A DNA stretch of 64,000 nt, from the NCBI GenBank assembly GCA_013816485.1, contig JACDEI010000001.1, positions 248,001 through 312,000 of the forward strand. Reading direction: 5' to 3'. Both the position numbers and the translations under genes were made by a program. This document shows, piece after piece, positions 1 through 64,000 of the stretch. The stretch is from Planctomycetota bacterium. Its GTDB lineage: Bacteria > Planctomycetota > UBA11346. The notes below the pieces were generated by a model. The model was not told the DNA's origin and did no database searches. It worked only from the letters and a program-made list of their open reading frames with translations. How positions within the stretch are numbered: position 1 is the first letter of the stretch; each line of letters begins with the position of its first letter.

Positions 1-576
1 AATGCCGGCAACCAACTCGGTCGTGATGAGATGGCCGTGCTGCGCAATCTGCGCAACGTGCAGTTCATGGCCAATGCGGTCGATGCCTTGGCCTCCGATG
101 AGGATTTCCTTGCGCTGCGCAATCGCCGGCCGTTGGCCCGACCGCTGACCCTGATCGATGAGGTCAAGGTCCAGACCGACAATGCCCGTCGTGAGCAGTT
201 GGAATCCGCGTCGAACACCGCAGAGATCGAACTCAAGAAGGCGCAAGACGAGTTCCAGAAAGCCACCGAACGTATCGATGCCTTGACCGATCTCGATGAA
301 AACGCCAAGGAACAGCTCAAGGTCGACGTTGTCCGTGAGGCCAACCGCAAACTGCAGAAGGCGATCACCGACATCAACTACGATAAGGATGTCACCATCC
401 GCAACGCCGACATCACCCAGGACCAGACCATTCAGCGTCGCCTGTTGCAGGTGAAATGGTTCGCGGTCGGTATCCCAGCCTGCGTGATGCTGATCCTGGT
501 ACTAGCCGTCGCTAGCCTGCGGCTGCGTTCGGAACGCTCGCATATTCCCGCCTCCCGCAAACGGAGTCAGCCATGA
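1..576 (+). CDS. GldG-family ABC transporter auxiliary protein, C-terminal part (partial)
   Basis: The reading frame is open from the first base, so the gene begins before the window; only about 191 C-terminal residues are present. The visible part has a motif GRDEMAVLRN near the edge, a charged helical stretch rich in Lys, Glu and Asp (about residues 50-130), one hydrophobic segment (VGIPACVMLILVLAVASL) and a basic tail. This matches the end of GldG-like proteins of ABC-2 type export systems, in which a final membrane helix anchors a large outer domain. The next gene, a DUF4340 protein, overlaps it by four bases (ATGA), and GldG-DUF4340 pairs are a known arrangement. The substrate is unknown. 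Confidence 0.7.
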   Translation, partial: NAGNQLGRDEMAVLRNLRNVQFMANAVDALASDEDFLALRNRRPLARPLTLIDEVKVQTDNARREQLESASNTAEIELKKAQDEFQKATERIDALTDLDENAKEQLKVDVVREANRKLQKAITDINYDKDVTIRNADITQDQTIQRRLLQVKWFAVGIPACVMLILVLAVASLRLRSERSHIPASRKRSQP

Positions 577-2150
577 AAAGTCTTCCCATCATCCTTGCTG
601 TGCTCGCCATCGGGACGGCGATCCCCGCGTGGATTCCGATGTCGGCGACCCAGGTGGTCGAAGCCGACCTGGTTGGCCAGTTGCTCAATCGCACCGGCAA
701 ACAGGTCACTGCTGAGCAGGTGACGTCGGTGCGCGTGGTGACCTGGGACGATACCGCCAGTGCACCCAAGGTCCTGGAGGTCAAACGCAGCCAGGGCTCG
801 TGGATCATTCCCAGCCACTACAGCTATCCGGCAGATGGCGGAACCCGTGTTGGCAAGACCAGCGGTGGCGTGCGCAACGTCGTGCGTGGCCGTCTGGTCA
901 CGCGTGACAGCAAGCAGCACGAAGATCTGGGTGTGGTCGATCCGTTCTTTGAAGACGACAAGATCAAAGGGCGCGGCAAACGGGTCGTGCTGAAGGATGC
1001 CACCGAGGGCGTGCTGGTCGACATGATCATCGGCAAGAGTGTGCCCGATGGCGACAACTTGGTCTTTGTCCGTGATGCCGATGATTCCGCGGTCTACACG
1101 GCGCGTCTGGGCGCTTACAAAACCGATGAGGAAGACCAGTCGGCCGACACCTCCTACGATGTCAGTTCGCGTTTCGTCGATTGGGTTGAGACCGATCTGC
1201 TCAAGCTTAAGAGCGACAATATCCGTGCCATCAGCGTGTCTGACTATTCGGTGAATGAGCAGACCGCGGCGATCGAAGAACGTTCGCTCAGCCGTTTCAC
1301 CCGTGCTGCTGGTGCGACCGAGTGGACCTCGCCGCAGACACCCGAGGGCAAACGCGTCCTGAAGGACACGGTCGATAAACTGCTGACGCAGGCCACCAGT
1401 CTGCGCCTGAGCGGTGTGCGCAAATTCAGCCTGGAATGGTTGACGCAGGCGGGCTTCTTCCCGAGCGAGTCGCCACAATTGTTGGGCCGTCCGGATTCGC
1501 TGAAGGTCGCTTTCAACAACAAGATCTACGCACTCTTCGGCAACGAAGGGCGCGTCGACTTCACCACCAAAGACGGCCTGCGTTACAGCCTGCTGTTCGG
1601 TGAGATCTCTGGCGAAGACGAGGACAAGCCGTCGGGCGAAGCAGCCCAGGCGAAGCAGCAGGATACCGGCCACAACCGCTACATGAGCGTATATGTAGCC
1701 TACGATCCGGCCGCAGACGAGGACGCCATCAAGGCCAAGGCGGAAGCCGATGCCAAGAAGGCCGAGGCCGACAAGGCTGCCGCTGCAGATCCGACCAAGG
1801 CGGCGGAAAAGCCCGCCGACAAACCGGACGAGGTTGCGAAGGTCGCTCCAGGCCAGACTCGCGCGGCCAAAGCCCAGGCGCGTTTCAGCCAGTTCTTCTA
1901 CGTCATCAGCGACGAGAACTTCAAGGCCTTGCGTCCGGCGCTCGACAAGCTGTTCGAAGCCAAGCCGGCGGACCCTGTTCCGGCACCCGGCGCTGCGGAG
2001 CCGGCTCCTGACGCATTCCCGGTCTTGCCGCCGCCGGCGGCTCCGCTGCCCGCGCCTGACGACTCGCCAGCTCCGCCGCCGCCTGCGGCGGCAACGCCCG
2101 CGGCGGCAACGCCCGCGGCGCCAGCAACGCCGACACCGCCCGCGCCCTGA
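573..2150 (+). CDS. DUF4340 domain-containing protein
   Basis: A 525-residue protein whose ATG overlaps the TGA of the upstream GldG-like gene, so the two are translationally coupled. An N-terminal hydrophobic segment (about residues 4-22) acts as signal or anchor, followed by a long soluble region with the repeated beta-rich look of DUF4340. An Ala/Lys-rich low-complexity insert lies at about residues 380-430, and the last 70 residues are a Pro/Ala linker-like tail encoded partly by an in-frame 12-bp repeat (about 2,091-2,130). Function is probably as a partner of the ABC exporter encoded upstream. No catalytic motif is visible. Confidence 0.7.
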   Translation: MKSLPIILAVLAIGTAIPAWIPMSATQVVEADLVGQLLNRTGKQVTAEQVTSVRVVTWDDTASAPKVLEVKRSQGSWIIPSHYSYPADGGTRVGKTSGGVRNVVRGRLVTRDSKQHEDLGVVDPFFEDDKIKGRGKRVVLKDATEGVLVDMIIGKSVPDGDNLVFVRDADDSAVYTARLGAYKTDEEDQSADTSYDVSSRFVDWVETDLLKLKSDNIRAISVSDYSVNEQTAAIEERSLSRFTRAAGATEWTSPQTPEGKRVLKDTVDKLLTQATSLRLSGVRKFSLEWLTQAGFFPSESPQLLGRPDSLKVAFNNKIYALFGNEGRVDFTTKDGLRYSLLFGEISGEDEDKPSGEAAQAKQQDTGHNRYMSVYVAYDPAADEDAIKAKAEADAKKAEADKAAAADPTKAAEKPADKPDEVAKVAPGQTRAAKAQARFSQFFYVISDENFKALRPALDKLFEAKPADPVPAPGAAEPAPDAFPVLPPPAAPLPAPDDSPAPPPPAAATPAAATPAAPATPTPPAP

Positions 2151-2210
2151 GCGTTTCCCGACGCAAGCCGGGGCTTGGCAGGTGACCGTCGGCGGTGGAT
2201 GCTAACCGGC

Positions 2211-2906
2211 ATGCCCGTCACCTTCATCGGCGATGTCCACGGCTGGCGCGAGCGCCTGGATCGTGTGGTCGAGGCGGCGGTCGGCGAGTTGGTGTTCATG
2301 GGCGATCTCATCGATCGTGGCCCGGAAGCGCCCGCGGTGCTCGACCGGGTGCGCAGCCTCTGCGAAGGCCGGCGCGCACGCTGTCTGCTCGGCAACCACG
2401 AGTACACCCTGGTGCGTTCCCTGGGCCTGCCGGGTACCGGTTTCGCCGCGGATCTGCGGCTGTTCGACGCGTGGAAGCGCAGTTTTGGCGGCCAGGCGGT
2501 GATGACCTCGTACGGAGTGAAGACGCCCGAGGCGTTGGTCGAGGCGCTCGGCGATCACCTGCCGTGGATGGTGTCGCTGCCGTGGATCCTCCAGGGAGCG
2601 GAGGGCGGGCGACGGTGGATCGCGGTGCATGCGGGCCTCAGCGAAACACCGTGGCAGGCGCAGGTGCAACGTCTCGAACAGGGGTGGGCGGGCGATGACG
2701 GCCACGCCTCGCATCTGTTCAATAAGGAATGGGCCCAATGCCTGCCCGAGGATCTGCCGGCAGACTGCTGCGTGGTCAGCGGCCACACCCCGGTGCGCCA
2801 CGCGTTGGTACTGGCCAACCGGGTGTTGTGCGACACCAGCGGCGGATTGCCCGACCGTCCACTCAGCGCGGTGGTGTGGCCCGAGGGCCGCGTGATCACC
2901 TCGTAG
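2211..2906 (+). CDS. Metallophosphoesterase (ApaH/PPP-type phosphatase)
   Basis: The calcineurin-like metal-binding motifs are all present in order: GDVHG close to the N terminus, GDLIDRGP, LGNHE and, near the C terminus, VSGHTP. This is the signature of the PPP family, which includes diadenosine tetraphosphatase ApaH, PrpE and protein phosphatases. The length of about 231 residues suits a single catalytic domain with no extra parts. I chose the ATG directly before the conserved core (MPVTFIGDVHG); an in-frame ATG at 2,199 is an alternative, and neither has a clear ribosome site. The 3' end overlaps the convergent dciA gene by about 11 bases. The natural substrate cannot be told from sequence. 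Confidence 0.85.
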   Translation: MPVTFIGDVHGWRERLDRVVEAAVGELVFMGDLIDRGPEAPAVLDRVRSLCEGRRARCLLGNHEYTLVRSLGLPGTGFAADLRLFDAWKRSFGGQAVMTSYGVKTPEALVEALGDHLPWMVSLPWILQGAEGGRRWIAVHAGLSETPWQAQVQRLEQGWAGDDGHASHLFNKEWAQCLPEDLPADCCVVSGHTPVRHALVLANRVLCDTSGGLPDRPLSAVVWPEGRVITS

Positions 2907-3273
2907 GTGGTCGTCCGGTCGGCTTGCTGCGGGCGATACGCCACTGCACATCGGTCACACCGGTTCCCGCCTTGGCCAGGGCTTGCAGCACCGCGCGTTC
3001 ACGATGTTGACGCAGTTCGGCGAGCAGCGGACCGTCGAGCACCTCGACGGTGAGCACGCCGGCCTGGAGACGCACGGGTTTGAGCTTGGCGAGGATCACC
3101 TCGCCCACCGCACCCTTGAGCGCATCGGTGACTTTTTGGAAACGCTTCAGTCGACGGACGGTCTCGCTGCCCAGCAGCGCTTCGATCTCATCGCCCAGGT
3201 GCTCGGCGGCACGGAAGCGGTAACGCGGGCGGGCCGCGAGGCGGCGATCTCGTTCAGGATTCGATGCGGCCAT
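2896..3273 (-). CDS. dciA: DciA-like protein (DUF721)
   Basis: A small basic protein (about 125 residues from the ATG at 3,273; an upstream ATG at 3,324 would add 17). The central part (LKRFQKVTDALKGAVGEVI, then KLKPVRLQAGVLTVEVLDGPLLAEL) has the DUF721 pattern: a helix followed by a beta hairpin carrying the GVLTVEV and LxxEL elements. DciA proteins load the replicative helicase DnaB in bacteria that lack DnaC or DnaI, and dnaB itself lies 7 kb away. DciA is normally KH-like with a flexible tail, and the Arg-rich ends fit. The shorter start leaves 44 bases to the divergent AraC gene. Confidence 0.7.
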   Translation of the reverse strand: MAASNPERDRRLAARPRYRFRAAEHLGDEIEALLGSETVRRLKRFQKVTDALKGAVGEVILAKLKPVRLQAGVLTVEVLDGPLLAELRQHRERAVLQALAKAGTGVTDVQWRIARSKPTGRPPTR

Positions 3274-3317
3274 GGCCAGCGATTGAGTAGCCGCGCACCG
3301 GCGTGCAAGCGTGGGTG

Positions 3318-4163
3318 ATGGCATTCGCCGCCGACCGCCCTATCGACACGCCTATGGCTAGGCTCGGATCCCGCGATGTCACGGCGCTCTGGCGGGTGGG
3401 GGCGTTCTCGCATCAGCGGGTGCCAGCCACCGCCGACTACCTGTGGGACAACCGCGAGCGTAAACCCGCACGCCTGTGCGTATTCCAGTACACCGTCGAA
3501 GGCGTGCTGCGTTACCGCGATGGTGACGGTGAGCACGAGGTCCCGCCTGGACACGCGGTGTTGTTCACTTTTGGTGAGCCGAGCCGTTACTGGTTGCCGC
3601 CGGGCTCACGGGCCGCGTACATCTGCGAATGGATCAATCTCCAGGGCGCAGGCTTGGCGGAACACTGGTCCCACCTGCGTCGTCGTTACGGCTCGGTGCT
3701 GCCGGTCGGCGCAGACGTGGTCGCGGAGTTGCATCGCTTGATGGCTGGCGCCGATCCGGCAGCGGGACGCGATGTCGTGCAGATCGCCAGCGCGGTGCAT
3801 CGTTTCGTCATGTATCTGTACAGCGCGCTGACGCGTGACCTCGCAGCACGGCAGACGCCGGTGGAACGGGCGATCGAAGCACTGCTGACAAAACCCCTAC
3901 AACCGGGTTCGCTCACGGCGGTGGCGCGACGGTTCGCGTGCAGTCGTGAACACCTCTGCCGGGCGTTCGTGCGTCGCACCGGTCGTCCGCCGGCGGAATG
4001 GCAGACCGACCAGCGGGTGCAAGCTGCGGTCCAGTTGTTGCGCAGTACGGCGCTGACCCTCGATGAAGTCGCCGCCCAATCTGGATTCAGCTCGATCCAG
4101 ACGTTGTCGCGTCAGGTGCGTCGGGTCACCGGGCGTTCTCCGCGCAGCATGCGTCAGGTGTGA
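3318..4163 (+). CDS. AraC-family transcriptional regulator
   Basis: A 281-residue protein. The N-terminal half resembles the cupin-like sensing domain of AraC proteins (VPPGHAVLFTFGEPSRYWLP is typical). The last 100 residues hold two helix-turn-helix units: the first around LTAVARRFACSREHLCRAF, the second around LTLDEVAAQSGFSSIQTLS, ending in the conserved RVTGRSPRSMR. It is divergent from dciA, and the next gene is convergent, so the target is not obvious from neighbours. A GTG at 3,303 is a less likely start. Confidence 0.85.
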   Translation: MAFAADRPIDTPMARLGSRDVTALWRVGAFSHQRVPATADYLWDNRERKPARLCVFQYTVEGVLRYRDGDGEHEVPPGHAVLFTFGEPSRYWLPPGSRAAYICEWINLQGAGLAEHWSHLRRRYGSVLPVGADVVAELHRLMAGADPAAGRDVVQIASAVHRFVMYLYSALTRDLAARQTPVERAIEALLTKPLQPGSLTAVARRFACSREHLCRAFVRRTGRPPAEWQTDQRVQAAVQLLRSTALTLDEVAAQSGFSSIQTLSRQVRRVTGRSPRSMRQV

Positions 4164-4946
4164 TCACGCCATTCGGTCGAGGACGTCAAGCAGTTCGCGC
4201 AGCTGCAGGATCTCAGCGTCCGGACCACAACGGTCGAGCGCGTCCTGGGAGTAGATGTTCTCCGTGACGCGCAGGCACGTGCGCATTCCATGCGCTCGCG
4301 CGCCTTCGATGTCTCTCAGCGGGTGGTCGCCGACGTGCAGCACACGGTCGGGGGTCTCACCCGCTTGGTCGAGCGCGTGCTGGAAATGACGTGGATGCGG
4401 TTTGATCCAGCCGACCTCGCAACTGAGGCTGTAAAAATCGATGTAGCCGGCCAAGCCGTGACGGTGGAACCATTCCCGGCAGGCATCGCCCGGCCAGGGT
4501 GTGTGCGAGAGAATGCCGATGCGGTACCCGCGCGCCTTGAGCATGCTCAAGGCCGGACCGCTGTCGCCGTAGGGAATGACGGTATCGGTCAGGCGTGCCG
4601 TGCAGCGCGTGACCGCTTGGCGGACGCGGTGCTGGTCGCAGTCCATCCCGCCCGCCGCCGCGACCCAGCCACTCAGCATGGCGGCGAAATCGAACTCCTT
4701 GTGCTCGGGATTCTGCTGCGGATCGATCGAACGCCGCCAATCACCGGACAGATCCGCCATCGCCTGCTCGGCGAAGGCCGCGGGTACCACGGCACAGCCG
4801 AGTGTGGCGAGATCCTGTGCCAGACGTTCAAATGCCCGGCGCTGGGTGACCAGGTAGGGCATTCCATGGTTGGCGGCGAGGGTGTCACCCCAATCCAGGG
4901 TGACGGTGGTGATGCGTCGGGTGGCGGCCATGCCATGCAGTCTCAA
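4164..4946 (-). CDS. HAD-superfamily hydrolase
   Basis: A 260-residue protein with the four HAD motifs: I, TLDWGDTL near the N terminus with the nucleophile Asp; II, ILSHTPWPG with the Thr; III, the Lys in VGWIKPHPRHF; IV, VLHVGDHPLRDIEGA with the acidic GDxxxxD. Motif I reads DWGDT rather than the usual DxDGT, so the general acid/base Asp is shifted by one place; related HAD groups show this variant. The long segment between motifs I and II is a helical cap. The product is probably a small-molecule phosphatase or dehalogenase-like enzyme. The gene ends directly against the convergent AraC gene. An ATG at 4,931 is possible. Confidence 0.8.
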   Translation of the reverse strand: MRLHGMAATRRITTVTLDWGDTLAANHGMPYLVTQRRAFERLAQDLATLGCAVVPAAFAEQAMADLSGDWRRSIDPQQNPEHKEFDFAAMLSGWVAAAGGMDCDQHRVRQAVTRCTARLTDTVIPYGDSGPALSMLKARGYRIGILSHTPWPGDACREWFHRHGLAGYIDFYSLSCEVGWIKPHPRHFQHALDQAGETPDRVLHVGDHPLRDIEGARAHGMRTCLRVTENIYSQDALDRCGPDAEILQLRELLDVLDRMA

Positions 4947-5011
4947 TCGCTGAGAGGCGGACGAAACGGAAAAGGTCTGCCTTCCTCAGGAACCACGGGA
5001 TAGTCGCAGGG

Positions 5012-5551
5012 ATGGCCGAAGCGGACGCGGAACTGGTTAGACGTGCCCTGGCGGGTGATCGCAGCGCTTTCGAGGCGCTGGTATCGCTCCACCTGCAGCG
5101 CGCGCGCGCCGTCGCGCGCGGTGTCCTCGGCAATGATCAGGCGGTCGATGACGCGGTGCAGGAATCGTTCATGCGCGCCTACAACCACCTGGGGCAGCTC
5201 GGTGATCCGGGAACTTTTCCCGCCTGGCTCTGCACCATCGTGCGCAACGAAGCAGTCACCTGGCTTAGGCGCAACGCCCGCGTGCGCAGCGTCGATGACG
5301 AGCAGCTCAAAGAGATCGCGCAGCGCGAAGTGGAGGGTGAGAATCCTCTGCTCGAACGCCTGCGTACCTCGCTCAAACGCATTCCGCCGCAGTACCGTGA
5401 GATCCTGGCGCTGAAGTACGAGGCCGGCCTGGACTACGACCGCATCGCCGAATCGCTCGGCATCAGCGTGCCGAATGTCGAGAAGCGGCTCTACCGTGCG
5501 CGGCAGGCGTTGCTGGCGCTGATGCCGGAACTGGGCGCGCCGCCGGAATAG
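5012..5551 (+). CDS. RNA polymerase ECF-type sigma factor
   Basis: A 179-residue sigma-70 family protein of the extracytoplasmic-function type. Region 2 (about residues 20-85) includes DDAVQESFMRAYNHL and GTFPAWLCTIVRNEAVTWLRR. Region 4 (about 120-172) includes LKRIPPQYREILALKYEAGLDYDRIAE and a helix-turn-helix ending SVPNVEKRLYRARQAL. No anti-sigma gene follows: a 91-bp tandem array starts at the stop codon and the next gene is on the other strand. If it is controlled by an anti-sigma factor, that gene is elsewhere. Confidence 0.92.
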   Translation: MAEADAELVRRALAGDRSAFEALVSLHLQRARAVARGVLGNDQAVDDAVQESFMRAYNHLGQLGDPGTFPAWLCTIVRNEAVTWLRRNARVRSVDDEQLKEIAQREVEGENPLLERLRTSLKRIPPQYREILALKYEAGLDYDRIAESLGISVPNVEKRLYRARQALLALMPELGAPPE

Positions 5552-5641
5552 CTTCGAGCTTCGAGCTTCGAGCTTCGAGCTTCGAGCTTCGAGCTTCGAG
5601 CTTCGAGCTTCGAGCTTCGAGCTTCGAGCTTCGAGCTTCGA
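5551..5641. repeat. Tandem heptamer array, GCTTCGA x13
   Basis: Thirteen perfect head-to-tail copies of GCTTCGA. The first base of the array is the last base of the sigma-factor stop codon. The unit contains the self-complementary steps AGCT and TCGA, so the array can fold on itself. No inverted partner array is seen nearby. Confidence 0.95.
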
Positions 5642-5699
5642 AAATGCGCACGTACGTGAGCCGAGGATCAAATCGCAGTTTGAAGGTGGTAGCTCGCAG

Positions 5700-6335
5700 C
5701 TACTCCGCCGGAGGCGGAGTCTTCCCCAGCAGCTTGGCAATGTTCGAGCGGTGGCGCACGATCACCAGCGTGGCAACCAAGAACAGGAAGATCGTCAACG
5801 GCAGGTTGAGCAGCGCCCACGGTTGCGGGAAGGTTGCGAGGTGGGCGAACGGCATCGCCAGTGCGGCGATCACCGATGCCGGTCCGACCGCGTCGCTGGC
5901 CTTAAGGCGGAAGACCGTGTAGCAGACCGCCCACACCAGCAGCCAGATGCCGAAGGTGATGGCGGCCGCGAGGTAGACCAGCCCGATGAGCACGCCCAGC
6001 GATGTGGCCACCGCCTTGCCGCCCTTGAAGCCGTGGAAGCAGGTGAAGCTGTGGCCCAGGATCGCACAGGCGGCGGTGAGCACCGGCAACGTCCCATGGG
6101 CGTGACCGGACTCGACCAGGGCTAGCGCAACCAGCACCGGCAGCAGGCCCTTCGCCAGATCGGCGCTGAAGATGATGAAGAACCACTTGCGGCCCAGCAC
6201 CCGTCCGGCGTTGGTCGCTCCTAGATTGCCCGAGCCGTGGCTCCGTAGATCGATGCCCTTCGCGCGGGCTGCCAGCCAAGCGAAGCTGACCGAACCGAAT
6301 AGGTAGGTGACGGGCAGCAACAGCCAACTCAGCAT
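5700..6335 (-). CDS. plsY: Glycerol-3-phosphate acyltransferase PlsY
   Basis: PlsY transfers the acyl group of acyl-phosphate to glycerol-3-phosphate, the first step of membrane phospholipid synthesis. The 211-residue integral membrane protein has the three family motifs: SGNLGATNAGR (about residues 35-45), GHSFTCFHGFKGGKAVAT (about 93-110) and the C-terminal VIVRHRSNIAKLLG. Five to six hydrophobic helices separate them. The acyl-phosphate donor is made by PlsX, whose gene is at 34.1-35.1 kb in this window, so both halves of the PlsX/PlsY route are present. The gene lies downstream of der on the same strand, about 33 bases from it. Confidence 0.95.
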   Translation of the reverse strand: MLSWLLLPVTYLFGSVSFAWLAARAKGIDLRSHGSGNLGATNAGRVLGRKWFFIIFSADLAKGLLPVLVALALVESGHAHGTLPVLTAACAILGHSFTCFHGFKGGKAVATSLGVLIGLVYLAAAITFGIWLLVWAVCYTVFRLKASDAVGPASVIAALAMPFAHLATFPQPWALLNLPLTIFLFLVATLVIVRHRSNIAKLLGKTPPPAE

Positions 6336-6368
6336 CGTGACGGATCCCTGGTCGTCTGGTTCATCGGA

Positions 6369-7850
6369 TCACTTGCGGCGGCCACGCGTCGGTGGCGGAC
6401 CGCGGCGCTTGGGTCGGGTGCTCTTGGGCCGGTTGGTCTTGGCCGGCAGCACGAGGGTGGCGCGGCGTTCGGCCTTGGTGCGTGCCTTGACCACCTGGTG
6501 TTTGTCCTCGTTCTCGTGGAACACGCTTTCGCGCGCCTTGAACAGGATGCGCAGCGGCACCTTCGAGAACGGTAGACGTTCGCGTAGGAAGTTCTCCAAG
6601 TAGCGGGAGTAGCCCGGTTCAATCCAGTCGGTGCGGTTGACGAAGAAGATGAACGTTGGCGGCAGGGTATCGACCTGCGTGCCGTAGTAGATCTTGGTGT
6701 GCACCGGGCCGACCTTGCGCGGACGCCTGCGTTGCACCGCCTGTTCGAGCAGCTCATTGAGCTGCGAGGTGGTGATGCGCTGCTTGGTCTCGCTGTATAG
6801 TTCGGTGGCGAGCTTGAGCGCTTCACCGATGTGCGCACCGGTCAACGCGCAGGTGTAGGTGATCGGCGCGAACTTCAGCCCTGGAAGGCGATCGCGCAGC
6901 CAGGTGGTGTACTCGGCGCGCGTGGCACCGCCTTTTTCCGCGAGGTCCCACTTGTTGATCACCAACACGGTCGGCTTGCCTTCGACCTCGCAGAAGTGCG
7001 CGATCTTCTTGTCCACCGCCCCGACCTCGTCGCTGGCATCGAGCACCAGCAGCACCACGTCGGCGCGTTTGATCGCGCGTTCGGTGCGACAGGCGGCGTA
7101 GAATTCCAGATCTTCTTCGATCTGGGCCTTCTTACGCAGACCGGCGGTGTCGATCAGGGTGAAGATGCCTTCCGGGCGATCGATCGGTACATCGACCGCG
7201 TCGCGAGTGGTACCCGGCAGGTTGGCGACGATCACGCGTTCCTCGCCGCAGAAAGCGTTGGTCAGCGACGACTTGCCGACGTTGCGGCGACCGGCGAGGC
7301 AGATCAGGATGCGCCCGTCATTGACGCGCGGCGCGACTTCTTCGCCGACACGCGCCCCCTTCAATCCCTCGCACGCACGTTCGATCATGGTCGATAGGCC
7401 GGTGGCCTGCGCCGCGCTGATGCCCACCGGTTCGCCCAGGCCGAGGTTGACGAACTGATGCATCGCGTGATCGAGGCCGTCGTGGTCGAGTTTGTTCACT
7501 ACCACCAGCACGCGGTCCTGTATCGGCCGCAAACGGTTGGCGATCTCGCGATCAAGGTGAGTCACGCCTTCGCGGCCATCAGTCAGGAAGAGGATGCGGT
7601 CGGCGGCGCCGATCGCGCGATCGACCTGACGGTAGACGTCGGTTTCCAGGCGATGGTCATCGACGATGCCGATGCCGCCGGTATCGACGATCTCGAAACG
7701 GAAGCCGTCGCGCTCGACATCGTGCAGCAGGCGGTCGCGCGTCACACCCGGCGTCGGATCGACGATGGCGATGGGTTCGCCGACCAGACGGTTGAACAGG
7801 CTCGATTTGCCGACATTCGGACGACCGACGATGGCGATAGAGGGCAACAT
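6369..7850 (-). CDS. der: Ribosome-assembly GTPase Der (EngA)
   Basis: Der is the double GTPase needed for maturation of the 50S subunit. Two G domains occur in tandem: the first with GRPNVGKSSLFN, DTGGIG and NKLD, the second with GRRNVGKSSLTN, DTAGLRKK and NKWD, followed by a KH-like domain (PPTFIFFVNR...YLENFLRE) and a very basic tail (KRRGPPPTRGRRK). From the ATG at 7,850 the protein has 493 residues, within the family range. A start at 7,898 would add 16 residues before the conserved LPSIAIVGRP and is unlikely. Confidence 0.95.
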   Translation of the reverse strand: MLPSIAIVGRPNVGKSSLFNRLVGEPIAIVDPTPGVTRDRLLHDVERDGFRFEIVDTGGIGIVDDHRLETDVYRQVDRAIGAADRILFLTDGREGVTHLDREIANRLRPIQDRVLVVVNKLDHDGLDHAMHQFVNLGLGEPVGISAAQATGLSTMIERACEGLKGARVGEEVAPRVNDGRILICLAGRRNVGKSSLTNAFCGEERVIVANLPGTTRDAVDVPIDRPEGIFTLIDTAGLRKKAQIEEDLEFYAACRTERAIKRADVVLLVLDASDEVGAVDKKIAHFCEVEGKPTVLVINKWDLAEKGGATRAEYTTWLRDRLPGLKFAPITYTCALTGAHIGEALKLATELYSETKQRITTSQLNELLEQAVQRRRPRKVGPVHTKIYYGTQVDTLPPTFIFFVNRTDWIEPGYSRYLENFLRERLPFSKVPLRILFKARESVFHENEDKHQVVKARTKAERRATLVLPAKTNRPKSTRPKRRGPPPTRGRRK

Positions 7851-7954
7851 GACGGCGGCGATCCGAGGGGTGGCGTGCGGTTGACGGGGGAACGACAAGT
7901 GGCGGCAGGATGGGCGCGTGGTTTGGCAACCACGGCGGTCAGGTCACAGGATGG

Positions 7955-9910
7955 TCAGGGGACGACGGTCGGTATGCCTGGGAGCTTGTCATCCGGCGAC
8001 CCGCTGGCCGGCTTCATCAGGCGGAGCGGCAAGGTAAAACAGGGCACCTGATCCAGCAAGGACCAGTTCGGTGGTCTTGCGTCGAGGCGCAAGACCTCCT
8101 GCATCGCCAAGGCTGCCGCCAGCGCCTGCACGGGTGGCAGCACCGTGGGATCGGTGATCCAGGCTTCGTGGGTCGCCTCGGGCCGGCCGCTCAACAGCCG
8201 ACCGAAGGGACTGACCAGCGCCTCCGGCACTTGCTCCTTGGGCGCAAAGGGGCTGTCCGGGTGGCCGGGTGTGCTGCCCTGCCAACGGTGACGCAGCAAA
8301 CGGTAAAGGGCATAAGCAAGCGGATCGCGCCGTGCGAGCGGCACGCTGCCATCACCCGTCGGTAGGCGGTGGTTCTCATCCGGGTCGAGCTCCCGCAGTG
8401 CCGCCGACGGATCGCCGATGCCGTTGAGCGCGAGGATCGCCTGCGCCAGCGTCGCTTCGCGCGCAGGTGCGGTGGATGCGCGGGTCGCTTCCAGTGCGCG
8501 TGCGCGGTTGAGTCGGTATTGTTCGGTGATGGTCTCGGGTCCGGCGTGTGGTGGTGCCGCGGTATCGAGCGCATCGACGATCGCCGCGCGCATGCTCACC
8601 GCGGCCAAGCCGCCTGGCTCGAAGGCCGCGAGCTGGATCAGGCGTTCGAGCGCGGGCCGCATGGGATTGCGTTCCTCTGCCAACAGTGGGATCGGACTGC
8701 TGAATGACGCTCCACCGGGATTGCCGCCAGCGAAGGCACGCCACCGGCTTGCGACCCACTCGGGTGCCTCCGCGGGTGTCGGTTGCCGCGTGCCACCACG
8801 CAGGCACTCGGCGCCATGGATGATCAGCCGCAGTTGCCAGCGCCATTCCTCGGGGATGGCACTTGAACTGTGCGCGAGCGCGGCGGTGGCACAGGCGGCG
8901 AGCGTGGCGAACCATTGGTCGCGCCAACGCACCACGTCTTCGGGTGCACGGTACGGCGGACGCGAACCGGTACGCACCAGGCGATCGAGCAGTTCCATCG
9001 CCAGCCCGGCAGACTCGCTGACCGGATGCGCTCCGGCCAAGCGGATCAGTTCCTGGACCGCGTCGCTGGTGCGTTTGGCCGCATCGAGATCCTGGCGCAC
9101 CAACGCCACCTGGGCATCGCCCCAGGCGAGCCATTGGCGCAGTTCGGCCAGGATCGGATCCTTGGCGTTGAAAGCGCCGATGGCGACCGCGGCGGCACGC
9201 ACCGCGGCACTCTTCTCGGTGGGATTCTTTTCCGCGTCGAGCACCAGCGCCTGACGGGTGATGAACAACGCATGATCAGGCTGCTGCGGATCGGAGAGCA
9301 GCCGTTGCAGCGTCACTGCATTGCCGGACAGCGCTTCGACCGTGCTGACGGGCAGCACGTGGCGATCGTCATGCAGGCTGACGGTGCTGCCCTCCATCGG
9401 GCCGGCGGCCTGGAAACCCCAGGCGCTCGCCGCCGGGGTGGTCTGCGGATCGAACACGTTGAGGACCCGCACCTCGTCGGCCCACACCTCCACGCGGAAG
9501 CCGTGACGCACCAGCACGACCTGCTGCGGGAAGTGGTCGAGGCTGGTGACGCCCAGCACCAACGCCGGATTGCCGCGCGTCAGCGTCAGCGACAGGCGGC
9601 TGGGCTGCCACTGGAGTTCGTAGCCGTCACCGGCCCGCCCGCCCTCGAACATCAGCCAAGCTGGGCCCGGAGGTTTGAGCGCGGCGTCGATGCGCAGGTG
9701 CATGCGCCAGGCGACGCTCGCCTGGTTGCGCGGCGCGGCGGCGTCCTGGTTGGTCAGTATCACGCTGGAGCGCGCGCCCCCTGGAATGCGGGCGAACCCG
9801 AGCTGGGTGGTTTCCGGCTGGACCCACCACGACCACACGGACACCACGGCGACCACCGCCAGGGCGATGGTCAGGATGCTACGCCACCAGAATCGTGAAC
9901 GACGGCTCAT
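7955..9910 (-). CDS. Membrane-anchored protein of unknown function
   Basis: A 651-residue protein I do not recognise. After a basic start (MSRRSRFWWR) comes one hydrophobic helix (about residues 12-28), and the rest is predicted outside the membrane. Residues 60-190 are beta-rich and look like a concanavalin/LamG-type sandwich (GYELQWQPSRLSLTLTRG, FRVEVWADEVRVLNVFDP). The remainder is largely alpha-helical with many Ala, Leu and Arg and could hold helical repeats. Codon use and strand match the flanking der and dnaB genes, which suggests a real gene. The position between two essential genes gives no functional clue. Confidence 0.6.
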   Translation of the reverse strand: MSRRSRFWWRSILTIALAVVAVVSVWSWWVQPETTQLGFARIPGGARSSVILTNQDAAAPRNQASVAWRMHLRIDAALKPPGPAWLMFEGGRAGDGYELQWQPSRLSLTLTRGNPALVLGVTSLDHFPQQVVLVRHGFRVEVWADEVRVLNVFDPQTTPAASAWGFQAAGPMEGSTVSLHDDRHVLPVSTVEALSGNAVTLQRLLSDPQQPDHALFITRQALVLDAEKNPTEKSAAVRAAAVAIGAFNAKDPILAELRQWLAWGDAQVALVRQDLDAAKRTSDAVQELIRLAGAHPVSESAGLAMELLDRLVRTGSRPPYRAPEDVVRWRDQWFATLAACATAALAHSSSAIPEEWRWQLRLIIHGAECLRGGTRQPTPAEAPEWVASRWRAFAGGNPGGASFSSPIPLLAEERNPMRPALERLIQLAAFEPGGLAAVSMRAAIVDALDTAAPPHAGPETITEQYRLNRARALEATRASTAPAREATLAQAILALNGIGDPSAALRELDPDENHRLPTGDGSVPLARRDPLAYALYRLLRHRWQGSTPGHPDSPFAPKEQVPEALVSPFGRLLSGRPEATHEAWITDPTVLPPVQALAAALAMQEVLRLDARPPNWSLLDQVPCFTLPLRLMKPASGSPDDKLPGIPTVVP

Positions 9911-10022
9911 CGGTTGGCGCAGGATACGACGGCAGACGCAAGGGGCCAGCGTGCGGCGTGACCTGCCACGCCGGCAGCGGGGTCAGTTGGGTCAGTTGGG
10001 TCAGTGGGGTCAGTCGGGCGTG

Positions 10023-11663
10023 TCAGCCGAAGAGATCCTCGCCTGCCTGGGGGGTGCTTTCCCGCCTTGTCCGCCGATCCTGATGGTAACTGGCGTCCTC
10101 GTCACCGTCCTCGGAGGGTTCCGGCGCCGCCATCTCGAAGCGCATCTTGGCCGGGAAGAAGCTCATTATCGCGTGGCCGGTCGGGCCGAAGCGGTTCTTG
10201 GCTACGATCACCTTAATCTTGCGGCAATCATCCGATTTGCCGCCATCACCGCTGTCGGTGCGATGGATGAAGATCACCGCGTCGGCATCCTGTTCGATCG
10301 AACCGGAACCACGCAGGTCGGACAGACGCGGTTCACGTGGTGCGGAACCGACGCCTTTTTCGCTCTCACGCGACATCTGCGACAGCGCCATCACCGGGAT
10401 CCGCAGTTCACGCGCCATGACTTTGAGCACGCGGCTGATCTCGCTGACCTTCTCGTACTCGCTGGCCTCGGAACGGGCGCTGTTGAGCAGTTGCAGGTAG
10501 TCGAGCACCACCAGCTTGAGTTGGTTTTTGGACTCCAGCATGCGGCGTTTGACGATCGAGCGCAGACCCTGGACGGTCAGATCGCTGACATCCATCAGAT
10601 CGAGCTGCCACTCCTTGAAGGCCTTGGCGGTGCCGGCGAGGCGCTCCATCTCATGCGTGTCGAGCGTGCCGTTCTCCAGTGCGCGGAACTCGATGCTGGC
10701 TTCGGCCGACAGCAGTTTCTTCACCAGATCCTTGCGATCGACTTCCAGGCTGAAGAACAGCACGCCGTTTTTCTCTTCGGCATGCCCAGCGATGTTGGCG
10801 ACCATCTTCAGTGCGAGCGAGGTCTTGCCCACACCAGGGCGCGCAGCGAGTACGTACAGGCCGCCCGGACGTAGCGACATCAGTTTGTCATCGATATCGG
10901 CGATGCCGGTCTTCACCCCGATCTCGGGGTTGTTGATGTGCGCCTGGATGGCATCGAGGGTCTCGTCGACCACGCTGCCGATGCCGTGCACGCTGACCGA
11001 TTTGTTGAAACGTCCCAGGTCGAGCACTGCCTGACTGCCTTCGTCGATCAACTGCGGGAAGGTGTCGGGCGTGCGGTAGGCCTTGTCGCACAAGGTCTGC
11101 AAGCGGGTGATCAGCCGGCGTTTGAGGTAGTAGTCCCACAACAGCGTGACGTTCCGGTCGATGCTCGCCGCTGGCGCGATGGCCTCCGCGAGGTTGGTCA
11201 CGGTGTTGAAACCGCCGATGGCGGCGAGCGCGCTGTCTTCGTAGCCGGCGGCCTCGTCCGCCACGGAGCGTTGATAGAGCGCACGCAACCGCGCGCGGCT
11301 CAGCGAATCAAGCTGGTCGGAGTCGAGCAGCAGTTGCTGGTGTTTGATCCGTTCGAGCAGCGCCTTGAAGTCGTAACGCGACAGCAGCTCGGCGACCGCC
11401 TGCGCGTCGACCCGGTGCCCGGCATCGTCCAGTTCCAGACAGGCGAGATAGACGATGCGGTGGTCGCGGTGGAAGAACCCCAACGGATGTTCGACCACCG
11501 CCCGCACCTTGTGAATCGCGGTGGCATGCCGGCCGTCCAGCAGCACGCCCAGGATGGCGCGTTCCAGCTCCAGGTTGTTGGGCGGTTCACGCCCAGGGAC
11601 GGCTTCATCACGTTTCGGGCGGGGGCGGGGTTGCTGGCGATCGAGGGGCAGGGAGTCGGCCAT
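10023..11663 (-). CDS. dnaB: Replicative DNA helicase DnaB
   Basis: The hexameric helicase that unwinds DNA at the replication fork. The N-terminal DnaB domain starts at PNNLELERAILGVLLDG (about residue 26). The RecA-like ATPase domain has Walker A ARPGVGKTSLALKM (the common form is GRPSMGKT), Walker B LKLVVLDYLQLL, and the helicase motifs ALSQMSRESEK and LRGSGSIEQDADAVIFI. The ATG at 11,663 gives 546 residues; the frame stays open upstream but that extension looks like non-coding sequence. The C terminus has an acidic then charged tail. The loader-type gene dciA is nearby. Confidence 0.95.
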   Translation of the reverse strand: MADSLPLDRQQPRPRPKRDEAVPGREPPNNLELERAILGVLLDGRHATAIHKVRAVVEHPLGFFHRDHRIVYLACLELDDAGHRVDAQAVAELLSRYDFKALLERIKHQQLLLDSDQLDSLSRARLRALYQRSVADEAAGYEDSALAAIGGFNTVTNLAEAIAPAASIDRNVTLLWDYYLKRRLITRLQTLCDKAYRTPDTFPQLIDEGSQAVLDLGRFNKSVSVHGIGSVVDETLDAIQAHINNPEIGVKTGIADIDDKLMSLRPGGLYVLAARPGVGKTSLALKMVANIAGHAEEKNGVLFFSLEVDRKDLVKKLLSAEASIEFRALENGTLDTHEMERLAGTAKAFKEWQLDLMDVSDLTVQGLRSIVKRRMLESKNQLKLVVLDYLQLLNSARSEASEYEKVSEISRVLKVMARELRIPVMALSQMSRESEKGVGSAPREPRLSDLRGSGSIEQDADAVIFIHRTDSGDGGKSDDCRKIKVIVAKNRFGPTGHAIMSFFPAKMRFEMAAPEPSEDGDEDASYHQDRRTRRESTPQAGEDLFG

Positions 11664-11900
11664 GGGCGTCAGCGGTGTCCGTAACGTGGGGGCTGGGGCA
11701 CCATAGAGCGGCGGGCGTTGGCGTGAGAGGCAGTTTTCCCCGTTTTGCCCAAAGTTGTTCACAGCCTTTGCGCCGATCCGGTGCGCACGGACCGTCGTCG
11801 GCTGCCGCTGCGGGTGGTACTGCGGGCGCTTCTGGATCCACCGCCGGTACACGGGATTTCCCGCTGTTAGGCCCCCGTCGAGTCGCCCAGAACGGGACTT

Positions 11901-12419
11901 TTACCCAGGGTTTTCCACAATGCCCACCAGGGCTTCGAGCAGCTCTGCGATGGGCTTCGTACCGTCAAGAACCACGTCAGCGACCGCACGATAGAGTGGC
12001 TCACGGAGCGCCAGGACGTGGCTCACTTCATCCGCCACGTTGCCGCCGGTCAGACTCGGGCGTCCGCCGGCATGGGCGGCCAGACGTTGCCGTAGGATTT
12101 CGGCAGGCACCGCCAAGTAGACACATAGACCAGCGGAAGCACGGAGAATACCGCGGTTTTCTTCACGCAGCACACAGCCACCACCGGTTGCCAACACGAG
12201 ATTCCCCGGCTTTTCCAGCGTCGTGCGTAATTCTGCGGCTTCGGCGTCGCGGAACGCGGCTTCGCCGTGCGCGGAAAAATAGGCGGCGATCGGCATGCCG
12301 ATGCGCGCGGTGATCGCTTGGTCGAGATCCGTGAACGGCCATGCCAGCCGGCTCGCGACCAGCGGACCGAGGGTGCTTTTTCCACAGGCCCGATATCCGA
12401 CGAGGCTCAAACGGCGCAT
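11901..12419 (-). CDS. aroK: Shikimate kinase
   Basis: Phosphorylates shikimate at the 3-hydroxyl in the pathway to chorismate. The 172-residue length is normal. The P-loop reads GYRACGKST (usually GxxGxGKST, so the fourth position is Ala). Substrate-binding elements follow: the DxD-like FTDLDQ, FRDAEAAEL, ATGGGCVLREENR, the lid Arg in RPSLTG, and REPLYRAVAD near the C terminus. The pathway's first enzyme (aroG) and pheA lie 20 kb away, so the aromatic genes are scattered. The gene is divergent from the Ser/Thr kinase gene, with 133 bases between the starts. Confidence 0.92.
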   Translation of the reverse strand: MRRLSLVGYRACGKSTLGPLVASRLAWPFTDLDQAITARIGMPIAAYFSAHGEAAFRDAEAAELRTTLEKPGNLVLATGGGCVLREENRGILRASAGLCVYLAVPAEILRQRLAAHAGGRPSLTGGNVADEVSHVLALREPLYRAVADVVLDGTKPIAELLEALVGIVENPG

Positions 12420-12552
12420 GGCCGCAGGTTATCGACGACCGGGCCGCTGTCTGCGCCCTCCGGCCTTGCCCTGGGCTACGAGACTCACCGGCGCTTTTCC
12501 TGGGCCATGCACTATTGCCTGCCCCCGGTGCTGGAGCTATGACCCGACGGAC

Positions 12553-15357
12553 ATGGCCCAACTCCTGCAACCAAAGCAACAGCTTGCCGGCTACGAGATT
12601 GGCGAGTTGGTCGGCAAAGGCGGCATGGGTGAGGTCTACCGCGCCCGTCAGATCAGCATGGACCGGGTGGTGGCGCTCAAGATCCTCGCCCCACGGCTGG
12701 CCAAGCAGGATCCGATCTTCGCCAAACGTTTCGTCGACGAGGCCCGCGCGGCCGGCCGGCTGAACCATCCCAACATCATCGCCGTCCACGACGTGGGCAA
12801 AGCGCCCATGCCCGGTTCGGCGGCCGGCGCCGAGCCGGACCTCGACTACTTCTCGATGGAGTACGTCGACGGCGAATCCGTGAAGGATGTCATCGAGCGC
12901 CAGGGCATCTGCCCATTGTCCTTGGTGGCACAGGTGATGCACGGCATGACCGAAGCCATGGTCTACGCCGAGGCGCAAGGCATCGTTCATCGCGACATCA
13001 AACCCGACAACATCATGATCACCAACGGTGGCGTGGTGAAGCTCGCCGACCTGGGGTTGGCGTTGCAGCTCGGGGGCGAAGAGGTGATCGGCGAGAAGGA
13101 TGGCCAGGGCCGCAACAAGGTCATGGGCACGCCGCTCTACATGAGCCCGGAACAGGCGCGCGCGCTGCCGGTCGATTCACGCAGCGATCAGTACAGCCTC
13201 GGTGCCACGCTTTTCCACATGCTCACCGGCAAGCCGCCGTTCAAGGGCGACAACGCCAAGGTGATCATGCGCTCGCACGTCTTCGATGCGGTGCCGGATC
13301 CGAAGGACCTCAATCCAGACGTGCCAGAGGGCTGGCGTCAGGTGACCATGCGCCTGCTGGCCAAGACACCGGAGGAACGTTTTCAGAATGGCGTCGCCAT
13401 GCGCGTGGCGATGCAGGCGGCGATCAGTGGCCATGGCAATCCCGGCATCTCCCGCCGCGTCCGCACCATCGGTTTCGCCAGCGCCAAGGAACGCGCTGCC
13501 TCGATGCCGCAGTGGGCCAAGTATCTGATCTACGGCTTCGCTGCGGCGGTGGTGCTGATGGTGGTGGTGTTCACGATTCCTTGGGGCGGCAAGAAGGACA
13601 CCAAACCGCCGGATAACACCACGCCGGTCCAGGCTGATCCGCAAGTGGCGGCACAGAAGCTGCTCGAACGCGTGAAGGGCACGATCTCGGCGCTGCCCGT
13701 CGATCACGAGAAGGCTATCGCTCAGATCGATGAGCTGGCGAAGGACAAGAGCATCACGGTCGGTCCGGCGCGTGATCTGCTTGATCGTGAACGGGCCGCG
13801 CGGGTCTCGGCGCAGAATGATCAGAAGCGCAAGGAGGAGGAACGTGCGTTGGTCGAGAAGGCGCGCGAACGTCAGGCGCGTACCATCGAATTGGAGCAGG
13901 CATGGGCCGCGAACAACCTGCCGAAGGTCAAAGAGTGCCTCGATTACCTCGCTACCGAAGTCGACAAGCTCTCACCCTCGGCGCGTGACCGCCTCGCCAC
14001 CATCAAATCGAAGTTTGGCGTCGCCTTGGTCGACCAGCAGAAAGTTTTCACCGATGAACTGGTGCAGGCGCAGACGATCGATGAGCTGAAGGACATCGTC
14101 GGCCGAGTGACCGCTAGCGCGCTGGCCGAGGAGACCAAGACCTCGATCAAACAGTTGGTGGTCAAACGCGCGGTGGAGATTGCTCCGCCAAAGCCGAATC
14201 AGCCGGTGGACGACCGCTCTTTGTGGCAGGCGCTTGCCAACCAGCTCGAAGAACTGCGCGGTGGTATGACCTACGGCGAGATCTCCCGTCTTGCCGACAA
14301 GGAAGCTGCCGGTTTCCCCGCGGGTGAATCGCGTACCCACGTGCAGGGCATCGCTGCGCTTGCGCGCTTGGCGGCGAAGGCCGAGGGCGCGCTGCGCGTC
14401 TACGTCGCTGATGCCACTCCGGTGGTGGAGATCATCTTCAACAGCAAGCCGACCAAGGCCATGCTGCACAGCCTCGACGAGAAGGTCGGCTTCACGCTTC
14501 AGGAAGGTGGGGCCAACGCCGAGATGAAGCAGGACCGTCGCCACGTCAGCCTGCCATTGCGCCAATTGGTGGAGAAGGCCCTGGAAGACAGCCCGGTCGC
14601 CGCCGCCGAACGTCCGGCGATGGTCGCCGCCCTGTTGTGGGTCTGGCGTCATCCGGAAGCGGCAGCGGTGTTCGCCACCATTCCGGCGCATCCGTTGACC
14701 AAAGCGGTGCAGGAACTCGAACGCAAGACCCGGGTACTCGATCTGCAGGCCAAGATCGTCCGCACCGGTGATAACGCAGTAGTGACCTATGATGGCAGCA
14801 AGGCCCATCCGTGGTTCATCGCCGACTTCGTCGGCACCGGTGCGCAAGTCGGTGCGCTTGGACTCACCTGGGGTACCAGCGCAGCCGTCCAGCCCAAAGG
14901 CAGCGAAGCCGACATCCCGTCGCTGCGGTGGAAGCAGGCCTTGCGTCCGCCATTCAGCATCGTCGCCCAGGCGATCATCTCGCCCAAGACCCACTTGGCG
15001 TTGTTCGGTGTGACCACGGGTGAACGCACCGTCCGCCTCGGCTTCAACACCAATCGCGCACAACACTCCTGCGTCGTGCTCCAGACCAAGGCCGATGGCG
15101 AAGGTTTTGAGTTGGTGAAGAACTACACCTGGAGCGGCATGTTCAAACTCGACGCCCCGCAGAAGGTCGAGATCAGCATCGACGCGGACTATCGCATGAG
15201 CCTGCGCTTCAACGACGCGCCGCTGGGGGATCCGTTGCAATTGCCGTCCGGCGGCCTTATCAGCCCGGTTTTCCAGGTGGTGCAGTTCGAGGAGTTGGCC
15301 ACCTCGTTCACCTTCTCGTCGCTGAAGATCAGCGGGAACCTGGCTCCGGCGGAGTAA
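12553..15357 (+). CDS. Ser/Thr protein kinase with transmembrane helix and large outer domain
   Basis: A 934-residue eukaryote-type (Hanks) kinase. The kinase domain covers about residues 14-280: glycine loop [11 protein letters not shown], catalytic Lys43 in [17 protein letters not shown] with the catalytic Asp148, the metal-binding motif as DLG (LADLGLA, not DFG), [11 protein letters not shown] and [16 protein letters not shown]. One membrane helix lies near 323-343 ([21 protein letters not shown]). The part beyond it is a long charged coiled region to about 560, then a mixed domain ending in a beta-rich module resembling LamG/DUF1080 sandwiches. I start at the ATG directly before the kinase domain. 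It probably signals from the cell envelope. Confidence 0.88.
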
Positions 15358-15589
15358 CCGTCACCGGTGGCTCGCCACCGGGCACCGGATCAACCCCATG
15401 TCCACCCCAGGGATGGCAACGGCAGATCCGTCTGGTCGCCAGCCAACCACCGCGCAGCACACCGTGACGTTGCAGGGCCTCGATGGTGTAGGTCGAACAA
15501 GTCGGCAGGAAACGGCACGTCGGCGGTTTGAGCGGTGACAGCACCCGCTGGTAGAAACGCACCAGCAGGATGGCCAAGCGCGCGATCAT
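15329..15589 (-). CDS. yidD: Membrane protein insertion efficiency factor YidD
   Basis: A small protein (86 residues) with the YidD signature: [26 protein letters not shown] and [15 protein letters not shown], including the conserved cysteines. It assists membrane protein insertion together with YidC. Its start codon overlaps the stop codon of rnpA (ATGA), the usual rnpA-yidD coupling. The C-terminal codons overlap the 3' end of the convergent kinase gene by 29 bases. yidC, which often follows, is absent. Confidence 0.95.
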
Positions 15590-15999
15590 CGTTGCGGCGA
15601 GGTGGGCGGACGTGATCCGCCACGTCGTTGACCGGGTTGCGCCGTGCTGTGGATCGCCTTGGGCAGCAGCTGGCGGATCTCCTGGTCGATCAGCGCATGG
15701 GCATCTGCCGGCGGATCGCAGCGGAACAACACCACCACGTCGTGACCGGCGGCCTGGGTCTTCAATTCGCGGCGGAACAGTTCGCGAACCCAGCGTTTGA
15801 GCTGGTGACGACGGACCGCCAGACGCGCGGTCTTGGTGGCGACCATCACGCCGATCCGGCCATCGGGAGCTTCCTTCGCGGCATGTGGGCGCACCAGCAC
15901 CACCACGTGGCGACCGGCCGCCTTTTGCTGGCGGTTGAACACGCGACTGTAATCGCGGCCGTCATGCAGGCGGTGTCCGGGTCCGAAGGTCGCATCCAT
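15586..15999 (-). CDS. rnpA: Ribonuclease P protein component
   Basis: The basic protein subunit of RNase P, which matures the 5' end of tRNAs. The N-terminal [20 protein letters not shown] and the central arginine motif ([18 protein letters not shown], the family's RNR-type motif as VRRHQLKR) are clear. The 137-residue length is slightly long because of a Gln/Arg/Pro-rich tail. It is coupled to yidD downstream. The ribosomal L34 gene rpmH, normally just upstream, is not found between this gene and the heat-shock gene. Confidence 0.93.
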
Positions 16000-16032
16000 G
16001 TGCGGACGCTAACGGCGGGCGTTCACGGGCAA

Positions 16033-16064
16033 ACGTTCCCAGGAGTGACTCTCCCTGGGAACGT
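16033..16064 (-). terminator. Hairpin downstream of the hsp20-like gene
   Basis: A perfect 11-bp stem (ACGTTCCCAGG with CCTGGGAACGT), extended inside by GAG/CTC, lies about 18 bases after the stop of the small heat-shock gene. Reading the minus strand, it is followed by TTTGCCCG, so the U-tract is weak. It would insulate rnpA from the heat-shock gene. Confidence 0.55.
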
Positions 16065-16081
16065 CGTCCGCGTCACGCTGC

Positions 16082-16446
16082 TCAGCCAGCGGTGACCGCG
16101 ATGCGTCGCGGCTGTGCTGCCTTGATCGTAGGCAGGGTGATGGTCACCACGCCATTGCGCGTGGTGGCCGAGATCGCGCCGGCATCGACGTTATCCGGCA
16201 GGGTCAGCGTGCGGTGGAAATCAGCGGGTTGGTATTCGCGATGCACCTGGGTGAAGCCGGCGGGTGCGGGATCGGCAACCACACCGTGCAGGGTGAGCAC
16301 ACCCTGGTTGACGGAAATCTGCACCTGTCCGGCTTTGACACCGGGCAGATCGGCAGCCTCACCGACAAGAATTTTGGACCATAGGGGTCACAAGGCCCGG
16401 GCATCACCGGCCCATAAGGAGTATTTACGGCCAATGATAAGGTCAT
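16082..16446 (-). pseudogene. Small heat-shock protein (Hsp20) with an apparent one-base frameshift
   Basis: The alpha-crystallin core is clear: KILVGEAADLPGVKAGQVQ, then NQGVLTLHG, FHRTLTLPDNVDAGAI and NGVVTITLP. In the assembled sequence this frame is blocked just upstream by a stop, so only an 80-residue fragment could start, from the GTG at 16,324. The missing N terminus (MTLSLAVNTPYGPVM..., from the ATG at 16,446) is in the neighbouring frame. One extra A in the four-A run on the minus strand (16,372-16,375) joins the halves as YGPKILVGEAADLPGVK, giving about 121 residues, close to normal size. Either the gene is broken or the run was miscalled. Confidence 0.7.
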
Positions 16447-16830
16447 AGTGGGGCAATCGAGGGCGTCGGAATGCCAATTCCAGATAGGAGTTTCTCAACC
16501 GCTCTAGCTGTGCTCTCCGGTCTCGGCTGCCCCGATCGCTGTGGCCGGCCTCGCCCGGTGCGCTGCCGCTGGTCGAGCGACTTCCCGCGGGCTGGGCGGA
16601 CGACCACCGGATCACAGCCAGCCGTGTGCGTGACCGCTGATTGACCATCCCCAGGTGGTTTGTAGCGTTCCGCCCTCCCATGGCCGGGTGTCCGGCCTGA
16701 TTCCGTACCCATCGCTTTCGCATGTCCCTCATCGGATGTGCTGGAAGTGCGCCGGTGGATACGGTGTTTCGCACCCAAGCGCACTTCCGAACCGATCTCC
16801 GTGCAGAGGGGATCAGGATAGAAAGAGCAC
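16447..16830. other. Intergenic region upstream of rpsB
   Basis: No convincing gene on either strand. It should hold the start signals for rpsB. A possible promoter is TTGACC (16,641-16,646), 16 bases, then TAGCGT (16,663-16,668). A nested hairpin close to rpsB is listed separately. The segment from 16,500 to 16,640 is GC-rich with no clear structure. Confidence 0.5.
16743..16788 (+). promoter_or_regulatory. Structured rpsB leader, putative
   Basis: A perfect 9-bp outer stem (GGAAGTGCG at 16,743-16,751 with CGCACTTCC at 16,780-16,788) encloses an inner hairpin GGTG-TTTCG-CACC (16,763-16,775). It ends 42 bases before the rpsB ATG. Ribosomal protein S2 represses its own mRNA through the leader in several bacteria, so a regulatory role is plausible but inferred. 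Confidence 0.45.
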
Positions 16831-17559
16831 ATGTCGATCGTCAATGTGAAGGAACTGCTGGAATCCGGCATCCACTTTGGAACCGCCGCCAGCATGTGGC
16901 ACCCGCGCATGAAGCCGTACATCTACGGCAAGCGCAACGCCATCCACATCCTCAATATCCGTGAGACCGTCCGCGGTCTCATCCAGGCGTACTACTACGC
17001 CGCCAAGCTCGGCAAGGCCAACAAGACCCTGCTGTTCGTTGGCACCAAGCGTCAGGCCCGCGACGTCATCCGTGACGCGGCCCGCGCTGCCGGCATGCCC
17101 TTCGTCGCTGAGCGTTGGCTCGGCGGCACCCTGACCAACTTCGAAACCGTGCGCGCGTCGATCCGTCGACTCGATGAGATCGAGCGCAACATGGGTTCGG
17201 CCGAGTACGCTCGCGAATCGAAGAAGGTTCAGGCCCGCGACGGTCGTGAACGCCGCCGCATCCTGCGCAACCTCGAAGGCGTGCGCACCATGTCCAAGCT
17301 GCCCGACGCGATGTTCGTCGTCGATCCGCAGAAGGAGATGAGCGCAGTGCGCGAAGCCCAGCGTCTGGGCATTCCCATCATCGGCCTGGTCGACACCGAC
17401 ACCGATCCCGAGCTGGTGAACCTCGCCATTCCGGGCAACGACGACGGCATCCGCGCCATCCAGGCAGTGATCAAGGTCGTCCTCGACGGTCTGGCAAAGG
17501 GCCGCGCCGATCAGGTCACCCGCTCCGAACCGGTCGCCCCGGTCGCCGCTTCGGTCTGA
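16831..17559 (+). CDS. rpsB: 30S ribosomal protein S2
   Basis: The protein begins MSIVNVKELLESGIHFG and contains the S2 signatures WHPRMKPYIYGKRNAIHIL, FVGTKRQARDVI, RWLGGTLTNFET and GIPIIGLVDTDTDPELV. The length (242 residues) is normal. It is followed by tsf, the near-universal order. Purine-rich GGATAGAAAGAG upstream may serve as a ribosome site. A hairpin with a weak T-tract separates it from tsf, so S2 may be made in excess of EF-Ts. Confidence 0.98.
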   Translation: MSIVNVKELLESGIHFGTAASMWHPRMKPYIYGKRNAIHILNIRETVRGLIQAYYYAAKLGKANKTLLFVGTKRQARDVIRDAARAAGMPFVAERWLGGTLTNFETVRASIRRLDEIERNMGSAEYARESKKVQARDGRERRRILRNLEGVRTMSKLPDAMFVVDPQKEMSAVREAQRLGIPIIGLVDTDTDPELVNLAIPGNDDGIRAIQAVIKVVLDGLAKGRADQVTRSEPVAPVAASV

Positions 17560-17602
17560 AGAATCTGACTGAGCAGCCTTCCGGCTTTGGTGACTTTCCG
17601 CC

Positions 17603-17637
17603 CACGGCCGGCCGTTTTCCACGGTCGGCCGTGTGTT
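17603..17637 (+). terminator. Hairpin between rpsB and tsf
   Basis: A 13-bp stem with one mismatch (CACGGCCGGCCGT at 17,603-17,615 and ACGGTCGGCCGTG at 17,621-17,633), a five-base loop, and then TGTTTGT. It looks like a partial terminator or attenuator inside the rpsB-tsf unit. Confidence 0.6.
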
Positions 17638-17712
17638 TGTCCACTCTTCTCATTTTTATCCGATTTCAGTCTCCCGTTTTGTTTCCCACTCCACTGAGAA
17701 ACCCACTCCGCC

Positions 17713-18573
17713 ATGAATACCCCGAACCTCGAGATCTCTGCCAAGCTGGTGATGACCCTGCGCGATCGCGCTGGCATCCCGATGATGAAGTGCAAAGGCG
17801 CGCTGGAAGCCACCAAGGGCGCCCACGCCACGGAAGACGCCTGGATCGACGCCGCCATCGAACACCTGCGCAAGCAGGGCCTCGCCACGGCCGATAAGTT
17901 CGCCGGCCGTGAAACCACCAACGGTGGACTCGGCATGGCCCTGGCCGACGGCAAGGGCCTAATCGTCCTGCTCGGCTGCCAGACCGACTTCGTCTCCGGC
18001 AACGATGTGTTCAAGGAATACGTCAAGTCGATCGCGGACGCCGGCCTCGCGGCGGGTGTCGCCGACCTCGATGGTCTCAAGGCCGCGCCTTTTTCGGGCA
18101 ATACAGGCGTGGGTGGAACGGTTGCCGACTCCATCCCGGGCAAGATCCAGCAGATCGGTGAGAACTTGGTGCTGGTCAAGGCCACGGCCCTGACTGGCGC
18201 GGTGGTCGTCGGTTACAACCACGGCGGTAAGATCGCCACCCTGGTCAGCGGTACCGGTGATGCGGCCAAGCTGCGCATGATCGCCCTGCACGTCGCTTCG
18301 GCAAATCCGGCACCGATCGCGCTCGATCGCGCTGGGGTTGATCCCACGGTGGTCGCCAAGGAAAAAGAAATCCTGCTCGCGACTCCTGAACTGCAGGGCA
18401 AGCCAGAGGCCATGCGCCCGAAGATCGTCGAAGGCAAGCTCGGCCGCTTCTACAAGGAGCGCGTGCTGCTGGAGCAGGAGATGCTGCTCGACAACGAGAA
18501 GGGCGAGACGGTCGAGAAATACGCCAAGCGCTTCGGCCTGACCGTGACCGGATTCGTGCGTCTCGCGGTCTGA
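17713..18573 (+). CDS. tsf: Elongation factor Ts
   Basis: EF-Ts is the nucleotide exchange factor of EF-Tu. The N-terminal UBA-like domain includes LVMTLRDRAGIPMMKCKGALEAT (the usual form is TGAGMMDCKKAL), followed by two dimerisation subdomains with LGCQTDFVSGNDVFKEYV and MRPKIVEGKLGRFYKERVLLEQ. The length of 286 residues is normal. The 75 bases before the ATG are almost all pyrimidines with no Shine-Dalgarno site, so initiation may rely on S1 or an unstructured leader. A strong terminator follows. Confidence 0.97.
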   Translation: MNTPNLEISAKLVMTLRDRAGIPMMKCKGALEATKGAHATEDAWIDAAIEHLRKQGLATADKFAGRETTNGGLGMALADGKGLIVLLGCQTDFVSGNDVFKEYVKSIADAGLAAGVADLDGLKAAPFSGNTGVGGTVADSIPGKIQQIGENLVLVKATALTGAVVVGYNHGGKIATLVSGTGDAAKLRMIALHVASANPAPIALDRAGVDPTVVAKEKEILLATPELQGKPEAMRPKIVEGKLGRFYKERVLLEQEMLLDNEKGETVEKYAKRFGLTVTGFVRLAV

Positions 18574-18597
18574 TAGCACATTTCGTGATTGAACGGC

Positions 18598-18632
18598 GAA
18601 ACGCCCTGGCTCTGCCAGGGCGTTTCTGTTGT
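18598..18632 (+). terminator. Intrinsic terminator after tsf
   Basis: A perfect 13-bp stem (GAAACGCCCTGGC, loop TCT, GCCAGGGCGTTTC) at 18,598-18,626 followed by TGTTGT. It lies 25 bases after the tsf stop codon and closes the rpsB-tsf operon. Confidence 0.85.
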
Positions 18633-18638
18633 GCTGGA

Positions 18639-18779
18639 CGTGCGAAGTGCGAGGTGCGAGGTTTTCTCGCACGACGTCCTGATTGCTTCGCGGTCGTGGC
18701 AGTAACGCTGATATGTCAGTGTCGTGGTTTCTCGCACCTCGCACCTCGCACCTCGCACCTCGCACCTCGCACCTCGCAC
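18639..18779. repeat. Inverted heptamer arrays (GTGCGAG / CTCGCAC) upstream of purT
   Basis: Seven perfect copies of CTCGCAC fill 18,731-18,779. A shorter array of the complementary unit (GTGCGAA, GTGCGAG, GTGCGAG) lies at 18,640-18,661, so the two can pair around a loop of about 70 bases. The right array ends 11 bases before the purT start codon, leaving no room for a normal ribosome site unless the repeat is unpaired. Confidence 0.9.
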
Positions 18780-18790
18780 AGGATCGCTCC

Positions 18791-20011
18791 ATGACCTCAC
18801 TCGGTACGCCGCTCTCCGCCTCCGCCAAGAAAGTCCTCCTACTCGGTTCGGGTGAACTCGGCAAGGAAGTGGTCATCGAACTTCAGCGCCTCGGCTGCGA
18901 GGTCATCGCCTGCGATCGTTACGCCCACGCGCCGGCGATGCAGGTGGCGCACCGCAGCCACGTGTTCTCGATGCTCGATGGCAAACGTCTGCGCGAGGTG
19001 GTCGAGCAGGAACGTCCGCACCTGATTGTTCCCGAGATCGAGGCCATCGCCACCGATGTGCTGGTCGAACTGGAGCAGGAAGGTTTCACCGTCGTTCCCT
19101 CGGCGCGCGCCGCAAAGCTGACCATGAACCGTGAGGGCATCCGCCGCCTGGCCGCGGAAGACCTGAAGCTGCCGACCTCGCCGTATCGTTTCGTCGCCAC
19201 GCGCGAGGAGTTCACCGCCGCCGCCGAGGCGCTGAAATATCCATGCGTGATCAAGCCGATCATGTCCTCGTCGGGCAAGGGTCAGAGCGTGGTGAAGTCC
19301 GCCGCCGATCTCGACCGGGCCTGGACCTACGCCCAGGAAGGCAGTCGCGCCGGAGCTGGCCGCTGCATCGTCGAAGGTTTCATCCGCTTCTCCTACGAGA
19401 TCACCGTGCTGACCGTCAGCGCCGCCAACGGTGTGCAGTGCTGTCCGCCCATCGGCCACATCCAGATCGATGGCGACTACCGCGAATCCTGGCAGCCGAT
19501 TGCGATGTCGGAGCAAGCCTGGGCCGAAGCCCAGCGCCAGGCGCGTGCGGTCGTCAGCGGCCTTGGCGGCCGCGGCATCTTCGGCGTCGAGCTGTTCGTC
19601 TGCGGCGATGCCGGTTCGGGCAACGAATCCGTCATCTTCAGCGAGGTCAGCCCGCGGCCGCACGACACCGGCCTAGTGACGCTCGGCAGCCAGCAGTTCA
19701 GCGAGTTCGCCCTGCACGCCCGTGCCATCCTCGGCCTGCCGGTGCCGGAGATCCGCCTGCTGCGGCCCGCCGCCAGCGTCGCCATCCTGGGCGAGGGCGA
19801 GGGCGTGCCGGTGTTCGACGGTCTCGACGAGGCCCTCGCTGTTCCCGAAAGCCAACTACGCCTGTTCGGCAAGCCGGTGTGTACCGGCAAACGCCGCCTG
19901 GCCGTTGCCATCGCCGCGGCCGCCGGCGTCGATGAGGCGCGTCGTCGTGCCGCCGCGGTCGCTGCTGCCGTGCGTATCCAGCTTCAGCCGCAGGCCGCTG
20001 CCGCCCGCTGA
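18791..20011 (+). CDS. purT: Formate-dependent phosphoribosylglycinamide formyltransferase (PurT)
   Basis: PurT makes formyl-GAR from GAR, formate and ATP, the third step of purine synthesis. The 406-residue ATP-grasp protein has the PreATP-grasp start [39 protein letters not shown], then the ATP-grasp domain with [41 protein letters not shown] and [17 protein letters not shown] use the ATG at 18,791. The frame is open further upstream only because it crosses the heptamer array. No other purine gene is in the window. Confidence 0.95.
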
Positions 20012-20074
20012 GGTCGTCCAACCACACCGCCTGATCTGCTGGCAACTTTTCCTGCCGGCGGTCGTATAACGGAC

Positions 20075-21379
20075 ATGAAGGTCTTGAAGTCCCTGTTGCT
20101 GCTCCTGCTGCTGTCGACCCTCATCGCAGGAGTGGCGCCGGCCGAGGACTACGACGAAGAGCCCATCGCCTACAGTCGGCGCCCTGCAGATGACGCGGTG
20201 GCGCGTCTGCAGCGGCGGATCGCTGCCGGTGAGGTGACGTTGACGTGGGATGATCGCCACGGCTGGCTGCCCTCGCTGCTCAAGCAGCTCGACATCCCGG
20301 TGTCATCGCAGGTGCTGGTGTTCTCCAAGACCAGCCTGCAACGCGAGTTCATCGCGCCCGATCGGCCACGGGCGTTGTACTTCAATGACGAGGTTTACAT
20401 CGGCACGGTGCAGCACAGCGAGGTGATCGAGATCGCCAGCACCGATCCGCGTCAGGGCACCATGTTCTATGTCGGCAACAACCGCCGCAGCGGCATGAAG
20501 ACCGAGCGTCAGACGCACGAGTGTCTGCAATGCCACGATTCCAACGCCTTCACCGGCGGCGTGCCTGGGCTGATGATGCGCTCAGTCTTCCCAGGGCAGG
20601 ATGGCCGCCCGATCCTCACCGCCGGCAGCCACGTCACCGATCACCGCAGTCCGTTGCCGCAGCGGTGGGGAGGGTGGTTCGTCACCGGCACCACCGGCAC
20701 GCTCGGTCACCTGGGCAACCAGATCTTCAGCGAGAACATCACGCCGGAACACGCCGATCCGTTGCGGGGCGCAGGTCGCACTTCGCTCGTCGGACTGCTC
20801 GATACCGATCCGTACCTGACGCCCCACAGCGATGTGGTCGCGCTGTTGGTGCTCGGGCATCAGGTGCAGATGCACAACCTCCTGACGCGGGCGTCCTACG
20901 AAGGACGCCGTGCACTGCGCGACGATCTGGTGATGAACGAAGCGCTCGGCCGCCCACTCGACTTCCGCAGCGACACCTTCCGTCGGCGTATCGCGAGTGT
21001 GGGCGAGGCGCTGCTGCGCTTCCTGCTCTACGCCGACGAGGCCTCGCTCACTGGCACGGTGCGGGGGACGTCGACCTTCGCTGCCGATTTCCAGGCGCAC
21101 GGACCGCGTGATACCCAGGGTCGTTCGCTGCGCGACCTCGACCTGGAGCGGCGCCTGCTGAAACATCCGCTTAGCCATCTGATCTATAGCCAGTCGTTCG
21201 ATGCCCTGCCGCCGCCGATACATGCCTACGTGCTTGAGCGACTGTTGACGGTGCTGACCGCGACCGTCACTGACGATCGATACAACCGCCTGACCCTGGC
21301 CGACCGGCGTGCCGTGCTGGAGATCCTGGTGGCGACCAAACCCGGTCTGCCGCCGGGGTTTGCCACCGCGCTGCGTTGA
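20075..21379 (+). CDS. Exported protein with a single CxxCH haem-binding motif
   Basis: A 434-residue protein with a clear signal peptide (KVLKSLLLLLLLSTLIAGVAPA). One c-type haem motif occurs at about residue 150 (HECLQCHDS). A conserved-looking block, RQGTMFYVGNNRRSG, precedes it, and AGSHVTDHRSPLPQRWGGW follows and could supply the distal ligand. The C-terminal half is helical. I do not recognise a named family, but single-haem exported proteins of this size are common in Planctomycetes and relatives. It may be a periplasmic electron-transfer or redox enzyme. It is 63 bases after purT, and the ROK operon follows. Confidence 0.7.
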   Translation: MKVLKSLLLLLLLSTLIAGVAPAEDYDEEPIAYSRRPADDAVARLQRRIAAGEVTLTWDDRHGWLPSLLKQLDIPVSSQVLVFSKTSLQREFIAPDRPRALYFNDEVYIGTVQHSEVIEIASTDPRQGTMFYVGNNRRSGMKTERQTHECLQCHDSNAFTGGVPGLMMRSVFPGQDGRPILTAGSHVTDHRSPLPQRWGGWFVTGTTGTLGHLGNQIFSENITPEHADPLRGAGRTSLVGLLDTDPYLTPHSDVVALLVLGHQVQMHNLLTRASYEGRRALRDDLVMNEALGRPLDFRSDTFRRRIASVGEALLRFLLYADEASLTGTVRGTSTFAADFQAHGPRDTQGRSLRDLDLERRLLKHPLSHLIYSQSFDALPPPIHAYVLERLLTVLTATVTDDRYNRLTLADRRAVLEILVATKPGLPPGFATALR

Positions 21380-21494
21380 CGATCAAGTTTCGCGGGCTCT
21401 TCACGTGGTGCTCATCCCACCGCGTTACCTTGACTCGCTCATGGCCCATCCGACCGTCCCACACTGGCGATCCAGCCGCACCGGGAGCAGGTTC

Positions 21495-22463
21495 ATGGGC
21501 AAGCGCGATATGCCGAAGTACCGGTTGGGCATCGACCTGGGTGGAACGAAGATGCACGCGGTGGTGATCAATCGGAAGGGCAAGGTGCTTGGCAGCGCGC
21601 GCCGTGCGACCAAACCCGAGGACGGCTACAAAGCGGTGTTGAGGCGCTTGGTCGACACCGCCGATGAAGCAGCGGAGGACGCCGAGCTGGATCTGGACGA
21701 CTTCGATGCCATCGGCCTGGGCATGCCTGGACCGATCGACGACCGGCGCGGCATGGTGCACCTGGCGCCCAATCTCGGCTGGCGTGAACGGTCGGTGGCT
21801 GACGACCTCAAGCGGGTGATCAAACGCCCGGTGGTGCTTGGCAACGACGTGAACTTCGGTTGTCTCGGCGAGGTCACCCACGGGTGCGCCAACGGTTCCG
21901 CCAGCGCCTTCGCTGCCTTCGTCGGTACCGGACTCGGTGGTGGCGTGGTGCTCAATGGCCGGCTGGAAAACGGTCTGCATGGTTTTGCCGGCGAGATCGG
22001 CCATGTGCCGGCACCGTTCGGCGATGCAGCGTGCGCGTGTGGACTGAAAGGCTGCCTCGAGACCTCCGCGAGCAAGACCGGCATCATCCGGCTGATCCTC
22101 GAGGAACAGCGTCGCGGGACGAAGAGCCTGATTCGGCTCAAGAAAGGTGATCGCCTGAAGTCGTCGCAGTTGCGTGAGGCATGGAAGCGTAGATGTCCGG
22201 CGACACGCGCAGCGGTGGCACGTTCCTGCCGGGCGCTTGGCTGGGGCCTTGGCGCAGTGGCTGGCGTGATCGACCCGGAAGTGTTTGTGCTCGGTGGTGG
22301 CGTCATGGAGGCCATGGGTGACGAGCTGCTGCCGCTGGTGCGCGACGGCATGACGGAATTCAGCATGTGTTACCGTGAGCGGAAACCCGACCTGCGCCTG
22401 GCGGCGCTCGGTGACGATGCAGTGGCGATTGGCGCGGCGGTGGCCAGCGCCGCCGAGGAGTGA
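21495..22463 (+). CDS. ROK-family sugar kinase (glucokinase-like)
   Basis: A 322-residue ROK protein. The ATP-binding P-loop is LGIDLGGTKMHAVV, followed by GLGMPGPID, GNDVNFGCLGE with the catalytic Asp, the ROK signature GTGLGGGVVLNGRL, GFAGEIGHVP with the zinc-ligand His, and the zinc cysteines in CACGLKGCLET. The start at 21,495 has GGAG nine bases upstream; ATGs at 21,441 and 21,510 are alternatives. It sits three bases before ppx, which overlaps ppk1, so a link between hexose phosphorylation and polyphosphate is possible. The sequence itself does not show whether ATP or polyphosphate is the donor. Confidence 0.88.
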   Translation: MGKRDMPKYRLGIDLGGTKMHAVVINRKGKVLGSARRATKPEDGYKAVLRRLVDTADEAAEDAELDLDDFDAIGLGMPGPIDDRRGMVHLAPNLGWRERSVADDLKRVIKRPVVLGNDVNFGCLGEVTHGCANGSASAFAAFVGTGLGGGVVLNGRLENGLHGFAGEIGHVPAPFGDAACACGLKGCLETSASKTGIIRLILEEQRRGTKSLIRLKKGDRLKSSQLREAWKRRCPATRAAVARSCRALGWGLGAVAGVIDPEVFVLGGGVMEAMGDELLPLVRDGMTEFSMCYRERKPDLRLAALGDDAVAIGAAVASAAEE

Positions 22464-22466
22464 CCC

Positions 22467-24041
22467 ATGCATTCCCAGGCTCCTGTTCCTCCTCCGTTGA
22501 CCACGACCCGTCAGGTCGCGGTGGTGGATTGTGGCACCAGTTCCGTGCGTGCGTTTATCGCACAATTGCAGAGCGATGGTGGTGACCCCGAAATCCTTGA
22601 AGACCTGTCGTTTCCCGTCGATCTGACCGACTCCTTCGTCAGCGGAAAACTGTCGCGCCAAGCGATGGACGGCGTGGTCGAAGCCTTCGTCAACATCGCT
22701 GCCTCGGCCAAGAGCTACGGCATCGGCACCATCCGCGCGGTCGGCACGTCGGCGCTGCGCGAAGCCACCAACAGCGACGTGCTGGTCGAGCGCTTGCGCA
22801 CCAACCAGGGCATCGACCTGGAAATCATCGACAACGCGGAGGAGGCACGCCTCTATTGCGAGGCGCTGCGTCTGGTGCTGGAGCGCACCAAACGCGAACT
22901 GCCCGGGCGGACGTTGATGATCGATCTGGGTGGCGGTAGCACCTGCATCGGCCTGATCACCAATGGCAAGCTGGTGCATTCGGTCGACGAGCACTACGGT
23001 TCGGTGCGCATCCTCGAACAGTTCCATTCTTTGCGCGACAGCGGCGAGTTTGCGCTGACCATCGACCGTTACGCCCTCGGTGCGGCGCGCATGATGCTCG
23101 ACCGCTTGCCCAAGGGTCAGATCAACCACCTGGTCATCACCAGCGGCGACGTGCGCAAACTCTGTTCGCTGCTGACCAAGGCCACGGCCAAGACCGCCAA
23201 GGGCGGTATCCAACCACTCGCGGTCAACGAGGTCGCCTCGTGGTATCAGAAGATGCAGGCGATGACGCCGCCGGAACGTGCGAATGCCTGCGCCACCGAC
23301 GCGCGCGCAGCAGCGCTACTGCTGCCGGTCGCCAGCCTGCTCAAACACCTCAGTGCCGAGACCGGTGCGACCGAAGTGCTGGTCCCGTACCTGACCCTGC
23401 GTGATGGCCTGATCGCCGATCTCATGCCCGGCGCGCACGGTGCGCATTATCTCAGCGCGGCAGATCTGATGGCCGAAGGCATGCAATTGGTATCGCGGTA
23501 CGGCGGCAACCTCGCTTATGCGGAAAACACCGCCAGCCTGGCGACACAGATCTTCGATCAGACCGCCAGTCTGCACGGCCTGGGTGAACGTGATCGCGCC
23601 CTGCTCGACTTCTCCGCGTTGATCCACGACATCGGCAGTTACATCAACGTGCGCAACCGGCATAAACATTCGATGTACGTCATCCAATCCTCGGACATCG
23701 CTGGACTCACCGCGATCGAGAAGGAAATGGTCGCCAACATCGCGCGTTACCACCGCAAGAGTGCGCCGGAAGCGCACCACCTGGAGTTCAAATCGCTGCC
23801 ACGGGCCAAACGCGTGGTGGTGTCGTACCTCGCGGCGATCCTGCGTTTGGCCTACGGGCTCGATGTCGAGCGCACCCAGCGCATCAAAAAGGTGCGTTGC
23901 GAGGTGTCGGATGGCCGCCTGCTGATCCACGTCGATCGCCGCCAGATCGCGCTGGAACGTTGGTCGCTCGGCGGCAAGGCGGGGATGTTCGCGGAGGTCT
24001 TCGGCCTGGATGTCACGGTGGTCGCGCGGGAGGAAAGATGA
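22467..24041 (+). CDS. ppx: Ppx/GppA-type exopolyphosphatase
   Basis: Removes terminal phosphate from polyphosphate, or the 5' phosphate of pppGpp. The actin-like N-terminal domain has VAVVDCGTSSVRAFIAQL, the second nucleotide loop LMIDLGGGSTCIGLI, and GTSALREATNS between them. The C-terminal HD-like domain has LIHDIGSYINVRNRHKHSMY. The length of 524 residues is the long form with an HD domain. It lies directly upstream of ppk1, with which it overlaps by four bases, so polyphosphate making and breaking are co-expressed. Confidence 0.93.
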   Translation: MHSQAPVPPPLTTTRQVAVVDCGTSSVRAFIAQLQSDGGDPEILEDLSFPVDLTDSFVSGKLSRQAMDGVVEAFVNIAASAKSYGIGTIRAVGTSALREATNSDVLVERLRTNQGIDLEIIDNAEEARLYCEALRLVLERTKRELPGRTLMIDLGGGSTCIGLITNGKLVHSVDEHYGSVRILEQFHSLRDSGEFALTIDRYALGAARMMLDRLPKGQINHLVITSGDVRKLCSLLTKATAKTAKGGIQPLAVNEVASWYQKMQAMTPPERANACATDARAAALLLPVASLLKHLSAETGATEVLVPYLTLRDGLIADLMPGAHGAHYLSAADLMAEGMQLVSRYGGNLAYAENTASLATQIFDQTASLHGLGERDRALLDFSALIHDIGSYINVRNRHKHSMYVIQSSDIAGLTAIEKEMVANIARYHRKSAPEAHHLEFKSLPRAKRVVVSYLAAILRLAYGLDVERTQRIKKVRCEVSDGRLLIHVDRRQIALERWSLGGKAGMFAEVFGLDVTVVAREER

Positions 24042-26239
24042 ATCGCAAGTCCCAGGCTCGTCAAAGCGGAGTTGGCACCGCCCGCTTTGCCGCCAAGGAA
24101 ACCATCACGCCGGTCGCGGTCGCCGCGCTCGATGATCGCAGCCGCTATTTCAGCCGCGAAATCTCCTGGCTCGCATTCAACCGTCGGGTGCTGGAAGAGG
24201 CGCAAGATCCGGCCAAGCCACTGCTCGAACGCACCAAGTTCCTCGCCATCGTCAGCTCCAACCTCGATGAGTTCGTGATGGTACGTCTTGCCGAGGTCCA
24301 TGCCTTGGCGCACCGACGCGGATTCGGTGGCCAGGAACTGCCGGAAACCGCCAACGCTCCGCACCTGTTGGAGGAGATCCGCGGCGAGATCGGCCGCCTA
24401 GTGGCGGAACAGTACCGCTGCTGGCGCGAGGACCTCGCTCCGCGTCTGGCGCAGGAAGGGTGCGCCATCATCCCGCCGGAGCAGTGGGGCGCGGTTGATC
24501 GCGAAAGCTTGCAGGCGCATTTCCGCAATCAGCTCGAACCGATCCTGACGCCGTTGGGCGTCGATCCGACGAAACCCTTCCCGATGGTGGCCAATCGTGG
24601 GTTGACGGTGGCGGTACGTCTCGAATCGCTGGATCCCAGCGCGACGGTGGGTGAACGCAAAGCACTGGTGGCGGTGCCGGCGGGCAACCGCTTGGTGACG
24701 CTCATCGAACGTCCGGGCCAGCTCGCCCTGGTGGAGGACATCGTCGGAGCATTCGTCGATCGGCTGTTTCCAGGGTATCGCATCACCGGCCGCTGCCTCT
24801 TCCGCATCACCCGTGATGGTGCCCTCGACATCGACGAGAGCCAAGCGGAGGACCTGCTCAGCGAGATCGAGAACGAGTTGTCGAACCGCGAACATGGCCA
24901 AGCCGTGCGTCTGGAGATCGCCGCCAATGGCGATCAGGCGCTGCGTGCGTGGTTGCAGCAGGCGGTGGAACTCGACGCCGCCGACCTCTATCCGGTCGAT
25001 GGGCCGCTCGACCTCACCGTGCTGTTTCCGCTCAGCGACCGCCTCGATCGCCCAGATCTGCGGGAAAAACCGCTGGTCGCGACGCTCTACCCACAGGAGT
25101 GGAGCGAGCCGTTCACGCGTATCCGCCAGAACGATCTGCTGCTGCATCATCCCTTTCAGAGCTATCAACGGGTGGTCGATCTGGTCGAGCGTGCGGCAGA
25201 GGATCCGCGGGTGTTGGCGATCAAGCAGACGCTCTACCGGGTGTCGGCGACCTCGCCGATCATGCGCGCGCTGATGCGCGCCGCGCGTGCGGGCAAACAG
25301 GTGACCCTGCTGATCGAGTTGAAGGCGCGTTTCGACGAGGCGACCAACATCCGCTGGGCGCGTGCGCTCGAAGAAGCCGGTGCGCACGTGGTCTACGGTC
25401 TCGTCGGACTCAAGGTCCACGCCAAGCTGCTGATGATCATCCGTCGTGACGACAACGGTATCCGCCGCTACTGCCACATCGGTACCGGCAACTACAACGA
25501 CAAGACTGCGCGGCTCTACACCGATCTCAGCTACCTGACCGCCAACGAAGCCGTCGGTCGCGATGTCGCGGCGTTGTTCAACATGCTTACCGGTTACAGC
25601 CAGCCGCCCGAATGGGAACGCTTGGCGGCCGCGCCGCTGACCATGCGCAAACGGTTCGTCGAGTGGATCCGTGGCGAGGCGGCCCATGCGCGCAAGGACG
25701 GCGGCAGCGGTCGCATCATCGCCAAGTTCAACAGCATGGTTGATCAGGGTCTCTGCGAGGAACTTTATGCGGCGTCGCAGGCCGGCGTGCAGATCGATCT
25801 CATCGTCCGTGGCATGTGCATCCTGCGCCCCGGGGTTCCCGGCCTGTCGGAGAACATCCGCGTACGTTCGATCGTCGGTCGTCTGCTCGAACACAGCCGG
25901 ATCTACTACTTCGCCAACGCCGGCGACCCGGTGATCGGCATCGCCTCGGCCGACTGGATGTCGCGCAACCTCGACCGCCGGGTGGAATGTTTCGTCCGTA
26001 TCGATGACGAGGCCCTGCGTCGTCGGCTGATGACCATCCTCGACTGCTGTCTGGCCGACAATGTCCAGGCCCGCGAGATGGGAGCGGATGGCACCTACCA
26101 GCGGCTGTGTCCGGCAAAGGACAGCACCCGCCGGTCGAGCTTCGACGACCTGCTGAGCGAGGGCGCGGCGGTCGAACGTCCGTTGGAGGACGATGACGGA
26201 CGTGCCCCCCGTTTCACCCCCAGGCGCAAGGGCGATTAG
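24038..26239 (+). CDS. ppk1: Polyphosphate kinase 1
   Basis: Makes inorganic polyphosphate from the gamma phosphate of ATP. The 733-residue protein has the N-terminal YFSREISWLAFNRRVLEEA, head domain, and two phospholipase-D-like catalytic domains. The active-site histidines lie in KVHAKLLMI and in LLEHSRIYYFAN; CHIGTGNYNDKTARLYTDL and DWMSRNLDRRVECFV are family blocks. The ATG overlaps the ppx stop codon, with AGGAAAG as a good ribosome site. The last 60 residues are a charged extension of no known role. Confidence 0.96.
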   Translation: MNRKSQARQSGVGTARFAAKETITPVAVAALDDRSRYFSREISWLAFNRRVLEEAQDPAKPLLERTKFLAIVSSNLDEFVMVRLAEVHALAHRRGFGGQELPETANAPHLLEEIRGEIGRLVAEQYRCWREDLAPRLAQEGCAIIPPEQWGAVDRESLQAHFRNQLEPILTPLGVDPTKPFPMVANRGLTVAVRLESLDPSATVGERKALVAVPAGNRLVTLIERPGQLALVEDIVGAFVDRLFPGYRITGRCLFRITRDGALDIDESQAEDLLSEIENELSNREHGQAVRLEIAANGDQALRAWLQQAVELDAADLYPVDGPLDLTVLFPLSDRLDRPDLREKPLVATLYPQEWSEPFTRIRQNDLLLHHPFQSYQRVVDLVERAAEDPRVLAIKQTLYRVSATSPIMRALMRAARAGKQVTLLIELKARFDEATNIRWARALEEAGAHVVYGLVGLKVHAKLLMIIRRDDNGIRRYCHIGTGNYNDKTARLYTDLSYLTANEAVGRDVAALFNMLTGYSQPPEWERLAAAPLTMRKRFVEWIRGEAAHARKDGGSGRIIAKFNSMVDQGLCEELYAASQAGVQIDLIVRGMCILRPGVPGLSENIRVRSIVGRLLEHSRIYYFANAGDPVIGIASADWMSRNLDRRVECFVRIDDEALRRRLMTILDCCLADNVQAREMGADGTYQRLCPAKDSTRRSSFDDLLSEGAAVERPLEDDDGRAPRFTPRRKGD

Positions 26240-26431
26240 CGCGGGAGGGCGGCGAAACGCGGTTCAGATCACGCCATCGGCGGGGAAATCCATCGCCGTA
26301 TGGACACCCCTGGCCCCGGCCCCGTCCCGCAGCCCCAGGGCACCGGTGGCGTGTGCCGACCGCCAGCCCGCAACAGGCCCGCAAAGGACGTTGGCAACTC
26401 GGGGTAAGGCCTTAGGAATCAGGTCCCAAGG

Positions 26432-29400
26432 ATGACCTCCCCGATGTCTAATGCTTCGCCGGATCCGGCACTGGCAGTCGCTTCGAAGCGCGTGGTCGCG
26501 CTGGAGGCCGATATCGCCAACCTGCGCAAGGGGATGGTCCAGCAGCTCACGCTGTCGGGCAAGCTCATCAAAGCGGTCTTCGCCTTGGACGACGATTACT
26601 TCGGCGGGCGTTTCCAGGCCCAGCAGAACCAGGACAACCCGGATCCCTTCCGTGACTTCACCGTTGCCACCAAGGTGGTCGAAGCAGTCAGCGAAGAGGT
26701 CCAGGGTGCCAGCGCCTTTGCCGACAGCCCGGTGCTGCGTGATGGCATCGCCAATCTCATCACCGCGCTGGAAGCCACCCGCGGCATCGCGTTGGAGATG
26801 GAGAAGTCGGGCATCGAAGCGGTCGGCCTGCCGGTCAAACCCGAGGGCATGAAGGCCCGCATCTTCCCCGAGAACAATCCGCCCGGCTGCCTGGCCGAGG
26901 CCGCCGGTTCGGTGCATGACCTCTCGGCGATGATGGCGCGCACGCGCGATCGTTTCAGCGCCATGCGCATGATGATGAACGAGGCCGAGCGCGCGCGCAG
27001 CGAGGCCGAGAACGTCGTCACCCCGGTCAACGTCGACAAGATCGCCGCCGCCATCACCGAGGAACTCAAGAAGGTCCAGCAGGAGCTCAAGACCACACGT
27101 GCCCAGTTGATGGCGACGCTCGACAGCCACGCGCAGAAGGAGAAATCCCTGCGCGCCGAGCTGGAACGCGCCCGCCGCGAAGCCGCCTTCGAAGCCGATA
27201 CCCGTAAGGCCGATCGCGCCGAGGCGCGCAGCCTCGCCGCCGAGATCGCCCGCCAGATCGAGAACGCCATGCCGCTCGGCGGCAGCGATGACCTGGAGAT
27301 CACCCTGTCGGTGCTGCGCGAAGCGCTCAGCGAGGACCAGGACATCGCCGCGCTCGCCGCCGCCACGGAAGGTGTGGTGGTCGACTGGGTGCGCCTCACC
27401 AGCGAACAACTGGGCAAGTCCGCTGCGGCACCCGCGGCCAAAGCCGATGACGGTCGGGTCGCGGCGGAGCTGGCAGCAGCCAACGCCGCGAAAGCGACGT
27501 TGGAAAAAGAACTGGCCAGCGCCAAGGCCGCGGCTGCCGAAGCGGCCCAGCTCACGACCCGCCTGGGCGAGGTCGAACGTCGCGCCACCGGGGCCGAACA
27601 GGAACTGGCGAAGCACAAGGAACGTGTCGGCCAGTCCGCCGCCGCGGAGTCCGCGGAACTGACCGCGCTCAAGGTCAAACTCGCGGAGGCTGAGACCTCC
27701 TTGGCTGGGCGCGAGCGCGAACTGACCGCCGCCAAGGACGCAGTCACTGCGGCGCAACGCAAGCAGACTGAGGGTCAGGTCCAACTCGACGCCACCGCCG
27801 CCGCCGCCGCTGCCAAAGCCGCGCAGCAGGGGGGCGACGCCAACAACCGCGACGTGGTCGCGCTCCGTGCCCAGCTCTCGCAGGCGACCACCACGCTGCG
27901 GCTCAAGGAAGACGAAGCCAAACGCGCCAAGGAAGCCCTCCAGCAGGAACAAACCAAGAACGGCGACGCGTTCCAGAATCTCACGCGTCAGTTGCACGCC
28001 GCGCAGGAAAAACTCGCGGTCACCACCAGCGAACTGCAGACCGCACGGATGCAGGCGGGCGACGCCAGCAGGCAACTGGCGGAACTCCAGACGAAGTCGA
28101 CCCAGGGCCGCGAGAGCGAGCTGAAGCAACTGCGCGAAACCCATACGCGCGAACTCAAGCAGGCGATCGACGCCAAGGTCATCGCCGAAACCACGCTCCA
28201 GCAGGTCGAAGCCACCGCCAAGCAGACCGAGACCCAGCGCGCCAGCGATCTGGCCGACGCGCGCAAGACCATCGCCTCGCTCGAAGCCCGCGCGACCGAA
28301 CTGCAATCGAAGGCCGAGACCGCCGGGGCCGAGGCCATCCGCCTCAAGGGCGAGGTCGGGCGCATCGGTGCCGAGCAAGCCAAGGTCACTGCCAGCCTGG
28401 AGTTCGCCACCGCACGTGAACGCCAGATCAGCACCGATCGTGAGCGTCTGGAACGTGAACGTTCCGAGTTGCAGGCCCGGCTCGACGCCCTGCGCAAGAC
28501 CAGCGACGCGACCGTCAACCAGAGCGAACAGACGCTCAGCGGACTCAAAAAGCAACTGGCCGAGAGCAAGGCCGCCGAGGCCGAAGTGCGCACCCAGTTG
28601 ACCCGCCTGACGGCGGAAACCGCAATGCTCGGCGAAAAGCAGGGCAAAACGGAGCAGGACCTCGCGGCCTTGCGCAGCGAGAAGGACCGCGTCACCGCCA
28701 ACATCCAGGCACTGACGCAGGAACGCGACCAGGCGCGGCTCAAACTCAGCGAGATCGAACGCGAACGTGCGCGCACCATCGAAGCTGGCGCGAAGGCCGA
28801 AGCACAGGTGCGCACGCTCACCATCGAGATGGCGACGTTGAAGCGCAGCGAGCAGGAGGCCACCCTGCGGGCCGACAAACTCACCGCTGAACTGGCACAG
28901 GTCCGCGAACGTCTGACTGCAGCGCAACAAGTCGGTGCCCAGGCCAGCGCGCAGCAAGGTACCCTCAAGGACCTTGAGACGCGTCTGACCGGTGAACGCG
29001 ACGCGGCCAAAACCGCCGCCACCACCGCTGCCGCTGAACGCGACCGGCTCAAGGCGCAGGCCGAGCGCCTGCAGGCCGATCACGATGTGCTGGTCAAACG
29101 TCTGGAAGAACGCGAAGGCCAGCTCAGCGGACGGCTCAACGACACCAGCCGTCAGCTCGGCGAACTCAAAGAGTCCAACACCCGGTTGGCCGCGGAGAAC
29201 GAACGCCTGCAAGCCGAGGCCACGCGTGCGGCGAGCGCACGTGGTGACGCCAAGGAAGCCCTGGAACGCAAGGAATCGACCAGCACCTGGACCAAGCGCC
29301 TGTCGGACACCGCGGCGCAGGTCGATCAGGCGCGCAAACGCGCAGCCGAACTGGAGCACAAGGTCGACGAGCAGCGCCACCAACTCGCCCAGTTCGAAGA

Positions 29401-29761
29401 ACGCCTGGCACGTCAGACCCAGGGTGAAGTCCACCTGCGCGAACGCGTAGGTGAGGTCGAACGCCGCGAGGTCGCCCTGCAGCAGCAGCACGCGGCAGCC
29501 AAGGCTGAAGCTGAACAGGCGCGTGGACGTCTCGCCACCCTCGAACGCGAACTGGCGGCCACCACGACCGCTGCGACCGAGGCCGACGCCCGGCGTGAAC
29601 GGCAGAAGGTGCGTTTCGACGCGCTGATGCGTGAAGCCCGTGAAGCGGTCGCCTCGGCGGCCAAACGTCAGGATCAGATCGAGACCGCCGACAAGGAGAT
29701 CATCTCCGAACTCATGCGGCAGATTCAGGACCTGCGCCTGCGCTCGGGTACCAACAGTTGA
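26432..29761 (+). CDS. Very long coiled-coil protein
   Basis: A 1,109-residue protein. Residues 1-190 are a mixed globular or helical head, with MFARLEDDYFGGRF-like features around FALDDDYFGGRFQAQQ. From about 190 to the end it is almost all heptad-rich coiled coil with Ala, Glu, Lys, Gln and Arg, broken near 300-360. No signal peptide or membrane helix is seen, so it is likely cytoplasmic and filamentous or scaffold-like, in the general style of SMC arms but with no ATPase heads. The opposite strand is also open for 1,075 codons, a by-product of the biased composition. The function is unknown. Confidence 0.75.
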   Translation: MTSPMSNASPDPALAVASKRVVALEADIANLRKGMVQQLTLSGKLIKAVFALDDDYFGGRFQAQQNQDNPDPFRDFTVATKVVEAVSEEVQGASAFADSPVLRDGIANLITALEATRGIALEMEKSGIEAVGLPVKPEGMKARIFPENNPPGCLAEAAGSVHDLSAMMARTRDRFSAMRMMMNEAERARSEAENVVTPVNVDKIAAAITEELKKVQQELKTTRAQLMATLDSHAQKEKSLRAELERARREAAFEADTRKADRAEARSLAAEIARQIENAMPLGGSDDLEITLSVLREALSEDQDIAALAAATEGVVVDWVRLTSEQLGKSAAAPAAKADDGRVAAELAAANAAKATLEKELASAKAAAAEAAQLTTRLGEVERRATGAEQELAKHKERVGQSAAAESAELTALKVKLAEAETSLAGRERELTAAKDAVTAAQRKQTEGQVQLDATAAAAAAKAAQQGGDANNRDVVALRAQLSQATTTLRLKEDEAKRAKEALQQEQTKNGDAFQNLTRQLHAAQEKLAVTTSELQTARMQAGDASRQLAELQTKSTQGRESELKQLRETHTRELKQAIDAKVIAETTLQQVEATAKQTETQRASDLADARKTIASLEARATELQSKAETAGAEAIRLKGEVGRIGAEQAKVTASLEFATARERQISTDRERLERERSELQARLDALRKTSDATVNQSEQTLSGLKKQLAESKAAEAEVRTQLTRLTAETAMLGEKQGKTEQDLAALRSEKDRVTANIQALTQERDQARLKLSEIERERARTIEAGAKAEAQVRTLTIEMATLKRSEQEATLRADKLTAELAQVRERLTAAQQVGAQASAQQGTLKDLETRLTGERDAAKTAATTAAAERDRLKAQAERLQADHDVLVKRLEEREGQLSGRLNDTSRQLGELKESNTRLAAENERLQAEATRAASARGDAKEALERKESTSTWTKRLSDTAAQVDQARKRAAELEHKVDEQRHQLAQFEERLARQTQGEVHLRERVGEVERREVALQQQHAAAKAEAEQARGRLATLERELAATTTAATEADARRERQKVRFDALMREAREAVASAAKRQDQIETADKEIISELMRQIQDLRLRSGTNS

Positions 29762-29801
29762 CGTGCGCCCCGACGGGGCAGGCGCCTACGGATTACCAGC
29801 C

Positions 29802-30230
29802 ATGGCAGAAATGAAGGAATGGACGCTTGATCGCGGACTCCAGCCGCCGGTGTCGTTCACCGGTGGACTGGTCGCGCATCAGGATGGCGTCGGCGGCAGG
29901 TCGTTGTGGCAGAGCCTGACCGGTGGCGGGCGTTGGCACTCGCTGTCGGTCTTCCGCACACGCGAAGGGCGCTGGGTGGTTTACTTCACCTTCCGCTCGA
30001 AGGTGAAAGGGGAACTCGGTAACCGCGAAGTGTTCTGGTGCGATCACGCCAGCGATCTGCCGGCGATCTTCTCGCAATATCAGGAGGTCGCCTTTCCGGT
30101 ATTGGCCTCACGCATGCTCGGCGATCCGGCGAGCCGCCAACGTCATGCGGTCGAACTGATGGCGCGTTACCAACGCCAGGTGGCGCAGCTGCTCGCCGCG
30201 ATCCCGGCGGCGACGATCAAACTCCACTGA
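29802..30230 (+). CDS. Small conserved-looking protein of unknown function
   Basis: A 142-residue soluble protein that I do not recognise. The start MAEMKEWTLDRG at 29,802 is chosen because the sequence upstream of it belongs to the previous gene in another frame. The central part is beta-rich with aromatic residues (GRWHSLSVFRTREGRWVVYFTFRSKV), and the C-terminal part is helical (RQRHAVELMARYQRQVAQLL). It is 40 bases downstream of the coiled-coil gene and on the same strand, so the two are probably co-transcribed. Confidence 0.65.
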   Translation: MAEMKEWTLDRGLQPPVSFTGGLVAHQDGVGGRSLWQSLTGGGRWHSLSVFRTREGRWVVYFTFRSKVKGELGNREVFWCDHASDLPAIFSQYQEVAFPVLASRMLGDPASRQRHAVELMARYQRQVAQLLAAIPAATIKLH

Positions 30231-30234
30231 CGTT

Positions 30235-30864
30235 TCAGGCGGCCAGCCACCACATACCGACGCCGAGCGAGGCGAGCGACGAGACGAACATCAGTGCCCG
30301 GTGTACGCGAGGCGAGGCGCCGCCGATGGTACCGAGCCAACCGATGCCGGCGGCGAAGGCGCACATCGCCAGCACGCTGCCGCAGATGAAACCGGCGAGG
30401 TAAGTGCACACGCCGGCCACGGTGGGGAAGGCCAGCGCCAGGAGGATGCCGACCAGATGCGTGCCGCCGGCGCATCCGTGCAGGATACCGATGGCGTAGG
30501 GGGCGAAGCGCCGGCTGCCGCTGGTGTGCGTGTGTGGCCGGCCGTCACCGTGGTCGTGGGTGGTCTCGACCGTGCCACGTCTGAGCCGCCAGAAACCCCA
30601 GGTGCCGATCAGCAGCAACATCACTCCGACGAGGTGTTCGCTGGTATCCGACAGGGGATCGACCAGCGCCACCTGGGCGACTACCACGGCAATGAGCATC
30701 ACCAGCACCGCGCCGAGCGCATGACCCAGGCCCCAACGCAGACCCACCGCCCATACCTGCCGCCGTTCGCCGCTGGCGATGGGTGCGATGGCGCTGAGAT
30801 GATCCGGACCTGCGATCACATGGATCAGGCCGACAGTCAGACCAGCAAGGAGGGCGGCGATCAT
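30235..30864 (-). CDS. NicO/UreH-like nickel-cobalt transport family protein
   Basis: A 209-residue membrane protein with six hydrophobic helices. Helix I carries GLIHVIAGPDHLSAIAP, the HxxxxDH metal motif of the NicO/UreH family, and a second motif GILHGCAGGTHLVGILL follows the loop. A His/Asp-rich loop (THDHGDGRPHTHT) between helices III and IV is typical of metal transporters. The substrate is not certain, and some family members export metal. No urease or hydrogenase genes are nearby; a LarA-like gene, whose family uses a nickel cofactor, is at 61.7 kb. Confidence 0.8.
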   Translation of the reverse strand: MIAALLAGLTVGLIHVIAGPDHLSAIAPIASGERRQVWAVGLRWGLGHALGAVLVMLIAVVVAQVALVDPLSDTSEHLVGVMLLLIGTWGFWRLRRGTVETTHDHGDGRPHTHTSGSRRFAPYAIGILHGCAGGTHLVGILLALAFPTVAGVCTYLAGFICGSVLAMCAFAAGIGWLGTIGGASPRVHRALMFVSSLASLGVGMWWLAA

Positions 30865-30926
30865 GGGTGCTGGGAGGTTAACCTGGGCGAAGGGATTGCG
30901 AGGCGGCTACTCGTGCAGCACCGCAG

Positions 30927-32027
<1,101 letters not shown>

Positions 32028-32180
32028 GGGCGGCAGCCTGCCGGACACGTCGACGAATGCCACGGGGAGGGCCTTGGACGCCGCTATAAACCGAGCGCTG
32101 CGCGGGAGACCTTGCGAGTCCAGGGCCGGCGGAGGGCCTGGCTGACGCAGCCGGCAGCGCCCGCGGGCGCAAGATGCAGC

Positions 32181-32648
32181 CTAATACGCGATCGACTTGA
32201 TCTTGAACTTGATCTCGCCCGCCGGGGCATTGACCACCACGGTGTCCCCGATGGCCTTGCCGACCAGGGCAGACCCCATCGGGCTGGAGGTGAGGATCTT
32301 GTTCTCCAGCGGATCGTCCTCGCCTTCGCCGACGAGCTGCCAGTCTTCGACGCTCTTGTCCTTCAAGTCCTGCAACTGGATCTTGGCCCCGAACGACACC
32401 TTGCTGGTGTCGATCAGGCTCTCGTCGACCACCACGGCACGCGACAGCTTGCCTTTGAGGTCGGAGATGCGGGCGTTGATCATGCCCATCTCTTCGCGCG
32501 CCGCGTGGTACTCGGCGTTCTCACGCAGGTCGCCCTTCTCACGCGCGTCTGAAATCGCCTTGGCAATCAACGGGACACGCTCGGTGAGTTCACTCAACTC
32601 AGCTTGGATCTTCTTCTTGCCTTCAGCGGTGACCGGGATGCTGCTCAT
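32181..32648 (-). CDS. greA: Transcription elongation factor GreA
   Basis: GreA rescues backtracked RNA polymerase by stimulating transcript cleavage. The 155-residue protein begins MSSIPVTAEGKKKIQAELSEL, has the coiled-coil tip with the catalytic acidic pair in GDLRENAEYHAAREEM, and ends in the FKBP-like domain (SSPMGSALVGKAIGDTVVVNAP). GGAGA upstream of the ATG is a good ribosome site. It lies 153 bases before pheA and after the aroG terminator, so it is likely its own transcription unit or drives pheA. Confidence 0.96.
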   Translation of the reverse strand: MSSIPVTAEGKKKIQAELSELTERVPLIAKAISDAREKGDLRENAEYHAAREEMGMINARISDLKGKLSRAVVVDESLIDTSKVSFGAKIQLQDLKDKSVEDWQLVGEGEDDPLENKILTSSPMGSALVGKAIGDTVVVNAPAGEIKFKIKSIAY

Positions 32649-32701
32649 GACGATGTCTCCATGATGCGGATGCGGGAAAACGGGCGGAAGCAGAAACGCA
32701 G

Positions 32702-32731
32702 AAAAATTCACGCAGGTCGAGGACCTGCGTA
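32702..32731 (-). terminator. Intrinsic terminator after aroG
   Basis: On the minus strand, ACGCAGGTC, loop CTC, GACCTGCGT form a perfect 9-bp stem, followed by GAATTTTTC. It lies about 20 bases after the aroG stop codon and about 55 before greA. Confidence 0.88.
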
Positions 32732-32748
32732 AGTGAAGGCAACCAGCG

Positions 32749-33813
32749 CTACTGGGGTTGGAGACGGCCTTTGCCGAGTGCCAACGCCAGCGTGCGAAGC
32801 ATCCCCTCGGTGGTCGGGAAGTCAACGCAAGCATCAGTGATGCTCTGGCCATAGATCAGCCGGCCCCCCTCACTCGGGATGTTCTGTCGCCCAGCCACTA
32901 GGTGGCTTTCGATCATCACCCCGGCGAGATGCGGTGAACCTTCCGCGAGTTGTGTCGCGATGTCGCCGAGCACCACGCTTTGCCGCGTGTGGTCCTTGTT
33001 AGCGTTGTCATGGCTGCAATCGACCATCACTCGTTGGCACAGGCCGAGCACGGCGCAGGCACTGGCTGCCCGCGCGACATCACCCGCACCGTAGTTCGGC
33101 CCATGTTTGCCGCCGCGCAGCACCAGGTGGCCATCCGGGTTGCCGGTGGTCGCTACCATGCTGACACGGCCAGCTTGATCGATGCCGAGGAAACGATGGG
33201 CGTGGCTGGCGGCGAGCATCGCGTTGGTGGCGGTGCCCAGGCTGCCGTCGGTGCCGTTTTTGAAGCCGACCGGCATGCTCAGTCCCGACGCCATCTCGCG
33301 GTGCGTCTGGCTTTCGGTGGTGCGTGCGCCGATCGCGGTCCAACTGATGGTGTCGGCCAGATACTGCGGCGTGATCGGGTCGAGCAGTTCGGTCGCTGCC
33401 GGCATGCCCATGGTCGCGAGGTCGAGCAGCAGTTGGCGTCCCAGGCGCAGCCCGGTGACCATGTCGTGGGTGCCGTCCAGATGCGGATCGTTGATCAGGC
33501 CCTTCCACCCGGTGGTGGTGCGCGGTTTCTCGAAGTAGACGCGCATGACGATCTCGAGGCGATCAGCCAGCGCCCGGCGCAGTGGCAGCAGCCGCGTGGC
33601 GTAATCGCGCGCGGCGGCGACATCGTGGATCGAGCAGGGACCGACCACCACCAGCAGACGCGGATCCTGACCGCGCAGGATGCCGCGGATCGCGACGCGG
33701 GTGCTGAGCACGGTTGCTGCCGCGACGTCGTTCATCGGCAATTCGCGGCGCAGGTCCGCGGGTGGGAGCAAAGGGCTGGTGTCGGTCACGTGGAGATTGT
33801 CGGTCTGGGTCAT
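32749..33813 (-). CDS. aroG: 3-deoxy-7-phosphoheptulonate (DAHP) synthase, class I
   Basis: The first enzyme of the shikimate pathway, joining erythrose-4-phosphate and phosphoenolpyruvate. The 354-residue protein has the AroF/G/H-type (I-alpha) motifs: VVVGPCSIHD, RVYFEKPRTTTGWKGLINDP, TESQTHREMASGLSMPVGF, KNGTDGS, GGKHGPNYG and the metal site VDCSHDNANKDH. The ATG at 33,813 is chosen because the terminator and leader lie immediately upstream. Expression is probably controlled by ribosome-mediated attenuation through the aromatic leader peptide at 33,891-33,953. Whether the enzyme is also feedback-inhibited, and by which amino acid, is not clear from sequence. Confidence 0.96.
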   Translation of the reverse strand: MTQTDNLHVTDTSPLLPPADLRRELPMNDVAAATVLSTRVAIRGILRGQDPRLLVVVGPCSIHDVAAARDYATRLLPLRRALADRLEIVMRVYFEKPRTTTGWKGLINDPHLDGTHDMVTGLRLGRQLLLDLATMGMPAATELLDPITPQYLADTISWTAIGARTTESQTHREMASGLSMPVGFKNGTDGSLGTATNAMLAASHAHRFLGIDQAGRVSMVATTGNPDGHLVLRGGKHGPNYGAGDVARAASACAVLGLCQRVMVDCSHDNANKDHTRQSVVLGDIATQLAEGSPHLAGVMIESHLVAGRQNIPSEGGRLIYGQSITDACVDFPTTEGMLRTLALALGKGRLQPQ

Positions 33814-33830
33814 GGTGTGGGCCGATAACG

Positions 33831-33860
33831 AAAAACCCCCGGTCCAATCAGGACCAGGGG
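33831..33860 (-). terminator. Attenuator terminator in the aroG leader
   Basis: On the minus strand CCCCTGGTCC (33,860-33,851), loop TGATT, GGACCGGGGG (33,845-33,836), then five T (33,835-33,831). The 10-bp stem has one G-T pair. It ends 17 bases before the aroG ATG, so it cannot serve an upstream gene alone; it must be regulated or aroG would be silent. Confidence 0.88.
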
Positions 33861-33888
33861 TGGTGGGCAAGCATGATGCGAGCCGCGT

Positions 33889-33897
33889 CCCTAGTCC
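33889..33897 (-). promoter_or_regulatory. Antiterminator arm overlapping the leader stop codon
   Basis: GGACTAGGG on the minus strand can pair over 9 positions (one T-G wobble) with CCCTGGTCC, the 5' arm of the attenuator terminator. It contains the leader peptide's TAG. A ribosome at the stop would mask it; a ribosome stalled on the aromatic codons would leave it free. Confidence 0.7.
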
Positions 33898-33953
33898 GGG
33901 CGTGGGGAGTGATAACGGGTAAACCAGAACTGTGGGCGCATGGGCGGGATCAT
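33891..33953 (-). CDS. aroG leader peptide (aromatic, 20 codons)
   Basis: A short open frame from ATG at 33,953 to TAG at 33,893-33,891. Its middle reads QFWFTRY: two Phe, one Trp and one Tyr codon in six positions. An internal ATG at 33,941 could start a 16-residue version. No strong Shine-Dalgarno site is seen, as for many genes here. The placement upstream of a terminator and of DAHP synthase is that of the trp, phe and his leader peptides: shortage of charged tRNA-Phe, tRNA-Trp or tRNA-Tyr would stall the ribosome and let aroG be transcribed. It is too short for ordinary gene callers. Confidence 0.75.
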   Translation of the reverse strand: MIPPMRPQFWFTRYHSPRPD

Positions 33954-34068
33954 TGCCGGATCACGAGATTGCGCCAGCCCGGGCCACGTGCGGCTCCGGT
34001 AGTGGCTGATGCAGGAACTGCTAGAGCCGATCAGCAACGGGGGTTACAGCCGACCACCAGATGTGGAA

Positions 34069-35088
34069 TCAGCTCGCTTCGGCGGTCGCCACTTCGCTGG
34101 AGACGCTGCGGAAACGTTCGCGCAGGCCTTCGACGGCCTTGGTCTCGACGGCTTTCGCCGCTTGGCAGAAAGCGTTGTAGACCGCCACACGATCGCTGCG
34201 TCCGTGACCGATGATGGTCACCCCGTCGACGCCGAGCAGGAAGCAGCCACCGACGTTGCGCCAGTCGACACGTCGCTTCACGCCAGCGAACGCCGGCCTG
34301 GACAGCCAACCGCCGAGCCGGGTCCAGAAACCGCGCATGACCTCTTCCTTGATGATGCGACGCAGACCGACTTCGAGGCCTTCGCAACATTTCAGAACGA
34401 TGTTTCCGGTGAAGCCATCGCACACCACCACATCGACATTCGGTGAGAAGATGTCGTGGCCTTCGACGTAACCGACCAGATTGACGTTGGTCTTGCGCAG
34501 CAAGTCGAGTGTCTCGCTGGTGAGGTCGGTGCCCTTGCCCTCCTCCTCGCCGTTCGACAACACGCCGACCTTGGGATTGGCGACACCGTAGACCTTGGTG
34601 AGGAACGCGGCGGACATCTCAGCGAACTGTGCGAGGTGTTCCGGCTTGCCCACGCTGTTGGCGCCAGAGTCGCAGATCCACGAGCTACCGCTCGGTTTGG
34701 GCAACGGCGTCAGGATGCCGGCGCGTTTCACGCCGGGAATGCGGCGCAGGTGCAGTTGTGCGGCGGCGACGCTGCAGCCGGTGTTGCCGCACAGGATCAT
34801 GGCGTCTGCCTTGCCCTGTTTGACCAGCTGGGCACAGCGGTTCATCGAATCGTTCGGCTTGTCTTTGAGCGCCTGGATCTTCTCGGCCATGCCGATGACT
34901 TCGGGCGCGTTCTCGATTTCGATGTTGGCCAACGTCGAGCCCTCAGCCTTCAGGCTGGCCGCGATATCGCTCTCGCGTCCGACCAGCACCACGGTGTGGG
35001 TAGGATGTGCGCGCGCATAGTCGATGGCACCGCGCACCATGGTGCGCGGTGCATCATCACCGCCCATGGCATCCAGAGCCAGCCGCAT
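34069..35088 (-). CDS. plsX: Phosphate acyltransferase PlsX
   Basis: Makes acyl-phosphate from acyl-ACP for PlsY. The 339-residue protein has the family start MRLALDAMGGDDAPRTMVRG and the blocks ILCGNTGCSVAAAQ, LLDSGANS-like WICDSGANSVGKPEHL, SNGEEEGKGTDL, VVVCDGFTGNIVLKC and GVDGVTIIGHGRSD. I use the ATG at 35,088, two codons before the conserved core. It follows rpmF by four bases, the widely conserved rpmF-plsX pair that ties ribosome and lipid synthesis together. Confidence 0.96.
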   Translation of the reverse strand: MRLALDAMGGDDAPRTMVRGAIDYARAHPTHTVVLVGRESDIAASLKAEGSTLANIEIENAPEVIGMAEKIQALKDKPNDSMNRCAQLVKQGKADAMILCGNTGCSVAAAQLHLRRIPGVKRAGILTPLPKPSGSSWICDSGANSVGKPEHLAQFAEMSAAFLTKVYGVANPKVGVLSNGEEEGKGTDLTSETLDLLRKTNVNLVGYVEGHDIFSPNVDVVVCDGFTGNIVLKCCEGLEVGLRRIIKEEVMRGFWTRLGGWLSRPAFAGVKRRVDWRNVGGCFLLGVDGVTIIGHGRSDRVAVYNAFCQAAKAVETKAVEGLRERFRSVSSEVATAEAS

Positions 35089-35092
35089 CGGA

Positions 35093-35302
35093 TCAGGCCT
35101 TGTCGGCGTCGCCAGAACCCTGTGCGTCATCGCGGAACAGCACCTGACGACCGCGGTACATGCCGGTGCGCAGATCGACGTGGTGCGGGCGGTGCATGCT
35201 CTTCGACTTGGAATCGATGCTCATGCCGGGGACGGCCAGGGCTTGGTGCGACTTGCGCATTCCTTTGCGGGAGGGGCAGACGCGACGTTTGGGAACAGCC
35301 AT
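35093..35302 (-). CDS. rpmF: 50S ribosomal protein L32
   Basis: A 69-residue basic protein starting [22 protein letters not shown], the L32 signature (usually MAVPKRKTSKSRRDMRRSH). Only one Cys is present, so it is the zinc-free type. It is the first gene of the rpmF-plsX pair. A consensus-like promoter is found 65 bases upstream. Confidence 0.95.
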
Positions 35303-35366
35303 GGTGACCTCTGAAAAGTGACGAATGCGGCCCGCGAACGGACCGGGTATTCATGAAAGGCCGCGA

Positions 35367-35394
35367 AACCTAGGAGGGGCGTTCCTGCTGTCAA
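35367..35394 (-). promoter_or_regulatory. Sigma-70 type promoter for rpmF-plsX
   Basis: Reading the minus strand: TTGACA (35,394-35,389), a 16-base spacer, then TAGGTT (35,372-35,367). The -35 box is a perfect consensus. It faces rpmF, whose ATG is about 65 bases further on. Confidence 0.6.
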
Positions 35395-35492
35395 GGTGAA
35401 GCGACACAAACGGACTGCTGGCAGAGGCTTCTGCGTCCCGACTTGCGTCAGGAGATGAGCGGAGAGGCTCCCGCTGCCACCCGCGAGCCCCC

Positions 35493-36578
35493 ATGTCCGA
35501 GCCCATCCCCGCACAACCTGTCGATGCGACCGTCCAGATCACCTGGGAGCTGGTGTTGACCTGGGGGGTACCGGCGGCCTGGATCTTCGGTGGCATCCTG
35601 ATTGGTCTGGTGGTGGAGCGCGTCGTGCTCAGACGGCTCAAGGCGTGGAGCGAGAAGTCCGGCTGGGGTTACGACAGCATCCTCATCGGTGGGGTGAAGG
35701 GCGTGGCGTTCTTCTGGTGCCTGATGCTCGGAGTGTTCTTCGGCGGCCAGAGCGTCGGGCTGAAAGCCGAATGGCAGGCGATGGTTTCCAATGCACTGGT
35801 GGTCGCCCTGATGTTCTCGCTCACCGTCGCCGTCGCGCGGGTGATCGGCGGTCTGCTGGCGCAATCTGCCAAACGTTCCGGCGGCGCAGTGGCGTCCTCT
35901 ATCATCACCAACCTGGTGGCGGCGGTGATCTACATCCTCGGCTTCCTGGTCATTCTCGACACGCTCGGTGTCCAGGTGACGCCGGTGTTGACCGCGTTGG
36001 GTGTTGGTGGCTTGGCGGTGGCGCTCGCGCTCAAGGATACGTTGGAGAATCTCTTCGCCGGACTGCATTTGGTGGCGTCGAAGCAGATCCATATCGGAGA
36101 TTTCGTCCGCCTCGACAGCGGTGATGAGGGTGTCGTGTCCGACCTGACGTGGCGCTCCACCACCATCCGCACCTTGCCGGGCAACATCATCATCGTGCCG
36201 AACTTCAAACTCAGTTCGGCCATCGTCACCAACTTCACTACGCCGTCGCCGTCGCAGCCCGTGGCGATACCGGTCGGCGTGGCCTATGGTAGCGACCTGG
36301 AAATGGTCGAGCGCGTCGCCATCGAGGTCGCCACCGACATCCAGACCAGCGTGGATGGCGGTGTGCGCGATTTCAAGCCGGTGGTGCGCTTCTTCCAATT
36401 CGCCGATTCGAGCGTCAATTTCAACGTCGTCCTGCGTGCGTCGAAGTTCCAGGACCAGTTCCTGATGCGCCATGAACTGATCAAACGTCTGCACGCCCGC
36501 TTCAACGCTGAAGGCATCGAGATCCCGTTCCCGATCCGCACGGTACACCTCAAGGGTGCCTTGCCCAAGCCGACGTGA
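35493..36578 (+). CDS. Small-conductance mechanosensitive channel (MscS family)
   Basis: A 361-residue protein with about four N-terminal hydrophobic helices and the MscS pore helix and beta domain: TALGVGGLAVALALKDTLENLFAG (the Gly/Ala-rich pore helix), then IHIGDFVRLDSGDEGVVSDLTWRST, TLPGNIIIVPNFKLSSAIVTNF. It releases solutes on hypo-osmotic shock. Its stop codon overlaps the GTG start of the following E1-like gene. Confidence 0.93.
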   Translation: MSEPIPAQPVDATVQITWELVLTWGVPAAWIFGGILIGLVVERVVLRRLKAWSEKSGWGYDSILIGGVKGVAFFWCLMLGVFFGGQSVGLKAEWQAMVSNALVVALMFSLTVAVARVIGGLLAQSAKRSGGAVASSIITNLVAAVIYILGFLVILDTLGVQVTPVLTALGVGGLAVALALKDTLENLFAGLHLVASKQIHIGDFVRLDSGDEGVVSDLTWRSTTIRTLPGNIIIVPNFKLSSAIVTNFTTPSPSQPVAIPVGVAYGSDLEMVERVAIEVATDIQTSVDGGVRDFKPVVRFFQFADSSVNFNVVLRASKFQDQFLMRHELIKRLHARFNAEGIEIPFPIRTVHLKGALPKPT

Positions 36579-37585
36579 GCGACGATCGCTACAGCCGTCA
36601 GGTGCGTTTCGCACCGATCGGCGCCCAAGGCCAGGCGCGCCTTGTCGGCGCTCGCGTTGCCGTGGTTGGCTGTGGTGCGCTCGGCACCGCCATCGCTGAG
36701 CAGCTCTGCCGTGCCGGTGTCGGTTTCCTGCGGCTGATCGACCGTGACTTCGTCGAGTGGAGCAACCTCCAGCGCCAGTCGCTGTTCAGCGAGGACGACG
36801 CCCGTCGTGCTGCGCCCAAGGCGGTGGCAGCGGCGGAGCGTTTGCGGGCGATCAACAGCACCTGCGTCATCGAACCGCTGGTGGAGGACCTGCGCGCAGC
36901 CAACGCCGAACGCCTGCTCAGTGGCGTCGCCCTGGTGCTCGACGGCTGCGACAACTTCCCCACCCGCCATCTGGTCAACGAGGTGTGCTGCAAACTCGCC
37001 ATGCCGTGGATCTATGGCGCGTGCGTCGGGTCTTATGGCATCTCGGCGCCGATCATTCCTGGCCAGACTCCGTGTCTGCGCTGCCTCCAGGACGAGCTCC
37101 CGGGCGCGGGCGAGACGCCGACCTGCGATACCGCCGGGATCATCCCGCCAGCGGTCCAGATGGTCGCCGCCTGGCAGGTTGCCGAGGCGCTCAAGCTCCT
37201 CATCGGCGATCAGGCCGCGGTGCGTCGCGAATTGTGGGCCAGCGATCTGTGGCGTGGCACCTTCCAACGGCTGCGCCTGACGGGATGGCGGCAGGCCGGC
37301 TGCCCGGTGTGTGGTTCCGCTGCGACCTATCCCCTGCTGCGTGCGGGCGATGATGCCGCGGTGGTGCTGTGTGGGCGTGATGCGGTGCAGATCCGACGGG
37401 CCGGAATCGACCTGGCGGCGTTTGCCGGGCGTCTGGGCGGCGCGCTGCTGGTGGCGAACACCCACCTAGTGCGCTGGCAGGATGGCATGGTGACCGCCAC
37501 CTGCTTCCGCGATGGCCGGGTGATCGTGCAGGGGGTCGCCGACGCGAGCGCGGCGCGAACCTTCTGCGATCGCTGGCTGGGCTGA
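36575..37585 (+). CDS. ThiF/MoeB-type adenylyltransferase (E1-like)
   Basis: Adenylates the C-terminal glycine of a small sulfur-carrier protein in thiamine or molybdopterin synthesis. The 336-residue protein starts YSRQVRFAPIGAQGQARL and has the nucleotide loop VAVVGCGALGTAIAEQLCRAG, the DRDFVEWSNLQRQ block, the adenylation-site CDNFPTRHLVN and the zinc cysteines CLRC and CPVCG. The C-terminal 90 residues are a short extension with no clear rhodanese motif. No ThiS- or MoaD-type carrier gene is adjacent. The start is GTG within the GTGA overlap with mscS. Confidence 0.9.
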   Translation: MSDDRYSRQVRFAPIGAQGQARLVGARVAVVGCGALGTAIAEQLCRAGVGFLRLIDRDFVEWSNLQRQSLFSEDDARRAAPKAVAAAERLRAINSTCVIEPLVEDLRAANAERLLSGVALVLDGCDNFPTRHLVNEVCCKLAMPWIYGACVGSYGISAPIIPGQTPCLRCLQDELPGAGETPTCDTAGIIPPAVQMVAAWQVAEALKLLIGDQAAVRRELWASDLWRGTFQRLRLTGWRQAGCPVCGSAATYPLLRAGDDAAVVLCGRDAVQIRRAGIDLAAFAGRLGGALLVANTHLVRWQDGMVTATCFRDGRVIVQGVADASAARTFCDRWLG

Positions 37586-37762
37586 GGCGGGAAGTCGCAG
37601 GCACCTCGTCGCATGACGGGAGTCACGCGGTGCCTCACCATCGGTGGCTAGTCCTTGGCACCCCCGCGTTTCAGACACGGCACGTGTACGTGTTTCGCCG
37701 TGCGGCTCTTGAGTCGCTCAGGCGCTGCGGATGATCCGCAGCCAGATCGGGAGGGACCAGTC

Positions 37763-38113
37763 ATGCCATTCTTCTCGCGTCGCCATGTCTCCCAGCCGCA
37801 AGAACGCCAACCGGCTCCGCCGATCCCGCCTCCCGAGGATCCCACGCCAGCAGTTGGCCACGCCGTCAATCCGCTCAGTCGTGCGGTGTTGCCGAAGGAA
37901 CAGTTCCCGCTCCATTTCGATTTGCTGATGCGTGACTTGTGGGATCGCGGCATGTCGCCCGAAGCCTTCCAGGTCATCGCCGCTGATGAGGTCCGTCTGG
38001 ATGAGGACGGCATGGATGTGGAGTTCACCTTGCTGCGTGTCGGCACCGACTCGCTCTGGCGACGTCGCGTCGACGTGCGTCATGGCCGTCTGCTCAGCAT
38101 CCGCGACTGTTGA
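37763..38113 (+). CDS. Small protein of unknown function
   Basis: A 116-residue protein. After MPFFSRRHV comes a Pro/Gln-rich stretch (about residues 10-38), then a compact acidic domain (FDLLMRDLWDRGMSPEAFQVIAADEVRLDEDGMDVEFTLLRVG) that I do not recognise. The start at 37,763 has GGGAGGGA upstream, one of the better ribosome sites in this window. The stop codon is part of an 11-bp tandem repeat. Confidence 0.7.
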   Translation: MPFFSRRHVSQPQERQPAPPIPPPEDPTPAVGHAVNPLSRAVLPKEQFPLHFDLLMRDLWDRGMSPEAFQVIAADEVRLDEDGMDVEFTLLRVGTDSLWRRRVDVRHGRLLSIRDC

Positions 38114-38146
38114 GCGACTGTTGAGCGACTGTTGAGCGACTGTTGA
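38103..38146. repeat. Tandem 11-mer array, GCGACTGTTGA x4
   Basis: Four perfect copies. The first covers the last codons and the TGA stop of the small gene at 37,763-38,113, and each further copy repeats that TGA. The nadD gene (convergent) ends 19 bases later. Confidence 0.93.
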
Positions 38147-38164
38147 GCCACCGCGTTTCGCGGT

Positions 38165-38728
38165 TCAGCGATACCAGTTCTGGCCCGCGATGAGGTCCGC
38201 CACCGCTGGTGGAACCAGCGCGGCGATGTCCTCGCCTCGTCCCAGGCGTTCGCGGATGAGTGAACTGGAGATCTGCGGCAAGGCCGCGGGATGCTCGTCA
38301 TAACCGCGGCGCGGCACCGGGATGATCCCGATCAGACGGATGAGTTCCGCCCCACGGTGCCAGTTCAGCAGATCGTGCGCAGTATCGGTACCGCCTACCA
38401 ACAACCACTGGTTCAGCGGATGCCGCTGCCGCAGACGTTCGATCAGGTCGAAGGTGTAGCCGCTGGCATTGCTGCGTTCGTCGTCGCACAGGCGCACGAA
38501 CGGTAGCGCAGCGAATGCGGCCTGGCACAGCCGCCAGCGTTGCTCCCACGATGAGATCGCCTTGCCATAGGCGTGTTTCGCCACCGGCAGCACCCACACC
38601 TCATCGACTCCGCCGACCACGCGGGCGTAACAGGCAGCGAGCACGTGCCCGAGGTGCGGGGGATCGAATGATCCCCCGAACAGGGCGATGCGCGGAGCGC
38701 CCAGGTCCGGTCCGGTGGCGGTGGTCAT
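38165..38728 (-). CDS. nadD: Nicotinate-nucleotide adenylyltransferase NadD
   Basis: Joins AMP to nicotinate mononucleotide in NAD synthesis. The 187-residue protein has the nucleotidyltransferase start ALFGGSFDPPHLGHV (with the HxGH motif), WVLPVAKHAYGK, LLVGGTDTAHDLLNW and, near the C terminus, ISSSLIRERLGRG, the ISSTxIR-type motif. The usual neighbours obgE and rsfS are not here. It is followed by a gene for a membrane protein upstream on the same strand. Confidence 0.95.
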   Translation of the reverse strand: MTTATGPDLGAPRIALFGGSFDPPHLGHVLAACYARVVGGVDEVWVLPVAKHAYGKAISSWEQRWRLCQAAFAALPFVRLCDDERSNASGYTFDLIERLRQRHPLNQWLLVGGTDTAHDLLNWHRGAELIRLIGIIPVPRRGYDEHPAALPQISSSLIRERLGRGEDIAALVPPAVADLIAGQNWYR

Positions 38729-38772
38729 AGCGCGACTATGGAAACGCTCACCGAGGGGGTCAAGCTGGGCAC

Positions 38773-40308
38773 TTACTTGCCAGGCTTTTGCGGCGTGGGC
38801 GGCGTGGACGGCGGAGTGACCTTGCCTTCGACGTATCTGATCAGGTCACCGATGGTCGTGAGTTCCCGCTCCTCATCCAGTTTCACGCTGAAGGCGTCCT
38901 CGAGATCCATCAGGAGTTCGGCGATGTCGAGTTCATCGGCCTTGAGGTCGGCCGTGAGTCGACTGCCGTCGTTGAGGGTCGCCGGGTCGCGAGCCAGACG
39001 CTCGGCGATGACCGCGATGACCGCGGTGCGGACATCACCCGCTGCCACGGCCTGCTGCACGGCAGGGGAGGTGGCCGGGGTTTTGGGCATGGGCTGGCGA
39101 GCGCGCCACTCGGCATATTCCTTGGACTGTCCGAACCGCTCGAATCCGGAAATGGTGCTGAGGTCGTCGGCTAATTTGGTACCGAAACGTGTCTTGACCT
39201 CATCGAGCAGCGAGGCGGCCTGGGCGTGGGCGTCGGCTTTGAGTGAGACCCCGATCGCGGTCCACCACAGATCGATCAGCGTTGGCTCGCGTTCGCAGCC
39301 CCGCGCGGCCGCGGCCTGGGCTTCGGCAATCCGCTCCGCTTCGATGAGGATGTCGGCGCGCAACGAATCGAGGTACGGATCGCCGCCAACCTGTTCGTCG
39401 ACGCGATCGATGGCCTGCAACGCCTGCGGATACCGTTTGGTCAAACGATTGGCATCAACCTGTAGCAACGACAATGCCGGGTCATTGGGGAACAGGCGCT
39501 CGATCTCCTGCAAGGACGCCAAGTGTTCGGCCGGACCGATCCCCTGGGCGATCAGCATGCGCAGTGCAGCACCAGCACGGGTGGTACGGAAGGCTTCTGG
39601 CAAGGTGCGCCAGCGCTCCATCGCCTGTTGGTGTTTGCCCTCCTCGATCAATTTGCGGAGCTCGGGGACCTGGCCCACGCTGGCGACGTAGCCGTCGCCT
39701 GAACCCTGCATCAGTCGTTCGAGCGGCGTGCGGGTCAGGCTGGCGAGGGCAGGCATCACCACGCTGGTGATCGAGCGGCTGAGGGGTTCGCCGGTGGCCA
39801 TGTCCTGGTAATCGACCACTCGGATGGCTCCCGCCGGCGTGCGGACGATGGTGAGATCAAGGTAGTTGAGCCCATCGCCGACCAGCATGCGCAGTTGCGC
39901 CCGTTGGTGGCCATCGACCAGACGGATGCGCAGCAGCTTGACCCGGCCTTCTTCCCCGAGCGCGGCGATCCAGCGATTGGGGATGTCCTTCGCTCCGCTC
40001 ATGGCGCCGCTGAGGAAGTTGCTCCGCTCGAAATCGCTCAACGGTACCTGATGGATCGCTTCGCCGAACAGGGTTTGGAGGTCGAACACGGCATGGACCG
40101 GATCGGGATCCAGTTCATTGAAACCATCGACCACAATTTGCGCGATTTTCTGCGCCTCAGCCGCGCTCACCTGAGTGCAGGCGGCGATCGGCGAGGGGAT
40201 CGCGTGGCGATTGCGCAGCAGATTCGCGACATTCCCTTTGAGGAAGAACATCGCTCCGCCAGCCGCCACGGCGGCGACGATGAGGATGACGAAGAGGACT
40301 TGTTTCAT
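38773..40308 (-). CDS. Membrane-anchored helical-repeat protein with a C-terminal acyl-carrier-like domain
   Basis: A 511-residue protein. An N-terminal hydrophobic helix (LFVILIVAAVAAGGAMFFL) anchors or exports it. Residues 40-185 are a mixed domain, and 190-420 look like TPR-type helical repeats. Residues 429-497 resemble acyl carrier protein: AVIAERLARDPATLN, LTADLKADELDIAELLMDLEDAF, then ELTTIGDLIRYVE. In true ACPs the block reads DSL, with Ser carrying phosphopantetheine; here it is DEL (Glu459). So the fold is likely kept while acyl carrying is lost. A Pro-rich tail ends the protein. It may be an adaptor that binds partners of ACP or its own repeats. The function is unknown. Confidence 0.75.
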   Translation of the reverse strand: MKQVLFVILIVAAVAAGGAMFFLKGNVANLLRNRHAIPSPIAACTQVSAAEAQKIAQIVVDGFNELDPDPVHAVFDLQTLFGEAIHQVPLSDFERSNFLSGAMSGAKDIPNRWIAALGEEGRVKLLRIRLVDGHQRAQLRMLVGDGLNYLDLTIVRTPAGAIRVVDYQDMATGEPLSRSITSVVMPALASLTRTPLERLMQGSGDGYVASVGQVPELRKLIEEGKHQQAMERWRTLPEAFRTTRAGAALRMLIAQGIGPAEHLASLQEIERLFPNDPALSLLQVDANRLTKRYPQALQAIDRVDEQVGGDPYLDSLRADILIEAERIAEAQAAAARGCEREPTLIDLWWTAIGVSLKADAHAQAASLLDEVKTRFGTKLADDLSTISGFERFGQSKEYAEWRARQPMPKTPATSPAVQQAVAAGDVRTAVIAVIAERLARDPATLNDGSRLTADLKADELDIAELLMDLEDAFSVKLDEERELTTIGDLIRYVEGKVTPPSTPPTPQKPGK

Positions 40309-40449
40309 CGCGTACTCCGCTGCATCCGTGGGATACCCACCGGCTTCCCTGGGTCAAAGCCCAGGAAAGCCCAATGTCGAGTCTCTGACGGTGATCCGCT
40401 TGCTGCGCGCGGTGGTCCGGCCCGCGGTTACCCGATTCGGACCCCGCGA

Positions 40450-42306
40450 CTATTCGGTTTCAGCCCGCGACTTCAGTACCGCCATGAAGGCCTCCTGCGG
40501 AACTTCGACGTTGCCGATCATCTTCATGCGCTTCTTGCCCTCTTTTTGCTTTTCGAGGAGTTTGCGCTTACGTGACACGTCGCCGCCGTAGCACTTGGCG
40601 GTGACGTTCTTGCCGATGCTCTTGATGGTCTCGCGCGCGACCACACGAGTGCCGATGGTGGCCTGCAAAGCGACCTCAAAGAGGTGTTTGGGAATCTCTT
40701 CCTTGAGCGCCTTGATGATCTGTCGGCCGCGGAACTCGGCATTGGTCTTGTGGCAGATGAAGGCCAGCGCATCGCAGGGATTGTTGTGCACCAGGATGTC
40801 GACGCGCACCAGGTCAGCGACCTGGTAGCCGGTGAATTCGTAATCCATGGTGCCGTAGCCCTGGGTCACGCTCTTCAGCTTGTCGAAGAGATCGTAGATC
40901 ACTTCGGCGAGCGGCATCTTGTAGGTCAGCACGCAGCGCTGGGTGCCCAGGTATTCCTGCTTGAGGAATTCACCGCGACGGTCAGACACCAGCGACATCA
41001 CGGAGCCGATCTTGTCTGCCGGCAGCATGAAATGGATGGTCACCAGCGGTTCTTCGATCGATTCGTAACCATCACGGGGCAACTCGCCTGGCGTGGTGAT
41101 CTCAATCGAACGCGGGATCACCGAACCGTCTTTTTCGTAGAGGGGCGCGGCGGAGGCCGCACGCAGATTGACCACATAGGTCACGGTTGGCGCGGTCTGC
41201 ACCATGTCGAGATCGTGCTCGCGCTCCAAGCGTTCCTGGCAGATCTCCATGTGCAGCATGCCCAGGAAGCCGCAGCGGAAACCGTGGCCGAGCGCGCCGC
41301 CTGATTCGGGCGACCAGCGGAACGACGCGTCGTTGAGCGAAAATTTTTCGACCGCTTCACGCAGCTGGTCGTAGGTGGTTTCGCCCGACGGATACAGGCC
41401 GCAATACACCATCGGCTTCATCTCACGGAAGCCCGCGAGCGGCTCCGCTTGGTTGTCTTCCAAGGTGATGGTGTCGCCAACCTTCACATCGGTGAGGGCC
41501 TTGATCGCCGCGCAGATGTAACCGACCTCGCCTGCCTCCAGGCCGTCATCAGCGGCAGTCATGCGTGGCTTCAGGCGGCCGATCTCGCTGATCTCGTAGG
41601 TTTTCCCCGAGCGAATCAGGCGGATCTTGTCGCCCTTCTTGAGTCGACCGTTCTTGATCCGCGCGTACAGGATGATGCCGCGGTAGTCGTCGTAGATCGC
41701 ATCGAAGATCAGCGCCTGCGTCGGCGCGCTGCGATCGCCCACCGGCGAGGGGATGCGCTCCACCACCGCGGTGAGGATTTCTTGGATGCCGATGCCCTGC
41801 TTAGCGCTCGCGCGGATGGCGAAGGTGGCATCGAGCGCGAGGGATTCCTCGATCTCAGCACACACGCGATCGGGCTGCGCGCTGGGCAGGTCGATCTTGT
41901 TGAGCGTCGGGATGACCGTCAGGTTCAGCTCACACGACAGCAGGTAGTTCGCGACGGTCTGCGCTTGGACGCCTTGCGAGGCATCGACCACCAGCAGACA
42001 GCCTTCGCAGGCTTGGAGCGAACGCGACACTTCGTAGCTGAAGTCGACGTGCCCAGGGGTGTCGATGAGGTTGAGCTGGTAGGTCTGCCCGTCGGTGTGC
42101 AGGTACGACAGGCTGACGGCCTTGGCCTTGATGGTGATGCCGCGCTCTCGCTCCAGGTCCATGCTGTCGAGGACTTCCAGCTCCTTGTCGTCCTTGGCTT
42201 TCATCGCGCCGGTGGCCTGGAGCAGGCGTTCCGCGAGAGTCGACTTGCCATGATCGATGTGGGCGATGATGCAGAAGTTACGAATCAGATGCTGGGGGTG
42301 CGGCAT
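40450..42306 (-). CDS. lepA: Elongation factor 4 (LepA)
   Basis: The ribosome-associated GTPase LepA/EF4. The 618-residue protein has the G domain with AHIDHGKSTLAERLL, RERGITIKAKAVSL, DTPGHVDFSYEVSR and LNKIDLPSA, then domain II, EF-G-like domains III and V, and the LepA-specific C-terminal domain with GRQIIKALKEEIPKHLFEV and GGDVSRKRKLLEKQKEGKKRMK. The length and motif set are normal. Confidence 0.97.
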   Translation of the reverse strand: MPHPQHLIRNFCIIAHIDHGKSTLAERLLQATGAMKAKDDKELEVLDSMDLERERGITIKAKAVSLSYLHTDGQTYQLNLIDTPGHVDFSYEVSRSLQACEGCLLVVDASQGVQAQTVANYLLSCELNLTVIPTLNKIDLPSAQPDRVCAEIEESLALDATFAIRASAKQGIGIQEILTAVVERIPSPVGDRSAPTQALIFDAIYDDYRGIILYARIKNGRLKKGDKIRLIRSGKTYEISEIGRLKPRMTAADDGLEAGEVGYICAAIKALTDVKVGDTITLEDNQAEPLAGFREMKPMVYCGLYPSGETTYDQLREAVEKFSLNDASFRWSPESGGALGHGFRCGFLGMLHMEICQERLEREHDLDMVQTAPTVTYVVNLRAASAAPLYEKDGSVIPRSIEITTPGELPRDGYESIEEPLVTIHFMLPADKIGSVMSLVSDRRGEFLKQEYLGTQRCVLTYKMPLAEVIYDLFDKLKSVTQGYGTMDYEFTGYQVADLVRVDILVHNNPCDALAFICHKTNAEFRGRQIIKALKEEIPKHLFEVALQATIGTRVVARETIKSIGKNVTAKCYGGDVSRKRKLLEKQKEGKKRMKMIGNVEVPQEAFMAVLKSRAETE

Positions 42307-42396
42307 GGGAGGGGCGAGAGCCTAGGTCCGACGCCAGCAAGGCAATGCGGACATCCCCATGATTATCGGCGTCTCCGATGGGCGATGATCTGGTTT

Positions 42397-42503
42397 ACCG
42401 CAGAGGCGCAGAGGTGAGATGAGGGCCGCAGAGAAGACCGGGAAGCAAATCAGCCCATCAGCGGTTCTCTGCGGCCCTCATCTCACCTCTGCGGCTCTGC
42501 GGT
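42397..42503. repeat. Long near-perfect inverted repeat between lepA and the YkgJ-like gene
   Basis: A 39-base arm (42,397-42,435) and its complement (42,465-42,503) differ at one position, with a loop of 29 bases. The arms contain repeated GCAGAG steps. It lies upstream of lepA and at the 3' end of the next gene and could end transcription in both directions. Confidence 0.9.
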
Positions 42504-42527
42504 TGGTTGTCCGGTATGTTCCCGCTT

Positions 42528-43397
42528 CTACTCCCGCGCGCCGTGTTTCTTCGCCGTGGAGATCCAGCGATCGGCGAGGTGCTCGACATCGCTGCCCAGG
42601 CCACGGGCAAGGTGCAGCGCCAGCGCCATCATCAGGCAGGAGGCCTGGCGCAGGCCGTCCTTTGAGTCACGCCTGGCGAATTCACTCTGCGCGGCGGCCT
42701 GCAGGTGGTCATGATGCGCCTTGGCGAAGGCGGCGGGATCGTCGCGCAGGTGAGCGAGGTCTGGGAGCGTCAGGCGATCCATCCAGGCGGCAGGGATCCG
42801 TGTCGCGCGTTCCTTCGGATGGGCACGGCCGAGGTCGCGCCACCCGCGCAGGGTCTGCTTGTCACCGCTGGCGGCCAAGCCGCTCTCCAGCAGCAGAACA
42901 AAGGCACCGTCGGCGAGCTGCTGCATCAGGTCCAGGTAGGCGTCCTGCGCCGTCTGGCCAGGATCGATCGCTTGGCCGGCGAGGTACTCCGCGACTGTCA
43001 TATGCGGCAAATCGACGACCTCGGCGCAGCCAGCGAGGCACGGGAAGGTCTCGCCGTCATGGATGTACTCCACGTCCTTGCCGAGGAGTTTCCGACCGAG
43101 CGGGTAGAGCCGGCATGCGAGCGGTCGTCCCGGATGCACGCTGCATCCCTGCCCAGGAATGAACTGGCTGCACGCCGACAGGCCCTTCCACCCCGGTGGC
43201 CCATCGAAGCGCAGGCGGATGCCGCCGAATTCACAGAAGCGGTCACGGAACTCCCGCGCGCTGAGCCCTTTCGCCTGCGCCAGGCACGCCAGTTCCCACG
43301 GGTTGAGCCACACCATCTTGCCGTGGCAGCAGGTGCCCGAGCGCGAGCAGGTCAGCGGCAGGCGGTCGTGCGCGGAAACCACGGTGATGGCTGACAT
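42528..43397 (-). CDS. YkgJ-family cysteine-cluster protein
   Basis: A protein of about 289 residues from the ATG at 43,397 (a GTG at 43,469 would add 24). It contains the CxxxCxxCC-like cluster CSRSGTCCHG near the N terminus and CSVHPGRPLACRLYPLG further on, plus another Cys pair (FPCLAGC). This matches the UPF0153/YkgJ zinc- or iron-chelating domain, whose biochemical role is not settled. The C-terminal half is helical and unassigned. It is divergent from the sensor-kinase operon. Confidence 0.82.
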   Translation of the reverse strand: MSAITVVSAHDRLPLTCSRSGTCCHGKMVWLNPWELACLAQAKGLSAREFRDRFCEFGGIRLRFDGPPGWKGLSACSQFIPGQGCSVHPGRPLACRLYPLGRKLLGKDVEYIHDGETFPCLAGCAEVVDLPHMTVAEYLAGQAIDPGQTAQDAYLDLMQQLADGAFVLLLESGLAASGDKQTLRGWRDLGRAHPKERATRIPAAWMDRLTLPDLAHLRDDPAAFAKAHHDHLQAAAQSEFARRDSKDGLRQASCLMMALALHLARGLGSDVEHLADRWISTAKKHGARE

Positions 43398-43506
43398 CCC
43401 TTGCACCGTAGCGGCGGGGACCCGCTCGCCAGTCAGGGGGGCCAGTGCCATTGCCGCGTGGTCAGACACCCAGGGGGCGACCCCACCTACATGGGATCAC
43501 AAGCGG

Positions 43507-43535
43507 TTGAGGCGGGGGCATTCGTGGGGTATCCT
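43507..43535 (+). promoter_or_regulatory. Putative sigma-70 promoter of the sensor-kinase operon
   Basis: TTGAGG (43,507-43,512), 17 bases, TATCCT (43,530-43,535). The expected start of transcription, about 7 bases on, coincides with the left end of the inverted-repeat element, so that element would form the 5' leader. Confidence 0.55.
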
Positions 43536-43542
43536 AATCATA

Positions 43543-43722
43543 AGGAGTGATTTCAAACCCCTCTGCTACTGCTCCCCGCCCTCGTCGGTTGCGGCGGCGT
43601 CAGACGATCGAATTGGTGCTCACCATGGCCTACGGCCATGCCTCCGCTCCAAACCGACCGTCTTCCTTGCCTCGCTCGACGTTGGCAGGGCTCGCTACGC
43701 AGATGGATTTGAAACCACTCCT
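43543..43722 (+). promoter_or_regulatory. Nested inverted-repeat element, possible structured leader RNA
   Basis: The ends pair over about 17 bases with two mismatches (AGGAGTGATTTCAAACC at 43,543-43,559 and its complement at about 43,706-43,722). Inside, GTCGGTT (43,584-43,590) pairs with AACCGAC (43,652-43,658), and inside that CATGGCC-TAC-GGCCATG (43,624-43,640) is a perfect hairpin. All three stems are compatible. It could be a structured leader RNA or a small non-coding mobile element with terminal inverted repeats. Confidence 0.5.
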
Positions 43723-43761
43723 AAGCCGAGCGATTCTCCAGCGCATGTAAGGTGTTCCCCT

Positions 43762-46362
43762 GTGAATGATGCCCACCTTGCCTCGCCCCCGCTCAACCAC
43801 CGCATCCTGGTGATCGACGACAACGCCAGCATCCACGAGGACTACCGCAAGATCCTGGTGCCTGCCACCGGCGCGGCGGACCTCGCCGACCTTGAGGAGG
43901 AATTGTTCGGCGCTTCATCCGCCGTGGCACCACCACGGCCGGTCTTCGACCTGACCTCCGCCATGCAGGGCCAGGATGGTTACCGCTTGGCCGCCGCCGC
44001 CCACCAAGACGGCAAACCGTTCGCGGTCGCCTTCATCGACATGCGCATGCCGCCCGGGTGGGACGGCATGGAGACCTCGATGCGTATCCTGGCTGACGAT
44101 CCCGACATCCAGATCGTCATCTGCACCGCCTACTCGGATTATTCGTGGGAGGACATGACCAAGCGGTTGGGCGCGACCGATCGTGTGCTCATCCTCAAGA
44201 AGCCCTTCGACAACATCGAGGTTACCCAGTTGGCGATGGCGTTGTGCCACAAGTGGGCGTTGTCGCGCAGCGCCAAGAACCGCATGGATTCCCTCGAATC
44301 GCTGGTGCAGGAACGCGTCGGGCAGTTGGCGGCCAGCAACAGCCGCATGTCGACCCTGATCAAGGTCTCGCCGGTGGCCATCTTCGTGCTCGACCGCGAG
44401 GGCAAGGTCGCGAGCTGGAATCCCGCGGCCGAACGCATCTTCGGTTGGAGCAGCGACGAGATCGTCGATCAGCCACTGCCAGCGAGCATGCCGGCGCACC
44501 TGCGCGCGTTGATGCGCCCCAATGATGGCAAGCCACGCACCTCTGACCGCGACGCCACCGACCTGCATATCAAACGCAAGGATGGCATCGACATCGAGGT
44601 CGCCACCTACACCGCGATGTTGACGGATGTCGAGGGCAGGGCCGATGGTTTCATCGTGATGGCGGCCGACATCACCGCGCGCAAACTGATCGAGGATGAA
44701 CTGCGTCGGGCCAAGAGTGCGGCCGAAGCGGCGACCAATGCCAAATCGGAATTCCTCGCGACCATGAGCCATGAGATCCGCACCCCGATGAACGGGGTGA
44801 TGGGCATGGCCGAACTGCTGATGACCACCAAGCTCGACGGGGAGCAGCGCGATTTCGCCCAGACCATCTACCAATCCGGCGAAGCGTTGATGGCGATCAT
44901 CAACGACATCCTCGACTTCTCGAAGATCGAGGCCGGGATGATGACCATCGATCCGATCCCGTTCGATCTGCCAACCGCGGTCAGCAGCATGGTTGAACTG
45001 CTGGCGGCGCGCGCCGAAGCCAAGGGCCTCGAACTGATCTATCGTTTCGCGCCGGACCTCGAAACCGCGCTGATCGGCGATGCCGGCCGCATCCGTCAGA
45101 TCCTCACCAACCTGGTGGGCAACGCCGTCAAGTTCACCATGCAGGGACATGTGTTCCTCGAAGTGGCGAAATGCACGCTTCCATCAGGTAATGCCGGCAT
45201 CCGTTTCGCCATTCACGACACCGGCATCGGCATCGCACCGGAAAAACAGAAACTGCTGTTCGAGAAGTTCACCCAGGCGGACTCCAGCACCACTCGGCAA
45301 TTCGGCGGTACGGGCCTGGGGCTGTCGATTTCCAAACAGTTGGCGGAACTGATGGGCGGGCGCATCACGATCGAAAGCCAGGTCGGTCAAGGATCGACCT
45401 TCGCGCTGGAATTGCCGCTGCTGGCCGACCCCAATCCGCCCACGAAGGAACTGCCGTCCACCGATCTCACGGGCGTGCAGGTGCTGGTGACCGAAGCGAA
45501 TCCGATCATCCGCCGGGTGATCGAGGAGCAGTTGCGCAGTTGGGGATGTGTGCCATTGCTGGCCGAGAGCGGCGGCCAAGCGTTGACGATCATGCGGTCG
45601 TTGGGCGCTTCGCGTGGTAGCGGCGTCGCCTGCATCGTGGATGCGCACTTGCCGGATCTCGATGCGTACCAGTTGGGCCCCGACCTGCATGCGCTGCCTG
45701 GGTGCCTCGATATCCCGTTGATCCTACTGACGTCGAAAGGGCAGCGTGGCGACAGCAAACGCGCGGCCGAGGCCGGGTACCACGCCTACCTGACCAAGCC
45801 GGTGCAGTTGACCGACCTACGCGATTCGCTGGCGACCCTGATGCGCCACACCGCTGATCTCGGCAGCCGTCTGGTCACCCGGCACAGCCTGGCGGAAGCG
45901 CGTGGCCACATCTCATCTAGCTCGCGTCGGCGCATGGCGGTGCAGGCGGTGCACCTCCTGTCGGTACAACCGAACATCCTGGTGGCCGAAGACAACCAGG
46001 CCAACAGCGTCATCGTGCAACGCACCCTCGAACGCTTGGGTTGCCGGGTGACGGTGGCGACCACCGGGGCCGAGGCGGTGAAATGCTGTCTGACCGAGGT
46101 GTTCGATGTGGTGTTCATGGACTACCATCTGCCGGAGATGGATGGGGTGGTGGCGACGCGTATCATCCGCCAACGTGAGGGCGCACGCCGCACACCGATC
46201 CTGGCGATGAGCGCGAGCGTCCTGGACCAGGACCGCCAACTGTTCAAGGATGCCGGCATGGATGGCATCCTGGCCAAGCCGATGCGGCTTGAAGAGATCG
46301 AAGTCGCGGTGGCGAAATGGGCTGCAGCCCGTCGGGTGATGCCGGCTGGTGACCAGATATGA
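43762..46362 (+). CDS. Hybrid sensor histidine kinase with three receiver domains
   Basis: An 866-residue cytoplasmic kinase; no membrane helix is seen. In order: an N-terminal receiver domain ([18 protein letters not shown], acceptor Asp93 in FIDMRMP), a short coiled coil, a PAS domain (about 195-315), the HisKA domain with His337 in [14 protein letters not shown], HATPase_c ([29 protein letters not shown]), a second receiver (Asp627 in [11 protein letters not shown], but TEAN replaces the acidic pair), and a third receiver ([12 protein letters not shown], Asp787 in [11 protein letters not shown]). The start is GTG at 43,762 with AAGG upstream. The stop overlaps the next kinase gene. Confidence 0.9.
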
Positions 46363-48107
46363 ACATCTCGGCGAAGATCTGGCTCAGCATCAGCGTCCTT
46401 CTGCTCGGCTACCTGATCACCGTGACGGTGAATGCCTTGCTGGGCCATTACGCGGAACAGCGGCTCAACGACATCGCGACCACGTTGTTCCCGGCGACCA
46501 CCGCCACGCGAGAAGCCGAGAGCGCGTTCACCGCCCAGGTCCAGGCCTACGAGGGAGCGGTGCTGACCGGCGATCAGGAGCTGATGCCGCTGGCGGCGAA
46601 ACACGCCGACACGGTGATCGCGTCCCTCGATCGACTGCTGGGCACGGTTGGATTGCGTGATGATCGTCATGCAGTTCTCAGCCAGTTGCGTGCGGTGCAT
46701 GCGACGTTCACCATTTCCGCACAGGGCACCTATCAGACGCTGGCGATGGGCGAGACCAGTCCGGCGCTCCAGGTCGAAGCAGCCAAACTCAATGGCCAGG
46801 CGAGTCATCTCCAGACGCAGTTCACGGACCAGGTGGCGGTCTTCACCGGCGATCTGAAACAGGAACTCTCGGCGACGGTCGAGCGCAGTATTCAGCAACG
46901 TCAGGTCAGCCTGGTGGTGCTGATCGTCGCGGTCGGTATCAGCCTGAGCCTGGTCTACGTGGTGATCAGCCGCTGGACCGGTCGCCTGACGGAGTTGATG
47001 CAGGCCAGCACCCGTCTTGCCCGGGGCGATTTCAGCGTGGTCCTTGGTCGCCACGGCAGCGATGAGATCGGTCACCTGGCCGATTCATTTGTCGCCATGC
47101 AGGAAGCCATCAACGCACGCAATGAAGACCTGCGTCGTTTCAACGAAAGCCTGGAACAGACCATCCGTCAACGCACACACGAGTTGTCAGAGCGCAACGA
47201 GGAGCTGGTCCACGAGATCGAGGAACGCAAACGGGCGCAGGCCGAGGTCCAGGAACTGCACAACCAACTGCTCGATGCCTCACGCCGCGCGGGCATGGCC
47301 GAGGTGGCGACCGGTGTACTGCACAACGTCGGTAATGTGCTCAACAGCGTGAATGTCTCGACCAACCTCATCCGCGACCAGTTGCGTGAGGCAAAGGCAG
47401 CCGGTTTGAGCAAGGCGGCAGAACTGATGCTCGCCCAGGGTGAGGCGATCGGCCGCTTCATGCAGGATGACGCCAAAGGCCGGCAATTGCCGGGTTATCT
47501 GGCGAAACTCGCGGAACATCTCATCACCCAGCAGCGGACCTTGAGCGAGGAGACCGCGCGCTTGGCGGCGAACATCGAACACATCAAGGAGATCGTCCGG
47601 GTTCAGCAGTCCTACGGCATGGCGGTGGGTGTCATCCAGCAGTTGCGTCCTCAGGACGTGATGGACGAGGCGCTGCGCTTGAATGCCGCCAGCCTGCAAC
47701 GGCACACGGTCGAAATCGAACGTCATTTCGCCGATCTGCCGGCCATACCGATCGATCGACACAAGGTCCTGCAGATCCTGGTCAACCTGATCTCCAATGC
47801 CAAACACGCGGTCGAAGAGCTGGATCCGCCTCGCCGTCTGATCATCGTCAGCATCGAACGCACGGACGACAACGCTCTGCGCTTCACCGTGCAAGACAAC
47901 GGCATCGGCATCCCCGACGCCAACCTCAAACGCATCTTCAACCATGGTTTCACCACCAAGAAGGACGGCCACGGCTTCGGCCTGCATAGCTGCGCCAATG
48001 CGGCCAAAGAGATGAAAGGCACGCTGACCATGGCCAGTCCTGGTGCTGGTCAGGGAGCGACGTTCGTCTTTACCATGCCGATCAGCGATGCGCCCGCGGT
48101 TCTCTGA
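46359..48107 (+). CDS. Membrane sensor histidine kinase with HAMP domain
   Basis: A 582-residue kinase whose ATG overlaps the stop of the hybrid kinase. Two membrane helices (about 7-29 and 186-206) flank a helical sensing domain of about 155 residues, like four-helix-bundle sensors. A HAMP domain and a coiled coil follow (FNESLEQTIRQRTHELSERN). The phospho-acceptor region is GVLHNVGNVLNSVN, with His322, and the ATPase part has ILVNLISNAKHAVEEL, DNGIGIPDANLKRIF and GHGFGLHSC. The overlap suggests the two kinases act together, with this protein sensing outside signals and the first relaying them. Confidence 0.9.
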   Translation: MNISAKIWLSISVLLLGYLITVTVNALLGHYAEQRLNDIATTLFPATTATREAESAFTAQVQAYEGAVLTGDQELMPLAAKHADTVIASLDRLLGTVGLRDDRHAVLSQLRAVHATFTISAQGTYQTLAMGETSPALQVEAAKLNGQASHLQTQFTDQVAVFTGDLKQELSATVERSIQQRQVSLVVLIVAVGISLSLVYVVISRWTGRLTELMQASTRLARGDFSVVLGRHGSDEIGHLADSFVAMQEAINARNEDLRRFNESLEQTIRQRTHELSERNEELVHEIEERKRAQAEVQELHNQLLDASRRAGMAEVATGVLHNVGNVLNSVNVSTNLIRDQLREAKAAGLSKAAELMLAQGEAIGRFMQDDAKGRQLPGYLAKLAEHLITQQRTLSEETARLAANIEHIKEIVRVQQSYGMAVGVIQQLRPQDVMDEALRLNAASLQRHTVEIERHFADLPAIPIDRHKVLQILVNLISNAKHAVEELDPPRRLIIVSIERTDDNALRFTVQDNGIGIPDANLKRIFNHGFTTKKDGHGFGLHSCANAAKEMKGTLTMASPGAGQGATFVFTMPISDAPAVL

Positions 48108-48181
48108 GAGCCAGCGCAGGGCCGCGAGGGCGGAGCCCAATGGCGTAAAGCCAAGCGAAGAAAAACCAGAAGGCAGAAAAC

Positions 48182-48212
48182 CTAGCCACAGAGCCCACAG
48201 AGAGCACAGAGC
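48182..48212. repeat. CCACAGAG-type short repeat, single arm
   Basis: AGCCACAGAGCCCACAGAGAGCACAGAG, a degenerate tandem of the same unit that builds the inverted arrays at 63.2 kb. It lies between the convergent kinase and methyltransferase genes and is followed by CCCTCTTTTTGAGC, which could act as a weak terminator. Confidence 0.6.
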
Positions 48213-48238
48213 AAAGCCCTCTTTTTGAGCAGATCACA

Positions 48239-48937
48239 TCAGCGCTTGAAGAAGATCAGATGTTGCCACGGCAGTGTCGACACGGTGCGTTCCCAGGTGA
48301 AGCCGAGCGCTTCGAATTCCTTGCGGGCCTGTGCCTCGCTCAGCTTGTGGATTGGCTTGATCGGGATGCGCGGATCCTCGGCCTTGAACTCCACCAGGGC
48401 GACACGTCCTGTGGCGCTCAGTGATTGGCGGATGGCGGTGAGCATCTCAACCGGGTGATCGAACTCGTGGTAGACGTCCACCAGCAACACGAGATCGACG
48501 CCACCTGCCGGCAGTTTCGGATCAGTGATGGTGCCTAGGACGGGTTTCACATTGGTGATGTTCTTCTTCTTCCCGGCGGCCATCAGCAGATCGAGCATCT
48601 CCTGCTGGATCTCGACCCCGAGCACCTCCTTCACCGACGGTGCCATGCGGTAGCTGTAATAACCGGTGCCGCAGCCGATGTCGGCGACCACCCACTCCGG
48701 TTTCAATTCCAGCGCGCGCACGACTGCGGCGGTGTCTTCCTCTTCCTGGCGTTCGGGACGTTCCAACCACGCGGCGCCTTGGTGGCCCATGACCTGGGCG
48801 ATTTCACGGCCCATGAAGTATTTGCCGATGCCATCGCGGGATTTGACACCAAGTTCGTATGCCGGCGGTGTCGCTTCGCCGGCGCCGGCAATTCCCAGGG
48901 CCATGGTCAGCAGGAGTAGACGTAGGAGAGTCACCAT
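48239..48937 (-). CDS. Exported class I SAM-dependent methyltransferase
   Basis: A protein of about 232 residues from the ATG at 48,937 (an ATG at 48,973 is an alternative). It has a clear signal peptide (MVTLLRLLLLTMALGIAGAG). Then comes a block EIAQVMGHQGAAWLERPERQ, the SAM-binding loop VVADIGCGTGYYSYRMA, the acidic VLGVEIQQEM, DLVLLVDVYHEFDHP and a C-terminal methyltransferase strand. A SAM-dependent enzyme sent out of the cytoplasm is unusual because SAM is cytoplasmic. Such proteins are known from Planctomycetes and relatives. The substrate is unknown. Confidence 0.82.
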   Translation of the reverse strand: MVTLLRLLLLTMALGIAGAGEATPPAYELGVKSRDGIGKYFMGREIAQVMGHQGAAWLERPERQEEEDTAAVVRALELKPEWVVADIGCGTGYYSYRMAPSVKEVLGVEIQQEMLDLLMAAGKKKNITNVKPVLGTITDPKLPAGGVDLVLLVDVYHEFDHPVEMLTAIRQSLSATGRVALVEFKAEDPRIPIKPIHKLSEAQARKEFEALGFTWERTVSTLPWQHLIFFKR

Positions 48938-49136
48938 ATGAGCGACGGTAGGTTGACGGGTGTTCCGCTCCATGGGCGAAGAGGTGTTCGGGCAGTCAGC
49001 GTCTCAAGGGGGCGCGGTGGCGAACGTGAGTGTAACCAGCGGCCAAGTTCCGACGTTATCACAAATCGGAGGCTTGCCTGCTGTGTTAATTCCCCTCTGT
49101 AGTTTGCGGGTTGTTTACGGTGCCCGTTGGTTCGGG

Positions 49137-50279
49137 ATGCCCGCCATGGTTTTGGCACTCAGCGCGTGTGGGGGTGGTGGTTCATCCCCCGCGCCCCTGA
49201 CCGGTTGGGCTGCGATCCGTGCGGCTGCGGTCCCGCAGGTGGCTTTGCCAGCCGAGTTTGAAGATCCCGAGCCGCAGGCGTTGGCGGTCGATGGCTGGGA
49301 AGATGGGATCTTCATCAGCCGTGACGGTCTCCATCTGTTCGCGGTTTATGTGCCAGCGGACCTGCTCAGCTTCACCCTCGCGGGTGCCGATCAGAACCTC
49401 GCCGCGAGCTATTTCCGCGGACCGACCTTTGGCATGGATCTGACCACCAATCCGGTGGGCACGACCAATTGGATCCATGGCAACATCATCCACGCCAGCC
49501 GCGCAAACACCTCGGCTCGTTTCACGCAGTGGCACCTCGCGCCGATGGCCCGCCACACCTGGTCTGAAGGGGCCCCGGTCGCACAGGGACCGAGTGGCGG
49601 CACCTGGGATCTGTTTGTCCACACCACCAACGAACATCCGACCGATTATAAAGCCCACATCGCCCTGGCTCACGGCGCCGCCCTGGATCCAGCGGTTGTC
49701 GGAACACTGCTGCCCGCCCCGGTCACCACCAACAACACTGAGGACAATCCGCACATCGAGCGTCTCGACGCGAACAACCTGGTGCTGTTCTTCGATAGCG
49801 GCGATCGTCCTGGTGCCACCGGGGGGCTCGACCTTTGGTACACCACCAGCCCCGACAATGGCACCACCTGGGCGACTCCACTGCCAGTCACCAGCCTCAA
49901 CACCGCGTTGGACGAGCACCAACCGCACCTGTGGCGCGATTTTGACGATACTTGGTGGCTCTACTTCACCGCTACCAACACCGCCGACAGCAAGCTCGGC
50001 ATCTTCCGTTGCCAACAGACCAGCGCTGGTGACTGGAATGCCTGGGGCACACCAGTGCTGGTCCTTGGTGCCGGCAACACTGCTGGCGTCGGTGAGCCGA
50101 CGCTGACCACGGCTGGAGACCTCTCCTTCGTGGTGGTCTATGAGGACACCGTCAACGGCACACCCACCAACAGATTCGATGCTGATCCTTGGTTCATGCC
50201 GCGCCGTCCAAGTGCGGTGACGCGCAGCGTCGCTCCCATCGTTCACCAACTGGCATCAGCACATCCAGTCCACCGCTGA
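49137..50279 (+). CDS. Lipoprotein with a beta-propeller-like domain
   Basis: A protein of about 380 residues. The N terminus MPAMVLALSACGGGGSS has a lipobox (LSAC), so it is probably a lipoprotein with a Gly/Ser linker. The start is uncertain: the signal peptide from the ATG at 49,137 is very short, and a TTG around 49,102 would give a longer one. The body has repeated blades: FISRDGLHLFAVY, DLFVHTTNEHPTDYKAHIAL, LDLWYTTSPDNGTTWATPL, WLYFTATNTADSKLGIF. The Asp-box-like SPDNGTTW suggests a sialidase or glycosidase-type beta-propeller, but catalytic residues cannot be assigned. Its 5' end lies next to the divergent methyltransferase gene. Confidence 0.72.
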   Translation: MPAMVLALSACGGGGSSPAPLTGWAAIRAAAVPQVALPAEFEDPEPQALAVDGWEDGIFISRDGLHLFAVYVPADLLSFTLAGADQNLAASYFRGPTFGMDLTTNPVGTTNWIHGNIIHASRANTSARFTQWHLAPMARHTWSEGAPVAQGPSGGTWDLFVHTTNEHPTDYKAHIALAHGAALDPAVVGTLLPAPVTTNNTEDNPHIERLDANNLVLFFDSGDRPGATGGLDLWYTTSPDNGTTWATPLPVTSLNTALDEHQPHLWRDFDDTWWLYFTATNTADSKLGIFRCQQTSAGDWNAWGTPVLVLGAGNTAGVGEPTLTTAGDLSFVVVYEDTVNGTPTNRFDADPWFMPRRPSAVTRSVAPIVHQLASAHPVHR

Positions 50280-50423
50280 CGGCGTCAGAACCGACCCGAC
50301 CGGTGGAAATGCAGTCCTTCCCGGGATCGCCGGCGTCTCGCCGGCATGACGCTCATAGCCGGTGAGACGCTGGCGATCATGGGGGGCCGCGATCCATGCG
50401 CTGGGGATTAGCCCAGCGCTCCC

Positions 50424-50473
50424 GCCGCCGCAGGCGGCGATCCGGCGCAGCCGGATGTTCCGCGCAGCGGAAC
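50424..50473. repeat. Hairpin triplet A with GCA loops
   Basis: Three back-to-back hairpins with the loop GCA: GCCGCC-GCA-GGCGGC (50,424-50,438), ATCCGGC-GCA-GCCGGAT (50,440-50,456) and GTTCCGC-GCA-GCGGAAC (50,457-50,473). The same order recurs in triplet B, with compensatory changes. Confidence 0.85.
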
Positions 50474-50556
50474 GGAGCGCGTCGCACCACGGAAGATGTT
50501 GTTCGCGAAGTGTTGTCCCGCGCCCGAGCGCGGCAGTTGCCATCAAGCGACCCCGC

Positions 50557-50605
50557 GCCGCGCCAGCGGCGATCCTGCGCAGCAGGATGCTTCGCGCAGC
50601 GAAGC
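50557..50605. repeat. Hairpin triplet B with GCA loops
   Basis: GCCGC-GCCA-GCGGC (50,557-50,570), ATCCTGC-GCA-GCAGGAT (50,572-50,588) and GCTTCGC-GCA-GCGAAGC (50,589-50,605). Compared with triplet A, stem bases changed on both sides so that pairing is kept. Confidence 0.85.
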
Positions 50606-50686
50606 CAGGGGCTCGCGCCTTGGCCATAAGGGGGGCAGCGGCGAAGCCGCGTTGTCGGGGGGGCGTCCCGACCCCCCGACTGAAAA

Positions 50687-52168
50687 TCAATACGCGAAGG
50701 CTTCGATCCGCACCTTCGGCAGCAGCGAGTCCTGCTTGATCAGGTACTCATCGACGCAGCGCGCCACTTCGCGACCTTCCGCGATCGCCCACACAATCAG
50801 CGACTGCCCACGACGTGCGTCGCCCGCGGCGAACACACCGGGGACCGACGACATGCGCGTATTCACATCGGTCTTCACGTTGCTGCGTTCATCGAGCGCG
50901 CAGCCGACCTGCTCCAGCAGGCCGTTTTTGCGCGGGCCGAGGAAACCCATCGCCAGCAGCACGAGGTCGCACTCCCAGGTTTTCTCGCTGCCCGGTTTCT
51001 CCACCGGCTTGCCCGAGGTCCAGTCGAGTTCGACGGTGGTGAGGCCGGTGACTTTGCCGTCTTTGCCGGCGAACAACTTGGTCGCCAGCGAGTAGTGCAC
51101 GGCGCCGCCCTTGGAGGTCATCTCATCGACCGAGGACGAGATGCGTTTGACGCGCGCCCATTGGGGCCACGGGTTGCCCTTGGTGCGTTCATCCGGCGGG
51201 CAGGGCATCAGTTCGAAGTTGATGACCGAGGTCGCGCCCTGACGCAGGCTGGTGCCGATGCAGTCGCTGCCGGTGTCGCCACCGCCGATGACGATGACTT
51301 TCTTGCCCTTGGCCCAGATCTTCTGTTTCTTCGGGTGCAGGGCGGCGATGTCGGCATCGCCCCAGTTGGCGCGGTTCGACTGCGGCAGGAACTCCATGGC
51401 GTAGTGCACGCCGTCGAGCTCACGGCCGGGCACCGGCAGATCGCGTGGCGCTTCGGCACCGGTGGAGATCACCACTGCGTCGTAAGCCGACTTCACCTGT
51501 TCCCACGGAATGGTCTCGCCCACCGTGGTGTTGTAGCGGAACTCGATGCCTTCGGCGGTGAGCAGATCGATGCGGCGCTGAACTTTTTCCTTCCGCAGCT
51601 TGTAGTGCGGGATGCCGTACATCAGCAAGCCGCCAGCGCGATCGAACTTCTCGAACACCGTGACCTGATGGCCCGCGCGATTCAGTTGCTGAGCGCAGGC
51701 GAGACCGGCAGGACCGCCGCCGATGACGGCGACTTTCTTGCCGGTGCGTACGCTCGGCGGTTCGGGCTTGATCCAGCCCATGGAGAAACCCTTGTCGACG
51801 ATCGACACTTCATGCAACTTGATCGTCACTGGGGGCTCGTTGATGCCGAGCACGCAGGAGTTCTCACACGGTGCTGGACAGACGCGGCCGGTGAACTCCG
51901 GGAAGTTGTTGGTCGCGTGCAGGGCCGCGAGGGCCTCCTGCCAACGGCCGCGGAAGATCATGTCGTTCCACTCGGGGATCAGGTTGCCGAGTGGGCAACC
52001 GGTCATGCAGAAGGGCACGCCGCAATCCATGCAGCGACTGGACTGCGTCTTGACCTGCTCGTCGCTCAATTCCTCGATGTGCTCCTCGTGGTTCACGAGT
52101 CGTTGCTCGGCCGGCAGGTACTTCGGCGCCTGGCGGGTGTGCTTCATGAAACCTTTGGGATCGCCCAT
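50687..52168 (-). CDS. gltD: Glutamate synthase small subunit
   Basis: The beta subunit of NADPH-dependent glutamate synthase; it takes electrons from NADPH and passes them to GltB. The 493-residue protein has the N-terminal cysteine motifs for 4Fe-4S clusters (CMDCGVPFCMTGCPLGN and CPAPCENSCVLG), FAD-binding VAVIGGGPAGLACAQQL, and NADPH-binding VIVIGGGDTGSDCIGTSLRQG, ending in the second flavin motif GVFAAGDARRGQSLIVWAI. It lies 133 bases after gltB, separated by an inverted 9-mer array. Confidence 0.97.
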   Translation of the reverse strand: MGDPKGFMKHTRQAPKYLPAEQRLVNHEEHIEELSDEQVKTQSSRCMDCGVPFCMTGCPLGNLIPEWNDMIFRGRWQEALAALHATNNFPEFTGRVCPAPCENSCVLGINEPPVTIKLHEVSIVDKGFSMGWIKPEPPSVRTGKKVAVIGGGPAGLACAQQLNRAGHQVTVFEKFDRAGGLLMYGIPHYKLRKEKVQRRIDLLTAEGIEFRYNTTVGETIPWEQVKSAYDAVVISTGAEAPRDLPVPGRELDGVHYAMEFLPQSNRANWGDADIAALHPKKQKIWAKGKKVIVIGGGDTGSDCIGTSLRQGATSVINFELMPCPPDERTKGNPWPQWARVKRISSSVDEMTSKGGAVHYSLATKLFAGKDGKVTGLTTVELDWTSGKPVEKPGSEKTWECDLVLLAMGFLGPRKNGLLEQVGCALDERSNVKTDVNTRMSSVPGVFAAGDARRGQSLIVWAIAEGREVARCVDEYLIKQDSLLPKVRIEAFAY

Positions 52169-52202
52169 TTTATCGTCCTTTGATCAGTTGGGGAGAAGAG
52201 AA

Positions 52203-52292
52203 GGTACGAGGGGTACGAAGGGTACGAGCGGTACGAGCGGTACGAAAGGTCCGGATTGCAGGACCCTTCGTACCGCTCGTACCCTTCGTACA
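52203..52292. repeat. Inverted 9-mer arrays (GGTACGAGC type) between gltB and gltD
   Basis: Five related copies of GGTACGANN on the left (52,203-52,250) and three complementary copies on the right (52,264-52,292), around a short centre. On the RNA this is a long hairpin inside the gltBD unit and could reduce or protect the gltD message. Confidence 0.88.
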
Positions 52293-52301
52293 GCTGTCAC
52301 A

Positions 52302-55300
52302 TCACACCTTCGCCGGCTTGGGAGGGCCAGCCGCCTTAGTCTTGGCCGCCCGCTCCAGCAACACACGCCGGTATTCGTGCGGGAAGACCTTCACGAATTT
52401 CTTGCGCGACTTCTCCCAATCGCCGAGCAGCGTCTTCGCCGTCGGTGAACCGGTGAGGTCGAGGTGCTTCTGGATCAGCGCCTTGAGCGCGGCGATCTCG
52501 TCCTTGTCGACCATCTGCTCCAGTTCGATCATGCCCATGTTGCAGCGTGACTTGAACTTGTGGTCGGTGTCGAGCACGTAGGCGAAGCCTCCGGACATAC
52601 CCGCGCCGAAGTTGCGGCCGGTTTTACCCAGCACCACCACCACACCGCCGGTCATGTATTCGCAGCCGTGGTCACCCACACCTTCGACCACCGCCTTGCA
52701 GCCAGAGTTGCGTACGCCGAAACGCTCACCCGCCATGCCGGCGAAGAACACCTCACCGCCAGTGGCACCGTACATCACGGTGTTGCCGACGATGCTGTTC
52801 TCACTCCAGGCATAGGTCGCCTTGGCATCCGGGTGGATGACGATGCGCCCACCAGACATGCCCTTGCCGACGTAGTCGTTGCCGTCGCCGATCAGCTTCA
52901 GGTAGATGCCTTCGGTGAGGAACGCGCCGAAGCTCTGGCCCGACACACCCGTGAAGGTTATGTCGATGGTGCCTGCGGGCAGGCCTTCCTTGCCATGCCG
53001 CTTGGCAATTTCACCGGACAGCATGGTGCACGCCGTGCGGTTGGAGTTGCGGATGGTGTGGGTGATCACCACCTTCTGCTTCGATTCCAGCGACGGCTTG
53101 GCCAGTTCGATGAGCGTGCGGTCGAGCACCTTGTCGATGCCGTGGTCCTGCTTGGCGATGCAACGCGTGGCGACCTCGGGGCCGACCTTGGGTTTGGCCA
53201 GCATCTTCGAGTAGTCCAGCCCCTGCGACTTCCAGTGTTTGATCGCCTCGTTCATCTCCAGCAGTTCGGTGCGACCGACCAGTTCATCGAGGGACTTCAC
53301 GCCGAGGCTCGCCATGATCTCGCGCACTTCTTCGGCGATGTAGGTGAAGAAGTTGACGACGTGCTCGGGTTTGCCGTTGAACTTCTTGCGTAGCGTTTCG
53401 TTCTGCGTCGCGATGCCGACGGGACAGGTGTCGAGGTGGCACTTGCGCATCATGATGCAGCCAGCGGTGACCAGCGCGACGGTGGCGAAGCCAAATTCCT
53501 CGGCGCCCAGGATCGCGGCGATGACCACGTCACGCCCGGTGCGCAGCAGGCCGTCGGTCTGGACCTTGATGCGGCCACGCAGGTCGTTGAGCACCAGCGT
53601 CTGGTGGGTTTCGGCGACGCCGAGTTCCCACGGTACGCCGGCATGTTTGATCGACGACACCGGGCTGGCACCCGTGCCACCTTCGCAGCCGGAGATGGTC
53701 ACCAGATCCGCGTGCGCTTTGGCCACGCCAGCGGCGACGGTGCCGACGCCGACTTCGCTCACCAGCTTCACCGAGACGTTGGCCTCCGGGTTGGTGTTCT
53801 TGAGGTCGTAGATCAGCTGCGCGAGATCTTCGATCGAGTAGATGTCGTGGTGCGGTGGCGGGCTGATCAGGGTCACGCCCGGCACGCTGTTGCGCAGCCA
53901 GCCGATATACTCGTTGACCTTCTGGCCTGGGAGCTGGCCGCCTTCGCCGGGTTTCGCGCCCTGCGCCATCTTGATCTGGATCTCGCTGGCGTTGACCAGG
54001 TAGTGCGCCGTGACGCCGAAACGTCCTGACGCCACCTGCTTGATCGCCGAGCGGCGCAGATCGCCGTTGGCGTCCGCCACGAAGCGACGGGGATCTTCGC
54101 CGCCTTCACCAGTGTTCGACCGTCCGCCAATGCGGTTCATGGCGATGGCCATGGTCTCGTGCGCTTCGGTCGAGATCGAGCCGAGCGACATCGCGCCGGT
54201 ACAGAAGCGTTTGAAGATCGCCTCCACCGGTTCGACCTGATCGAGTGGGATCGCGGTGGTCGAGGTGAACTTGAACAGACCGCGCAGGGTGCAGAGGTTG
54301 GCTGCCTGATGGTCCACCTGCTTGGTATAGCGGCGGAACGTCCCGCGATCACCGGCGCGCACCGAGTGTTGGAGCAGCGCAATGACTTCCGGATTCATCA
54401 GGTGGAACTCGCCGTCGCGACGCCAGTGGTAGAAGCCGCCGCGATCGAGATCGCGGTTCGCATCGACCAGCGGAGCGAAGGCCACGCGGTGACGCTTAAG
54501 CGACTCCTGCGCGATCTCCAACACGCCAACGCCTTCGATGCGCGACTGGGTGCCGGTGAAGTACTTCTTCACGAAGGGGGTCGACAGGCCGATGGCCTCG
54601 AAAATCTGCGCCGAGCAGTAGCTCTGCAGCGTCGAGATGCCCATCTTCGAGAAGACCTTCAAGAGGCCCTTGCCGATCGCCTTGATGAACTTCTTGGTGT
54701 AGTAGTAAATCGCGTCGTGTTCTTCGTCGGCGGCGGCATTGCCGTCGAGCTGCGGCAGCACGCCAGAGTCGACCAGGTCCTGCAACGAATCGAACGCCAG
54801 GTAGGGATTGATCGCGGTCGCGCCGTAACCGACCAGCAGGGCGAAGTGATGGGTCTCGCGTGGTTCACCGGATTCAACGATCAGCGAACACTGGGTGCGT
54901 TTGCCGGTGCGGATCAGGTGGTGGTGGATGGCGGAAACCGCCAGCAGCGCCGGGATCGGCGCGTTGTCCGCATCGACACCACGGTCGGACAGCACCAGCA
55001 CGGTGTAGCCCTCATCAACGGCCTTGGTGGCTTCGGCGAACAGTTCCTCAAGCCGCGCTTCGAGCGCCGCGGGACCGTTCTTGGCGGAGAAGAGCGTCTT
55101 GAGCGTGGTGCCGCGGAACCCCGCGACGTCCGCTTGGCGGAGCTGTTCGAGCTCCTCGTTCTGCAGGATCGGCTGTTCAAGCTCCAGCATCCGGCAGTGG
55201 TCGGGACCGGGTTCAAGGATGTTGCGCGCCGCGCCGACGTACTGCGTCAGCGACATCACCACTTCTTCGCGGATCGGATCGATGGGCGGATTGGTGACCT

Positions 55301-56915
55301 GGGCGAAGAGCTGCTTGAAGTAACCGTAGAGCGGACGCGGCTGGTTCGACAGCACCGCCGCCGGCGTGTCGTCGCCCATGGAGCCGACGGGCTCCTGGCC
55401 ATCGATCGCCATCGGCGCGAGGACGACCTTGAGGTCTTCGACGGTGTAGCCGAACGCCTGCTGCTGCTGGCGCACCTGATCGTGTTTCGGGCTGGGCGGC
55501 TGGGCCGGTGCCGGCAACTGGTCGAGCATGATCTTCGACCGTTCGATCCAGTCAGCGTACGGATGGGCCGCCGCGAGCTCTTCCTTGATCTCCTCGTTGT
55601 CGAGGAACACCCCGCGGGCGGTATCGACCATAATCATGCGGCCGGGGGCTAGACGCGCTTTCTTTACCGCTTTTTCCGCGGGGATGTCGAGCACGCCCAT
55701 CTCCGAGGCGTAGAGGATCTCGTCATCGGTGGTGATGACGTAACGCGCCGGGCGCAGGCCGTTGCGGTCGAGCGCGGCGCAGATGCGCTCGCCATCGCAG
55801 GTAACCATGTTCGCCGGGCCGTCCCACGGTTCCATCATGGTGGCGTGGAATTCGTAGAAGCCTTTCTTGGCGCGCGGCAGGTTGGCCTTGGTCGCCCACG
55901 CTTCGGGGATCATCATCGCCAGCGCGTGTGGCAGTGAACGACCGGTACGCACCAGCAGTTCGAGCGCATTGTCGAAACACGCGGTGTCGCTGCCGCCCTC
56001 GACCACCACCGGGCGCAGGTCGGCGATGGCATTGCCGATGTCCTTGTGTGCCAGCAGCGCTTCGCGCGCCTTCATGCGGTTGCTGTTGCCGCGCAGGGTG
56101 TTGATCTCGCCGTTGTGGGCGGTGAAGCGGAAGGGGTGCGCCAGATCCCAGGTCGGGAAGGTGTTGGTCGAATAACGCTGGTGCACCAGCGCGATCGCCG
56201 ACACCGCGCGTTCGTCGGCCAGATCCGGGTAGTACGCACCGACCTGCTCCGAGAGGAACATGCCCTTGTAGACGATCGACTTCGACGACAGCGAACAGAC
56301 GTAGAAGAAGTGGAACGGTGAGTAGTTGTTGTCGCGTACGATGTTCTCGGCGCGTTTGCGCGCGAGAAAGAGCACCAGTTCTAGTTTGGCAGCGGTCACG
56401 TTGCCGCGGCCGACGAACGCCTGCTTGATCACCGGTTCATTCTTCTTGGCGTTGCGACCAAGCGTGCTGTTGTTGGTCGGCACGTCGCGCCAGCCGAGGA
56501 ACGTCAGGCCGTGGTGTTTCACCGCGTCCTCGAACGCTTTCATACAATTGGTGCGGTATTCCGCGATCTGCGGCAGGAAGACGATGCCGGAGCCGTACTC
56601 GCCGGCGGGCGGCAGGCTGAAGGGCACGATGGCACGGTAGAGCGCATCCGGCATCTGGATCAGGATGCCGGCGCCGTCGCCGTCGTTGGGATCCGCGCCG
56701 ACCGCTCCGCGGTGGGTCAAGTTGCAAAGGATCTTCAACCCACGGCTGATGATGTCGTGGCTGCGCTTGCCCTTGATGTTGGCGAGGAAGCCGACGCCGC
56801 AGTTGTCGTGTTCGTTCTGCGGATCGTAGAGGCCCTGGGCGGGAGGGAGGCCACGGGCGGAGAGCGTTTCGTGCGACTGGGCGTGCGACTGGGCGTGCGA
56901 CTGGGCGTGCGACAT
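52302..56915 (-). CDS. gltB: Glutamate synthase large subunit
   Basis: Makes two glutamates from glutamine and 2-oxoglutarate. The 1,537-residue protein has the class II glutamine amidotransferase domain with nucleophile Cys39 in [15 protein letters not shown], a central domain, the FMN-binding synthase domain ([38 protein letters not shown] as family blocks), the 3Fe-4S cysteines in [15 protein letters not shown] and the C-terminal GXGXG beta-helix domain. The 38 residues before Cys39 would be removed as a propeptide. They include a repeat of Ser-His-Ala-Gln encoded by a 12-bp tandem. Confidence 0.97.
56870..56913. repeat. In-frame 12-bp tandem repeat in the gltB propeptide
   Basis: CGTGCGACTGGG in three full copies and one partial copy. 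On the minus strand it encodes repeated Ser-His-Ala-Gln just after the start Met. The 12-bp period keeps the frame when copies are gained or lost. Confidence 0.92.
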
Positions 56916-56938
56916 GATCAGGTACCTTTGAGGAAATA

Positions 56939-57081
56939 GTCCGGGGTCCGGAGTCCGGGGTCCGGAGTCTCGTGGTCGTGGGTTGCGACCCGGAATTTAC
57001 GATGCGAGTGTGAAAACGATTCGAGGGAGGTCAGCGATGTCCGACAAAAGGACCCCGGACCCCGGACCCCGGACCCCGGAC
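56939..57081. repeat. Inverted heptamer arrays (GTCCGGA/GTCCGGG and GGACCCC) upstream of gltB
   Basis: Left array: four alternating copies of GTCCGGG and GTCCGGA plus GTC (56,939-56,969). Right array: four copies of GGACCCC plus GGAC (57,050-57,081). The two are nearly complementary with a centre of about 80 bases, and lie 24 bases from the gltB start. Confidence 0.9.
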
Positions 57082-57105
57082 GCCTGCCTGGCTCCACGAA
57101 ACAAA

Positions 57106-57162
57106 CCGACGCAGTGAACGTGGATGACGCGAAGGCCGTCGTTGTGGCCTTGCACTGCGTCG
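57106..57162 (-). terminator. Nested stem after the nrpR-like gene, putative terminator
   Basis: A 10-bp outer stem (CGACGCAGTG with CACTGCGTCG) encloses an inner stem AAGGCC/GGCCTT. On the minus strand it follows the nrpR-like stop codon and is followed by GTTTGTTTCG, a weak U-rich tract. Confidence 0.4.
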
Positions 57163-57203
57163 TCCGCGCTCGCTGCGTCGGTGTGGTGAGGTGGATCATG
57201 GGA

Positions 57204-58409
57204 TCAGGGATGAAGGGATGATGAAGTGGAGGACTGGCGTGCGATGAAGGCGGCGGCGCGTGCCCGCAGTTCCTGATACGGGATGAGCTGCTCGTACGGC
57301 GCGGGGCCAACCATCGGACGGCTGGATTCGAGTTGCAGCGCCGGCGTGCCACGGCTGGAGCCGTGGTTGGATGCCGTGCGATCGATCTCCCACAGGCTCG
57401 CCAACGGATTGAGGCCGGTCGACAGGATCAGGCCGACGCGGCCTTCGTGCACCGGGATGTTCAGCAGTTGCTGCCCAGGACGGCCAAGTTGCATGATGCC
57501 TGGGAAACCGGCCTGCTCGCACTCCTTCATCACCGCGCGCGCAGCGGGCAGTGCGCTCATCGGCAATTCGCGAAACGACGCGGTGATCGCGCCACGGCCG
57601 GACTGCGCCGCCTGCGACACGCTGGTGAGGTTCGCGCGGATGAAGACCTCGTTGGGCGAGAGCGAGGTCGCGTCGTAGCGGATCATCTCCAGGAAATGCT
57701 GCGGCGCTCCGGCGTCGACCTGGAGCAGGCCGCCGAAGATCGCGTGTGTCGGCACACCACGGCGCATCAGCACGCTCGCGAGCGTCAACGAACACATGGT
57801 ACCCAGGCCGATGTGGCCGTCGGGCACCTCGCGACCGAGGATGTCCTCGCCGGGAACGGTGAACAGCACGCGCGATCCAACTGCCAGCCCGGCCTTGAAC
57901 ACCGCCTCGACCTCATCGCACAACATCGGCAGCAGCGCTTGCGGAATGACGTAGGCGTTGATCGACACCAGGCCGGTGCCTTTCGCCAGGTCGACGGTCA
58001 ACTGGCAGGCGGTCTCCTCCATGCGGTAAAGGATGCTGCCGAGACGACGCGAGACCGTCAGTTCGCGCGTGATCTCGGTGCCGGCTGCGGTTAGGCGGTA
58101 GCCGCGCCGACCGTGGCGTTCGATCAGGCCAACGTCGGCCATTTCCGCGAGGTGTAGGCGCAGCGTGCGCTCCGATAGCTCCAGACCCTGGGCCGAAAGG
58201 CTGTCCATCAGATCGCGGCTGGTGACCAGTTCCTTCCACGGCTGATCGCGCAGGACCGCCAGGATCGGCTCGAAACGTTCACCGTGTTGGGCCAGGACTT
58301 CCCGCAGTTCCGCCGGCGAGACGGCGACCGGACGGACCACACGATCCTCCTCGTCACCCTCGTAGGGCGGCGGTGTCAGGTGCGGCAGGTTTTCCTTTAG
58401 ACTGGCCAT
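57204..58409 (-). CDS. nrpR: NrpR-like transcriptional regulator
   Basis: A 401-residue protein. The N-terminal winged helix (about residues 45-110) has DSLSAQGLELSERTLRLHLAEMADVGLIERHGRRGYRLT. The rest is one NrpR (DUF128) effector domain, with GVGTMCSL-like GHIGLGTMCSLTLASVLMRRGVPT, FGGLLQVDAGAPQHFLEMIRYD and GIMQLGRPGQQLLNIPVHEGRVGLI as family blocks. In archaea NrpR represses nitrogen genes and is released by 2-oxoglutarate. Here the gene lies directly upstream of gltB and gltD on the same strand, so control of glutamate synthase is a strong inference. Archaeal NrpR often has two effector domains; this one has one. Confidence 0.85.
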   Translation of the reverse strand: MASLKENLPHLTPPPYEGDEEDRVVRPVAVSPAELREVLAQHGERFEPILAVLRDQPWKELVTSRDLMDSLSAQGLELSERTLRLHLAEMADVGLIERHGRRGYRLTAAGTEITRELTVSRRLGSILYRMEETACQLTVDLAKGTGLVSINAYVIPQALLPMLCDEVEAVFKAGLAVGSRVLFTVPGEDILGREVPDGHIGLGTMCSLTLASVLMRRGVPTHAIFGGLLQVDAGAPQHFLEMIRYDATSLSPNEVFIRANLTSVSQAAQSGRGAITASFRELPMSALPAARAVMKECEQAGFPGIMQLGRPGQQLLNIPVHEGRVGLILSTGLNPLASLWEIDRTASNHGSSRGTPALQLESSRPMVGPAPYEQLIPYQELRARAAAFIARQSSTSSSLHP

Positions 58410-58755
58410 GTTGAGGTTGCTCGTAGCGGCAAGGTGTTGCCGTAAGGCGGGGCGCAGTCTGTGGCAGTGCTGTTGTTTGCAACAGGATTTCTCTGGGCCG
58501 GCGGAGGGGGCAGGTCATCGCACCGTAATCGACTGCTAATCAGTGTATTACGATGAGGCGACCAAGCCCCTGACACGGCCCTGCGAGGGCACGTTCGAGC
58601 CATGGTCGCAAGCATGCAAGTGCTGTTCCCCAGTGCACCCAACGCATGCCAGTCTGCCGTTTGTGCGGCACGATGCGGCAACAACGCCGGAGAATGGTGG
58701 GCAGGAACGGCAGCCGATTACCGGAAAGATGCGCGGTTCAGCACCTGGGGAGACC
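58410..58755. other. Region upstream of the nrpR-like gene
   Basis: No gene is supported. It contains a 29-base imperfect palindrome (58,524-58,552) and a GC-rich segment. Several short open frames on the plus strand have no family features and no ribosome sites. Confidence 0.55.
58524..58552. promoter_or_regulatory. Palindrome upstream of the nrpR-like gene, putative operator
   Basis: CGTAAT..ACTG, centre CTAAT, CAGT..ATTACG: ten of twelve arm positions match. It is AT-rich in a GC-rich setting and lies about 115 bases before the nrpR-like start codon. It does not match the archaeal NrpR operator (GGAA, six bases, TTCC). It may bind NrpR or another regulator. Confidence 0.45.
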
Positions 58756-59766
58756 TCAACTCCGTTCGACCGCCACCGCTGCTAGGTGGCCGCCGAAGCC
58801 CAGCCCGAGTTTCCACAAGCGCTTCACCGGCGCCTCCAACCCCAGCGCCAACTCCACCGCCGCACTCGCACCAAGACAGTGGCCGATGACCGGCTTGCAG
58901 TGCAGGCGCGGCACGTCGCGCCATGGCCCAGCGTCGAGCCCCGTGCGTTCATACGCATCGCCACGCGCCGTACCGGTGCCGTGGGTGATGATGAGGTCGG
59001 GCCTGGGCACGACCTGCCACAACGCGTCGAGCGCATGGTGCAGCGTGGCCGGATCACGGAACTCGGTCTCGTGCCGCGCGTCGCCCAGGCGCACACTCGC
59101 CGTCAGTCGCCACGGCCCATCACCGGCCAAAGCGATGAGCCCAGCACCTTCTGCTGGCGCAAAGCCGGTCGGCGTGCCGAACGCCTGTGGTCGTTCATCG
59201 CCGCACAACACCCCGAGTGCCCGGAAGCCGGCAATCAGCAGTGGCGTCAGTGACAGATCTGCCGCACCAGCCAGTGCACGTGTGCACAACCCGTCCTCGA
59301 TGCGATCAGCACACCCCAGCAGCGCATAGAGCCCGGTCGAACACGCCGCCGCCACCGGTACCGGTTGGTAGATGCCGCACCCGAACACGCCCGCGAGTTG
59401 TGGTGTGAGTTGCCCAGGCAACGCGGCGATGAACGCACGGGCATCTCCGGCTAACGCCCGGTCGAGCGCCGCTGGATCACCCTTGCTGGTACTGATGCCC
59501 AGCGCGAGCTCACCCGGCAGATTCCTGATCGCCAGCCACGGACGTGCCGCCGTCGCAGTCGCAAGGCGAAGCAAGCGCTCCGCCCCTGGAGACGTTTCCA
59601 CGACTCCGTGCCAGCCGAGTCCGTCCACATGCCGCAGGGCCATCGCCGCGTTGCTGCATGCTGACCATGCCGCCCGCGCATCGCCCGCAGCGCTCAGGCA
59701 GTCCCAGGCGACAAGCGCAACCCGTCCATAGCGTCTGAGTCCTGCGATCGGCACGCCCGCGAGCAT
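58756..59766 (-). CDS. Beta-ketoacyl synthase-like protein, short form
   Basis: A 336-residue thiolase-fold protein. The Cys-His-His triad of elongating ketosynthases is complete: Cys142 in VAAACSTGLYAL, His262 in ITHGTGTARGD and His296 in KPVIGHCLGASAAVEL. The block FGTPTGFAPAEGAGL corresponds to the usual FDxxRDGFVxGEGAG. It is about 70 residues shorter than FabF, mostly before the active-site Cys. No carrier protein or other fatty-acid gene is adjacent. It may act in a lipid or secondary pathway, or be a specialised relative. Confidence 0.82.
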   Translation of the reverse strand: MLAGVPIAGLRRYGRVALVAWDCLSAAGDARAAWSACSNAAMALRHVDGLGWHGVVETSPGAERLLRLATATAARPWLAIRNLPGELALGISTSKGDPAALDRALAGDARAFIAALPGQLTPQLAGVFGCGIYQPVPVAAACSTGLYALLGCADRIEDGLCTRALAGAADLSLTPLLIAGFRALGVLCGDERPQAFGTPTGFAPAEGAGLIALAGDGPWRLTASVRLGDARHETEFRDPATLHHALDALWQVVPRPDLIITHGTGTARGDAYERTGLDAGPWRDVPRLHCKPVIGHCLGASAAVELALGLEAPVKRLWKLGLGFGGHLAAVAVERS

Positions 59767-59922
59767 CGTCCCGCGGGTATGTTGGACAAGCGCACCACGC
59801 GGTGTGCACCGCAGGTTTCACGCAGGCACACTGATTCATGCTGGTGCGCTTGCACAACCCCCTGGACATGGCAGGGTCGCCCCGACTGAGCCATTCCTGA
59901 CGCCGATTCTGAGGACCCTCCC

Positions 59923-61140
59923 ATGCAAGAGAACGCCAAGCCCGACGTGCTGATGACCCTGACCAAGGAGTCGCTCGAAAGCGGCCTGCGTGGCGTGCCG
60001 GTTGGTTACTGCACCACCAGTTCGGTGCTGGCTGACAAGGGCCTGTTCTACGTCGGCGAGGCGGTCGAGGCGATCAGTGATCGCGACCCCGAGGACGTCA
60101 TCCACCTGTTGTTTCACAAACGTTGGCCCAATCCGAGCGAGAGGACCGCCTTCTCTGCCCTGCTGCGCGAACGCAGCGTTGTCGATCACGCGGTATTCGC
60201 CTCGCTCAAGGCCCTGCCCAAGGCCGGCCACCCGATGAAGTGGTTCATGCATGCGCTCAACGTGCTCGGTATGGTCTATGGATGCCGCGACTACCAGCGC
60301 GAGGCGCTGGATCTGGTGGCGAAGATCCCGGCGGTGACGGCAGCGATCTTCCGTATCCGTGAAGGCTGGGGCGATCCCATCGCGCCGCGTGCCGACCTGG
60401 GCTACATGGAGAACTTCGTCCATATGCTCGGAATTCCCGGGCAGGACGACGCGGCGCGTGCCCGCTTGGTCAAGTTGATGCGCGTGTTCGATGTGGTGCA
60501 CTTCGATCACGGTGGCGGGAATCTTTCTACCTTCGTCGGCAAGGCCGTCGCGTCGAGCAAATCCGACATGTATGAAAGTATGCTGGGAGCGATGGCAGGA
60601 CTCGCCGGTCCGTTGCACGGTCGCGCCAACCAGGAGTGCCTGGAATTCATCCAGGAATGCGTCGGCAAGGTCTCGAAGAACTTCACCGCCGACGACGTGC
60701 GCAAGATGATCCAGGCCAAGTTGGACAACAAGGAAGTCATCTACGGCTTTGGTCACGCCGTGCTGCGAGTCGAAGACCCGCGCGCCCGCGTGTTGCGCAA
60801 AGTCGGTGAGGAGATCTGCCCCAACGACGTGAATTTCCGCATGGTCAAACTGCTGGCCGAGGTCGGGCCGGAGGAACTGAAGAAGAATCCCAAGATCAGC
60901 GATCCGCATCCCAACGTCGACAGCGCCTCGGGTTCTCTGCTCATGGCTGCCGGCCTCACCAATCCTGATTACTACACGGTACTGTTCGGTCTCAGCCGTG
61001 TGGTCGGCATCGCCGCGCAGATCGTCTATGAACGCTGCGAAGCACGTGGCGGCAAGGGCACACCGATCATCCGGCCGAAATACTACTACAGCCCGGACGG
61101 CACCGCGAAGGGTGAAGCAGTCATCGCGGGATCGGGCTGA
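59923..61140 (+). CDS. gltA: Citrate synthase
   Basis: Condenses oxaloacetate and acetyl-CoA. The 405-residue protein contains the catalytic set: His in GLAGPLHGRANQE, His in VIYGFGHAVLR and Asp in PNVDSASGSLL; IIRPKYYYSPDG near the C terminus fits the family. The length suits the shorter, non-allosteric dimeric form. It is divergent from the ketosynthase-like gene, and a strong terminator follows. Related 2-methylcitrate synthases cannot be excluded, but no propionate genes are nearby. Confidence 0.93.
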   Translation: MQENAKPDVLMTLTKESLESGLRGVPVGYCTTSSVLADKGLFYVGEAVEAISDRDPEDVIHLLFHKRWPNPSERTAFSALLRERSVVDHAVFASLKALPKAGHPMKWFMHALNVLGMVYGCRDYQREALDLVAKIPAVTAAIFRIREGWGDPIAPRADLGYMENFVHMLGIPGQDDAARARLVKLMRVFDVVHFDHGGGNLSTFVGKAVASSKSDMYESMLGAMAGLAGPLHGRANQECLEFIQECVGKVSKNFTADDVRKMIQAKLDNKEVIYGFGHAVLRVEDPRARVLRKVGEEICPNDVNFRMVKLLAEVGPEELKKNPKISDPHPNVDSASGSLLMAAGLTNPDYYTVLFGLSRVVGIAAQIVYERCEARGGKGTPIIRPKYYYSPDGTAKGEAVIAGSG

Positions 61141-61142
61141 TT

Positions 61143-61260
61143 AGCTTCGAGCTACGAGCTTCGAGCTGCGAGTTCAGAAATGATAAACGGGCGCCAACCG
61201 GCACCCGTTTATGTTTTTATCCATCTCTGACTAGCTCGTAGCTCGTAGCTCGTAGCTCGT
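61143..61260. repeat. Inverted heptamer arrays (AGCTTCG/AGCTACG and AGCTCGT) flanking the gltA terminator
   Basis: Left: four variants of AGCTNCG (61,143-61,172), starting just after the citrate synthase stop codon. Right: four perfect copies of AGCTCGT (61,233-61,260), whose last base is part of the stop codon of the convergent gene. The terminator sits between them. Confidence 0.9.
61183..61218 (+). terminator. Intrinsic terminator after citrate synthase
   Basis: ATAAACGGGCGCC, loop AACC, GGCACCCGTTTAT (13-bp stem with one G-T pair) followed by GTTTTTA. Confidence 0.92.
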
Positions 61261-61562
61261 CAGACCGGCTTCTTCGATCCATCGACGACATACGCCCCGA
61301 ACGCTTCAGCAATTTCTTTCACGCGCCAGTCGTGCTCGTCCACCGCCTGGACGTAGATCCACAGGTAGTAGCCATCCTTCGAACGCTGGAGTTCGGCCTT
61401 CATCATGCACTCGTCGTCGCTGTAACGGAACGTGTAGGTGCCGGCCTGATCGAAGCCCAGATCAGTGAAGGCTTCTTGGAAGAACTCGATCTTCTCGCCG
61501 AAGTCGACCAGCTCCTTGGGATCGAGGGAGATGCCGAACTTACGAACTGTGAGAGTGCCCAT
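61260..61562 (-). CDS. Small protein of unknown function
   Basis: A 100-residue acidic protein starting MGTLTVRKFGISLDPKELVDF at the ATG with AGGA just upstream. It reads as alpha/beta with FRYSDDECMMKAELQRSKDGYYLWIYVQ. I do not recognise the family. The frame is open upstream, but that part lies in a heptamer array. It is convergent with citrate synthase. Confidence 0.7.
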   Translation of the reverse strand: MGTLTVRKFGISLDPKELVDFGEKIEFFQEAFTDLGFDQAGTYTFRYSDDECMMKAELQRSKDGYYLWIYVQAVDEHDWRVKEIAEAFGAYVVDGSKKPV

Positions 61563-61620
61563 GGTCCTGGGGAGGCTATGGTAGCCGGATGCTTGGCAAC
61601 GGTCGAATCTGTTGTGATTC

Positions 61621-61731
61621 GTCCGATGTCCGATGTCCGATGTCCGATGTCTAGCAGACAACGGTCAGCGGCGATCCCCAGCGGTTCTCAACACCCGTCA
61701 ACAAGGGGACATCGGACATCGGACATCGGAC
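61621..61731. repeat. Inverted heptamer arrays (GTCCGAT and ATCGGAC)
   Basis: Four copies of GTCCGAT plus GTC (61,621-61,651) and three complementary copies of ATCGGAC (61,709-61,731) around a centre of about 57 bases. They lie between the LarA-like gene and the small gene, both on the minus strand. Confidence 0.9.
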
Positions 61732-61748
61732 AGCTGTTCGACATCAAC

Positions 61749-63050
61749 TCACACCCGTCCGCGCCACGCCCACAGGCCCAGGGCCGGATTGCTGATGTAA
61801 AAGATGCGCTCCTGCGAGCCATCCGCGTGCACCAGGTCGTTCCAGCCATCGGTCAACGTCGTCGGATCGTAGCGCTTCGTCATCGCGGCAAGGTCGGCGT
61901 ATTGGTAGCCAACCGACTCGATCTCCTGCCGGGTGACGTGGCCAGGGCAGTAGGTGACGGTGAAACGGCCTTCACTGGAGCCGTGCATCAGGTGCGCTGC
62001 CGCCGAGAGATTACCGCCGAGGTCGGCATGGTCGCGCACCGCCTCCATGATTTCTGCCGTGGAGCGGTAGCCGTACTTGCGGATCAACTGGTCGATGCCC
62101 GGATCCTCACCGAAACCTTTGAGCCCAGGCGCGAGCACGATCAATTCACCGCGATCGGCGATGGCCATGCGCGTGCGGTAGACCGACTTGTTGCCGAGCC
62201 AGGTGGTGTGGAACTCCTCGGGGTCGAGGTAGACCACCACTTTGTTCATCTGCTCGTCGAGCAGTTTGAAGTTCACCGCCACCGAGAGTTTGGACGCCAA
62301 TTCAAAACACTCGTTGCCGCTGCCGATGTAGAGGCCGCGCGTCACCAGGCCGTACTTGTCACCGGCCTCGCCGGGTTTCGCCGCTCCGACGACGGTGAGC
62401 ACGAAGACCACCGGCAGGTGAGCGCAGAAACGCGAGAGCGCTTCGTTGAGGATGCGGCGTACCGGCGTGTCCGCGCGGCCCATCATGCGTTCCATGCCGT
62501 AACACGCGCCGATGAAGTGGCTCTCATCGATGCCAGCCTTGCCGCCGCAGCCCACGAAAAGATTCTTGGTGTGATTGGCCATGCCGACGACTTCGTGCGG
62601 CACGACTTGCCCGATCGACAGGATCAGATCGTGGCCACCGTTCCAGATCAGCTTGTTGAGCTGCGCTGGCCATGGTTTGTCGTAGCTGCCCTCGCTGGCC
62701 TGTTTGACGAATTCGCTGGGCAGCGTGCCGACCGTCACCACGTCGTTGCGCCAGTCGTGATCGCGAAACAAGGAACGCGGTACACCGCTGTACATCTTCT
62801 CGATCTGCGCATCCGGCATCGGCACATGCGTGCCGAGCGCGGGCAGCACATCGACCAAGGCCTCTTTATAATGCTGGTAGGTGTATTGCGTCAGAATGCC
62901 GGCGCGGCTGTTGAAGCGCGTGAAGTCCGGCGGCACCACCAGGACCTTCTTCTTGGCCCCGAGCTGCTGGTACACGCCGATGAGCGCGGCGCGCAGGTCG
63001 TCATCGCTGATGACCGTGGTGGGTGAGCCGAGGGCGAAGAAGGTGGGCAT
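61749..63050 (-). CDS. LarA-like (DUF2088) protein, possible nickel-dependent racemase
   Basis: A 433-residue protein from the ATG at 63,050. It has the N-terminal LarA-family block KKVLVVPPDFTRFNSRAG, the central DLILSIGQVVPHEVVGMANHTKN followed by FVGCGGKAGIDESHFIGA, and a C-terminal domain with LIVLAPGLKGFGEDPGIDQLIRKYGY. LarA proteins use a nickel-pincer nucleotide to racemise or epimerise 2-hydroxy acids. The conserved His and Lys are present in plausible places. The genes for making the cofactor (larB, larC, larE) are not in the window. Its upstream neighbour is a sugar kinase. Confidence 0.82.
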   Translation of the reverse strand: MPTFFALGSPTTVISDDDLRAALIGVYQQLGAKKKVLVVPPDFTRFNSRAGILTQYTYQHYKEALVDVLPALGTHVPMPDAQIEKMYSGVPRSLFRDHDWRNDVVTVGTLPSEFVKQASEGSYDKPWPAQLNKLIWNGGHDLILSIGQVVPHEVVGMANHTKNLFVGCGGKAGIDESHFIGACYGMERMMGRADTPVRRILNEALSRFCAHLPVVFVLTVVGAAKPGEAGDKYGLVTRGLYIGSGNECFELASKLSVAVNFKLLDEQMNKVVVYLDPEEFHTTWLGNKSVYRTRMAIADRGELIVLAPGLKGFGEDPGIDQLIRKYGYRSTAEIMEAVRDHADLGGNLSAAAHLMHGSSEGRFTVTYCPGHVTRQEIESVGYQYADLAAMTKRYDPTTLTDGWNDLVHADGSQERIFYISNPALGLWAWRGRV

Positions 63051-63505
63051 CCGGGTTCCTGCTGCTGAGTCTGCGGAGGGCCGCAGCTTGGCGCGAGCGC
63101 ACAGCGGGCAAGCAGTTGGTGCGCACGCGTTCCTGCGCGGAACACGCGTGGGGTGCCACGATGCCGAACGAAGGACAACAGGACAGCTAGCCACAGAGGC
63201 CACAGAGGCCACAGAGGCCACAGAGGAGAAAACTCAGAAGCATTCCTCTGTGCTCACTCTGTGCTCACTCTGTGGCCTCTGTGGCCTCTGTGGCCTCTGT
63301 GGCCTCTGTGGCCTCTGTGGCCTCTGTGGCTAGGTAGTCTGCCTTTGTCGTCCTCATTGAGGTTGCCATGCGCTCTATGCCCGCTCCAGATTTTGTCGAT
63401 TCCACTCGCCGCGCTCGTGCATCAGGGGGTTTTGGCGGGTGATTCCGTATAGCCAGGATTCCCAAGGCGATTACACCTCGCGTCCCACTTTTTCGGAGAG
63501 CCGCC
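63051..63505. other. Divergent region between the LarA-like and sugar-kinase genes
   Basis: No gene. It contains the CCACAGAGG inverted arrays (63,187-63,333), listed separately. Promoters for both genes should lie here, but I cannot place them with confidence. Confidence 0.5.
63187..63333. repeat. Inverted 9-mer arrays (CCACAGAGG and CCTCTGTGG)
   Basis: Four copies of CCACAGAGG on the left (63,187-63,226) and about nine of the complementary unit on the right (63,245-63,333), the first ones degenerate. The outermost 13 bases are a perfect inverted pair (CTAGCCACAGAGG and CCTCTGTGGCTAG). Confidence 0.93.
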
Positions 63506-64000
63506 ATGCCATCTTTCGCCGTTCCAGCCCGCACGACCACTGGTCTGGACTTTCTCTCACTCGGAGCGTTGGTGAACCGCCTCGATCCAGGCGCGATTCC
63601 CTTTCGTAAGGCGAACAACTTCGCGATCTGGGTGAGCGGCGGTGAGTACAACGTCTCGGCCAATCTCTCCGACTGCTTCGGCCTGCAGACCGGCGTTGCG
63701 ACCGCGCTGGTCAATTACCCGCTGGGTGACCTGATCGCCACCAGCGTCCGCGCGGCCGGAGTCAAACCGTTCTACAAGATGTTCGAACACGACGGCGTGA
63801 CCGGCCCCAACATGGCGACGGTGTACAGCGATCGTGGCCACGGCGTGCGTGCGCCGGTGGTGTTCTACAACCGCGCCAACGAAGCCGCCGCCCTGCTCAA
63901 ACCCGGTGACTTCGACTGGAAGGCGATCTTCGCCAATGGCGTGCGCTGGTTCCACTCGGGCGGCATCTTCGCTGCACTGTCGGAGACCACGCCGCAACTG
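63506..64000 (+). CDS. kdgK: PfkB-family sugar kinase, probably 2-dehydro-3-deoxygluconokinase (partial)
   Basis: The first 165 residues are present and the gene runs off the window. The start MPSFAVPARTTTGLDFLSLGALVNRLDPG has GGAGAG five bases upstream. The PfkB pattern is visible: FLSLGALVNRLDPG, SGGEYNVSANLSDCFGLQTGVATAL, and YNRANEAAALLKPGDFDW in the lid/substrate region, which is typical of KDG kinases. The ATP- and Mg-binding C-terminal motifs are outside the window. Confidence 0.75.
   Translation, partial: MPSFAVPARTTTGLDFLSLGALVNRLDPGAIPFRKANNFAIWVSGGEYNVSANLSDCFGLQTGVATALVNYPLGDLIATSVRAAGVKPFYKMFEHDGVTGPNMATVYSDRGHGVRAPVVFYNRANEAAALLKPGDFDWKAIFANGVRWFHSGGIFAALSETTPQL

Follow-up and report, generated by a model that had tools for sequence, protein, structure and literature searches.

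What is a carrier-protein fold doing at the end of a membrane-anchored repeat protein when it lacks the serine to which phosphopantetheine is attached, and where did it come from? These are the questions raised by the gene described here, which lies in a window (the whole stretch of DNA analysed) of 64,000 nucleotides from a Planctomycetota bacterium and encodes a protein of 511 amino acids, named protein X.

Layout of the gene and its neighbours

The gene is located between lepA and nadD, and the following features, all on the minus strand, were distinguished:

40450..42306, minus strand: lepA, upstream neighbour, separated by 141 bp from the protein X gene; synteny anchor
38773..40308, minus strand: protein X, 511 aa, with an N-terminal membrane helix, an alpha/beta domain, TPR repeats and a C-terminal serine-less acyl carrier protein (ACP) domain
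40237..40305, minus strand: N-terminal hydrophobic helix, residues ~2-24, a probable signal anchor (Kyte-Doolittle; AlphaFold)
39076..40236, minus strand: region conserved in the X family, residues ~25-411, alpha/beta part followed by TPR part (alignments)
38818..39039, minus strand: ACP-like domain, residues 424-497 (profiles, PDB, identity to the genome's own AcpP, model)
38932..38934, minus strand: codon GAA for Glu459, where the own acpP has AGC for the phosphopantetheine serine (codon comparison)
38773..38817, minus strand: C-terminal tail TPPSTPPTPQKPGK, rich in proline, which follows the ACP domain, with the stop codon (sequence)
38165..38728, minus strand: nadD, downstream neighbour, separated by 44 bp from the protein X gene; synteny anchor

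The coordinates, length and motifs given in the initial annotation proved exact (511 aa; residues 429-497 at 39024-38818; the DSL site as D458-E459-L460). The middle of the protein is made up of TPR repeats. Residues ~25-411 contain the VGGDPYLD motif, which is invariant in the X family, and near their end the sequence SKEYAEW, which corresponds to the natural C-terminus of the X relatives. Downstream of nadD, a small ORF (37655-38113, plus strand, 152 aa) has no Pfam match and is conserved beside nadD in the same-genus genome G004 (60% over 120 aa). About four near-perfect tandem copies of the short unit CTGTTGAGCGA are located at 38104-38150, between this ORF and the end of nadD.

Identification of the ACP domain

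In order to evaluate the proposed resemblance to ACP, the C-terminal domain was compared with profiles, solved structures and structure models. The Pfam PP-binding profile (PF00550) matched it with 22.8 bits, above the curated cut-off of 20.8. The NCBIfam ACP models NF002150 (E=1.4e-15, 57.3 bits, against a naming cut-off of 66 bits) and TIGR00517 (E=3.1e-13) also matched, both below their naming cut-offs, and in a sequence search of the PDB, solved ACPs matched from E=5.9e-11. The AlphaFold2 model of the isolated domain reached a pLDDT of 84.6, with an input alignment consisting of 31 ACPs from viral contigs and hence leaning towards the ACP fold; these rows were obtained by an alignment-based search, a first search of viral contigs having given none. 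The model superimposed on solved ACPs with an rmsd of mostly 1.0-1.6 A and target-normalised TM scores of 0.81-0.91 (about 1.2 A for the Thermotoga apo-ACP), and all the matches listed by Foldseek were ACPs. Moreover, the full-length AlphaFold model, computed from an alignment without any ACP, still placed helices at 426-440, 462-473 and 486-496. Judged by homology and predicted fold, residues ~424-497 are thus a genuine ACP domain, with a match far beyond chance, and both the domain assignment and the ACP-like structure anticipated for it were borne out.

Loss of the attachment serine

The position of the serine in the D-S-L motif is occupied by Glu459. Its codon, GAA at 38934-38932, differs at all three bases from the AGC of the own acpP, and the reported loss of the serine is confirmed. 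No Ser or Thr able to substitute for it was found near the site in the helix-II start KADELDIAELLMDLEDAF. For this reason the domain is not classed as a carrier protein, and the best reading of the sequence is that it would be unable to act as a canonical carrier. The genome encodes two genes of the PPTase family. Literature searches turned up no natural serine-less ACP, although this does not prove that none exists.

A second serine-less ACP in the lineage

The same analysis revealed a stand-alone serine-less ACP paralogue of roughly 90-110 aa, named acpX, which immediately follows acpP-fabF in 20 of the 23 genomes of one Planctomycetota family (18 read at the locus, and G007 and G018 by profile search). 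Neither acpP nor acpX was found in G002 and G020, and the G015 contig breaks off beside acpP, leaving the acpX site uncovered. One representative, outside the window, is:

C50:82784-83056, minus strand: acpX of G000 (L096 2255-2632)

Further acpX loci are L097-L111, L113, L114, L126 and L132. The serine position of acpX holds Pro, His, Gln, Glu or Asp, and Ser in none of the 20, while helix II is otherwise nearly invariant (LDIAEVxMDLEDAF). Pfam barely recognises acpX, and the NCBIfam ACP models match it weakly. A wide distribution of serine-less ACPs in the phylum was considered and rejected, as the ten matches read outside the lineage, which were among the strongest, all keep DSL.

Origin of the fused domain

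A normal acpP with an intact DSL, adjoining fabF, is present in the same genome. The fused domain shares 61% amino-acid identity with the product of this gene and 70% DNA identity with the gene itself (69.8% in the codon comparison; dN 0.27, dS 1.0). A tree was built from the fused domain, E. coli AcpP, 20 acpP and 18 acpX. It placed the fused domain on the acpP side of the 100/100 branch that splits acpP from acpX, close to the acpPs of the same genus and its neighbours, the exact position being without support. Taken together, sequence identity and phylogeny show the fused domain to be a diverged duplicate from the acpP clade; they also rule out an origin from the serine-less acpX. Since acpX and the fused domain belong to separate clades, the two serine losses are independent. 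A further possibility, that the duplication carried the 5' flank of acpP into the linker, was rejected, the similarity of the upstream DNA being no higher than that of shuffles.

The host protein and the insertion site

Among the 23 genomes of the bacterial family, to which order- and class-level searches added none, the X gene is present in only two, the window genome and G004. Both have the order lepA-X-nadD, but the X protein of G004 (426 aa) stops after the TPR part and has no ACP domain. In two other genomes of the genus (G003 and G005), lepA directly adjoins nadD, and the same holds for further family members with a readable site. A single-sequence search of genome contigs with the window protein gave no relative, whereas a search with a two-row alignment did find distant ones, scattered over Planctomycetota, Myxococcota and Acidobacteriota (X-family loci L085-L095, L136-L165 and L256-L269). 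The window protein is 38% identical to the G004 copy and 19-37% to other X proteins. It aligns over the body of the family, including VGGDPYLD and the terminal SPEYxxW-like motif, and matches the family profile, which itself includes the window protein, at 2e-140.

The ACP domain was found in none of about 50 X relatives examined by profile search, most of which stop within about 30 residues of the SPEYxxW-like motif. The same architecture, which the initial annotation proposed to look for elsewhere, was thus absent from this set, and the TPR-ACP protein is, so far and as judged from sequence, a novelty of one genome and not a family. Because about 50 relatives all lack the domain, its capture in the window genome is more parsimonious than its loss in G004. 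At one Acidobacteriota locus (L091, Vicinamibacteria), the ORF at 4496-6052 and a second one each encode an X-family TPR protein in which a TonB-type C-terminal domain takes the place of the ACP domain, so that the X C-terminus accepts different fused domains.

An architecture seen in a single draft genome could be produced by an assembly chimera or a sequencing error joining acpP to the X gene. We consider such an artefact hardly credible: at only 70% DNA identity the domain is not a misassembled copy of the own acpP, three changed bases in the serine codon are more than a single sequencing error can explain, G+C and third-position G+C of the domain agree with those of the rest of the gene and of the window, the reading frame is unbroken, and synteny with G004 holds on either side, on a contig of 327 kb.

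Probable conservation of the fold after duplication

The fused domain differs from the own AcpP at 29 of 74 residues. The BLOSUM62 sum of these substitutions is +23, against a neutral mean of -12.7 (sd 9.0), and none of 2000 simulations was as high; in the simulations acpP codons were mutated to the same number of differences, under a simple mutation model and for one sequence pair. As the substitutions are far more conservative than neutral, and dN/dS against the own acpP is 0.27/1.0, the fold appears to have been maintained by selection since the duplication, in so far as this can be read from one pairwise comparison in one draft genome, with no ortholog of the fused domain. The acpP protein hardly changes, which places nearly all of the amino-acid change on the fused branch, and the dN/dS of that branch itself is therefore probably nearer 0.5 than 0.27.

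These data bear on a passive explanation, in which a duplicated acpP was fused by chance and has persisted as a tolerated tail without a role, slowly degrading. The occurrence in one genome only, the lost serine, the long branch of the fused domain (1.05 changes per site) and the sister protein of G004 without the domain are all compatible with it. We nevertheless regard it as rather unlikely, given a reading frame free of stops and frameshifts, a confident structure model of the domain, and substitutions whose conservatism no neutral simulation equalled.

Membrane topology

The claimed N-terminal membrane helix was supported by a hydrophobic segment at residues ~2-24 (Kyte-Doolittle maximum of 2.73 at residue 4), without a lipobox; the full-length AlphaFold model has a helix at 2-32, at low confidence. 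The helix is followed by the positive residues K24, R32 and R34, and by the positive-inside rule an exported C-terminus is not favoured. The relatives point the other way. As judged by eye and not with a prediction program for signal peptides, many of them bear a Sec signal peptide or a lipobox (AVAGC, SVLGC, LLAGC, ILTAC), and in some an N-terminal domain of cytoplasmic type precedes a TM helix. On these grounds the X family is most likely exported, and by extension from its relatives the window protein would be so too. The location outside the cytoplasm suggested by the initial annotation is thus made likely by the secretion signals of the relatives.

If the C-terminus were cytoplasmic, the domain could act as a membrane-tethered, unloadable ACP decoy that recruits or inhibits ACP-binding enzymes (FabF, PlsX, acyltransferases) through its acidic helix-II face. 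The recognition residues of helix II are almost as in the own AcpP (DELDIAELLMDLEDAF vs DSLDIAEIMMDLEDAF), the charge balance around the membrane helix is not in favour of an exported C-terminus, and the lineage keeps a separate serine-less ACP beside fabF, so that unloadable ACPs do occur in its fatty-acid operon. The Sec signals or lipoboxes on many relatives of the TPR part speak against a decoy, as does the position of X outside any fatty-acid operon (lepA-X-nadD), and we consider this explanation improbable.

Proposed mechanism and significance

The reading that we prefer, with a probability of roughly 50%, is that an exported TPR protein acquired acpP as a C-terminal domain, and that this domain lost its serine and kept its acidic four-helix module as a docking surface. 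A copy of acpP would have been joined, within the genus-level lineage, to the 3' end of the X gene, a lineage-variable gene between lepA and nadD that encodes a probably exported TPR protein with a membrane anchor. CoA and phosphopantetheinyl transferase are both absent outside the cytoplasm, and because of this the carrier serine would have been useless there and so lost (AGC to GAA). What would have been retained is the four-helix fold, acidic helix II included, as a small acidic docking module. This module would bind a partner or protein X itself, the TPR part would bind a further one, and protein X would thereby become an extracytoplasmic scaffold. The docking role is what we infer from these observations. 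The stronger formulation, in which export as part of a membrane-anchored TPR protein made an extracytoplasmic protein-binding module out of a fatty-acid carrier protein, is possible, although we put it forward only tentatively. The adaptor interpretation already offered for the domain is plausible, and the case looks like the reuse of a carrier fold as a binding module, known so far from a single genome.

What is new here is the protein context in which a serine-less ACP fold is found, so far in one genome. It offers a clear and fairly recent case in which an essential, cytoplasmic, post-translationally activated protein was captured as a domain, with the defining residue stripped, the fold kept, and the intact parent gene available for comparison in the same genome. 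If the domain is exported, an ACP fold would be working where its own cofactor chemistry cannot exist. Should the stronger reading be true, it would mean, together with acpX, that on two occasions in this lineage an ACP fold gave up the prosthetic group and took on a regulatory or structural role. The conserved serine-less ACP beside fabF is possibly more important than the fused domain, and it makes the role of an unloadable ACP in a fatty-acid operon directly testable.

Comparison with known systems

The fused domain resembles AcpP (TIGR00517/NF002150; PF00550) in sequence (61% to the own AcpP), in its predicted helical fold and in its acidic helix II. It differs in having Glu459 and no attachment serine, and in being carried by a probably exported TPR protein, whereas AcpP is free-standing. 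With acpX it shares the lack of the attachment serine and the same genomes, both being ACP homologues; acpX, however, forms a separate clade (100/100), has an insert near helix I and occurs in 20 genomes, whereas the fused domain comes from the acpP side. As compared with the X family, residues ~25-411 of the window protein align over most of the length of the relatives, but among the members read the ACP domain is present only in the window protein, and a TonB C-terminal domain at L091. A precedent for ACP binding independent of phosphopantetheine is provided by MukB, the ATPase of which is stimulated comparably by apo- and holo-AcpP (PMC8602292). In both cases an ACP fold would serve as a protein ligand with no need of phosphopantetheine, the binding being proposed in ours; MukB, however, uses the ordinary, loadable, cytoplasmic AcpP, whereas the domain described here is serine-less and covalently fused to its host protein.

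Follow-up and report, generated by a model that had tools for sequence, protein, structure and literature searches.

A dispersed cloverleaf repeat at stop codons of a planctomycete genome and two putative decayed copies beside a gltD-like gene

Results

Hairpin array between convergent genes

The window, a stretch of 64,000 nucleotides (positions 248001-312000 of contig C71), belongs to a Planctomycetota MAG (genome G000, 5.2 Mb in 101 contigs, 87% complete), and positions given below without a contig refer to it. A hairpin array is located between two convergent genes, namely an ORF on the + strand (48960-50279), for which a Pfam search gave no match, and a gene on the - strand (50687-52168), which ends toward the array and which we take from its sequence to encode the small subunit of glutamate synthase (gltD-like). 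Best matches of the gltD product were found in planctomycete MAGs with identities of at most 90%, the value obtained for the relative L024. There, a cloverleaf with matching arm order follows the same gltD gene, the intergenic DNA can be aligned and the loops, read on the gltD strand, are TTT compared to TGC in the window. Two further hairpins on the gltD side, neither assigned to a strand, align with L024 as well: GCGGC-GAA-GCCGC (50638-50650) and a G/C-run hairpin adjoining the gltD stop (50654-50680).

The initial annotation had described two hairpin triplets with GCA loops at this site. The triplets are real and GCA loops were confirmed in five of the six hairpins, the sixth loop being the four-nucleotide GCCA. 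Each triplet comprises three hairpins of 16-17 nt without spacers, enclosed by an outer stem that had been overlooked (GCGCTCC/GGAGCGC and CCCC/GGGG, respectively); because the spacerless hairpins are closed in this way, the unit is regarded as a cloverleaf, that is, a four-way junction. Cloverleaf 1 (50416-50480, + strand), delimited by its fold and by the covariance model R1 introduced below, possesses a 7-bp outer stem of GCGCTCC (50416-50422) and GGAGCGC (50474-50480) and three perfect hairpins on the + strand, CGCCGCC-GCA-GGCGGCG as arm 1 (50423-50439), ATCCGGC-GCA-GCCGGAT as arm 2 (50440-50456) and GTTCCGC-GCA-GCGGAAC as arm 3 (50457-50473). The sequence TTAGC at its 5' foot contains a TAG (50409-50411, + strand), which matches the TAG opening intact copies of the repeat family and is not the stop of an open gene. 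Behind the cloverleaf lies a remnant of the conserved tail, TGTTGTTCGCG-N6-TGTCCCGC (50497-50521, + strand), spaced as in L090 and other intact copies. Cloverleaf 2 (50551-50611, + strand), recognised by sequence and by R1, is closed by CCCC (50551-50554) and GGGG (50608-50611) and carries, likewise on the + strand, CGCCGC-GCCA-GCGGCG (50556-50571) with the four-nucleotide loop and the perfect hairpins ATCCTGC-GCA-GCAGGAT (50572-50588) and GCTTCGC-GCA-GCGAAGC (50589-50605); no recognisable tail was found behind it. Folded as single-stranded DNA, positions 50408-50490 formed a closed four-way junction of -33.1 kcal/mol (z -4.46), and none of 200 shuffles was as good. Searches against Rfam 15 yielded no match at gathering score in the window, and in eight element loci the sole match above gathering score was an unrelated tRNA.

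Just 5' of cloverleaf 1 (50320-50383) an inverted pair of a GCCGGCG-TCT-CGCCGGC-like palindrome was observed, which resembles the BIME palindrome CACGGGCG-TCT-CGCCCGTG present at C71:315358 and at positions 22301, 59705 and 64057 of contig C51.

Architecture and distribution of the repeat family

Hairpin clusters (3-nt loop, stem of at least 6 bp) occurred 12 times in the 327,673 bases of C71 and zero to three times in five locally shuffled copies. A scan of C71 and C51 for such clusters and their subsequent folding led to longer arrays with a common tail. With a 134-nt piece of one array, blastn found 36 places in the genome (E ≤ 0.001), 30 of which were taken as loci L084-L113, and R1 gave 31. 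The repeat is dispersed and about 170-240 nt long, and intact copies follow the order TAG, one strand of a 9-bp stem, arm 1, A, arm 2 (CCCCGGC-like), arm 3 (GTTTCGC-like), the other strand of the stem, hairpin 4 (CCCCGCTCG...CTCGGGG), GATTGTTGTTCGCG, hairpin 5, hairpin 6 and CCCGCAC. A long arm 1, foldable as a nested three-hairpin junction, is seen in many copies, most clearly in L089, L091 and L215. The tail of hairpins 4-6 is conserved and nearly constant among copies.

At one locus (L268, G000:C7:32500-37500, positions 1801-2325) three tandem copies stand about 210 nt apart behind a single gene, and at C51:34973-35969 a gene ending in TAG is directly followed by a tail-only fragment consisting of hairpins 5-6. 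Another peculiarity is that the purine arm of hairpin 5 is mirrored by the linker behind it (GGAC/CCTG, GGGC/CCCG, GGGAC/CCCTG, GGGGC/CCCCG) in about 35 of 39 distinct tails, which reads like parallel (Hoogsteen-type) covariation and could be explained by common descent or slippage.

Occurrence is patchy within one planctomycete family. Among 23 genomes of this bacterial family, five contained R1 matches (31 in G000, 14 in G012, 11 in G021, three in G017 and one in G002), and two congeners had none; blastn with a whole copy found matches in eight of 40 genomes, G000 included. Spread beyond the bacterial family was considered and rejected: 22 of 294 genomes of the phylum matched, and the 13 outside the family did so over merely 23-44 nt (E ≥ 4.6e-5), which was taken as chance. 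A viral or plasmid origin was likewise dismissed, the 22-nt tail pattern having no exact match in viral_contigs and the plasmids no match either.

Covariation and membership of the window copies

Covariation was assessed in 13 of the 30 loci, picked for a single-hairpin arm 1. In these, 95.9% of 534 cells were paired compared to 35.6-44.2% in slid controls, and changes on both sides were found in 24 of 42 pairs, a level reached by none of 500 shuffles. A second set, 55 R1 matches in 50 loci giving 50 distinct rows, showed 92.6% paired cells and both-side changes in 35 of 42 pairs, figures that lean toward R1, because the rows were fitted to it, include its 13 building copies and derive from loci some of which overlap. 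The stems are nearly perfect Watson-Crick helices with few intermediates. Arms 2 and 3 and hairpin 4 together had five G-T and 21 A-C cells, and this lack of a G-T excess argues against a constraint on the sense RNA alone; the whole structure leans slightly the other way, toward such a constraint (64 G-T vs 42 A-C cells), mostly through arm 1 and the base of the outer stem, the parts placed with least certainty when the rows were fitted. A dispersed multicopy repeat with strong covariation is thereby demonstrated, and the earlier view of a structured, copied element whose paired changes preserve pairing is borne out by both copies and covariation, with 31-36 related copies in the genome and strong covariation there and in relatives.

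R1 was built from 13 copies of the own genome without any window sequence and was searched against the window plus L024 (71.8 kb). Its top match was cloverleaf 1 (50414-50509, + strand, 37.0 bits, E 1.4e-4), the reverse strand of which also scored (25.6 bits), and its second match was cloverleaf 2 (50545-50636, + strand, 27.3 bits, E 0.006); the L024 cloverleaf obtained 24.5 bits (E 0.018). In the whole-genome search at E ≤ 0.01 the window copies were absent from the matches. The tail motif behind cloverleaf 1 has no mismatch, and none of 100 shuffles matched it with two mismatches or fewer. By itself TGTTGTTCGCG is not diagnostic, occurring at 40 places in the genome vs three for the reversed control, and 14 of these places outside known copies, which look like coding sequence, had no R1 match at E ≤ 0.1. 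Because of its R1 score, the tail motif with intact spacing and the preceding TTAGC, cloverleaf 1 is taken, on these sequence features, as a diverged and apparently decayed member of the family. Cloverleaf 2 and the L024 cloverleaf, both scoring weakly with R1, are probable members.

Position at stop codons

At 24 of the 30 own-genome loci, read by eye, a same-strand ORF of at least 118 codons lies upstream and its stop precedes the outer stem by 0-4 nt; the exceptions are L085, L100, L102, L106, L110 and L113. The 24 stops comprise 19 TAG, three TAA and two TGA, whereas crude gene calls in C71 and C51 (277 genes) gave 217 TGA, 36 TAG (13%) and 24 TAA, so that the probability of at least 19 TAG among 24 is 3e-13. 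The intergenic DNA of the same sample contains 613 TAG trinucleotides on both strands, so that an element inserting indiscriminately at TAGs would seldom land on a stop codon. In the other genomes the element started exactly at the stop in 12 of 19 loci examined (out of 22 rows), 11 times with TAG and once with TAA. It is thus established that the better-preserved copies lie in sense orientation precisely at the preceding gene's stop, which is usually a TAG supplied by the copy.

The base before TAG varied among the 19 TAG copies (G in nine, T in seven, C in three). Fold z was -0.89 after TAG stops and -0.71 after TGA stops, and owing to this similarity TAG itself is no mark of structure. Stop-codon readthrough after UAG was considered and discarded, with the frame staying open for 74.6 codons on average compared to 79.4 and 96.0 in the other frames. 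At the far end of the element, TGA or TAA directly follows CCCGCAC in six of 42 copies compared to zero to three at 11 other offsets counted, a pattern noticed post hoc.

Orthologous loci

Orthologues of three genes were compared: MAP (20 other loci, the weak L165 being dropped), a BamA-like protein (17 others after removal of the partial or weak L184-L192) and ClpP (19 others, with the second, more distant ClpP of L290-L299 set aside). The conserved tail was found right after the stop in none of the compared orthologues, many of which end at the same residue, in ClpP exactly so in 14 of 19, which indicates that the copies arrived at native stops. Two BamA-like loci of another genus (L172, L173) had, at the stop or close to it, cloverleaves of diverged sequence (25.0 and 26.6 bits), and two others (L171, L174) different hairpin arrays starting at TAG.

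Hairpin arrays of the GGGGCTACGCCCC type start at or near stops in other genera of the bacterial family (L171, L174, L272, L288). Long inverted arrays of short words, e.g., GGTACGAAG and GAGCTACGAG, were also seen directly after the stops of a gltB-like gene (C71:300301-304915) and of other genes on C71 and C51.

Vertical descent of all copies was rejected: blastp among upstream ORF products (100 or more codons in the own genome, 80 or more in the others) recovered a single cross-genome orthologous pair, L104 of G000 and L204 of G002, 80% identical. Their elements are alignable over their length and have locus-specific variants in common, their outer stems differ by paired changes (GGCCC.../...GGGGCC vs GGTTCA/TGAACC), and the flanking DNA beyond is unalignable. 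One copy has therefore persisted at orthologous positions while its stem underwent compensatory changes, a retention that also fits an RNA function. In L204 the gene stops with TGA and TAGC follows 10 nt later; as G002 keeps the TAG 3' of a TGA stop, TAG is considered part of the element and not merely a stop.

Transposase genes

The genome has ten Y1_Tnp loci, and inspection of every one revealed no flanking cloverleaf element, the nearest element to a Y1_Tnp gene lying about 2 kb away on C64. At L263 (G000:C47:70000-74500) a RAYT-like gene is flanked by CACGGGCG-TCC-CGCCCGTG at 1657-1675 and 2342-2360, which is likely a REPtron, and other Y1_Tnp loci have yet different palindromes at their flanks. 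Beside the copies themselves, neither a transposase nor any other mobiliser was detected.

Discussion

The family is akin to the bacterial palindromic repeats already known, with a more elaborate build, and the nearest known kind are the GTAG REPs. As described by Di Nocera et al. (2013, PMC3733652), these are likewise dispersed, palindromic, patchy and mostly 3' of genes, with termini that often provide the TAG stop; they are characterised there as single palindromes of 20-40 bp with GTAG, whereas the present element combines a cloverleaf, nested in some copies, with a tail of three hairpins and has TAG only and no flanking RAYT. Of the features of REPs, many extragenic copies mostly 3' of genes were thus found (36 places, 24 of 30 loci at stops), and because neither GTAG, nor the size, nor RAYT flanks were, the element is regarded as REP-like in the way it works without being classified as a REP. 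BIMEs are alternating inverted copies of one REP, whereas the arms here differ in sequence and form one junction. The BIME CACGGGCG-TCT-CGCCCGTG of the same genome, extragenic hairpin pairs on the same contigs, consists of two inverted copies of one hairpin and flanks the RAYT gene in L263; the cloverleaf does neither.

MITEs are short, non-coding, multicopy and structure-rich as well, and carry terminal inverted repeats and a target-site duplication. Here, however, no terminal inverted repeats around the whole element were recognised, and no target duplication was seen by eye at copy ends, for which a close empty site for comparison was lacking. Integron attC sites are folded recombination sites that, like the present copies, begin at the preceding gene's stop or close to it and contain the boxes RYYYAAC (R'') and GTTRRRY (R'); unlike them, the copies are dispersed among ordinary genes and not in cassette arrays, and attC boxes were not seen by eye. 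In the open-access literature (subscription papers being outside the scope) no cloverleaf repeat at stop codons was found described.

Taken together, the triplets probably represent two decayed modules of a dispersed REP-like cloverleaf repeat, which would have spread as a non-autonomous, DNA-level hairpin element moved in trans. Such an element would adopt its hairpins when the DNA is single-stranded or cruciform; its 5' end would be the TAG at the base of the fold, corresponding to the GTAG of REPs, and movement would be brought about by an enzyme acting on it in trans. Insertions at a gene end would replace or abut the stop with the element's own TAG and survive as 3'-flanking structure, the arms of which would then drift with pairing kept by selection and/or correction of palindromes. 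Neither a polymorphic empty site nor a target duplication could be demonstrated, the congeners being too diverged. Only tentatively would we go further and regard the repeat as a mobile element homing to translation stops, which inserts precisely and in sense at a native stop, bears its own TAG within DNA folded as a four-way junction and may displace the former stop to the opposite end of the element.

A different explanation, in our view rather unlikely, is that of a 3'-UTR RNA element, i.e., a terminator, exonuclease block or regulator of translation termination, selected as RNA instead of being a mobile parasite. It would account for the sense orientation directly behind the stop and the retention of L104/L204 with compensatory changes; structures right behind stops are, moreover, common in this bacterial family, and, according to PMC12306157, REPs of Escherichia coli no more than 15 nt from a stop reportedly influence translation. 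A functional 3' signal should, however, follow the TGA usage of the genome, whereas the element stops are mostly TAG; orthologous stops lack the element, arms 2 and 3 and hairpin 4 are without G-U excess, and no T-run, as in an intrinsic terminator, follows hairpin 6 or the other hairpins in copies inspected by eye. A more local version, a bidirectional terminator unrelated to the repeat family, is unlikely too: the array does lie between convergent genes and L024 has a cloverleaf at the same place, but R1, ignorant of these sequences, gave cloverleaf 1 the highest rank within 71.8 kb, and the tail motif stands behind this cloverleaf.

That the compensatory changes arose by template-switch correction of palindromes during replication, with no selection on structure, is similarly improbable. 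The near-perfect Watson-Crick stems with few intermediates, beside a nearly constant tail, would agree with it, yet it leaves unexplained why nine pairs form an outer stem around all three arms, why copies are anchored at TAG and why one was retained at an orthologous site although the DNA next to it is unalignable. Least credible of all is that the repeat is a conventional REP/BIME whose mobility depends on a REP-associated tyrosine transposase (RAYT), the connection to TnpA-REP suggested for checking in the initial annotation. Ten Y1_Tnp loci exist in the genome and the TAG stops recall those of GTAG REPs, but a cloverleaf with tail of about 170-240 nt is much larger than a REP, its TAG lacks a fixed G, and with none of the ten loci flanked and L263 bearing other palindromes instead, the RAYT reading is largely refuted for these loci.

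Conclusions

If the reading of a non-autonomous cloverleaf element is right, the cloverleaf, even the nested cloverleaf, joins the architectures of bacterial palindromic repeats, and the family provides a clean natural example in which to ask by what means a repeat locates a gene's exact end, as well as a test case for whether perfect palindromes evolve via DNA selection, RNA selection or template switching. Elements swapping stops for TAG would, furthermore, shape stop-codon usage in these bacteria.
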